Of a DNA stretch of 36,803 nt, positions 1 to 36,803 are shown piece by piece (the stretch's first letter is position 1; each line of letters begins with the position of its first letter). The DNA is from Bdellovibrionales bacterium. GTDB taxonomy: Bacteria; Bdellovibrionota; Bacteriovoracia; Bacteriovoracales; Bacteriovoracaceae. The notes under the pieces are model-generated. The model ran no database searches. It was given only the letters and a program-made list of their open reading frames with translations, and was not told the DNA's origin. The stretch covers positions 1-36,803 of the forward strand of contig JAHEZZ010000005.1 in the NCBI GenBank assembly GCA_023250815.1. Reading direction: 5' to 3'. A program made the position numbers and the translations under genes.

Positions 1-443
1 CCCCCCCTATAAAGGGGTCTCCTAAATTTCAAGATTTTCCTTTCAGTTATATGGTTTTTTTAGAAACAGAAACTTATAAAAATTTGAACTGTTCTTTTAT
101 GCCAATTGCGGGGATGGAAACAAAGGGGTGTGATACCGGATATCTTATTCGGGAACGATTTTTTGCCAATCAATTTAAGGCACTTTGTTTTGACGACCAT
201 AATACTCGCCATGATAAAAATGGGCCTTACTTTGAAATCCTCTGTGCTGAGTATTACTGGCCTTGGGATCAGGAAAATATTCTTTCGTGCCACTTTGCTC
301 GAGGTTCTAGCGACGGTGTCACAAAGTATAAATACCGCTGGTATTATCAGGTACCTTTTTTTTCATCATTGCTTAAAAAATTTTTAGGAAAAAAAGATCG
401 AAAAAAATGGATTTTAAAAACATATGAACTTATCAACTCCTGA
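1..443 (+). CDS. C-terminal part of an unrecognised protein, cut by the window edge
   Basis: The frame is open from the first bases of the window; the first in-frame ATG is at 51, but residues upstream of it (ending PFSY) read through without a stop. The true start therefore probably lies outside the window. The visible 147 or so residues are rich in aromatic residues and histidine, with no signal peptide or clear motif, and end in a basic tail. The last 20 bases overlap the start of the following GT2 glycosyltransferase, so the two are likely cotranscribed and translationally coupled. Position in a polysaccharide cluster suggests a sugar-transfer or modification role, but I do not recognise the family. 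Confidence 0.6.
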   Translation, partial: PPIKGSPKFQDFPFSYMVFLETETYKNLNCSFMPIAGMETKGCDTGYLIRERFFANQFKALCFDDHNTRHDKNGPYFEILCAEYYWPWDQENILSCHFARGSSDGVTKYKYRWYYQVPFFSSLLKKFLGKKDRKKWILKTYELINS

Positions 444-1218
444 TATTTCTATCATTTCATCTTTGTGGTTGGAAGAAGATAAGCTTTTAAGAAGGTGTAT
501 TGAAAGTATAATAGGTCAAACTTTTAAAAACTTTGAATGGATTATTGTTGATGATGGCGCTTCTCTTTCTAATCTTGAATTAATTAAATCGTTTAATGAT
601 CCGAGAATTAAAATTATTAAGAATAGAAAAAATTTAGGACTAACTGTTTCTTTAAATATTGCAGCACAAGTAAGCGGTGGGAAATATATTGCGAGAATGG
701 ATACGGACGACTATTGCTTATCTGAACGTCTTGAAAAACAGCATAAATTTATGCAGGAAAAAAAAGATTATGTTTTATGTGGTTGTTTTTATCATGAGGA
801 AATATTGGGTGTCAGAAAAAAATCTTTTGTAAAATTGATTTCTAGTTTTTACGACATTAAGAAGGATATTGCTACATTTAACCCCGTGGCCCATTCTTCG
901 TGGTTTTTTAGAAAAGATATTTTTGTAAAACTTGGCGGTTATGATGAGTCTTTTCGTTATGCTCAGGACTATGAGCTTTTGGGACGTTTCTTAAAATGTG
1001 GAAAGATTTGTAATTTAGAAGAGGTACTGCTGGTTAGAAATATTTCTTCTGATCGAATTTCTTCTCGTCAAAACCGCGAGCAATTATTATTTTCCTTAAG
1101 GGTTAGAATGAAATTGTTCATACAAAGTACAAGTAAATTTAGTTCATTTGTTTCAATTTTTAAATCAGCGGTGAAATATTTATTTCACCCGTTATTTTAC
1201 AAGGAATTATCATCATGA
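424..1218 (+). CDS. Family 2 glycosyltransferase
   Basis: A 264-residue GT-A fold glycosyltransferase, expected to transfer a sugar from a nucleotide-sugar donor onto a growing surface glycan at the cytoplasmic face. The N-terminal half has the GT2 signature: beta-strand ISIISSLW near residue 9, IIVDDGAS near 40-47 (nucleotide binding), NLGLTVSLN near 70, and the metal-binding DxD as DTDD at 93-96. The C-terminal third (after about 200) is basic and lacks predicted membrane helices. It begins inside the preceding gene and its TGA overlaps the ATG of rfbA (ATGA at 1215-1218), so it belongs to the same operon. Donor and acceptor cannot be read from the sequence. Confidence 0.9.
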   Translation: MNLSTPDISIISSLWLEEDKLLRRCIESIIGQTFKNFEWIIVDDGASLSNLELIKSFNDPRIKIIKNRKNLGLTVSLNIAAQVSGGKYIARMDTDDYCLSERLEKQHKFMQEKKDYVLCGCFYHEEILGVRKKSFVKLISSFYDIKKDIATFNPVAHSSWFFRKDIFVKLGGYDESFRYAQDYELLGRFLKCGKICNLEEVLLVRNISSDRISSRQNREQLLFSLRVRMKLFIQSTSKFSSFVSIFKSAVKYLFHPLFYKELSS

Positions 1219-2111
1219 AAGGTATTGTATTAGCTGGAGGATCAGGGTCAAGGCTTTATCCTATGACCAATATTTTCTCTAAACAACTTCAACCTATTTA
1301 CGACAAACCGATGATCTATTACCCCCTATCTCTTCTTATGCTCTGTGAGATTCGTGATATTATGATCATTACGACCCCAAGGGATATCCCTTTTTTTAAA
1401 GAACTTCTCGGGAATGGTGAAAAATTTGGAATTAATTTAAGTTTTAAAGAACAGCTGGCACCAAGAGGAATTGCTGAAGCCTTTATTCTTGGAGAAAAAT
1501 TTATTGATAATGATGATGTCATGATGGTTTTAGGTGACAATCTTTTTTATGGAAATTTTTCTTCATTTCGAAATGCCGTTGCTAAACAAATCAAAAAGGA
1601 AAATGGAAATCACGCCCATATATTTGCTTATCAAGTCCGAGACCCAGAAAGATATGGTGTTTTGGAATTTGAAGATAGATCTCAAAAAATTTTGAGTATA
1701 GAAGAGAAACCTTTGCACCCGAAATCAAACTGGGCAATCCCGGGGCTTTATCTTTTTGATTCGAGTTGTTCTTCTTTGGCAAAAAATCAAAAGCCTGGCC
1801 CTCGAGGTGAGCTTGAAATCACTGATTTGATAAAATCCTACCTTCGTGATCATAAATTGGGTTTTGAAACAATTAATCGTGGCATGGCCTGGTTTGACAC
1901 TGGAACACCGCAGTCTCTTTTAGAGGCCAGTTCATTTATTGGTGCAATTGAACAGCGTCAGGGAATGAAAGTGGCCTGCTTAGAAGAAATTGCATTGCGG
2001 GTAAAATTTTTAAGTATTTCCCAATATGAAAGCAAAATTGGCCAAATACCCAACTGTGATTACCGTCGTTATCTCGAACAAGTTCTTAGGGAAGTTGAGG
2101 TTATTCTATGA
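1215..2111 (+). CDS. rfbA: Glucose-1-phosphate thymidylyltransferase
   Basis: RfbA/RmlA joins dTTP and glucose-1-phosphate to make dTDP-glucose, the first step of dTDP-deoxysugar synthesis in the cytoplasm. The protein is 298 residues, the usual family length. It shows the N-terminal nucleotide-binding loop LAGGSGSRLYPMT (residues 6-18), SKQLQPIYDKPMIYYPLS just after it, VLGDNLFYGN for the metal/dTTP site, YGVLEF and IEEKP in the sugar pocket, and AWFDTGTPQSLLEAS near the C-terminus. The ATG overlaps the previous stop, and its own stop overlaps the rfbB start (ATGA at 2108-2111). This gives tight coupling of glycosyltransferase, RfbA and RfbB. Confidence 0.97.
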   Translation: MKGIVLAGGSGSRLYPMTNIFSKQLQPIYDKPMIYYPLSLLMLCEIRDIMIITTPRDIPFFKELLGNGEKFGINLSFKEQLAPRGIAEAFILGEKFIDNDDVMMVLGDNLFYGNFSSFRNAVAKQIKKENGNHAHIFAYQVRDPERYGVLEFEDRSQKILSIEEKPLHPKSNWAIPGLYLFDSSCSSLAKNQKPGPRGELEITDLIKSYLRDHKLGFETINRGMAWFDTGTPQSLLEASSFIGAIEQRQGMKVACLEEIALRVKFLSISQYESKIGQIPNCDYRRYLEQVLREVEVIL

Positions 2112-3139
2112 TTAAAAAAACAATTCTAATAACTGGTGGAGCGGGATTTATTGGTTCTAATTTTGTGCGAAATATTTGTGTTAGAACTGATGTCAAAAAA
2201 GAATTTGATTTTTTTATTATTGATTCATTAACTTATGCTGGAAATTATTTTTCAATTGAAGATGTAGTTAATAAAAATAAAAATCTTAGTTTTGAACAGA
2301 TTGATTTAAGACACAGCGAAAGAGTAATGTCATTTTTAAAATCACTGAATTTTTGTGGAGTGATTCACTTCGCGGCCGAATCACATGTTGATCGCTCAAT
2401 TTCTGGGCCTGATATTTTTGTTGAAACTAATGTGCTTGGAACTATCAACTTGCTGAAAGTTTCTCTCGAAAAATTTAAAACTAATCCACAATTTCTCTAT
2501 CTGCAAATTAGTACAGACGAAGTTTATGGAAGTCTTGGGGCAAATGATCCGGCATTTACAGAGAGACATGTTTTAAAACCAAATAGTCCCTACTCTTCAT
2601 CGAAGGCAAGTGCTGATCTTTTTGTCAGATCTTATTATAAAACATATGGCCTTCCTGTTTTAATTACTCGTTGTTCAAATAATTATGGGCCCTATCAGCA
2701 CCCGGAAAAACTTATTCCTTTGATGATTGAAAATGCGAAAAGTGATAAAAAACTTCCGGTATATGGGAAAGGAGAGAATGTTCGTGACTGGATTTATGTT
2801 GATGATCACAACGATGCTGTCTGGGAGGTTTTTACAAAAGGTAAAATTGGAGAGGTTTACAATATTGGCGGCGAATCAGAACAAGTTAATTTAGATGTCG
2901 TTAAAATGATTATTAAAAAACTAGGAAAAAATGAATCTCTGATTAATTATGTTACCGACAGATTAGGGCATGACCTTCGTTATGCGATGGATATCACAAA
3001 AATTAAAAAAGAATTGGGATGGAGACCAAAAAAGACTTTTGAGGCCGGACTTGATCAAACGATAGATTGGTATATAAAAAATTCGATGTGGAGTAAAAAA
3101 GTATTAGAGCGGGCCAATTATACCAATTCCACTAATTAA
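2108..3139 (+). CDS. rfbB: dTDP-glucose 4,6-dehydratase
   Basis: RfbB/RmlB is an NAD-dependent extended SDR that converts dTDP-glucose to dTDP-4-keto-6-deoxyglucose. The 343-residue product has the Rossmann loop TGGAGFIGSN near residues 9-18, HFAAESHVDRSI, the STDEVYG catalytic segment, and the YSSSK active-site Tyr/Lys motif. It also has TRCSNNYGPYQHPEKLIP and the substrate-binding stretch VYGKGENVRDWIYVDDH. It is translationally coupled to rfbA. The last codons (ending NYTNSTN) lie inside the left arm of the inverted repeat at 3121-3299, so the C-terminal tail is partly encoded by that element. No rfbD is present nearby, so the end product need not be rhamnose. Confidence 0.97.
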   Translation: MIKKTILITGGAGFIGSNFVRNICVRTDVKKEFDFFIIDSLTYAGNYFSIEDVVNKNKNLSFEQIDLRHSERVMSFLKSLNFCGVIHFAAESHVDRSISGPDIFVETNVLGTINLLKVSLEKFKTNPQFLYLQISTDEVYGSLGANDPAFTERHVLKPNSPYSSSKASADLFVRSYYKTYGLPVLITRCSNNYGPYQHPEKLIPLMIENAKSDKKLPVYGKGENVRDWIYVDDHNDAVWEVFTKGKIGEVYNIGGESEQVNLDVVKMIIKKLGKNESLINYVTDRLGHDLRYAMDITKIKKELGWRPKKTFEAGLDQTIDWYIKNSMWSKKVLERANYTNSTN

Positions 3140-3299
3140 TATTGGATAGATTTAGTGTTAGTTTTTTCCAGATTGCGTTTTGAAGAGGAGAAAAAACGCA
3201 GACGTGCCCTGGGGCACGTTGAGTATTTTACGACGATGAGAAATGTAAGATGGGAAAAAGTGGCGCTAAAGATACCAACATTAATTAGTGGAATTGGTA
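3121..3299. repeat. Long imperfect inverted repeat between convergent operons (MITE-like or bidirectional terminator)
   Basis: The 25 bases at 3121-3145 are the reverse complement of 3275-3299 with one mismatch. Partial complementarity continues inward (a TTTAG block and a T-run followed by CCA on one side, their complements on the other). Inside are two further hairpins: GCGTTTT 3174-3180 with AAAACGC 3193-3199, and ACGTGCCC 3202-3209 with GGGCACGT 3212-3219. The left arm contains the rfbB stop and the right arm begins one base past the cupin gene's stop. A miniature inverted-repeat element or a long bidirectional terminator both fit. Confidence 0.75.
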
Positions 3300-3767
3300 T
3301 TAGTTATCAATGCGGTCCCATTTATAGGGGATATCATTATGGTGTGGATCTATTCTCTCCATTTCATTTTTCGGAAGCTGATCGTGAGGAAGATCTGGGC
3401 AACTCGCCAGAAGTGACCAATCGCTAATACCTTTGTGTCCATTTGTAACTCCAATGGGGATCTGGGCCAGGCAGTAATTATCATCGCCCATAAAAATTTC
3501 CATAATATTACCATAACTTGCGGATTTTTTTCGGGAGTCAAAAAGTACTAATTTAATCATTCCAACCACACAGCAGTAGTTTAGAGTGATGGTATTATGA
3601 GTGTGCCAACCCTTAACTGCATCTTTATAAACTTTTGAAAAGTAGATTTCTCCAAATTTTTTAAAATGTTCGTCGCTTGATCTTAACATATGATAAATCG
3701 TGCCTCTCTCGTCAGCAATTCGTTTTAACGAAATAACCTTAACCCCATCGATTGGCCCCTTGGACAT
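3300..3767 (-). CDS. RmlC-like cupin, dTDP-4-keto-6-deoxyhexose epimerase family
   Basis: A 155-residue protein resembling the dTDP-4-dehydrorhamnose 3,5-epimerase fold. It shows RGTIYHMLR, EIYFSKVYKDAVKGWHTHNT (the cupin His region, H55 and H57), VVGMIKLVLFDSR, an IPIGVTNGHKG turn, and the terminal HNDIPYKWDR that is typical of RmlC-like proteins. It is shorter than ordinary RfbC (about 180 residues) and the usual RGLHYQ active-site motif is replaced by KGWHTH. It may therefore be an isomerase or epimerase acting on a different dTDP-keto sugar. The ATG follows a GAGGTAA ribosome binding site. The gene starts 7 bases after the upstream SDR stop, so it is last of a three-gene minus-strand operon. 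Confidence 0.75.
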   Translation of the reverse strand: MSKGPIDGVKVISLKRIADERGTIYHMLRSSDEHFKKFGEIYFSKVYKDAVKGWHTHNTITLNYCCVVGMIKLVLFDSRKKSASYGNIMEIFMGDDNYCLAQIPIGVTNGHKGISDWSLLASCPDLPHDQLPKNEMERIDPHHNDIPYKWDRIDN

Positions 3768-3774
3768 ATTTACC

Positions 3775-4797
3775 TCAGATAAAAAGTTCAGAATTTATTA
3801 TTTTATTTTCAAGTAAAAATTGAATTTGATTTAAGCGAGTGTAGTTGCGGTTATTAAATAGCTCTTTGTTGAGTTTTATCATGTCAAAACAGGCCTTAGC
3901 TTCATCTACACCTTGAGGGACTGTCCAGTTGGTGGTTAGTCCTAGTACTGTTTCAATTTTAGAGAAGCTGACATTGTAATCTCGATTGTCTCCAGCATTT
4001 TTTTGCATAATTTTAATGTCGCAGTTCGGATAGCGCATTTTGACAATCTCAGCAATTGATTTAATTTGATAATTTTCGCTACTTTTTCCAACATTGAATG
4101 CTTGATTCCAAACTTTATTTCGATCTGCCATTAGCGCCAAATAAAACGCTTGGGTAATATCCCTAATGTGAACCAACGGTCTCCATGGAGTTCCATCGCC
4201 CATAATTCTAATTTCATTAGTAGCGTGTGCAAAACCGCTTAAATTATTTACCACTAAATCAAAACGCATTCGTGGAGAAATCCCATAGGCGGTGGCGTTT
4301 CTCATATAAGTTGGGCAGAATTTTTTATCTGCCATTTTAACCAGGGCCTCTTCTGTTAAAACTTTAGATTTTGCATAAGCCGTTTGTGGATTTTGGACCC
4401 CTTCTTCTGTCAATGCATTGCCATCACCTTTGCCGTAAAGGCTGCATGAACTGGAAAAAATAAAACGATCAATTTTACTTCTTTTTGCCAATTCTGCTAA
4501 CCGAACAGAAGCATGGTAGTTAATATCATAGGTAAGTTTTTCGTTGAGCATTCCTAGCGGGTCATTACTTAGTCCCGCCAAATGAATAATAGCATCGATG
4601 CCGTCGAGATCAATTAATTCAACTTTACGGATATCTTTTTTTATCAGTTTGTATCTCGGTAAGTAAGTTTGATTTAAATTACCTTCAGAAAAAAAAGAAG
4701 AATCAAGTCCTACGACATTAAAACCTTTTTCAATAAAAAATGGAACCATTATGGAACCGATATAACCTTCTGAACCTGTAATTAAAATATTTTTCAT
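3775..4797 (-). CDS. Extended SDR, NAD-dependent sugar epimerase/dehydratase
   Basis: About 340 residues with an N-terminal Rossmann loop GSEGYIGS. It also has DGIDAIIHLAGLSNDP (the HLA segment of nucleotide-sugar SDRs), SSSCSLYG for the catalytic Ser, AYAKSK (YxxxK) for the catalytic Tyr and Lys, and RPLVHIRDI near the substrate pocket. It should act on a nucleotide-sugar as epimerase, reductase or dehydratase in the cytoplasm. I chose the ATG at 4797: AAAGGA lies 5 bases upstream, whereas the preceding GTG at 4800 would be too close. It sits 10 bases downstream of a GT2 gene and 7 upstream of the RmlC-like gene. Substrate is unknown; dTDP-4-keto-6-deoxyglucose from the facing operon is a reasonable inference. 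Confidence 0.88.
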   Translation of the reverse strand: MKNILITGSEGYIGSIMVPFFIEKGFNVVGLDSSFFSEGNLNQTYLPRYKLIKKDIRKVELIDLDGIDAIIHLAGLSNDPLGMLNEKLTYDINYHASVRLAELAKRSKIDRFIFSSSCSLYGKGDGNALTEEGVQNPQTAYAKSKVLTEEALVKMADKKFCPTYMRNATAYGISPRMRFDLVVNNLSGFAHATNEIRIMGDGTPWRPLVHIRDITQAFYLALMADRNKVWNQAFNVGKSSENYQIKSIAEIVKMRYPNCDIKIMQKNAGDNRDYNVSFSKIETVLGLTTNWTVPQGVDEAKACFDMIKLNKELFNNRNYTRLNQIQFLLENKIINSELFI

Positions 4798-4807
4798 CAC
4801 TTTCCTT

Positions 4808-5719
4808 TTATACTAAACTTCGACTTTCAAGTATTTTTTTGGATACAATCGTTGGTGCGAGGCCCATCATGGCCAAAATCATTGGTTTTATCGAGGGAAA
4901 GTAAGGCAAAAGAAGCGAAGTTGCTTTGGGCCCTTGCCCCTTGGCCATATATTCTTTTGCTTCACCTATTGCTGCTTCTTTTTTTAGTAAGTAATGGGCC
5001 CTTTTATATTTTGTTGCAAAGTCTGGGATAATTTCAAGATAGACATCGATTAATTTTTTAGTTTCTTTGTAAAACCCGTGGGCATGGGCCCAGCTTAAGC
5101 TTTTTGCATGAACCCTCCAGTAGGCCAAGGGCCGGTTTATAAAATCAACTTCCCAATTAAGGGCGATTCGCCTAAACAAGTCAGCATCTCCTATGTGGTT
5201 AAATCGATCGTCAAATGCATAACTCCATTCTTCTAAAACTTTTTTTCTAAACATGACAGTTTCAAGAGATAAAAAATAATTTGAGGTAAAGAGTTGGTTA
5301 AAAACATTTCCTCTTTTGGGAGATCTATTTTTAAAAAATTGGCCAATAATTTTACCGTCTTTTAAAAAATATGTGTCTGAGTAAACTAGACCTACTTTTG
5401 GATTATCAAAAAGAGGGAGTTGCCTCTCGAGTTTAGTGGGCATCCAAATATCGTCAACATCTAGTATGGCGATAATTTCACCTTCTGTTTTTGCAAGGGC
5501 CAAATTTCTTGCGGCATAAAGAGGAACATTTTTTTCCCCTCTAAAGTAGCGCAATCTTGAATCATAATTGAGAGTGATATCAAGTGATCCATCTGTAGAG
5601 CAGTTGTCCCAAAAAATTATTTCAAAATCTTGAAAAGTTTGGGCATAGATTGAGTCAATGGCCTCTTTTAAATAGGCCTCGCCATTATAACAATTCATGA
5701 GCACAGATACTTTGGGCAT
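4808..5719 (-). CDS. Family 2 glycosyltransferase
   Basis: A 303-residue GT-A glycosyltransferase. It starts VSVLMNCYNGEAYLKEAIDSI, has a variant nucleotide-binding segment FWDNCSTDGS where FVDDGSTD is usual, a conserved AARNLAL helix, and the DxD motif LDVDD near residues 86-90. A later HIGDADLFRRIA and YWRVH match the acceptor-side region of the family. There is no membrane helix apart from a weakly hydrophobic C-terminal stretch. It is the first gene of the minus-strand trio GT2-SDR-cupin. Its promoter must lie in the divergent region holding the palindrome at 5759-5795. Confidence 0.9.
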   Translation of the reverse strand: MPKVSVLMNCYNGEAYLKEAIDSIYAQTFQDFEIIFWDNCSTDGSLDITLNYDSRLRYFRGEKNVPLYAARNLALAKTEGEIIAILDVDDIWMPTKLERQLPLFDNPKVGLVYSDTYFLKDGKIIGQFFKNRSPKRGNVFNQLFTSNYFLSLETVMFRKKVLEEWSYAFDDRFNHIGDADLFRRIALNWEVDFINRPLAYWRVHAKSLSWAHAHGFYKETKKLIDVYLEIIPDFATKYKRAHYLLKKEAAIGEAKEYMAKGQGPKATSLLLPYFPSIKPMILAMMGLAPTIVSKKILESRSLV

Positions 5720-5758
5720 TTAATTTTCCATACTGTAAACTTGGGATGTGATTATACA

Positions 5759-5795
5759 CTGCTGCCTGTTTACTTGAAAAGTAAACAGGCAGCAG
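5759..5795. promoter_or_regulatory. Perfect palindrome with 17-bp arms in a divergent promoter region
   Basis: CTGCTGCCTGTTTACTT (5759-5775) and its exact reverse complement (5779-5795) are separated by GAA. It lies between the start of the minus-strand GT2 gene (5719) and the plus-strand SDR gene (5920). No T-run follows on either strand, so a simple intrinsic terminator is unlikely. An operator, a cruciform or a structured leader is possible. What binds it, if anything, cannot be told from the sequence. Confidence 0.7.
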
Positions 5796-5919
5796 ACACA
5801 AGGCAAAATAAAAGCCCCGAATGCGGCGGATTATAAAAAAATAAACAGATTATTTTGCTTTTTGCGAAGTGGAGAGTGAGAATAGGTTTGGAAAAATCAT
5901 TTTGCGGGGCAGATCGTCG

Positions 5920-6828
5920 ATGGTTATCAAAGACAAACTGGAAACAATAGTACTCACCGGGGCCAGCAGTTTTATTGGAATGCATCTAGCAAATCAATTG
6001 GCGCAAAAATATAACGTGGTGGCCACTATTTCCAAAGACCCAGCGGAAGAAATAAGAATTGAGCGCATAAAATTGTTAAAGCAGAGCGGGGTGAAAATAA
6101 TAAATTTAGATATTACTCATGCAGCAGAAGTTGTTTCTGTTGCTCGTGAATTTCGCCCATCTTTTTGGTTTAATCACGCTGGTTGGGTAAAGGATTATGC
6201 TTCTAGTAATTACGATTCAAATTATGCTGATCAGGTTCATTTAAATTCTTTACCTGACCTTTTTAAAACACTGAAAGAAATAGGAACTAAGGGGTTTATC
6301 GGAACAGGTTCAAGCATGGAATACTCCGACTCGGAGAATCCTCATAGGGAAGATGAAGTGTGTTCGCCGACAACCGCCTATGGGGCCTCGAAGCTTCGAC
6401 AAACTCAATTGTCATTGGAGCTTGGAAAAAAATATAATCTAAATACGGCAATTATTCGAGTTTTTATTCCTTATGGTGAACTGGATTCGCCGAGTAAAAT
6501 GTTGCCAGGACTACTTCGAAGTTTAGAAAAAGGAGAAAAATTTCCACTTTCTCCGGGACTTCAAGTGAGAAGTTTTATTGCGGTTGAAAAGCTGATAGCT
6601 ATTTATTTAAAAATTAAAGAAGAAATATCGAAAAATAAAGTGAGATTTGAAATTTATAATGGTGCTTATGATCCAGAATTGTCATTAAAACAATTTATTT
6701 TAAATCAAGTAAACCAACGTTTATTAAACACTACTTTATTAGATTTTGATGCGCTTCCGTTGCGTAAAACGGAGGTTTTGTTTTCTTTTGCGGATACTCA
6801 TAAAGTCAGAAAATTATTGGAAGAATAA
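5920..6828 (+). CDS. Extended SDR, NAD-dependent epimerase/dehydratase
   Basis: About 302 residues with TIVLTGASSFIGMHLANQL as the N-terminal Rossmann motif, FWFNHAGWVKDY, GTGSSMEY for the catalytic Ser region, TAYGASK (YxxxK), and IIRVFIPYGELDSPSKMLPGLL. It is a nucleotide-sugar modifying SDR, probably an epimerase or reductase, in the cytoplasm. The frame is open back to a GTG at 5869, but the ATG at 5920 places the Rossmann strand at the usual distance from the N-terminus, so I prefer it; the ribosome binding site is weak for both. The TAA is followed directly by the ATG of the next gene (6829), indicating an operon. Confidence 0.85.
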   Translation: MVIKDKLETIVLTGASSFIGMHLANQLAQKYNVVATISKDPAEEIRIERIKLLKQSGVKIINLDITHAAEVVSVAREFRPSFWFNHAGWVKDYASSNYDSNYADQVHLNSLPDLFKTLKEIGTKGFIGTGSSMEYSDSENPHREDEVCSPTTAYGASKLRQTQLSLELGKKYNLNTAIIRVFIPYGELDSPSKMLPGLLRSLEKGEKFPLSPGLQVRSFIAVEKLIAIYLKIKEEISKNKVRFEIYNGAYDPELSLKQFILNQVNQRLLNTTLLDFDALPLRKTEVLFSFADTHKVRKLLEE

Positions 6829-7908
6829 ATGCTGCAAATTGGATTTACGTTAGTAGAGGTCACTTCACTTAGTTATTTTATTCCACTTTTTATGGAATTA
6901 GATAAGAGACATACAAAATTTTATATTTTTTGTGATGGGGAGCTGTCAAAGCCAACTGCTTTAACTAAAAATAGCAACATTAGATATCTTGATCAATGGA
7001 AAAATAATGTAATTTGGTATCAAGATTTTGAAGATCTTTTGGAAAAGATAGATATGTTTAAATTGAATTATATATTTAGTGCTGAGGCGGCCCCATTTCA
7101 AAGACGATCAATTAATAAAAGCTGGAAGCTTGTTATCATTCCAACGCTAACGGATTATATCGAGTTATTTCCAAATTATGCCGATATTGGCGACATTTTT
7201 TTATCCCCTGGCCCGATTGCAGATAATTATTTAAATTACCCACCAACGATAGACGTGGTGAGGTTTGGAAATCCGAAATATGATGTTATTGAAAGTTTAA
7301 AGGAAAAGAATAGCAATAAGAAAGTTGTAGTTGTCTTTGCCCCTAATAAAAATATTATTTTAAAATCCTTTTATATATTAATATTAATTCGAATTTGGGC
7401 ATTATTTAGTGGTTTTAAGATAAAACTAAAAACTCGAGATAAACATAATTCTTGGATTTTAAGAATTCTTTTTAAAGATATTAATATAGACCAAAACTAT
7501 TACCCTTCGACCTCCCTGGAGCTTATTCAGCAATCTAGTTTTGTTATCCTTTTTGATTCGACGACCTTTAAAGAATGCCTATTGCTAAATCGGCCAATGG
7601 TTAATTTTAATGTTAAAAATTATCGCAAAACCCGCAAGGCCCTAGATGATTTTTTTAAAGAGACTCAAGATCAAAAATCAATTTTTGATCTTGATGGTTT
7701 TTTTATTTCGCCATTCTATTTGTTTAATGTTTTAAAAAGAGTTTCAACGATTGACCGATCAAACCTTTTTCAAGATTTAATTCCATCTTGGATTACTTAC
7801 AAAAAAAATTCATCTGAGCTTATTTTGGATTATATAAATTTCAAAGAGAAATTATTAGTCAAGAAACCTCAAGGGACTTCAACTGGGGTGTGTTCTCCTT
7901 TACCCTAA
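6829..7908 (+). CDS. GT-B-like transferase, resembling CDP-glycerol glycerophosphotransferase/UDP-GlcNAc 2-epimerase folds
   Basis: A 359-residue protein without signal peptide. The N-terminal half has a pattern of short beta strands (LQIGFTLVEV, KFYIFCDGE, LNYIFSAEA, KLVIIPTLTDY). The C-terminal half has VVVVFAPNK followed by STSLELIQQSSFVILFDSTTFKECLLLNRPMVNF. The latter looks like the donor-binding S/T-rich turn and acidic loop of GT-B enzymes of the CDP-glycerophosphotransferase type. A role in polymerising or decorating a surface glycan is inferred from this and from the neighbours. It starts immediately after the SDR stop. It carries a perfect 14-bp-arm hairpin followed by a T-run inside the coding sequence (7665-7701), and its stop overlaps the convergent methyltransferase by 4 bases. 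Confidence 0.6.
   Translation: MLQIGFTLVEVTSLSYFIPLFMELDKRHTKFYIFCDGELSKPTALTKNSNIRYLDQWKNNVIWYQDFEDLLEKIDMFKLNYIFSAEAAPFQRRSINKSWKLVIIPTLTDYIELFPNYADIGDIFLSPGPIADNYLNYPPTIDVVRFGNPKYDVIESLKEKNSNKKVVVVFAPNKNIILKSFYILILIRIWALFSGFKIKLKTRDKHNSWILRILFKDINIDQNYYPSTSLELIQQSSFVILFDSTTFKECLLLNRPMVNFNVKNYRKTRKALDDFFKETQDQKSIFDLDGFFISPFYLFNVLKRVSTIDRSNLFQDLIPSWITYKKNSSELILDYINFKEKLLVKKPQGTSTGVCSPLP
7665..7694 (+). repeat. Perfect terminator-like hairpin inside a coding sequence
   Basis: TCAAGATCAAAAAT (7665-7678) is followed after CA by its exact reverse complement (7681-7694). A TGG and an eight-base T-run then follow within the same reading frame. Only three of each arm's 14 bases are G or C, so stability is moderate. 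The resemblance to an intrinsic terminator about four fifths of the way through the gene is notable. Confidence 0.6.
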
Positions 7909-8696
7909 TTCTTTTGAATAAAATATTTTTGATTTCTAACAATCCCAAAAAGATTTGAGTATATAAAAATAAGAAAATTAACTTCTCCAAATTTGGGAAG
8001 AACTTTCAACTGAGAAAAGCTCATGTTGCGCTTTCTTAGAAATGATTTTAACTTTTTTGAAGTTAGAAAATTAAGTGTTTCAAAAAATGGAGTATATCTT
8101 TGTTTAATTTTTAAATGGGTTCTGACCAAGATAGGAAAATAGGCCGGTGGAAAGGTTGTAATTTTATAGTGGGGTTCTTCTGGGTAAGCATAGTTAGGTA
8201 AAAACAAAATAATTTGTCCAAGTTTATTGGTACATCGATACATTTCGTCGATAGATTTTTGGTAGTCATTGACATGCTCTAAAACAGTATAGCATAAAAT
8301 AATATCAAATTGCTCATTTGGAAAGGGCATATCTTCGGCAAATGCCTCTGTGATTTGGACATTCTTTAGATGAAAATAATTTACTTTTAAATTAAGAATT
8401 TCAATTGCTTCAGGATCCGGTTCCAAAAGTGTTATATGGGAATTACTTAATTGCGCCAGATAAAAAGCTTCAGCACCTGTGCCCGCTCCTACAATTAATA
8501 TTTTCTTATTTTCAAGAGATTCAGATTTTAATTTAGTTTCATCAAAAAACTTTTTACCGATTTTAATTTCTTCATTAATTCTGAACTGTTCAAATCTGTT
8601 TTCCCAGTCATTGAGTTTTAAGGTATTGAGATAATATTTTTTATAAAAAGATTTGAGTTTTGTTTGAATTATTTGGCCTAATTTAATATCTGACAT
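7905..8696 (-). CDS. Class I SAM-dependent methyltransferase
   Basis: About 263 residues with a Methyltransf_11-type Rossmann core. It shows motif I KKILIVGAGTGAEAFYLA (about 64-81), the acidic end of strand 2 TLLEPDPEAIE, FDIILCYTVLEHVNDY (motif IV and the helix after it), and LGQIILFLPN (motif VI). It likely methylates a small molecule, a sugar or a glycan intermediate. The C-terminal 90 residues are basic and contain hydrophobic patches. The ATG at 8696 is preferred over the upstream TTG at 8702. It overlaps trmL by 14 bases and converges with the GT-B-like gene, sharing 4 bases at the 3' ends. Confidence 0.85.
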   Translation of the reverse strand: MSDIKLGQIIQTKLKSFYKKYYLNTLKLNDWENRFEQFRINEEIKIGKKFFDETKLKSESLENKKILIVGAGTGAEAFYLAQLSNSHITLLEPDPEAIEILNLKVNYFHLKNVQITEAFAEDMPFPNEQFDIILCYTVLEHVNDYQKSIDEMYRCTNKLGQIILFLPNYAYPEEPHYKITTFPPAYFPILVRTHLKIKQRYTPFFETLNFLTSKKLKSFLRKRNMSFSQLKVLPKFGEVNFLIFIYSNLFGIVRNQKYFIQKN

Positions 8697-9171
8697 GTTC
8701 AAATTCTATCTGTCTCTGCGCCTCAAGTGCAACGGCCGTTGCGGCATTGGCCAAATTTAAGGAGCGAATGATATCACTTTTCATTGGTATTTTAAAAAAA
8801 CGATGGTTGAATTTATCTGTAATTTCTTCATTTATTCCCTTACTTTCAGAACCAAAAACTAGATAGCAATTTTTGATAAAACCTGCCTCATGGTAATTTT
8901 TTTTTGACCAACGGGAAAAAAAGAATAAATTTTGGGGATTTGGTTGTTCCTGAAAAATAAATTGATCAAAACTCTGATAAATTTTTATTTTGACGTGTTG
9001 CCAGTAATCTAATCCAGCTCGTCTCACTGCTTTTTGGGATAAGTCAAAGGCGATGGGTTCAATTAAAATTAATTCTAAATTGAGGGCCACACAAGTTCGT
9101 CCGATACTCCCTGTATTTCCTGGAATCTCTGGCCCGATTAAAACAATTTTAAATTCAGATTTATTTTGCAT
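8683..9171 (-). CDS. trmL: tRNA (cytidine/uridine-34-2'-O)-methyltransferase
   Basis: A 162-residue SpoU-family enzyme with the knotted SPOUT fold; TrmL methylates the wobble-base ribose of tRNA-Leu isoacceptors in other bacteria. Conserved stretches are GPEIPGNTGSIGRTC near the N-terminus, AVRRAGLDYW, LVFGSESKGI (SAM-binding loop of motif 2) and IRSLNLANAATAVALEAQRQ (motif 3). Length is that of stand-alone TrmL. It starts 11 bases inside the end of pepA and overlaps the following methyltransferase, so pepA-trmL-methyltransferase form a transcription unit. Confidence 0.93.
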   Translation of the reverse strand: MQNKSEFKIVLIGPEIPGNTGSIGRTCVALNLELILIEPIAFDLSQKAVRRAGLDYWQHVKIKIYQSFDQFIFQEQPNPQNLFFFSRWSKKNYHEAGFIKNCYLVFGSESKGINEEITDKFNHRFFKIPMKSDIIRSLNLANAATAVALEAQRQIEFEHVRY

Positions 9172-10693
9172 GCATGATATATTCTACCAATGTTCTTACC
9201 ATGACACCTGAGGCCCCCTTGGGCGGGCAATATTGCAAGAATCCCTGATCTCCTGCAACTCCTGCAATATCTAAGTGGGCCCATGCAATGCCCTTTTTAA
9301 TAAAGGGTTCTAAAAAAACGGCACCTTTTGCAGATCCGGCATTGCCTGCTGATCCGATATTTTTTATATCGGCAACGAGGGATTTTATATCATCTCTGTA
9401 TTCCTGAACGATAGGTAATTCCCATAGGTACTCAGGAACTTGAGCTGCGCATTTTAAAAGTTCTGCTGATAATTTTTTGTTATTAGTGAACATCCCGCAT
9501 ACCTCGGTTCCTAGGGCAACTAGCATCGCCCCTGTCAATGTTGCTGCATCAATAACCACATCTGGTTTTTGTTCACAGGCATAATCTAAAACATCTGCAA
9601 GCACTAATCTTCCCTCGGCATCGGTGTTTAAAATTTCTACTGTTTTTCCCCCCCGTGAAGTAATTATTGAATCAGGCATTACAGCATGTGAGCTTACGGC
9701 ATTATCGGTAATTCCTAGAAAACAAGAAACTTTCACTGGGGCATTAAGTAAGACCGCCGCTCTAAAAGCGGCATATACTGTTGCTGACCCTGCCATATCA
9801 AATTTCATCCCCATCATTGAGGTGCCCGGTTTTAAGGAGTATCCACCTGTGTCAAAGGTCAAGCCTTTGCCAACGAGGGCAATGTGTTTTGTTTTTGCCG
9901 TCACTTTTTGGGGGGTATAGGTGAGATGAACAACTTTTGGTTCAAAGGCCGAGCCAGCGTTTACCGCTAAAAGCAAATTCATATTTTCTTTTTTAATTTG
10001 CGCCTTATTTAAAACTTTCGTTTTTACTCGTTTTAAATTTTTGGCGTCTTTTTCAACGAACTCAGCATAGGTTTCGGAGTTGAGTATGTTTGGTGGTTCA
10101 TTAATCCAATTACGTGCCAAGTTGATACTTTCATAGACTGCTTTTGCACGATTGGCGGCAGTTTCAGCGAGTGCTATTTTGGTATTTCCCGCTGAGGTTA
10201 AAAACTCAATTGTTTTTAGGGAAACTTTTCTTTTTTGGGTGAGGTATTTATCAAAGCCATAATCTGTTAAACCTAGAGACTCTGTTAAAGAATAAGCTGA
10301 TTTTGTTAAATCACTTTTAATGACAAATCCATCTAGGTCAATATTGGCATGGTTATAGTCGGCGCTGATTGAGCGAAAAATTTTGGCCATTTCTTTTCGC
10401 AAATTTTCAAAAGTTACCGCCGATTTATCTCCTAAACCCCAGCAGAGCACCTTGATTCCACAGGGGTGAGTAAAGGAGAGTGCTTCACTTAAATTCCCTT
10501 TGTAGTTTGAAGATTGCTTAAGTGCTTTGAAGGTCTCTTGAAGATATTTGGGCCAGTGGGAAATCATTAGAATAGAATGATCATTTTCTTTTTTTGAGGA
10601 ATCTTTTTTATTAAAAGCAGTTAGGACTAGAATATCTGTTTCTACTGCCAGCTCTTGGGTTTTGCTATGTTTGAAAGTTATTTTTAAAGACAT
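9161..10693 (-). CDS. pepA: Leucyl aminopeptidase (M17), cytosolic
   Basis: A 510-residue M17 family metallo-aminopeptidase that releases N-terminal residues from peptides. The C-terminal catalytic domain contains VGKGLTFDTGGYSLKPG (275-290, with metal-binding Lys276 and Asp281), MGMKFDMAGSA (Asp299), and the family signature NTDAEGRLVLAD (356-367) with the catalytic Arg362. The loop normally read as ENMPSGxAxRPGD is divergent here (TDNAVSSHAVMPDS). The N-terminal 170 residues are the variable regulatory domain. The ATG at 10693 follows AAGGAGA at good spacing. It is divergent from the LptF/G-type gene across only about 45 bases. Confidence 0.95.
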   Translation of the reverse strand: MSLKITFKHSKTQELAVETDILVLTAFNKKDSSKKENDHSILMISHWPKYLQETFKALKQSSNYKGNLSEALSFTHPCGIKVLCWGLGDKSAVTFENLRKEMAKIFRSISADYNHANIDLDGFVIKSDLTKSAYSLTESLGLTDYGFDKYLTQKRKVSLKTIEFLTSAGNTKIALAETAANRAKAVYESINLARNWINEPPNILNSETYAEFVEKDAKNLKRVKTKVLNKAQIKKENMNLLLAVNAGSAFEPKVVHLTYTPQKVTAKTKHIALVGKGLTFDTGGYSLKPGTSMMGMKFDMAGSATVYAAFRAAVLLNAPVKVSCFLGITDNAVSSHAVMPDSIITSRGGKTVEILNTDAEGRLVLADVLDYACEQKPDVVIDAATLTGAMLVALGTEVCGMFTNNKKLSAELLKCAAQVPEYLWELPIVQEYRDDIKSLVADIKNIGSAGNAGSAKGAVFLEPFIKKGIAWAHLDIAGVAGDQGFLQYCPPKGASGVMVRTLVEYIMHAK

Positions 10694-10742
10694 TAGTTTT
10701 CTCCTTGCAATTAGCGGGATAAAATAGCATAGGGGTTTGAAG

Positions 10743-11948
10743 TTGCAACATTTTAAAATTAAAAAATTTTTTGCTTGGTCGGTGCTTCAGCGCAATTTAA
10801 CAGCGGGACTAATTCCGCCTTTTATTTTTAGTGTAATCTTTTTTGTCTGTTTTCTTCTGACTTTCCAATTATTTCGTTTTACTGAATTAGTAGTTAATAA
10901 ATCTGTAGATTTTAAAATTATAGCCTTGCTTGTTGGACATATCGCAGTGTCATTTCTTCCCGTGAGTATTCCAATTTCTTTGCTGTTTGCAACATTATTT
11001 ACATTGGGCAAAATGAGCGAAGACTCAGAGATTGTTGCGATGCGATCTTTTGGTCTCAGCTATTTTACTATTTTTTTGCCTTTTTTAATTTTTAGCGCTG
11101 TTGTGGGTCAGCTTACCTATTATTTAAATCGAGATATTATTCCCTACTCCAGTCGTGAACTTAAAAACACAGTAGTTAAACTTACTTCTAAGGGCGTACT
11201 AAGCAATATAAAAAAGGGGCAATTTTATATCGAAATTCCCGATGTCATTTTATTTGCCGATGATGTTCAAAATGATGGCAAAGAGTTGATCAACGTTTTT
11301 ATTCAATCTCAAAGTAGTGAGGTAGAGCGCGTGATCATGGCCAAAAAAGGTATTCTAGTGCGAAAAGAAATTCCCGGAGAGGCGGTGACCGGTCTTCATT
11401 TGCATTTGTATGATGGCAATCTTTTAATTAGGGACAATCAAAAAAATGAACTTAGAAAAATAATTTATCATGAATATGATTTTCCTATTTTTACCAATAA
11501 TTTTAAGTCGAGCTTCGTTGATCGTGAGAGTACTAGAACAAACAGAGAGCTTTTGATTAGTTTAGATAAATATAAAAATAAAATAACGGATCTAAAAATT
11601 AAGTCTAAAGAGCACCCAGAAGACGGATCTATTTTTGAAGAAATTAAAGCGGTAAAAATATCATTAATGCGAGGAGAGCTGGAGTACTGGAGTAGAATAA
11701 GTTCCCTTTTTCAATGTGTGTCATTTGTTTTCTTGGCCTTTTCTTTTGGTATAAAAAGGCCAAGAGGAAAATCTAAAAGTACTATTGTTCCAGTTCTTGC
11801 CATTCTTTCTATTTATTATATTTTTTATTTTATCGGTACTAGTTTAACTCGGAAAGATATGATGCCGGCAATTGTTACTGCCTTTTTCCCGATCTTTGTA
11901 TGTACCGCTCTCGCCTATGCTTTTTATCGAAAGCTTGATTGGCAATAA
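10743..11948 (+). CDS. LptF/LptG (YjgP/YjgQ) family LPS export permease
   Basis: About 401 residues. Three membrane helices near the N-terminus (PPFIFSVIFFVCFLLTFQLF, IIALLVGHIAVSFLPVSIPISLLFATLFTLG, FTIFLPFLIFSAVVGQ) precede a periplasmic beta-jellyroll-like domain (about 125-300). Three C-terminal helices follow (ISSLFQCVSFVFLAFSFG, TIVPVLAILSIYYIFYFIG, MMPAIVTAFFPIFVC). This is the Lpt permease architecture that feeds LPS to the LptC/A bridge using LptB2 ATPase. The N-terminal FTLGKMSEDSEIVAMRSFG is the coupling helix region. AGGGG at 10731-10735 supports a TTG start at 10743 rather than 10737. Whether it is LptF or LptG cannot be decided. It ends one base before the convergent rodZ stop. 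Confidence 0.9.
   Translation: MQHFKIKKFFAWSVLQRNLTAGLIPPFIFSVIFFVCFLLTFQLFRFTELVVNKSVDFKIIALLVGHIAVSFLPVSIPISLLFATLFTLGKMSEDSEIVAMRSFGLSYFTIFLPFLIFSAVVGQLTYYLNRDIIPYSSRELKNTVVKLTSKGVLSNIKKGQFYIEIPDVILFADDVQNDGKELINVFIQSQSSEVERVIMAKKGILVRKEIPGEAVTGLHLHLYDGNLLIRDNQKNELRKIIYHEYDFPIFTNNFKSSFVDRESTRTNRELLISLDKYKNKITDLKIKSKEHPEDGSIFEEIKAVKISLMRGELEYWSRISSLFQCVSFVFLAFSFGIKRPRGKSKSTIVPVLAILSIYYIFYFIGTSLTRKDMMPAIVTAFFPIFVCTALAYAFYRKLDWQ
11732..11764. repeat. Inverted repeat with 11-bp arms inside the Lpt permease gene
   Basis: CTTGGCCTTTT (11732-11742) is exactly complementary to 11754-11764, separated by 11 bases. It lies within the coding region of the permease, over the segment encoding FLAFSFGIKRPRG. 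It may be an accident of codon use or an mRNA structure. Confidence 0.5.
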
Positions 11949-13268
11949 TTAAATATTATCTGATGTGATAACTTCTCCGCTTTCTTTATAAATAAAAAGT
12001 GGAATTTTATATTTATTGGCGTTTTCTTGGGGAAAAACTAAACTTTTGACTCCTGTAGGTGCATTTAAATTAAGTAATTTGTTGTTAAGATAAACTTTGG
12101 ATGCACCAGTATTCCCAAGGAAAACGCGGATTTCTTTTCCCCTAATTAAAATTGTTTTTCCTTGTTGTAAAATAAATTTCTTAATTGGTTCAGCATCTTT
12201 TTTGTAGGTAATCCATGAGTTTCCAGTGATCGCATTGATAAAAAGGTTCTGAAGTCCCGGAATTATGGCGGCCTTAATATTATCTGGAAGGTATTCTTTA
12301 TTTTTTTCATTTTCTTCAATTGAAACTTCGCTGTAGAGGACACTTTCCATTGACTTGGTTTCAATTGTTTTTTCTTTTTGAGTGCTCGGAGTCGATAAGG
12401 GTGCTGAAGTTGGTACAGCAGAAATTTCTTTTTTGGTTTCTATAATTTTTTTAGTTTCAGATGCGATTTTTTTTTCAATTTTTAATTCGTGAGGTTTTAT
12501 AAAAAAAGAATCGTTTACCGTCTCAATTTTTTCCCCTGGTCTAAAAGCGCTCGTAGCGACAGTCGTTTTAGTTTTTATAATTTCAGCAGTTGGAACATGA
12601 CTCATCTCTGTTAATTTTATGTTGTTATTTTTTTTCTCTTCCGATAATTCCTTAAGTGGCCCAACTCCTTTTAGAGGAGTCTTGGAATTTACAGCGATAG
12701 GAATGATCGGGCGTTCTACTTCCGTGCGATTTTCTTTTTGGGTATTTCTAATTGTATAAGCGGCAAAAATAATGAGAGTAAGAACTCCACTGACAAGCAT
12801 TGCTAACTGGATAAAGGTAGTGTGACTTTTGACAGGGGGGGCATCAAAGGCAGTAATTTTTTTTACTGCTTTTTCACTTACGCTCATTCCATTATAAGTG
12901 TGCTCTAAAATTTCTTGACATAGATCTAAACTGACTCCTAGCACTTGAGCATAGGACCTTACAAAGCCTCTGACATAGGCCCTACTTGGCAAGTCAATAA
13001 ATTTGTCATTTTCAAGTTGTTCTAAAATAGTGATACTAATTTTAGTTCTATTTGAAATTTTCTTTAAACTATATTGTTTTGATTCCCTTTCACGTTTTAA
13101 AAATCCACCAATGGTTACTTTTTCAACTAAATCCTTGGTGTTATTTTTTTGTTGGATTGAAAAAATTTCTGCAATTCGCTCAGAGGCTTCGGGGTCTTTT
13201 CTTTTTTTTAGACTATAATCATCATTCAAATTTTTTTCAGATGGAATCTCTTCCTTGAGTTTTTCCAT
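11949..13268 (-). CDS. rodZ: RodZ-like HTH/transmembrane cell-shape protein
   Basis: A 439-residue bitopic protein. A disordered charged N-terminus is followed by a Cro/C1-like HTH (about 52-125: GGFLKRERESKQYSLKKISNRTKISITILEQLENDKF and YVRGFVRSYAQVLGV). There is one membrane helix at about 153-173, a long low-complexity Lys/Glu/Thr linker (about 175-340), and a C-terminal DUF4115-like beta domain (NSWITYKKDAEPIKKFILQQGKTILI to about 425). RodZ links cytoplasmic MreB filaments to the periplasmic elongation machinery. The gene lies 12 bases downstream of the TPR lipoprotein gene, so they are probably cotranscribed. Confidence 0.85.
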   Translation of the reverse strand: MEKLKEEIPSEKNLNDDYSLKKRKDPEASERIAEIFSIQQKNNTKDLVEKVTIGGFLKRERESKQYSLKKISNRTKISITILEQLENDKFIDLPSRAYVRGFVRSYAQVLGVSLDLCQEILEHTYNGMSVSEKAVKKITAFDAPPVKSHTTFIQLAMLVSGVLTLIIFAAYTIRNTQKENRTEVERPIIPIAVNSKTPLKGVGPLKELSEEKKNNNIKLTEMSHVPTAEIIKTKTTVATSAFRPGEKIETVNDSFFIKPHELKIEKKIASETKKIIETKKEISAVPTSAPLSTPSTQKEKTIETKSMESVLYSEVSIEENEKNKEYLPDNIKAAIIPGLQNLFINAITGNSWITYKKDAEPIKKFILQQGKTILIRGKEIRVFLGNTGASKVYLNNKLLNLNAPTGVKSLVFPQENANKYKIPLFIYKESGEVITSDNI

Positions 13269-13280
13269 GTCGCCTCATCT

Positions 13281-14159
13281 TTAAAAGTTAGGATCAGAGT
13301 TAATTTCATCGAGCTCTTCCCTGTTATCTGTGTTGGGGGATTTTCTTAAGGGAGCACTTTGCTTTTGCCTGATGTGGTCTTTGGTGTTGTCCTGGTCGGT
13401 AATTTCACTGACGTTCTTTTGTGCTTCCTTTACAAAGCTTCCAGATGGAAAACGTTCAATGTATTCAAGAAATTTTAATTTTGCCCGATCAAAATCACCG
13501 ATGTTATAATAAGTTTGTGCCAAGGCGATTAAGGGCGCTTCTTCGCTAAAGCAAGTACCTTTGTTGGCCTTCTTAAAATTGTCAATGGCCTCATTGTGTT
13601 GCCCCTTGCTTAGCTCTAATTTTCCAAGGGTAAAATAAGCGGGACAATAGTCCGTATTTTCTTTAATTGATTTTTCTAAATAGTCCTTGGCCTCAGAATA
13701 CTTTTTATCTTTTATAGAAATTAATGCCAGTCCATGCAGGATTCGGTAATGGTGCTGATAAACTAGGTCTTCTAAAACTTCGTGAAATAATTTTTTGGCC
13801 TTCTGGTATTCACCTAGATTGTAATAAATTGAAGCTAGGTTACTCTTGGCATCAGAATTTTTTTTGTCAATTTCAATGGCCTTATTTAAATGATCGATGG
13901 CCTTATCACTTCTGTCTTTAAAGAAATAGGCCATGCCTAAATTGTTATTAAGTTTTGAATCATTGGGATTGAGATCATAAGACTTTAGAAGATTATCAAG
14001 GGCATCAGTATAGTTTTTTTGTACTAATGACTGTGTTCCATAAGTATAAAAAATTTCCGCTTTTTTTTCATTTTCAGATTGTCCAGTTGATTGGTTGCTA
14101 GAGCAGTTGATGAATAAAAAAATTATAAAAAGATAACTAAAAAAAAATTTGCTCTTCAT
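13281..14159 (-). CDS. TPR-repeat lipoprotein (PilF/PilW-like)
   Basis: A 292-residue protein with a lipoprotein signal peptide: Lys-rich start, hydrophobic core FFFSYLFIIFLFI and lipobox ending at Cys19 (FINC/SS). Mature lipidation to the inner leaflet of the outer membrane is expected. The body is a run of about six tetratricopeptide repeats (for example YGTQSLVQKNYTDALDNLLK, LGMAYFFKDRSDKAIDHLNKA, LASIYYNLGEYQKAKKLF, LGKLELSKGQHNEAIDNFKKA). It is PilF/PilW-like in layout, but no type IV pilus gene is near. The C-terminal 50 residues are charged and likely disordered. Coupling with the RodZ-like gene suggests an envelope assembly role. Confidence 0.85.
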   Translation of the reverse strand: MKSKFFFSYLFIIFLFINCSSNQSTGQSENEKKAEIFYTYGTQSLVQKNYTDALDNLLKSYDLNPNDSKLNNNLGMAYFFKDRSDKAIDHLNKAIEIDKKNSDAKSNLASIYYNLGEYQKAKKLFHEVLEDLVYQHHYRILHGLALISIKDKKYSEAKDYLEKSIKENTDYCPAYFTLGKLELSKGQHNEAIDNFKKANKGTCFSEEAPLIALAQTYYNIGDFDRAKLKFLEYIERFPSGSFVKEAQKNVSEITDQDNTKDHIRQKQSAPLRKSPNTDNREELDEINSDPNF

Positions 14160-14271
14160 GAGTATATTCCGTTTATGTACTATAGTTCAATCATAAGACC
14201 ATACATATTTTATCTTCTTTATTCGTTTATTCCAAGATTAGATTTTGATTATTTTACAAAACCCGAGTTGA

Positions 14272-15414
14272 TCACTCTTCCTTTCTGAAAACAGCCAGTG
14301 TTTCAAAGTGGTAGGTTCCAGGAAAAAGATCAACTAAAAAGATATTTTTGCATTTGAATTTGGGTTCATTATTTTTTAAATTTTCTAGATCCCTGGCCAA
14401 AGTATCAGGAGAACAGCTGACATAAATAAACCAAGATTTTTTTTCTTTTAATAATTGTTTGACCCACAGACTGATCTCTTTAAGGCCACTTCGGGGAGGA
14501 TCAAAGATGATTCCTGATATTTTTTTCAATTTTATTTGTTGGTTTATTATTTGTAGAGCATTTTTAGAGTAGAGATTAATTTGTAAAGACTGCTGAAAAT
14601 TTGTGCAAGTTGAGGCCTCTCCATCACAAACTAAAATCGGCGATGTAATTTTTGATGTAAGATTTCCATTTCCTCCAAAGAGATCAAGAATTAATCCTTC
14701 CCGATGTTCCTGAGAGATTTGCTCTGTTATAAGATTTACAAGTTGCTGGTTCATTTCAGTATTAACTTGGGAAAAACCTAAGTGAGCGTACTTCTGATTG
14801 AGCGCCATACTGATGTCATTTTTCTCTGTGAGGCAGAATTCAATATGTCCCATTTCTGGATGATCTTTAAATTGTGGGTGAATCCACCAGTCATTTTCTG
14901 TGAATTTTTTAATTGCTTGATGAAGAAGGGGGGTGGGCAGTTGGCAATCTGGAGTTTCTACAATTCCAAAGGGGCCCATCATGCCAATTTTTTTATTTTT
15001 TAAATCATAATGCAACTGCATTCTGTTTCTATGGCCGTCTCTTTTTTTTGCGCCTATTATTTTTATTTCAGGAAGATCGATTTTGCGCAAATGATTTAGC
15101 AGGGCATTTTTTTTAAAATGAAGTTCATTGTGATAATCTGTGTGTAGATAATGACATCCGAAGCAATTCTCAAAGTGTCGGCAATCGGGATTCTTTCTTA
15201 AGGGTGACTTAATTGAAAGGTTATTGGTAGAAACTAATACGCCACGACGCCAATTCTTTTTTTGAAAAAAAACTTTGGCCCTGCCACTTTCACCCGGCAA
15301 AGATTTGGAGACAAAGCTGACCATTCCTCCGGATTTAGAAACCCCTTGCCCGAGAATATCCATGGAATCAGTACTAAATTCAAACCATTCTTCGTCGTGT
15401 TCAGATTTTTTCAT
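14272..15414 (-). CDS. TrmA/RlmD-type RNA 5-methyluridine methyltransferase with Fe-S cluster
   Basis: A 380-residue class I RNA m5U methyltransferase. Cys78, Cys84, Cys87 (CRHFENCFGC) with Cys157 (PDCQ) match the 4Fe-4S ligands of RlmD/RlmC-type enzymes. The SAM-binding turn is LDLFGGNGNLTS near 243-254. FDPPRSGL follows near 304, and the catalytic nucleophile lies in YVSCSPDTLARDL (Cys334). LFPGTYHFETLAVF at the C-terminus is the family's general-base segment. A TRAM-like N-terminus covers about 12-65. The target could be 23S rRNA (RlmC/RlmD) or tRNA U54; the sequence alone does not decide. It stands alone on the minus strand with convergent or divergent neighbours. Confidence 0.9.
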   Translation of the reverse strand: MKKSEHDEEWFEFSTDSMDILGQGVSKSGGMVSFVSKSLPGESGRAKVFFQKKNWRRGVLVSTNNLSIKSPLRKNPDCRHFENCFGCHYLHTDYHNELHFKKNALLNHLRKIDLPEIKIIGAKKRDGHRNRMQLHYDLKNKKIGMMGPFGIVETPDCQLPTPLLHQAIKKFTENDWWIHPQFKDHPEMGHIEFCLTEKNDISMALNQKYAHLGFSQVNTEMNQQLVNLITEQISQEHREGLILDLFGGNGNLTSKITSPILVCDGEASTCTNFQQSLQINLYSKNALQIINQQIKLKKISGIIFDPPRSGLKEISLWVKQLLKEKKSWFIYVSCSPDTLARDLENLKNNEPKFKCKNIFLVDLFPGTYHFETLAVFRKEE

Positions 15415-15448
15415 TTTTTTCTAAACAATGATTTATACTTTTCACGTT

Positions 15449-15487
15449 TGGGTTTTCTAGACTGGAAAACTCAATATTATGAGTGCC
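15449..15487 (+). repeat. Dispersed palindrome, copy 1
   Basis: TGGGTTTTC (15449-15457) pairs (with one G-T) with GAAAACTCA (15465-15473) and is followed by a tail ending ATGAGTG. It resembles the copies at 28441, 35397 and 36395 in arm sequence and tail. It lies in the space between the RNA methyltransferase and trkH genes. Confidence 0.55.
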
Positions 15488-15630
15488 ACCTCCAGACGGT
15501 TTACTTAAAAAGAAAACTGGTCGCAGTATAACTGGTGTAGATGCTATAATATAGTTCATAGATAGGGCCAAAGGATAAAAATATAAAATTAAGTAATTAT
15601 TTTCAAAGACTGCCAATTGTATTTGAATTT

Positions 15631-17409
15631 TTGGTCAACGGAGCATTTATCCTCCTTTATACCTTAAAGTCAACAGGCCATCTGCCGTCCTTTGTTAGCA
15701 GTGAATTGGCGCAATTGATATTGCATCGATGGGTCTGGTTTATTCCGGCAGTTTTAATTATTACTCTTGTTTTTAATTTTATTCTTTCTGATTCTCTAGA
15801 AGATTATTTAAGAAAACATATTTTTTCTCTAATTGTTTTTGTTCCCTTACTTATTGCGTGGGGGGATTTAGAATTTTCATTTTTACTTGCCTCGGCCCAT
15901 CTCATGAGTAGCTTAATTTCTTGGTATGAGCCAACAAAATCCCCTGCTAGTGCCTCTATCGGCAGTCAGGTTTTTGTTGATGGTATATCTTTTGACTCTG
16001 AAGTGATTGTTATAGAAAACGATCAATTTTTACCAAAGGCCAAAGCAAATGAAGGAATGTTATTACAAAATATTATTCGAAAATTTCACTTGAGTTCAAC
16101 TCAAATGGTCGCCCTGTCTTTTTTTACGGTGATTTTTTTAGGGGCTTTTTTATTAGTTCTGCCGGTTTCTGTAAATGAAGGTAAAAGTATTAGTTTTATT
16201 GACGCTCTTTTTATGTCGACTTCTGCTGCATGTGTAACGGGTTTGGCAACCGTTAGTGTGGTCGATGATTTTAGCTTATTTGGACAGCTGGTATTGATGA
16301 CACTGATGCAAGTTGGTGGATTGGGCATTATGACTCTCTCTGCTTCAATGACAATTTTTTTGGGCCGATCATTCGAGATGCGAGACAGGGTTGCAATGCA
16401 GGATGTGCTTGATGTCGCCAGCATGAATGAGTTGTACGACGTTATTATTGATATTGTGAAGTTTACTTTTTTTATTGAGCTTTGGGGAATGGTCATTTTG
16501 ACTATTGGTTTTACTTTTGATGGTTTTGATTTTGGGAAGGCCTTATACTTTGCACTTTTTCATTCTGTCTCTGCTTTTTGTAACGCCGGCCTTTCGCTTT
16601 TTAACGACAGCTTTGAAAGCTATGCTAATAAACCTTTGATTCACGGGACCATTGCTGCATTAATTACTCTTGGTGGATTAGGATTTGTAGTCATTAAAGA
16701 AGTGAGAGATTTTATAGTGAAAAAGCATTCGTTAGTTAGGCTTTCAATGCATTCCAAGACCGTACTTGTGACCTCTTTTTTTCTAACTGCCAGTGGCGCT
16801 ATTTTTATTTTTTTTAGCGAATACCTTTACTCCTTAGATAATTTTTCACTTTTTGAGAAAGCTCAAGTGGCCTTATTTCAGTCCGTTACTTTGCGTACTG
16901 CAGGTTTCAATACAATTCCGCTGACGGGTCTGCATAATTATACTATTTTGGTGATGATTATTTATATGTTTATTGGCGCTAGTCCAGGTGGGACAGGCGG
17001 CGGGATTAAAACAACGACACTGGCAGTTTTATTCCAGTCTATTAAAGCAACTTTTAGAGGTCTTTCAACTGTGTCTTTGTTTAGAAGAAAAATTTCTACA
17101 GATGTAGTGGTGAAAGTTACAACTTTAACTTTTGTTTCTTTGGGAATTGTAAATATTTTTACACTTTTGATGATGATGGTAGAATCAAAACAAACTTTAC
17201 TGGCCTTGGCATTTGAGGTGACGAGTGCTTTTGGTACGGTTGGTCTTTCGCTTGGAATTACTCCTTACTTAAGTTCTTTGGGAAAAATGATCATTTCAAT
17301 AGTCATGTTTATTGGTAGAATTGGCCCATTGACGATGCTTTTAGCATTGGCCGCAAAAGAAAAATCAAGCAAAACGGAATATCCCGATGCGCGAATTATG
17401 ATAGGATAG
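15631..17409 (+). CDS. trkH: TrkH/KtrB-type potassium uptake channel subunit
   Basis: A 592-residue multi-pass inner-membrane cation channel of the SKT family. Four pore-loop segments are visible: TSAACVTGLATVSV, HSVSAFCNAGLSLF, VTLRTAGFNTIPLTG and SAFGTVGLSLG. The gating-loop segment SPGGTGGGIKTTT precedes the last pore. The protein is about 100 residues longer than E. coli TrkH; the extra N-terminal 140 residues contain three or so hydrophobic helices. The first standard start is TTG at 15631, with no clear Shine-Dalgarno. The frame stays open back to 15562, and AAGGA at 15571-15575 is properly spaced from an in-frame ATA at 15583, so the true start is uncertain. The trkA gene follows after 20 bases. 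Confidence 0.92.
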   Translation: MVNGAFILLYTLKSTGHLPSFVSSELAQLILHRWVWFIPAVLIITLVFNFILSDSLEDYLRKHIFSLIVFVPLLIAWGDLEFSFLLASAHLMSSLISWYEPTKSPASASIGSQVFVDGISFDSEVIVIENDQFLPKAKANEGMLLQNIIRKFHLSSTQMVALSFFTVIFLGAFLLVLPVSVNEGKSISFIDALFMSTSAACVTGLATVSVVDDFSLFGQLVLMTLMQVGGLGIMTLSASMTIFLGRSFEMRDRVAMQDVLDVASMNELYDVIIDIVKFTFFIELWGMVILTIGFTFDGFDFGKALYFALFHSVSAFCNAGLSLFNDSFESYANKPLIHGTIAALITLGGLGFVVIKEVRDFIVKKHSLVRLSMHSKTVLVTSFFLTASGAIFIFFSEYLYSLDNFSLFEKAQVALFQSVTLRTAGFNTIPLTGLHNYTILVMIIYMFIGASPGGTGGGIKTTTLAVLFQSIKATFRGLSTVSLFRRKISTDVVVKVTTLTFVSLGIVNIFTLLMMMVESKQTLLALAFEVTSAFGTVGLSLGITPYLSSLGKMIISIVMFIGRIGPLTMLLALAAKEKSSKTEYPDARIMIG

Positions 17410-17429
17410 AACAGGAAAAGGAAAAATAT

Positions 17430-18125
17430 ATGATCGTAGCAGTAATTGGCCTGGGAACATTCGGATCAAAGACCGCCGCCAGATTATTTGAAAAAGGTGC
17501 TGAAGTAATTGCTATTGATCGCAATGATGCCTTAGTCGAAAAAATAAAAGATCGAGTAACTCATGCTGTGGCGATGGATGTAACCGAAGAAAGGTCACTT
17601 CGCTCTGTGAATATTTCCGATGTCGACGTCGCAGTAGTGGCGATTGGCGATAATATCGAAATTAGCATTTTGGCGGTGGCGATGCTTCGAAAATTAGGGG
17701 TGGCGCGAGTTATTGCTCGTGCTACAAACCCACTACAAAAACATGTGTTAAGAGAAATAGGGGCGAGTGAAGTCATTTTAGTAGAAGAAGAAATGGGCGA
17801 AATTATCGCTTCACAAATTGTAGCGCCTCACGTTCTGCAACGTTATAATTTTGCTGCTGGCTATTCTATTGTAGAGTTAAAGCTAGGAAAACGGTATGAG
17901 GGTAAAACTTTAGTTGAAAGTAAGATCAGACAAAATTATTCCCTTAATATTGTCGCTCTTCAAAAAAGAATTCCTTATATTACGGAAGAAGGAAAATCGG
18001 CCTATAAAATTGAAATCAACGATGCCCCAATGCCTATGGATATTATTGATCCAGATGATATTGTGGTGCTGGTGGGCAACGATAAAAACTTTAATTTATT
18101 ATTTCAAGAATTGGCGGAAAATTGA
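17430..18125 (+). CDS. trkA: TrkA/KtrA-type RCK regulatory subunit of the K+ transporter
   Basis: A 231-residue cytoplasmic protein with an N-terminal RCK Rossmann domain (VIGLGTFGSKTAARLFEKG, then the acidic strand-2 end VIAIDRND that selects NAD(H) or ATP) and a C-terminal RCK_C domain (about 140-225, ending DPDDIVVLVGND). A single RCK pair makes it KtrA-like rather than the two-unit TrkA of E. coli. It would ring-assemble and gate the channel encoded just upstream. An AGGAAAAGGA-rich site precedes the ATG, and the next gene begins 23 bases after the stop. Confidence 0.94.
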   Translation: MIVAVIGLGTFGSKTAARLFEKGAEVIAIDRNDALVEKIKDRVTHAVAMDVTEERSLRSVNISDVDVAVVAIGDNIEISILAVAMLRKLGVARVIARATNPLQKHVLREIGASEVILVEEEMGEIIASQIVAPHVLQRYNFAAGYSIVELKLGKRYEGKTLVESKIRQNYSLNIVALQKRIPYITEEGKSAYKIEINDAPMPMDIIDPDDIVVLVGNDKNFNLLFQELAEN

Positions 18126-18148
18126 TTCTTTAAGAACAGGAGAGTCCT

Positions 18149-19354
18149 TTGAATCTATCATTAAAAAATCGCGTTTCAATTAGTTTTATCGTCGCCAATT
18201 TGCTCATCTTGATTTTAACTTTTGTAGTTTTTTATTTTTTGAATTCTCTTAATAAAAATATTGAAAAACTGACAATTAAATCAAATCGTATTTCGACGTT
18301 AAATGACGAAATTAGAATTTCTGCTGTCTCTATTATAAAATATCAAAGAAAATTAGTAACTGAAAAAAACTCGGCAGAGAACGTCGAAAAAATTATCGGT
18401 CTTTGTGACTCTTTTTCTTCTCTTCTCCAAAACCTAGATAGTTTATATCAAGATCAAGAAATAAAAAAAATTATTACTCAAATGAATTCTTACGTGGAAT
18501 CTCTTAAGCTGATTGTCAGTAAGGCTTCGCATTTTAATCGAGGTGGGGATAATGCCGGAGTTGAAAGTATTGGGGAATTGGCCGATACAATTTTAGAGTC
18601 TTACAGTAATTTACAGGAGATTCAATACTTTCAAAGTAATCAAAATGATCAAAAAATTAGAAAAATTATCAATGAAACGAAAAGAAATATGATGATTACT
18701 TTAATTATTGGTTTTTTGGGAACAATTTTAATTGGGCTGGTTGTTCCCAGTAAAATTTCTTTGCCTTTCAAAAAAATTAAAGATGCTATTCGTGAGCTTC
18801 AGGAATGTAACTTTGACGTTTCCATTTTTTATAATCAAGAAGATGAGATTGGAGAAATTGCCCGTGAGATGAACAAGATGATCCAGAGTTTTAAAGTTTT
18901 TGAAGATTTGAGAAGGGAGCGTATCTCAGTTGAACAACGAAAATTTGATGCTCTCGCAAATATGGTCAAAAAACCTGTTTTAGTTGCTAATGCTCAAAAT
19001 AAAATAGTTTATATGAACAATCGCACCTATTCTCTTCTTAAGGTTCAGTCAGAGGAGATTTTGGGTAAGGCGATGACAGAGGCACTTATTCCGGAAACTA
19101 TTATTGAATCATTTAATTTGGCAATCAAACGTCGCTCTAAAATTGAGAATCAAGATATTGTGATTAATATTTCTCACAAGGAAACCGTAAACATTACGCC
19201 TGATGGCGAGCAGGAAGATTTGACCACGAGTGCTAGTCAGGAAGTTTCAAGCGAAATGGTTTTTCAGGGCTTCGCCAATATTATCCCTATTCGCGCTAAA
19301 GAGAGTTCCCTTGATTATTACCTTATGATATTGTCCACTGAGGTATTTACCTAA
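18149..19354 (+). CDS. Membrane sensor with HAMP and PAS domains but no output domain
   Basis: 401 residues. TM1 lies at about 9-31, an extracytoplasmic alpha-helical region at about 32-178 (chemoreceptor-like four-helix bundle), and TM2 at about 180-200. A HAMP linker follows at about 200-250 (DEIGEIAREMNKM), a short coiled coil, then a PAS domain at about 262-395 (ANMVKKPVLVANAQNKIVYMN, the family's fold-start pattern). The protein ends there: no histidine kinase, GGDEF, EAL or MCP signalling domain follows before the stop. The TTG start at 18149 has AGGAG 6 bases upstream. It lies 23 bases after trkA and 27 before lepA, so it is cotranscribed with them. It may sense conditions for the transporter or pass signal to a separate partner. 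Confidence 0.8.
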   Translation: MNLSLKNRVSISFIVANLLILILTFVVFYFLNSLNKNIEKLTIKSNRISTLNDEIRISAVSIIKYQRKLVTEKNSAENVEKIIGLCDSFSSLLQNLDSLYQDQEIKKIITQMNSYVESLKLIVSKASHFNRGGDNAGVESIGELADTILESYSNLQEIQYFQSNQNDQKIRKIINETKRNMMITLIIGFLGTILIGLVVPSKISLPFKKIKDAIRELQECNFDVSIFYNQEDEIGEIAREMNKMIQSFKVFEDLRRERISVEQRKFDALANMVKKPVLVANAQNKIVYMNNRTYSLLKVQSEEILGKAMTEALIPETIIESFNLAIKRRSKIENQDIVINISHKETVNITPDGEQEDLTTSASQEVSSEMVFQGFANIIPIRAKESSLDYYLMILSTEVFT

Positions 19355-19381
19355 AATATAAAAAAACTGGGTCGTAATTTT

Positions 19382-21181
19382 ATGGATCGCAACAAGATCC
19401 GAAATTTTTCTATTATCGCACATATTGATCATGGCAAATCTACTCTTGCAGATCGCTTGATTGAGATGACTAATACTGTTTCAGAAAGACAAAAGACCGA
19501 TCGTTTTTTAGATAATATGGACCTAGAAAGAGAACGTGGCATTACCATAAAAGCGCAAACTGTCCGTTTAAAATATCAAGCACAGGACGGCGAAACTTAT
19601 TTTTTTAATCTAATCGATACCCCTGGTCATGTGGATTTTTCCTATGAAGTGAGTCGCTCCTTGGCATCATGTGATGGGGCACTATTAGTCGTGGATGCAT
19701 CTCAAGGGGTGGAGGCCCAAACTTTGGCCAATGTCTACATGGCCCTAGAACATAATTTAGAGGTTATTCCAGTTATTAATAAAATAGATTTGCCTCATTC
19801 CGATGTGCCGAAAGTAAAAAAAGAAATTGAAGATATTATAGGCCTAGATACCAGCAATGCTAATTTAGTTTCTGCTAAGTCGGGACTTGGTGTGGCCGAG
19901 TTAATGGAGACTATTGTGAGTCGAATTCCTGCACCCAAGGGCGATCCCAATGCTCCTTTGCAAGCGCTGATTTTTGATTCTTGGTTTGACCCTTATCAAG
20001 GTGTAGTCATTTTAACTAGAATTGTGCATGGAACTTTAAAACTTAAGGATAAATTTAGCCTCAAATATTCTGGCCATGATTACGAAGTTTTAAAACTGGG
20101 AATAAATACTCCATTTTTTACAGATGTCGCAGAAATTGGCGCTGGTGAAGTGGGAATGATTATTTCTGGTCTAAAAAATATTAGGGATATAAAAATTGGC
20201 GATACTATTATTAGTGCCAATTTTAAAAATACTCCAGAGCTGGCGGGATTTAAAGAAGTGAAGCCGATGGTTTTTTCTGGAATTTTTCCGGTGGACTCCA
20301 ATGAATATGAAATATTAAAAGAATCTTTGGAGAAGCTTGCGCTAAACGACTCTTCCTTTACCTTTGAACCAGAAACTTCAGCCGCTCTTGGGTTTGGATT
20401 TCGTTGTGGCTTTTTGGGTATGCTGCATATGAATATTATTCAAGAGAGACTAGAGCGCGAATTTAATCAAAATATAATTTCGACTTCACCTTCTTGCAGT
20501 TATAAAGTGAAAACGACCCAGGGCCAAGAGTTTATGGTGGAAAACCCCTCAAAACTTCCCGATCTTACTTCTATTGAAGCTATTAGCGAACCAGTTGTTA
20601 AAATCGATATTCACGTTCCCAATGAGTTTGTGGGAAAAATTATTACATTATGTGAAGAGCGAAGAGGAATTCAGCAAGAGATAAAATATATCACAACGGA
20701 TCGTGTTCAAATAACTTATTTATTGCCATTGATTGAAATGGTTTTTGATTTTTACGATAAACTTAAAGGGCAAACTAAAGGTTACGCTTCTATGGATTAT
20801 GAGTTTTTTGGTTATCAGGAGGCCAATTTAGTTAAGCTTGATGTTTTATTAAACGGAGATCCGGTAGATGCATTATCAATTATTGTTCACCGCCAATCGG
20901 CCGATCAAAAAGGGCGAGAATTAGTTAGTAAATTACAAAAAATAATTGATCGGCAGCAATTTGACATTGCTATCCAAGCCGCCATTGGTGCTAAAGTTGT
21001 AGCTAGAGAAACGGTCAAGGCCCTTCGTAAGAATGTGTTGGCCAAATGTTATGGCGGAGATATTTCTCGTAAGCGAAAATTGTTAGAGAAACAAAAAGCT
21101 GGAAAAAAACGTATGAAAATGGTGGGGAATGTGGAAATCCCGCAAGAGGCATTTTTAGCGGTTCTCAAAGTAGAAGACTGA
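19382..21181 (+). CDS. lepA: Elongation factor 4, ribosome back-translocating GTPase
   Basis: 599 residues, the standard length. G1 is [21 protein letters not shown], switch I contains [15 protein letters not shown]3 is [36 protein letters not shown], and G4 is NKIDLP. Domains II, III and V follow, and the LepA-specific C-terminal domain ends [17 protein letters not shown]...[16 protein letters not shown]. It binds ribosomes under stress and ion imbalance. Its place directly behind a potassium transporter and a membrane sensor is noteworthy because LepA function is reported to depend on Mg2+/K+ conditions in other bacteria; that link is inference here. Confidence 0.97.
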
Positions 21182-21195
21182 TTTAAGGAAAAATT

Positions 21196-21912
21196 ATGAC
21201 AAGCGGCCCACACTCAAGCGATATGTTGGATTTAAGGAATAAATCAACGATCAACTCTACGAGTGGGATCAACGAACCCACCCATGAAAATATTCTTCAG
21301 TTTCATATTAATATGGCGGTTAAAGAGTATATGTCGGGGAATCATTACGACACTTTAATTGAGGCCAAAAATCAATATTTTTCGCAGACTGGTCAGGTCA
21401 ATGAAGAAGACGATGATTACGAGGCCCGTATGAATTCATTTAATGATTGGTATATTTTGCAATTTGTCTCAAAAAGAAATACCAGAACAGTGATTAAAGA
21501 TTATCTCACTAAGTATCAAATTGACGATCGTCTTGCCAAAAGTCTTTTGAACGTCAATCATTCGCTGCTTGAATATACCGGAAATACTTTTAGCGGCAAA
21601 ATTATACTTAAAGATATTCTTCACGATAAAAAAATAATTTTACCTAAAGACCATCCCTGCTTGGCGATTGTAAAAAGGGACATTTTTTTGGGTCGAACTT
21701 TAGAAATCGATGGCATGAGTTATTTGCTGTCAGGGATTTGTATTTTACCCAAAGAAGTAAAATCAATTTTTAATAAGGAATCTAAAAAAATCAGAAAACT
21801 GAAGGATCCAAAAAAGGAACGTGAATATTTAATGCGTGTGGAGTTTTTAAAAACAAAATGGAAACGTTATGGCCATATAGGTGCCGCTAAAATTTTTATT
21901 TTTGAAGACTAG
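21196..21912 (+). CDS. Unrecognised cytoplasmic protein
   Basis: 238 residues, no signal peptide and no membrane helix. An apparently disordered Ser/Thr-rich N-terminus (to about 30) is followed by an alpha-rich, acidic middle (EEDDDYEARMNSFNDWYILQF) and a beta-rich segment (FSGKIILKDILHDKKIILP, LEIDGMSYLLSGICILP). A strongly basic C-terminal helix closes the protein. I do not recognise the family. It starts 14 bases after lepA and is followed after 2 bases by the glycosyltransferase gene, so it is a member of this operon. Confidence 0.75.
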   Translation: MTSGPHSSDMLDLRNKSTINSTSGINEPTHENILQFHINMAVKEYMSGNHYDTLIEAKNQYFSQTGQVNEEDDDYEARMNSFNDWYILQFVSKRNTRTVIKDYLTKYQIDDRLAKSLLNVNHSLLEYTGNTFSGKIILKDILHDKKIILPKDHPCLAIVKRDIFLGRTLEIDGMSYLLSGICILPKEVKSIFNKESKKIRKLKDPKKEREYLMRVEFLKTKWKRYGHIGAAKIFIFED

Positions 21913-21914
21913 TT

Positions 21915-22979
21915 ATGCCTTTGCCGTTATTTGCTTTTACCCTTCTTCGAAATGCCATTAAATATGATTATTGCTATTTAGAATCTCTTAAATCTCTTTC
22001 CCATCTGGTTGATAAAACTTTTCTTGCTTTGGGAAACAGTGAAGACGATACAGAATCCTCACTTAAGGAAATTCCACATTTGCAAATAATACCCACGATA
22101 TGGGATGAAAAACTTCGTGACGGTGCAATTATTTTATCCCAGCAAACTAATTTGGCATTAACAGCTGCTCGAAATTATGCAAAAAAAATGTCGTTAAATT
22201 CTGCTTGGGCAATATATTTACAGGCAGACGAGGTATTGCATCAGAATGATCTTGAATTGATTAAGTCTGACATTGAGAATGCGGAAAATTCTGGTTGTGA
22301 TGTCGTCTCTTTTCGCTATTTTCATTTTTGGCAAAACCATAACCATATTGCTATTAATAAAAAATGGTACCCTCAAGAAATAAGGGCCGTGAGACTATTT
22401 CCAAGGGAGAGTAGTTCTCCCATAATTGAAAGTTGGGGAGATGCTCAAAGTTTTAGAAATTACAGTAAAAATTATTTTAGCGAGGCCCGTATTTTTCATT
22501 ACGGGCATGTCAGAGAAATATCTAAATATATTGAAAAGAAAAAAGATATTTTGCAATTGTATCACGAAAAAAATCGACTTGAAAAATATCGCAATCGAGA
22601 GAAAAAATTTGATAAACGAACTGAAGTTTTGAATTATTTTGGTTCTCATCCTTTTGTTATGAGGGAGAGAATTTTGAGGATGTCAGATATTTTTGAACTT
22701 CCTAGTGTTGATTTAGTTTATATTGTCGGTGATGAAAATTTATATTCTTCTGAATTTAAAAAAAATATTTTGGCCGGCAAAACTATTTGGGTAAGCTCTG
22801 TTTTTAAAGTTCCAAGTCAATTTCTAAGGTCAGCAGTCATTGCAACGCACTCATTTTTAGATAGGGTAATGTACCCTTCAAAAGTTCCTAGAAGAATGCG
22901 CTCAAAGCACGCCCTATTTTGGAGCAAGGAAACTTGTCTTACCCTTAAGCTTTCTGAAAAGTTTATTGGGCTCAAATAA
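21915..22979 (+). CDS. Probable glycosyltransferase with GT-A-like N-terminal domain
   Basis: 354 residues. The first 180 or so resemble glycosyltransferase family 2 proteins that begin with FAFTLLRNAIKYDY: a strand-loop-strand core (VDKTFLALGNSEDDTESSLKEI), LALTAARNYAKK, then a metal-site-like LQADEVLH where DxD is expected, and an aromatic acceptor region with DVVSFRYFHFW. The last 150 residues hold a second domain with HPFVMRERIL and VYIVGDENLYSS, possibly with its own Rossmann-like strand. Transfer of a sugar to a surface glycan is inferred. It lies at the end of the trkH-lepA run and converges on the 692-residue secreted protein. Confidence 0.6.
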   Translation: MPLPLFAFTLLRNAIKYDYCYLESLKSLSHLVDKTFLALGNSEDDTESSLKEIPHLQIIPTIWDEKLRDGAIILSQQTNLALTAARNYAKKMSLNSAWAIYLQADEVLHQNDLELIKSDIENAENSGCDVVSFRYFHFWQNHNHIAINKKWYPQEIRAVRLFPRESSSPIIESWGDAQSFRNYSKNYFSEARIFHYGHVREISKYIEKKKDILQLYHEKNRLEKYRNREKKFDKRTEVLNYFGSHPFVMRERILRMSDIFELPSVDLVYIVGDENLYSSEFKKNILAGKTIWVSSVFKVPSQFLRSAVIATHSFLDRVMYPSKVPRRMRSKHALFWSKETCLTLKLSEKFIGLK

Positions 22980-22985
22980 TTCAAA

Positions 22986-25064
22986 TTAAGGATTAAATAT
23001 ACAGTCCGGCATTTGGTCTTTGTAGTTCAATCGGCTTCGGCGTCTTTCAAGCCCCGAGGGAAACCAAGCTTTTTCGACTATATTTACAAGAAGAGATTTT
23101 GAGCAGCTTACTATTTCACCATCCTTTACAACGGTATCGAAATATTCTTTTTTGCCTTTTAATAATTTATTTTTGTTAATTTCAAACTCCATACGATCAA
23201 AATTAATATCGAAATATTTAGCAATTGCTTGGCGAACTTCTTTCTTAGTTAAATTATATTTAATTGTTAATGGGTAAGAATCTTGAACTCCTGGAAACGT
23301 AATTCCAAATATTTTTGCCATACGAATTCTTCTATCCATTAATTTAAATACCAATGCATCTTGAACAAATTGAGGTAATTTACTTGCCGCCACTGCTTCT
23401 TTTATGTCTGATTCTTGTAGACTTGCAATCTTCATCGCCATCCAAAGTCCGTCGGAATAGGTAACTTTGTTCCAAGAATCTGGTTTGTAAAGATGAAGCC
23501 TTGGAACAACAATCCAAGTGTGTCCAAGAAACTCATAAGGAATTAAAAGTTTTGGGGAGTTTTTATATAAGCTTGTAGCAGTATACATAAAATCAGTATT
23601 CGTTTTTAAACTATTTATTTTTCCAGGATAAATCGTACTACCAAGTGCAGAACCCAGATCATGCCAATAGTGAACGAAAACATCTTTGCCATTTTCTTCA
23701 CTTAAAACGCTTCGTGAATTATCTTCTTTAGCATCGTCGTTTCCAACCCAACTAGCAAGTAAAGAAAGTCCCCTGAGAACTCGATCATTTTCAAAGCCCA
23801 ATCTGTTTTCTGGGCCAGAACCGACTTTGGGTAAAACATTTTCAGCATTAAATTCAACTAAGCTTTCTTTGAATGTAACCCAAGTTCGTCCTATATATTT
23901 TGCTCTTATTTTAGGGTCTTTGATTATTGAAGCGGCCCCATTGAAAATTGAATCAAGGTTTTCTCCTGTAATTATGCCGGTCTGAGCTATGTAGGGTGAT
24001 GGATTAAATTCATAAATTGAAGTTTTCATACAATAAAGAAACCATTCGTAATTATTAATGTTATGGCATGAGCTTTTCTCCCCCATTGATCCTAAAATTA
24101 AAAGAAGATCGGATGAACCGTGAGTGTTCGTGTAGGTTATTTCGCTAAATTTTCCACCTAACTTCATATAAAGTCGGCCGACCACTGACTCAACAAAGGC
24201 CTCAACTCCCCATTTAATTTTCCAGTTAAAGCCATAGAGGTCTTTACCTTCAATCTTTGGACTGGTGGCAGAGGTTTTCACTTTCTCAAAAATTAATATT
24301 TTTTTAGCAATTTTAAGATCGTATTTATTTTCTAGTGAAGTACATAGATCTTTGCATCTTTTTGAGAATTTTTTTGTCGCCTTGGCATTCATCATATTTT
24401 CTAGTTTTCCCCAGGCCCCTTCTTTTGTCCATTCGGTCTTTTCTAAGTCTTCCTGGTTTCTCCACATCTGATGATTCTTTCCAATATCTAGCTTTGCAAC
24501 TTGAATGTAATTTAGATTTGTAAGTTCTTTTGGAGTATAAACTTTTTTAGTAAGAGGATTTACGAGGTTGCTAGCTTCACTTTGCGCTTGCTCAATGGTT
24601 AATTTTTTAAGACGATCTTTTGGACTTTTATAGGGAATGGTGATGACGCCATTTCCAATCATGCCCACCCAATCTTTAATGCTCATTTGGCTTATGGGAA
24701 ATTTATCTGTGAATATTGCATAAATAATTGATCGGGCCAAATTGAAACTTTCCACTTTCAAATAATCAGAGCACGTTAAATTTTTAGTAAAAAGGAGATG
24801 CTCCATTGCAGTTGAATAAAATTTAGAATAGTTTTTTCTTTTTTCTTTTTTATCATATTCTTCGGACATTTCTTCTTGGTTGTTTTCTGTTTCAAGCTCA
24901 CTTACATATTTAAACAAATTATTAAACGACATCTCAGTACAGGCATCTTCAACACCATTTTTTTCTAAAATATTTTGAGCGGGTTTATAGGAAACACGAT
25001 CAAATTTTGCATGTGCTATATTGGCCACAAAAAATGAACACATCATGGACAAAAAAAATTTCAT
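22986..25064 (-). CDS. Secreted 692-residue protein with possible atypical kinase fold
   Basis: A Sec signal peptide is clear (MKFF, hydrophobic core LSMMCSFFVANIAHA, AxA cleavage near residue 19). The mature protein is mixed alpha/beta. Segments that recall atypical kinases (CotH, FAM20 and HipA-like) are FNWKIKWGVEAFVESVVGRL near 279-298 (candidate Lys and Glu pair), WVGNDDAKEDN at 439-449 (N-D-x4-N catalytic-loop like), and HDLGS near 468-472 (DFG-equivalent). I could not confirm homology; other possibilities include an unrelated hydrolase. Cysteines are few. The preceding gene, upstream on this strand, encodes a likely cysteine protease with its own signal peptide, 99 bases away. Confidence 0.7.
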   Translation of the reverse strand: MKFFLSMMCSFFVANIAHAKFDRVSYKPAQNILEKNGVEDACTEMSFNNLFKYVSELETENNQEEMSEEYDKKEKRKNYSKFYSTAMEHLLFTKNLTCSDYLKVESFNLARSIIYAIFTDKFPISQMSIKDWVGMIGNGVITIPYKSPKDRLKKLTIEQAQSEASNLVNPLTKKVYTPKELTNLNYIQVAKLDIGKNHQMWRNQEDLEKTEWTKEGAWGKLENMMNAKATKKFSKRCKDLCTSLENKYDLKIAKKILIFEKVKTSATSPKIEGKDLYGFNWKIKWGVEAFVESVVGRLYMKLGGKFSEITYTNTHGSSDLLLILGSMGEKSSCHNINNYEWFLYCMKTSIYEFNPSPYIAQTGIITGENLDSIFNGAASIIKDPKIRAKYIGRTWVTFKESLVEFNAENVLPKVGSGPENRLGFENDRVLRGLSLLASWVGNDDAKEDNSRSVLSEENGKDVFVHYWHDLGSALGSTIYPGKINSLKTNTDFMYTATSLYKNSPKLLIPYEFLGHTWIVVPRLHLYKPDSWNKVTYSDGLWMAMKIASLQESDIKEAVAASKLPQFVQDALVFKLMDRRIRMAKIFGITFPGVQDSYPLTIKYNLTKKEVRQAIAKYFDINFDRMEFEINKNKLLKGKKEYFDTVVKDGEIVSCSKSLLVNIVEKAWFPSGLERRRSRLNYKDQMPDCIFNP

Positions 25065-25163
25065 AAAGATCCCCTGGCGCTTAAATTAAGAGATTTTATT
25101 TAGCACACTTTGCCAGTAGTGGCGCCGTGAGCTGAAAAGGTTACATTTTTGAATTCAATTAAG

Positions 25164-25946
25164 CTAAAATTGATAACGTAAAATTAAATACCCAGGAAGG
25201 AATGGCGCATAGGTATCCCAAATACCGTATGACCATCTAACAAAAACGGAACAAGGAATTTTGAATTGATCGTCCCACTGATTGACAACCACAGTACAAG
25301 ATGAATTATTGCGATCGAGTAAATCGACAATGGTCAACCAGTGAGGAATTCGACCTCCTGGATTTCGAACTAAGGCCAAAACTGGGGATCTTAAAATTTC
25401 TTCTCCACCTTCTCTTGTTCTTCTTGTTAAATTTTTAAATGATGACTTGGGCGTTAGACCACTTTCAATAGAATCTAAAAAAGCATCTGAGTTTTTTGAT
25501 TTAACTGAAATCCATTTACCAGTCGGACAATGAGATCTATTATTCTCAAAAATTTTATTTATTCCATCAAGCATTGTTTTAGGGCGAACACCTGGAGTGA
25601 CATCTCCTAAAAAATAATTGGAGTAACTTTCTGGGTGTGCCGCCAAATGGCAATATGAGTATAGTAAATTTGAAGCAGCGGTTTGCCCACATCTTCCCTC
25701 ATTGTTAAAAACTCCTTGTGATGATGGTTGAATAAAAGAAACAGTACCGTCTTTACAACGTCTAAGACTATTATTTCTTAAATCTAATTCATTTGAAACT
25801 GTATCTTTAACTTCAAGACAATTGTCAGTTATATAATCTCGAGCGCTACCAGGGTTTAGAGTGTCTTTATTTGACTCTGCATTTGAAACAGAACTTAAAA
25901 AAATAAAAAGCAATATAACCGCAGAGGAATAAACACGTACAACCAT
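25164..25946 (-). CDS. Secreted papain-like cysteine protease candidate (C39/papain-like fold)
   Basis: About 260 residues with an N-terminal signal peptide (VVRVYSSAVILLFIFLSSVSNA). Residues NEGRCGQTAASNLLYSY (Cys86) match the nucleophile region of papain/C39-type folds, where a Gly/Gln-flanked Cys starts the first helix. PGGRIPHWLTIVDLL (His202) and VNQWDDQ (Asn222/Asp225) follow at the spacing expected for the His and Asn/Asp members. Role could be protein processing or peptide degradation in the envelope or outside. The ATG at 25946 has AAGGG 8 bases upstream; a TTG at 25964 is the other in-frame start. It is likely a separate unit from the downstream 692-residue protein, since a 99-base gap lies between them. 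Confidence 0.65.
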   Translation of the reverse strand: MVVRVYSSAVILLFIFLSSVSNAESNKDTLNPGSARDYITDNCLEVKDTVSNELDLRNNSLRRCKDGTVSFIQPSSQGVFNNEGRCGQTAASNLLYSYCHLAAHPESYSNYFLGDVTPGVRPKTMLDGINKIFENNRSHCPTGKWISVKSKNSDAFLDSIESGLTPKSSFKNLTRRTREGGEEILRSPVLALVRNPGGRIPHWLTIVDLLDRNNSSCTVVVNQWDDQFKIPCSVFVRWSYGIWDTYAPFLPGYLILRYQF

Positions 25947-25992
25947 TAAAATATCCCTTAACAAGGCAATAGGGGATGTATAACTATTTGTG

Positions 25993-26050
25993 AGAGCTTC
26001 CTATAGGATTGAAAAAAATATGCGGAAGTGCTCTTTAAAAGGATGATGAG
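25993..26050. repeat. Intergenic hairpin followed by GATGAGTATAAT
   Basis: AGAGC-TTCC (25993-26001) pairs with GGAA-GT-GCTCT (26024-26034) with a two-base bulge. GATGATGAGTATAAT follows from 26042. The tail resembles that of the dispersed palindromes, though the stem does not; TATAAT could also be a -10 element. Confidence 0.35.
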
Positions 26051-26090
26051 TATAATAAAAATTTATTGACCAAATTATGCCGCATCTGTA

Positions 26091-26195
26091 GTGAATTTTA
26101 ATCGCAATCCAAAAACATCTTTTAAACTTTTTGTTTTTATTTACGCAATTTTTTTAGCTATTCTTTTCTTTTTTACCTCTTCATTGTCACTTTAA
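26091..26195 (+). CDS. Possible 34-residue single-pass membrane microprotein
   Basis: A GTG-started frame upstream of the LysR-type gene encodes a basic, polar start (NFNRNPKTSFK), one hydrophobic helix (LFVFIYAIFLAILFFFTSSLSL) and stop. No convincing ribosome binding site is present, and the base composition is like the intergenic DNA. It is listed only because a positively charged N-terminus plus a single helix is a typical microprotein form. Confidence 0.2.
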   Translation: MNFNRNPKTSFKLFVFIYAIFLAILFFFTSSLSL

Positions 26196-26257
26196 ATAAC
26201 CACATATATTAGAAGATCATCGTGCATATCTTGCATGGTTTTGAGAGGCCATATTTT

Positions 26258-27121
26258 ATGCGTAATTTTGCTGTTAATTCTGAAGACTGTGAACTTCTTT
26301 TGCTCTTTAATGAGCTTAAAAGTTTGGATAAAATTTCCAGTACCCTTAATAAAGACGCTTCCGTCGTTTCTCGCCAGCTCAAGTCGCTTGCTCTGCGAAC
26401 TAATACATTAGAAAAAATCGACGGCAGATGGCAGGTTTCTAAACTTGGAACAAGATTAATTTCTTGGGCAACAGATGCCATCGAGGATCAAAAATCATCA
26501 TTAAAGGGCAAAAAGAATATTAAAATCGCCACCACGAGAGAATTCGCCGCTCGTCTTTTAATACCGCAAATACGAACTTTAATCGGAGAAAAAGATGTCA
26601 GCGTTTCACTAATCTCTAGTGATGAGGGTGTCGAAAATTTACTTTTATCTGGCAAGGCGGATTTTGGATTTGATTGTGGCAGGCCAAATGATCCGGCAAT
26701 AGCTTTTAAAAAAATAGTCAAAGAAAGTTTTGTTTGTGTGGCCGCCCCAAAATTTGTCGCCAAACGAAAAGTTGCAAAGTTTCAAGATTTACAAATAGAT
26801 GATTGCCTTAAATTTATGCGAACAGAACTTTCGATGCTAGATTTAGAAATAGATACTGGTTGGTATTTTGGAATTTTTAGCGATATCGCTTCTCAAAGAG
26901 AGGCCGCCTTAATGGGTTTTGGTTGGGCAATTATCCCTTACTATGCAGTGGCAAGAGAAATTGAAAAAGATGAACTGGTAATTATACCTGGAAAAAAATT
27001 TGAAGAAGAAAATTATGGTGTATGGTGGGCCCGCTCTAAATCCAAACCGGAAGTTTTAGAAATAATTGAAAAGGCCAAAAATTGGCTCAAGACCCTTGAA
27101 GAAAAATTATTATTAAAATGA
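26258..27121 (+). CDS. LysR-type transcriptional regulator
   Basis: About 287 residues. A compact N-terminal winged HTH lies at about 5-70 (CELLLLFNELKSLDKISSTLNKDASVVSRQLKSL). It is shorter and more divergent than the usual LysR HTH but keeps the VSRQLKSL recognition helix. It is followed by a periplasmic-binding-protein-like effector domain from about 86 (NIKIATTREFAARLLIPQI, SGKADFGFDCGRPNDP, REAALMGFGWAIIPYYA). It would bind DNA as a tetramer and respond to a small molecule. The ATG at 26258 has GAGAGG 9 bases upstream and is preferred over GTG 26222. Its target promoter is unknown; the divergent region upstream holds the protease gene. Confidence 0.8.
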   Translation: MRNFAVNSEDCELLLLFNELKSLDKISSTLNKDASVVSRQLKSLALRTNTLEKIDGRWQVSKLGTRLISWATDAIEDQKSSLKGKKNIKIATTREFAARLLIPQIRTLIGEKDVSVSLISSDEGVENLLLSGKADFGFDCGRPNDPAIAFKKIVKESFVCVAAPKFVAKRKVAKFQDLQIDDCLKFMRTELSMLDLEIDTGWYFGIFSDIASQREAALMGFGWAIIPYYAVAREIEKDELVIIPGKKFEEENYGVWWARSKSKPEVLEIIEKAKNWLKTLEEKLLLK

Positions 27122-27178
27122 GACCTCGGTAAGACATATACCCTTTGCGCTTTTCTTTTCAAGCAAACCGCTACGGGA

Positions 27179-27211
27179 ATACCACTCGTAAATACTGAGT
27201 TTTTCGTACTA
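27179..27211 (-). repeat. Dispersed palindrome, reverse-oriented partial copy
   Basis: Read on the minus strand, CGAAAAACTCAG (27195-27206) is followed by a tail ending in GAGTGGTAT, like the right arm and tail at 35413-35436. The left arm is degenerate. It lies in the gap between the LysR-type gene and the small secreted protein gene. Confidence 0.45.
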
Positions 27212-27268
27212 AAAAACAACTGTAAATTTTTAATTCAAGTATTTAGAGGAGTTGACCGATAATAGTTT

Positions 27269-27856
27269 ATGTCAATTATAATTAAAATTTTTTGTTTAAT
27301 ATTTATTTTGAATGAAGCTTTCGCAAATGAATCTGATGATTGTGATCTAAATGATCCTCTTTGTCTTAATGCAATAGCGCTAAAGAACGCCGATAAAATT
27401 GGACGACCCTTGAATAAAAAAATGAAAGCAGATTCTTGTATAAGCAAAGTGGTGGGAGAAACAGTTTATCCGCCCTATACCGTTTGCTCACATAAAATGC
27501 ACAACTGGAAAGAATTAGTTGTTACCAAGAATAAAGAAGCTTGCTTAAGTTTTTGTAAAAATGACTCTCAAAAAATTACGCCTGTAGGGTTAGAGCTTCT
27601 TTCAGATGGACACACTCAGGGCGGGGCCACTTGCAAGACCTATAATGCGGGACAATTAATGAAAAAGGGATTTTTATGTCTTTTAGTTGTAGATGGAGAT
27701 GAAAACTACTCTATAGTGAAAGATACAGCTTTCTGCAAAAGTTATTGTCCTCAATCACTCGGTGAAGAAAAAAGAGATGGAAAAGAAATTGCTTCGCCCC
27801 CTGTTTCCAAGACAGTTGTTTCTCCTCCATCCTCTAGAGAAGGAACACCCAAATAG
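27269..27856 (+). CDS. Small secreted cysteine-rich protein
   Basis: 195 residues with an N-terminal signal peptide (IIIKIFCLIFILNEAFA, cleavage near residue 20). The mature region has about ten cysteines with spacings such as CDLNDPLC and CLSFC, suggesting a disulphide-bonded extracellular or periplasmic domain. The last 40 residues are Pro/Ser-rich and probably unstructured. I do not recognise the family. The distance from the only purine-rich site (AGAGGAG, 27245-27251) to the ATG is 17 bases, so the start may be weakly translated. Confidence 0.7.
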   Translation: MSIIIKIFCLIFILNEAFANESDDCDLNDPLCLNAIALKNADKIGRPLNKKMKADSCISKVVGETVYPPYTVCSHKMHNWKELVVTKNKEACLSFCKNDSQKITPVGLELLSDGHTQGGATCKTYNAGQLMKKGFLCLLVVDGDENYSIVKDTAFCKSYCPQSLGEEKRDGKEIASPPVSKTVVSPPSSREGTPK

Positions 27857-27888
27857 TATTAATTTTAAATATTATCTACTATCGGTAA

Positions 27889-27898
27889 AGGTTATAAC
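27889..27898. other. Short palindrome GGTTATAACC in the gap before the 120-residue secreted protein gene
   Basis: A 10-base perfect palindrome in the 137-base intergenic space between the two small secreted protein genes. Nothing else stands out in this gap except the ribosome binding site GGAGGG 5 bases before 27994. The palindrome may be an operator, or chance. Confidence 0.2.
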
Positions 27899-27993
27899 CT
27901 CATCATAATTCTTCTAAGGTAATTTTTATCTACAAGTTGTCGTCAATCTCTAAATTTTGCTATACCAACTCAACCTAAAAATGGAGGGTTTTT

Positions 27994-28356
27994 ATGAAAA
28001 GTTTATTGTTTCTTTCTGTAATGCTTCTTGCTTCTTCTTCTTTTGCTGATATTCCGCTTCCACCTGCACCAGTGGCGGAATCATCTGTCGATGTCAACGT
28101 TAGCGGTAAAGATGCCGTCGAACTTTATGATTCACTTAAAGTTGAAGTTTTACGTGGTTCTGCAATGAGAACTAAGAGCTCAACTTATAAAGTTTTTCGT
28201 TCAGGTTCTGGTGAAACTCAAATTGTTTGTGAAAAATTTATTGGTGGCCTACTAGGCCCCAATCCACATGCTACTGAGCAAAGCTATTGCAAAATTTCGA
28301 AATCAACGAATGGAAAACCATTGGCAAAATTTAGACCCGTTATTCGCATGGGTTAA
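27994..28356 (+). CDS. Small secreted protein, unknown
   Basis: 120 residues with a clear signal peptide (KSLLFLSVMLLASSSFA, cleavage near residue 18). The mature part is short, with two cysteines (VCEKF and YCKI) that could form one disulphide and a pattern of alternating beta strands. No family recognised. GGAGGG is well placed before the ATG. A strong intrinsic terminator follows within 30 bases (28385-28416), so it is the last gene of its transcript. Confidence 0.75.
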   Translation: MKSLLFLSVMLLASSSFADIPLPPAPVAESSVDVNVSGKDAVELYDSLKVEVLRGSAMRTKSSTYKVFRSGSGETQIVCEKFIGGLLGPNPHATEQSYCKISKSTNGKPLAKFRPVIRMG

Positions 28357-28384
28357 TTGGTTTTTTAGATGAGTAAAAAGAATG

Positions 28385-28416
28385 AAGGCCAAAAAGAAGT
28401 TTTTGGCCTTTTTCTT
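28385..28416 (+). terminator. Intrinsic terminator
   Basis: AAGGCCAAAAA (28385-28395), GAAG loop, and the exact complement (28400-28410) run into TTTCTT. It lies 29 bases after the stop of the small secreted protein. Confidence 0.85.
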
Positions 28417-28440
28417 GTAGGGCCATGCCGCTAGCTGTAC

Positions 28441-28480
28441 TGAGTTTTCTATGCAGAAAAACTCATACGTGAGGAGTATA
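28441..28480 (+). repeat. Dispersed palindrome, copy 2, merging into a ribosome binding site
   Basis: TGAGTTTTCT (28441-28450), ATGC loop, then AGAAAAACTCA (28455-28465, one extra A), tail ending GAGGAGTATA. The GAGGAG of the tail serves as the Shine-Dalgarno for the ATG at 28482. This places the element directly at the start of the membrane-protein pair. Confidence 0.65.
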
Positions 28481-28481
28481 T

Positions 28482-29576
28482 ATGATAAACCAGATGGCAA
28501 TACCACTCGCAGGATATTTCGATAAAATAAGAATTTTATTCCTTCAAAAAACACTTAAAAATGACACTTTAAAAAAAATATTTTGCAACCGCTCACTTCG
28601 ATTACTTTCATCTTTTATGGTAGTAACAATATTTAATTTGTTTTTTTCTTTATTTTTTCCATTGTGGGTTCTTTTAATTGGCCCAATAATTTATGGACTC
28701 CCTCACATTTATTCAAGTATTCGTTATCTTCACTATTCACTTGCAGATAAAAATCAAAAGACAGTAGGTGTTCAAGCATTTAATTTTCTAACTTCAATAT
28801 TTGCCGGTGTTTCTATCATACGTCTTTTAAGTGAAGTTCAAATTATAGATGGGGACTTCTTATCGAGTTCTTCAAATACATTAGAACTTCTGTCTTTTAT
28901 TATAACATTTTTAGGACTTGCTATTATTTATCGCAAATCATTAACTAAAGTTGTCTTTGCTTTAATTTTTATTATTCCTTTTCTTCTCTTGGCATGGTTA
29001 TCGCCAATTTGGATAATGGGAGTGTTAGTCCTATTACATAATATTATCGCATTCCTTTATTGGATTGTTGCCGCTAAAAATTCTTCAGAAAAAAAAGTGG
29101 CCTATTTTGCCACTTTAATTTTTATAATAATCTCTACTCTTATTTTTTTAGGAGTTTTTGATTCGGTTTATAAGCTATACACACCGGCCTCTGCATTAGC
29201 TTGGGCCGATATTGATTATTCTAAGCTTGGAAAAATGATTGTTCCCTGGTCTGCTAATTACATTACTTGGTTCCACTCTGTTGTCGCTTATGCTTTTGGA
29301 CAGTCTCTCCATTATTTTGTTTGGATGAAGGCCATTCCCGATCAACATCATTCTCATCAAGTTCCAACTAGTTTTCGCCAATGTTACCAAAAGTTGACTT
29401 TGGACTTTACTAAAAATCAACTGATGGTCATCGTTCTATCTCTTCTTGTAATGATTTTGGTTTGGACTTTTGTAAAACTTCCAATAGCTCGAGTCATTTA
29501 TTTTTCCCTTGCCGCCTATCATGGTTATATGGAAATGGCGGCACTTGCTCTTGTGACGATAAAGGCAGAAAAATGA
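28482..29576 (+). CDS. Polytopic membrane protein with intramembrane histidines
   Basis: 364 residues with eight or so predicted membrane helices and no signal peptide. Histidines lie in or beside helices: H75 and H84 (GLPHIYSSIRYLHY), H186 (LLHNII), H265 (WFHSVV), H277 (SLHYFVW), H289-H292 (QHHSH) and H347 (AYHGYM). This layout recalls non-heme iron or diiron membrane enzymes such as the Brp/Blh carotenoid-cleaving family or membrane desaturases/hydroxylases, but I cannot place it with certainty. It is the first of a coupled pair; the second gene's ATG overlaps its stop. It has a good GAGGAG ribosome binding site that comes from the palindrome just upstream. Confidence 0.7.
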   Translation: MINQMAIPLAGYFDKIRILFLQKTLKNDTLKKIFCNRSLRLLSSFMVVTIFNLFFSLFFPLWVLLIGPIIYGLPHIYSSIRYLHYSLADKNQKTVGVQAFNFLTSIFAGVSIIRLLSEVQIIDGDFLSSSSNTLELLSFIITFLGLAIIYRKSLTKVVFALIFIIPFLLLAWLSPIWIMGVLVLLHNIIAFLYWIVAAKNSSEKKVAYFATLIFIIISTLIFLGVFDSVYKLYTPASALAWADIDYSKLGKMIVPWSANYITWFHSVVAYAFGQSLHYFVWMKAIPDQHHSHQVPTSFRQCYQKLTLDFTKNQLMVIVLSLLVMILVWTFVKLPIARVIYFSLAAYHGYMEMAALALVTIKAEK

Positions 29577-30040
29577 ATTCATTATCTGTCGGCTGCTATA
29601 CTCCTGCTGGAGTATTCAAATATTTTTTTGCTCATGACTTAGTGGAAGCTGGTTGTCGAATTTCACTAGAAAGTGTCGCTGTTCAGATAGACTATCCAGC
29701 TTTTTCACATTATCTCTGGGTCTTTTTTTTAACTTGTTTACTTGAATCACCTTTTTATTATTTGGCACTAAAAAAACAACACCCTAAAATTCTAAAAGTT
29801 ATTTTAATTTTACTCACCTGTAATCTTGCCACTCATCCCATTGTTTATTTTTTATTGCCTTATTTAGGCCTCAAAGAAAACTTGCAGTATATTTATGTTT
29901 TAATTGGCGCTGAAATTTTCGCACCTTTAGTTGAGATTTTTTTAATTGTTCTATTTTTTAGGGCCAATAAAATTGGCGCTTCGGGCCTAATATTTATTGC
30001 CAATATTTTTTCTTGGTGGATAGGCGTATACCTAACCTAA
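29573..30040 (+). CDS. Small polytopic membrane protein
   Basis: 155 residues, four predicted helices (about HYLWVFFLTCLLESPFYYLAL, ILKVILILLTCNLATHPIVYFLL, YIYVLIGAEIFAPLVEIFLIVLFF and ASGLIFIANIFSWWIGVYL). The start is the ATG overlapping the previous stop (ATGA, 29573-29576), which is better than the in-frame ATG at 29462 inside the upstream gene. Conserved-looking Asn/Thr/His (CNLATHP) and Glu residues lie within helices. I do not recognise the family; coupling suggests it works with the histidine-bearing partner. Confidence 0.7.
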   Translation: MNSLSVGCYTPAGVFKYFFAHDLVEAGCRISLESVAVQIDYPAFSHYLWVFFLTCLLESPFYYLALKKQHPKILKVILILLTCNLATHPIVYFLLPYLGLKENLQYIYVLIGAEIFAPLVEIFLIVLFFRANKIGASGLIFIANIFSWWIGVYLT

Positions 30041-30055
30041 GAGATGAGGAGTATA

Positions 30056-33000
30056 TTAAAAGTAGGCAGTGCCTAGAAAAATTGATTTTTCTTGAACCCC
30101 AGGATCTTTTAAAAAAGGGGGTGAGGTTGAGTCGGTAAATATCCAAGTGTATCCAGATGAACTATATATATCGTCGGCAATACTCCAGGCATAAGAACAA
30201 ATTCCAGAAGGGGCCATAAAATACCCGCTACTTAAACTATAAGTGTATGAAGAAACGCAGCCTGGGCCAATGGCCCCTTTATAAAGAGATCCTGAGGGAC
30301 TTGACCAACTGGCCGTTGTTGTCACCTGGGTAGGTGAATCGACGCTGGCAATTGCTCGACATTGTGTTCCCACGCAAATGATGTCCCCTGTATTTAGTTC
30401 TGTATTAAAAGCGGTTGCAGCTCCCGTAAGAGTCGTGACATTGGCCATACTAAGAGTACCACTCAGTGAAGTTTGTGAACTGTCGTGACAAAAATTTTCA
30501 GTAGAAGTTCCACTATTCGTTATAATCGTTCCGTTGTAATCAGTTGGCATAGCATTACTTAAATAATTTTGACCGTAAGTATTTTTATAAAAACTTCGGC
30601 GGACAGTACTGCCGGAAGAATTAGTATATGCCAGACCTGCGATTGAACCATTAAAATAAGATAAATTGGAACCTAGAGATGAGACGGAATCGGTAATCAG
30701 TCCATTGTTGTTATAGACCAGTCCAGAAATTTTTCCCCCGGCAGCAGTAGAGGTATTCACAATTTGCAAATACCCTCTGGCGTCAACTTGATTAATAATT
30801 CCAGCGCTATTGTTAAAAGCGGTAACTCCGCTATAGAAATGAGTAGCAGTAGAATTAAATCCCACAGTCACTGAATTATACAGGAGTTCAAAGGCCGAAA
30901 TGCTGTTTAAAATAGTTCCTGAATTGCTATAGATCATTCCCGAAGTATAAAAACTTCCAGTCGCACCACTATTATCTATTTTTGATTCTAAAAGAAAAGA
31001 GCTGTAACTATTTTGAATAGTGCCGCTATTTAAATTAGCAATACCTGAAAGATACACGCTGTTACTTGTAATGTGTACATCAACAAATTTCATCAAATGC
31101 CCAAAACTCTCTACTTTATCAATAGTTCCTACATTGCTATCGGCGAGAATTGAGACATTTGGTGAGGAGGTAAGCGCCGAGGCAGCAAAATCAACAGTAA
31201 AACCTCCCAGCTTCAAATTTTTAATTACCGAACCAGAATTTAAGGAATCAAAAATAGATAACTTTGTTGTCGCCGCATTTCCGGTAAAACTAAGGCCGTA
31301 AATTCCACGATTATCACCATCTAAATGATAAACGCCGGAACTAAAAATAGGAGAAGATTTAGCTGAGGACCCTTCATAAACAATATCATTTTTTAAAATA
31401 TAGTAACTGCTGGTACTCATTGCCTCAAACTGGGTAATGGTACATACCCAATAAGGAGAAGCAGAAGTTCCCGCTCCTACTGCTGTTGTAAAAAGTCCCG
31501 AACATGGCCTTTTTAAATAAGGGACTTTATTTTCAATCGCCAGTTCAAAAGAAAGCCGGGGATAATCATAAGTATCATTGGCCGAAGCAAGTACCCACGT
31601 TTTTGTTCCGTCATTGGAATAATAGGTTGATCCAAAACTGCTAGAATAAATAGAATGCAATTTTAAATTGGCCTGAGTAGCATAGGTGCCACAACCTGCG
31701 GCCGCATTGCCATCCCAAGCTCCTGAGGTATTATTACTGCTGCTAAAATAGGAATTGCTGCCAACATTGGCGCAACCTGATGTGGCATTGCCTATTAATC
31801 CTCCAGCGTAAGCTCCATTCTCTTCTGACCAATCTAAATCAGAATCTCTTCTTTTAAAATCTATCAAAACAGCTGGCGCAATCGTTCGATGCATACTTGG
31901 AATACTTCCTAAAGAGCCAACAATACCGCCAATGTCTGCATATTTATCATAAATATTATTCCCTCTCAGTGTGCCCATAAAATAAGTATCTTCAATGGTA
32001 CTTCCCGATGGGCCCAAAAAACTTCCAATTATTCCGCCGATCATTTTATTGCCACTTAAATTTGCTCTGGCGGCAACTTTGGTGATTGTAGTTGTTGCAG
32101 TGGAAGATTTTCCCACGACTCCGCCAACACAGCTGTCGACGTTGCCACTCCTATCACTATCGACATAGGCCCTAACGCTTGACTCTGTTATATTAACCGA
32201 ACCATCGCTGATAGTTCCGATCAGTCCGCCTAGGTTAACTCCTCCATTAATCACAGCATAAGCATGAACTTGAGTAAAATTTAAATCTTGTTTAACTTCA
32301 CCTATCAATCCACCGACGTTATCCTCACCGTCTATTTTAGAATGCACAAAAATATTTTTAATCACTGAACTCGTTCCTCCAGCGGCCCCCGCAATACTTC
32401 CAATTTTTTGGCAATAAATGGGGGTAGAGCTATTGCTGTCGGTGCAGTTTATTTCCATTCGATCAATGGTTAAATTTTTAACTTCAGCATTGGCGGTCAT
32501 CTGCCTGAAAATTCCCAAAAAATTATTATTTGTAACTTTTAAATAAACATTAGAAATTTTGTGATTGGCCCCTTCAAAAACTGCGGCATAAGAATGACTA
32601 GGGTCAGTGGCAGAACCATGATTTTCTAAAGATGTGAAGGCATCGCCAATGGGTGTAAGAGCATTAGCTGTGCCTAAAAAATCTAAATCAGCTGCCAATC
32701 TAAAATGTTTATTAACAATGCTGGAAAAACCGCTTCCGCCGATTTGATTGAATTGAGTTTTATTGCAAAGAACATAGGGGCGTGAAGCAACTCCAGTTCC
32801 TCCAGAAAATTCCTGAGCAAGAGTTTTAGCAGTACGGGTACCGGACGAGCATATGTCGTTGTCGCTGACACTCAAAAATAATTGTGTCGTATAAGTAGAA
32901 GAGGAATAATTTGTATAAAATTTTGAGCCAGAGATAATATTGTTTAGGCCATTTCTAAAAAAATATTCCCTACCTGCCCCGTTATCCGTTTCACAGGCCC

Positions 33001-33751
33001 AGCGCCCATAAAAACCAGTGACTGAGGTGCTTAAGGGTATGGCCGAATTTCCTTGAGGTATATTAAGGGAGCTGCTGGCCATACTGTCGTCGGGAGCAGT
33101 AGTGCTACTTATTGACTGACAAGTGGATTCGATACTCCCAAAAGTATTATAGTTGCCTTCTTTTTGCATAAATTCTCTGAAGGCGACTTTGAATGAACCA
33201 AAATGTCCTTTATTTGAACGATCAGTTGAAGATGAACACTTACTTTGATCTCCGTAAGCACTGACACCGCTAATGTCGATACAGTTGACTATATTGGTAT
33301 CGGCAAATGAATAAACTCCCGAAATATTTTGATTGAGAGAAACTGGTGACCACATACCATTATTACAATTAGCATTTGAAAGAGTTAAAGAGACATTTAA
33401 ATTTGCCCCATTCAAATTAACTTCAGGGCCGTCAGCACATCTCACCACTCCCTCAAAATTTCCTGGGCCCTCCCAAGCGATCGCAAAAAATTTCCATTTA
33501 CCATTGCTCAGTGGAAGAATGGGGTCGTGAGCCCCGGCAGCAATTATTTTGCCAAAAGATTCAAAACCACCGGCGGTTTTTAACCCATAAAGCACGATCC
33601 CGCCGGCGCCTTTAGAGGTATCGATAATTTTATTTAAATTGAGACTAATGGCAGTACTCGTTACTTTTTCGTTTTTACCAGCGCAAGAAGAGAGCAAAAT
33701 AATTGCCAAAATATAAAAATAAGATTCTTTAAAAAATGCTAAGCTTTTCAT
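30056..33751 (-). CDS. Large GLUG-repeat lipoprotein, probable surface protein
   Basis: 1231 residues, with lipobox LLSSC at about residues 19-23 (Cys23). The body is rich in Ser/Thr/Asn/Gly and contains a GLUG-type repeat series from about 445 to 700 (for example DNVGGLIGE, VNLGGLIGT, CVGGVVGK, MIGGIIGS, IGGIVGS, AGGLIGN). This gives a beta-helix-like fold found in adhesins and surface proteins. Two similar modules with G-GT-x-PY-x-C-x(3)-FNQ or FEAM segments occur near 316-345 and 760-785. Anchoring to the outer membrane and contact with surfaces or prey/host is inferred. The SD (GAAGGG) lies in a small hairpin with the start codon nearby. It ends 15 bases after the convergent membrane-protein gene. 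Confidence 0.85.
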   Translation of the reverse strand: MKSLAFFKESYFYILAIILLSSCAGKNEKVTSTAISLNLNKIIDTSKGAGGIVLYGLKTAGGFESFGKIIAAGAHDPILPLSNGKWKFFAIAWEGPGNFEGVVRCADGPEVNLNGANLNVSLTLSNANCNNGMWSPVSLNQNISGVYSFADTNIVNCIDISGVSAYGDQSKCSSSTDRSNKGHFGSFKVAFREFMQKEGNYNTFGSIESTCQSISSTTAPDDSMASSSLNIPQGNSAIPLSTSVTGFYGRWACETDNGAGREYFFRNGLNNIISGSKFYTNYSSSTYTTQLFLSVSDNDICSSGTRTAKTLAQEFSGGTGVASRPYVLCNKTQFNQIGGSGFSSIVNKHFRLAADLDFLGTANALTPIGDAFTSLENHGSATDPSHSYAAVFEGANHKISNVYLKVTNNNFLGIFRQMTANAEVKNLTIDRMEINCTDSNSSTPIYCQKIGSIAGAAGGTSSVIKNIFVHSKIDGEDNVGGLIGEVKQDLNFTQVHAYAVINGGVNLGGLIGTISDGSVNITESSVRAYVDSDRSGNVDSCVGGVVGKSSTATTTITKVAARANLSGNKMIGGIIGSFLGPSGSTIEDTYFMGTLRGNNIYDKYADIGGIVGSLGSIPSMHRTIAPAVLIDFKRRDSDLDWSEENGAYAGGLIGNATSGCANVGSNSYFSSSNNTSGAWDGNAAAGCGTYATQANLKLHSIYSSSFGSTYYSNDGTKTWVLASANDTYDYPRLSFELAIENKVPYLKRPCSGLFTTAVGAGTSASPYWVCTITQFEAMSTSSYYILKNDIVYEGSSAKSSPIFSSGVYHLDGDNRGIYGLSFTGNAATTKLSIFDSLNSGSVIKNLKLGGFTVDFAASALTSSPNVSILADSNVGTIDKVESFGHLMKFVDVHITSNSVYLSGIANLNSGTIQNSYSSFLLESKIDNSGATGSFYTSGMIYSNSGTILNSISAFELLYNSVTVGFNSTATHFYSGVTAFNNSAGIINQVDARGYLQIVNTSTAAGGKISGLVYNNNGLITDSVSSLGSNLSYFNGSIAGLAYTNSSGSTVRRSFYKNTYGQNYLSNAMPTDYNGTIITNSGTSTENFCHDSSQTSLSGTLSMANVTTLTGAATAFNTELNTGDIICVGTQCRAIASVDSPTQVTTTASWSSPSGSLYKGAIGPGCVSSYTYSLSSGYFMAPSGICSYAWSIADDIYSSSGYTWIFTDSTSPPFLKDPGVQEKSIFLGTAYF

Positions 33752-33753
33752 AA

Positions 33754-33769
33754 ATAACCCTTCGGTTAT
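33754..33769 (-). promoter_or_regulatory. Hairpin containing the ribosome binding site of the GLUG lipoprotein gene
   Basis: On the minus strand ATAACC-GAAG-GGTTAT forms a 6-bp stem with GAAG as loop. GAAGGG is the apparent Shine-Dalgarno, seven to eight bases before the ATG at 33751. The SD is thus half in the loop and half in the stem, which could lower or regulate translation. Confidence 0.5.
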
Positions 33770-33828
33770 AAAACACTTTTCGAATTTTTTTGTAATAAAT
33801 TTAATGCTTATTTTTTTATCCTGAGTGG

Positions 33829-33845
33829 TATACTACAATAGTATA
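33829..33845. repeat. Short inverted repeat after a gene end
   Basis: TATACTA (33829-33835) and TAGTATA (33839-33845) abut the stop codon of the 250-residue protein gene; a T-rich run (33811-33818) lies beyond on the plus strand. A weak terminator is possible. The rest of the 94-base gap to the GLUG lipoprotein start is AT-rich and shows nothing else. Confidence 0.35.
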
Positions 33846-34598
33846 TTATTCTAATTCTTTTAAAATTTGATCAATCTTCTCTTCTGAATTTGCTGGGCCA
33901 AGGATGAGTGAATCAATGATATTTGGCAAGGTTGCTGAAAAATTATTTTTTGCATGCTCCAATTTTTTTTGGTCCGAATAAAGGGAAAGGCAATCCTTGT
34001 AATATTTTTTTGCATCAGGTTTGGCCAGTTCATTCGGCGTTGAAGTCTTTTGGTGTAGATGATCAATTGTCATAATTTCACAAAGTGCAGGAAGCGAGAA
34101 TGAAACGTCAGAAGATAATGAAAGCTCAGAAAAGAGAGGGAGATTAGATGATACAATTGAAATCAAGCTTTTATTAATTTTTTTGTAGAAATATTTTCTT
34201 AATTTCTCAGTATTCTCTAATTCAATGAAGATATTATCTATTAGTTTAATTCGTTTTGTATTATTGGCGATTGAACTAAACATTCTCTCAAGAGATTGAT
34301 CGATAATAAATTGGAATCGCTCTCGCCAAACATTTGGATCGCTATGCATTCCTTTGCCTTTGTCCAAGATCTCTGTGCAATGTTTTAACTTTTCATGATC
34401 AAGGTATGCTTTACTTAAGTTATCATTTTCAATTTTGACTACGATTGAACTTGATTTGCAATAGGCCACTTTTGTTTTACCACCGAGTTTTTTAATAAAA
34501 TGATTGCTAACATCATTGGCAAAAGAGATATTAATTGAAAAAAAAAGAGAAATAATTATTACTTTTATGGCCAAAATGCGCCATCGGCGGTATCTCAT
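33846..34598 (-). CDS. Secreted alpha-helical protein, unknown
   Basis: 250 residues with an N-terminal basic run and signal sequence (RRWRILAIKVIIISLFFSINISFA). The mature protein is charged and alpha-helical, with four cysteines (AYCKSS, LKHCTEI, ALCEIM and KDCLSL). I do not recognise the family. Its ATG overlaps the stop of the coiled-coil protein gene upstream on this strand (ATGA, 34595-34598), so the two are cotranslated and likely act together in the periplasm or outside. Confidence 0.7.
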   Translation of the reverse strand: MRYRRWRILAIKVIIISLFFSINISFANDVSNHFIKKLGGKTKVAYCKSSSIVVKIENDNLSKAYLDHEKLKHCTEILDKGKGMHSDPNVWRERFQFIIDQSLERMFSSIANNTKRIKLIDNIFIELENTEKLRKYFYKKINKSLISIVSSNLPLFSELSLSSDVSFSLPALCEIMTIDHLHQKTSTPNELAKPDAKKYYKDCLSLYSDQKKLEHAKNNFSATLPNIIDSLILGPANSEEKIDQILKELE

Positions 34599-35302
34599 TT
34601 CCCGCTTCCTTTTTTCTCAAAATAGATCTCATCTTTGAATGTAGAGGAATCTTTAATTCCACAATTGGAACCATCGAGCTTACAAACTTTACCATTGTCT
34701 CCACAGGTTTTTGCTCCCTGGAAACATTCTTTAAGTGTACAAGAGATTTCCATTACTCCTTCGACAAAGTCATAGTTTTTATCTTCAGTGAATAACAGGC
34801 ATTTTACCTTAATTTTGACATTGTCAGGGCCAGATTTATTGCTAGAACAATCACCGCCATTTTCAGTATAGCTAAAGCACGTTTTTCCTATGATCTGCCC
34901 TTTTTTAATAGTCTTTTTATTTTTTTTTGCATCAGCTATTGCTTCTGCCCTAGCTGTTTCAACTTGTTTTTTTTTCTTTTCATCATCTAGCTTTTTGTGC
35001 CAAGTATCTGACTCGGCATTGGCCGTAGCGATAGCTTTTTGGAGTTTCGCTGCTTCGTCTCCTTTTTTTCTAGCATCTTCTTCTTCTGCTAATATTTTTT
35101 GGCGTTTTATAGCTTCCTCGTTGGCCACTGCTTCTTGGGCAGCAATTTCTTTTCTTTTCCTTTCTTCTTCTGCTTTTTGAGCTTGTGCTTGTGGCAAATT
35201 CAAAAATTTGTGAATTTTATCCCACCAGTTATCTGCACTAAAAGTATTAAGCGGGCAAAAAAGAACTCCAAATATCGCTAATCGGCCCCATTTTAATTTC
35301 AT
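34595..35302 (-). CDS. Secreted coiled-coil protein with Cys-rich C-terminus
   Basis: 235 residues: signal peptide (LKWGRLAIFGVLFCPLNTFSA), then a strongly charged Ala/Glu/Lys coiled coil from about 38 to 130 resembling TolA-like helices. A C-terminal domain with about eight cysteines (KTCFSY, GGDCSS, KCLLF, SCTLKECF, TCGDNGKVCK and NCGIK) follows, likely disulphide-bonded. It could span or bridge the envelope, but there is no TonB/TolA box. It is the first gene of a two-gene unit with the 250-residue protein. Confidence 0.7.
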   Translation of the reverse strand: MKLKWGRLAIFGVLFCPLNTFSADNWWDKIHKFLNLPQAQAQKAEEERKRKEIAAQEAVANEEAIKRQKILAEEEDARKKGDEAAKLQKAIATANAESDTWHKKLDDEKKKKQVETARAEAIADAKKNKKTIKKGQIIGKTCFSYTENGGDCSSNKSGPDNVKIKVKCLLFTEDKNYDFVEGVMEISCTLKECFQGAKTCGDNGKVCKLDGSNCGIKDSSTFKDEIYFEKKGSGK

Positions 35303-35396
35303 ATTTTTTCCATTGTCATTTGTCCCCTCGACTTCTCGGCAAAACTATTTAAATATTTAGTGTATTAAATTCATATGAAATATACCCTTCGTACTG

Positions 35397-35436
35397 CTGA
35401 GTTTTCGGTACCGAAAAACTCAGATGTGATGAGTAT
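35397..35436 (+). repeat. Dispersed palindrome, copy 3
   Basis: CTGAGTTTTCGG (35397-35408), TA, then CCGAAAAACTCAG (35411-35423, one extra A), and a tail ending in GATGAGTATA. It is the best-conserved copy. It lies about 31 bases downstream of the methyltransferase gene's 3' end. The rest of this 165-base gap shows only the start region of the coiled-coil protein gene. Confidence 0.65.
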
Positions 35437-35467
35437 AAAGGCATTTAGCGAAAATTTTTTAATTCAC

Positions 35468-36325
35468 TTAAATTGTCGCAACCAAAAATCCTTCTGCATT
35501 CCCAGCTTTTAGGCCATCAGTGCGTTTAGAAAAATAGCGTTGGTAGAGATCATTGGCGGAAATATGTTTTGATTTTTTAAATCCTGTTTCTTTTGCCATC
35601 GTCAATATTTCCTGAGGAGAAAAAAGACTGCGGAAAGGAGTTCCTGCCTCTTGTGTTTTTTTCATCACAAATTCCATGCTTGATTTTTCTGTGGCATCCA
35701 GGAGATCAAGTGATAGCATAAAAGTCATGGCAAAGGTCGAGCCTGGAGCTAACTTTGCGATGAGTGAAAAGGTTTTCAAATTGGCCTCTTTTGTGAGATA
35801 CATGGAGACACCCGTTGAAACAACAATAGTGGGCCTCCTAATATCAAGGCCAGCTGCGATTATTTCCTCCCACCAAGATTGTCCGGCCTCAAAATCTACA
35901 GACACGAAATGAGGCCAATTGGTGGCGGCGAATCCAATTTCAGAAAGTCGTTTTTTTTTCCAGGCCTGAGGCCCTGGCCTATCAACTTCAAAGATATTTA
36001 GATGCGAGGCAATTTCTAAGCGACGTTGAGCAAAAGTATCTAGGCCTGCACCTAAAATTACATATTGAGTGACACCCTCTTTAACCTGTTCTTCTACTAG
36101 GTCCTCAATAAAACGAGCACGACCCACGATGGATGCACGCATATTTTTTGAAAAATCAGGATCCATATCTGGACGACTCTGCCAATTATCTTCGGCAACC
36201 AATTTTGAACCAATTAAGTCAGTAAACACGTGTGGCAAGGGATCAATTTTAACATGCAATGCTCGCCATAAGGCGACTCGTACAGCGGTATGTTCTGGTG
36301 ATACAATTTGCATGTTTGGAATCAT
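35468..36325 (-). CDS. TIGR00027-type (leucine carboxyl methyltransferase-like) SAM methyltransferase
   Basis: 285 residues with the LCM/PPM1-like fold. SEHTAVRVALWRALH-like opening (PEHTAVRVALWRALH near 10-24) is followed by RASIVGRARFIEDLV, the SAM-binding VILGAGLDTFAQR near 89-101, and FEVDRPGPQAWKKKRL, which is the hallmark for the family. VSTGVSMYL and the FAMTFML strand come later. Substrates of the bacterial members are largely unknown. Its codon use looks more GC-rich than the neighbours. With the flanking direct palindrome copies and the adjacent IS remnant, acquisition by transfer is plausible. ATG at 36325. Confidence 0.85.
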   Translation of the reverse strand: MIPNMQIVSPEHTAVRVALWRALHVKIDPLPHVFTDLIGSKLVAEDNWQSRPDMDPDFSKNMRASIVGRARFIEDLVEEQVKEGVTQYVILGAGLDTFAQRRLEIASHLNIFEVDRPGPQAWKKKRLSEIGFAATNWPHFVSVDFEAGQSWWEEIIAAGLDIRRPTIVVSTGVSMYLTKEANLKTFSLIAKLAPGSTFAMTFMLSLDLLDATEKSSMEFVMKKTQEAGTPFRSLFSPQEILTMAKETGFKKSKHISANDLYQRYFSKRTDGLKAGNAEGFLVATI

Positions 36326-36390
36326 AACTTAGACCATTCCACTTTAGCTGCTAAATTATACTGCTACTGGTTTATTTTTTAAGTATGGCC

Positions 36391-36415
36391 TACTGAAAAA
36401 CTCAAACGTGATGAG
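36391..36415 (+). repeat. Dispersed palindrome, right arm and tail only
   Basis: GAAAAACTCA (36395-36404) and a tail AACGTGATGAG (36405-36415) match copy 3 (35413-35433) in the same orientation, 982 bases away. No left arm is present. It lies 22 bases downstream of the transposase remnant, close to where an IS end would be expected. Confidence 0.5.
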
Positions 36416-36436
36416 GGCAATCGCATGAAATAGTCC

Positions 36437-36803
36437 TCATTTTTCCCCTGGACCTAATAATACTTTGGTTAAAAAGTTCTCATCCCAACCACATTTTAGT
36501 CTTTTAGTTTTTACGCTCTTCTTTTTTGTTTCTTCTTTTTTTATTAAATTTAAACAAAGCTGCCTTATCACTGCTAAATTTTCTCCTGTAAATCCATCTC
36601 TCAATCTACTAGCATCCTCATTAAAGGATACATCTAGAATATAATGAAGTTGGTTTTCAACACTCCAGTGTGACCTTGCTAGTTTTAAAAGTTTTTCGGC
36701 ATTTAAGTCTCTGCTCGTTAAATAGTATTTCATTTCTGTCGATTTCTTGCCTCTGATTTTTTTCAAAGCGATTAAGTAATCTCCACCTTGCTCCTTTAAA
36801 GGA
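36437..36803 (-). pseudogene. ISAs1-family transposase with internal deletion, cut by the window edge
   Basis: The frame is open from the window's right edge. It reads PLKEQGGDYLIALKK, the segment found in ISAs1 transposases before the central domain. It then goes directly into KKSTEMKYYLTSRDLNAEKLLKLARSHWSVENQLHYILDVSFNEDASR and ENLAVIRQLCLNLIKK, which is the C-terminal block. In intact members about 80-100 residues separate these two blocks; here they are fused in frame. The deletion removes much of the core, so the protein is likely inactive. A TTG at 36764 is only an accidental start within the frame. The remnant marks the right border as a mobile region. Confidence 0.8.

Follow-up and report, generated by a model that had tools for sequence, protein, structure and literature searches.

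FAM20C is a Golgi casein kinase that acts in the secretory pathway, and CtkA, HipA and HipT are atypical Ser/Thr kinases of bacteria. In protein kinases the catalytic loop reads HRDLKxxN; some proteins with a kinase fold are instead AMPylases (SelO) or glutamylases (SidJ). To our knowledge, few exported bacterial kinases have been described, and phosphorylation outside the cytoplasm raises the question of where the ATP originates. The Legionella pan-kinome (PMC9758233), in which divergent bacterial PKL families were found computationally and some grouped with FAM20 and CotH, shows that bacteria do contain such families.

The gene studied here lies in a stretch of 36,803 nucleotides of contig JAHEZZ010000005.1 from a Bdellovibrionales bacterium (the window). 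As judged from sequence and predicted structure, its 692-residue product is probably an active member of an uncatalogued family of exported atypical kinases, a divergent family of the same kind, by description, as those of Legionella (PMC9758233) but in a different lineage. The gene and the elements that bear on export are as follows.

22986..25064, minus strand: the whole gene, encoding the predicted exported atypical kinase-like protein of 692 residues (open reading frame, homologues, AlphaFold2 model)
25070..25075, minus strand: ribosome-binding site AGGGGA, five bases 5' of the ATG (read from the sequence)
25008..25064, minus strand: Sec signal peptide, residues 1-19, with cleavage predicted between AHA and K (hydrophobic N-terminus and AxA site)
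24030..24068, minus strand: C333 and C345, which probably form a disulfide

The open reading frame starts with ATG. As the preliminary description had claimed, a signal peptide was found at the N-terminus: the leader, MKFFLSMMCSFFVANIAHA followed by KF, is of the Sec/signal-peptidase-I type, with its hydrophobicity maximum at residues 4-13, and most homologues carry N-terminal leaders as well. The pairing of C333 with C345 is our assignment; a second disulfide probably links C654 to C688. All four cysteines are conserved in 14/14 Bdellovibrionota members of the alignment described below and are mostly missing from its Riflebacteria branch. Together, the signal peptide and these conserved cysteines support export of the protein.

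Does sequence place the protein in a described kinase family? Searches of Pfam, NCBIfam, PHROGs and PDB sequences returned no usable match, and no profile from Pfam, NCBIfam, PDB sequences or hhalign tied it to a known kinase family. The Pfam profiles for CotH (PF08757) and HipA_C (PF07804) matched neither this protein nor the ten members of a family alignment. With hhalign, the probabilities against a CotH set from related genomes and against a HipA set were 0.2% and 0.3%, respectively, in a comparison of low power, as CotH vs. HipA also fails. Titles and abstract beginnings in the literature on Bdellovibrio kinases contain no description of the family. By Pfam profile the family is distinct from CotH and HipA; its predicted fold, and probably its way of working, are like those of the FAM20C/PI4KII/HipA group. 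Genes for CotH (two) and for HipA (one) are present separately in the source genome. The two true CotH kinases are encoded at L134 (G000:C216) and G000:C93, and the genome thus carries several kinds of atypical kinase.

Residue conservation was assessed in an alignment of the protein with 17 homologues; the 18 sequences come from two phyla, Bdellovibrionota and Riflebacteria, and the homologues share 23-32% identity with the protein. The elements of the putative kinase core and its surroundings are given here.

24336..24986, minus strand: mainly helical domain N-terminal to the kinase core, residues 27-243 (AlphaFold2 secondary structure; present in homologues, poorly conserved)
23259..24335, minus strand: kinase-like core, residues 244-602 (core AlphaFold2 model; the Foldseek matches are all kinase folds)
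24255..24278, minus strand: K263-K270 (KTSATSPK), beta1/beta2 turn and, from its position, the putative P-loop equivalent (strands 256-263 and 270-275 in the model)
24207..24224, minus strand: W281-G286 (WKIKWG) in beta3 (strand 280-284), with the candidate ATP-binding lysines K282 and K284
24201..24203, minus strand: E288, the glutamate opening helix alphaC (helix 45-58 of the core model begins there; present in every covering sequence)
23718..23735, minus strand: predicted catalytic loop D444-A-K-E-D-N449 (D444 and N449 invariant in the 18 sequences; helix 428-440 before it, hairpin 450-467 after it)
23652..23663, minus strand: H468-D469-L470-G471, predicted DFG-equivalent metal-binding motif (D469 and G471 invariant; after strand 460-467)
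23295..23480, minus strand: helical module of the C-lobe, residues 529-590 (the PDSWNKVTYSDGLWMAMKIA...KLMDRR region), which is shared more widely in the superfamily than any other part (hmmsearch and hhalign to exported proteins of ~1000 residues)

The preliminary description had proposed kinase motifs of the Lys/Glu, catalytic-loop and DFG-like types, in that order. All three were located in that order: FNWKIKWGVEAFVESVVGRL at residues 279-298, WVGNDDAKEDN at 439-449 and HDLGS at 468-472. It had further named four residues whose invariance would bear on the proposal. These are indeed invariant (the lysine wherever it is covered), with one correction: the aspartate numbered 443 is D444. Only D427, D444, N449, D469 and G471 are invariant across the 18 sequences, in which mean column identity is 30%; K270, D275, W281, K282, K284 and E288 are identical in every covering row. 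This pattern of invariant columns, together with K282, K284 and E288, argues that the motifs are not due to chance. The middle motif is D444-x-K-x-x-N449, with K or R at the third position across the alignment, and the D-x-K/R-x-x-N spacing, read from sequence, is that of the protein-kinase catalytic loop. The conserved residues expected of the PKL superfamily are all present: ATP-site Lys (K282/K284), alphaC Glu (E288), catalytic Asp, Asn and metal Asp.

Far relatives (510-1250 residues) are similar to the protein in a few stretches only, and most of them nevertheless keep K284, E288, D444, K446, D469 and G471; conservation is thus focused on the residues that a kinase requires. K284 is lost in just one covering relative, whereas K282 is replaced by L in the forms of ~510 residues. 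In the putative P-loop equivalent, K270 occurs in every covering row, and most close family members also have K263.

Structure prediction pointed the same way. With the 18-sequence alignment, AlphaFold2 modelled the whole protein at a mean pLDDT of 85.4 and a pTM of 0.89. The core modelled alone (residues 244-602) gave 84.3 and 0.85. In the modelled N-lobe, beta1 (256-263), the KTSATSPK turn, beta2 (270-275), beta3 (280-284), alphaC from E288 and further strands follow one another; toward the C-terminus come helix 428-440, the loop 444-449, the hairpin 450-457/460-467, D469-L-G471 and the helices of the C-lobe. This predicted order of elements matches that of a kinase.

The models were compared with the PDB using Foldseek. 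All 50 of the 50 matches listed for the core are kinases or kinase-fold proteins: FAM20C ranks first (E 1.2e-3, probability 0.99), PI4KII also has a probability of 0.99, and CtkA and HipA come next. The first ten matches of the whole model are FAM20C, CtkA, CotH and HipA (best E 0.044). Neither the core nor the whole model had a PDB match with E <0.001, and TM-scores among the matches listed were at most 0.46 and 0.51, respectively. On these values the modelled resemblance to kinases is distant, with large insertions, and the evidence lies in the consistency of the matches, not in any single score. A comparison with predicted viral proteins, with mostly kinases and unnamed proteins on top, adds little. 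The preliminary description had regarded two outcomes as damaging to its proposal, namely the lack of a kinase-like fold and the lack of conservation of the named residues. Both were checked; the core model resembles atypical kinases (FAM20C, PI4KII, CtkA and HipA at the top, CotH with the whole model), and the residues are conserved. We therefore regard an atypical-kinase fold as very probable. The opposite case, that the protein is no kinase at all and its motifs coincide by chance, could draw on core TM-scores <0.5 and on the missing sequence-level match to any kinase family. However, conservation sits exactly on kinase positions and the core structure search yields only kinase folds among the matches listed; this explanation is strongly disfavored and, in our judgment, exceedingly improbable.

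How close, then, are the individual relatives? FAM20C (PDB 4kqa/4kqb) is the best fold match, at rank 1 with both the core and the whole model. It shares large insertions in the core, and its secretory location parallels the signal peptide found here. Unlike FAM20C, the protein has a bacterial Sec leader and a helical N-terminal domain of ~220 residues; identity is about 10% with no profile match, and Pfam and PDB sequence searches gave no match that would show homology to FAM20. PI4-kinase type II (PDB 5i0n, 4hnd) is likewise matched in fold, but at 10-12% identity, and the present protein differs in being exported. CtkA, HipA and HipT are also fold matches; the protein differs from them in its export, in the lack of a HipB-type neighbor and in the missing hhalign match to HipA (a low-power test). 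CotH from B. cereus (5jd9) is matched by the whole model at rank 8 (E 0.24), whereas the protein has neither a Pfam nor a profile match to CotH (PF08757; low-power hhalign).

SidJ also appears among the Foldseek matches of the whole model, which is relevant to the reaction catalyzed. A kinase fold that performs some other ATP chemistry on extracytoplasmic proteins, such as SelO-like AMP transfer or SidJ-like glutamylation, would have precedent, as kinase folds are known to be repurposed (PMC6858067). The D-x-K-x-x-N loop and the DFG-like Asp are fully conserved, though, as expected for phosphotransfer, and we consider such chemistry improbable. Metal- and ATP-dependent phosphotransfer with D444 as the base is most likely. 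In this mechanism, the beta-turn K263-K270, K282/K284 of beta3, the alphaC-opening E288, N449 and D469 would bind ATP and metal; D444 would serve as the catalytic base; and the gamma-phosphate would pass to an extracytoplasmic protein, lipid or glycan, yielding a phosphate ester. We infer catalytic activity from these features and regard the protein as probably an active exported atypical kinase. Against an exported kinase stands the normal lack of available ATP outside the cytoplasm. Bacterial predators that live inside prey have access to prey ATP, and we conjecture that a predator inside a prey cell could draw on it.

Could the gene's surroundings indicate the substrate? It is flanked by genes for an exported cysteine-peptidase-like protein and a glycosyltransferase. 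No HipB-type antitoxin gene is adjacent, and the gene neighborhood is not conserved among the kinase homologues: the gene stands alone, without a conserved operon partner. The upstream neighbor (window 25164-25964, minus strand) encodes an exported protein of 266 residues whose motifs CGQTAASN, HWLTIVD and NQWD resemble those of a papain-fold C39-type cysteine peptidase; it has no significant Pfam match. Operon partnership with it was considered and rejected, as its homologues occur mostly in other genomes and none lies beside a kinase homologue. Given neighbors that are not conserved and a peptidase-like gene that is distributed differently, the genome offers no clue to the substrate. Envelope glycan genes are present elsewhere in the window, and these would suit a sub-case of the phosphotransferase reading: an exported kinase of lipids or sugars (compare PI4KII, FAM20B and WaaP) that acts on a lipid, LPS or glycan in place of a protein. 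Among the atypical-kinase folds PI4KII comes second, and WaaP ranks 49th among the core Foldseek matches listed, but the protein kinase FAM20C ranks first with the core and the neighboring genes are not conserved, so that we hold this sub-case possible though rather doubtful. Also in the window (30056-33751, minus strand) is a gene for a lipoprotein-type surface protein of 1231 residues with GLUG-like repeats (GGLIG..); it has no Pfam match, and it was rejected as a family member because it did not match the family profile.

The distribution of the family was examined by profile. A scan of genome contigs with the 692-residue protein alone found nothing, and an alignment query was needed. The alignment scan of GTDB genomes gave 18 loci, mostly in Bacteriovoracaceae/Bdellovibrionales MAGs; three are labelled Riflebacteria or Ozemobacteraceae, and a locus closely related to these three is labelled Methylomirabilis. 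The family is found mostly in predator-related Bdellovibrionota. Several genera among the relatives of the source genome have homologues of 590-790 residues at about 30-37% identity. Two more copies lie on contigs C94 and C55 of the source genome, and at least seven strong matches of the 590-790-residue class in one relative (G103) indicate expansion by paralogy in some genomes.

The core profile reached further, into 167 of 291 sampled Bdellovibrionota genomes. Most of these matches are to an exported protein of ~1000-1140 residues, usually one per genome, whose similarity is confined to the C-lobe module (TYADAxWMAxKIxxL...KLxxRRN; hhalign 98.8%, E 5e-17). It is without the catalytic loop and, on its sequence, is pseudokinase-like. 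The module lies at residues ~260-350 of these reading frames (L012, L016, L022, L077 and others). Such relatives with degraded active sites in the wider superfamily lend some weight to the idea that the 692-residue protein, too, is a pseudokinase or a non-catalytic ATP-binding scaffold. Within its own subfamily every catalytic residue is invariant, however, and we give this idea little credence; an active kinase is the reading that we prefer.

The family as a whole is uncatalogued, has both active-looking and degenerate branches, and lies in a phylum to which predators living inside prey belong. Since the protein is exported and kinase-like and the family occurs mostly in predator-related Bdellovibrionota, it may phosphorylate something outside the cell. 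A bolder proposal is that Bdellovibrionota predators export kinases that enter prey cells or act on them, and that these kinases phosphorylate components of the prey or of the bdelloplast with ATP taken from the prey; the relatives that are longer or degenerate, likewise derived from kinases, would belong to the same equipment of the predatory envelope. This we put forward as speculation that is unlikely to hold.

Several relatives depart from the 692-residue form. Forms of 1140-1200 residues occur in some Bdellovibrionota, and some of them keep the catalytic loop D-x-K-x-x-N, whereas in genome G189 a relative of 1165 residues (L112:399-3893, plus strand) has a partly degenerate loop (ISLQDQFEYQS). 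Two members of ~1150 residues stand head to head in a Halobacteriovorax-type genome (L121:2061-5561, minus strand, and L121:5682-9140, plus strand); in one of them the catalytic Asp is replaced by Asn (NTNLKKGENN), as if they were an active/inactive pair. In another genus, members of ~600-630 residues (L116:266-2059, plus strand, and L119:716-2599, minus strand) have intact catalytic loops and lipoprotein-type leaders (..IGC, ..AAC), which suggests membrane-anchored kinases.
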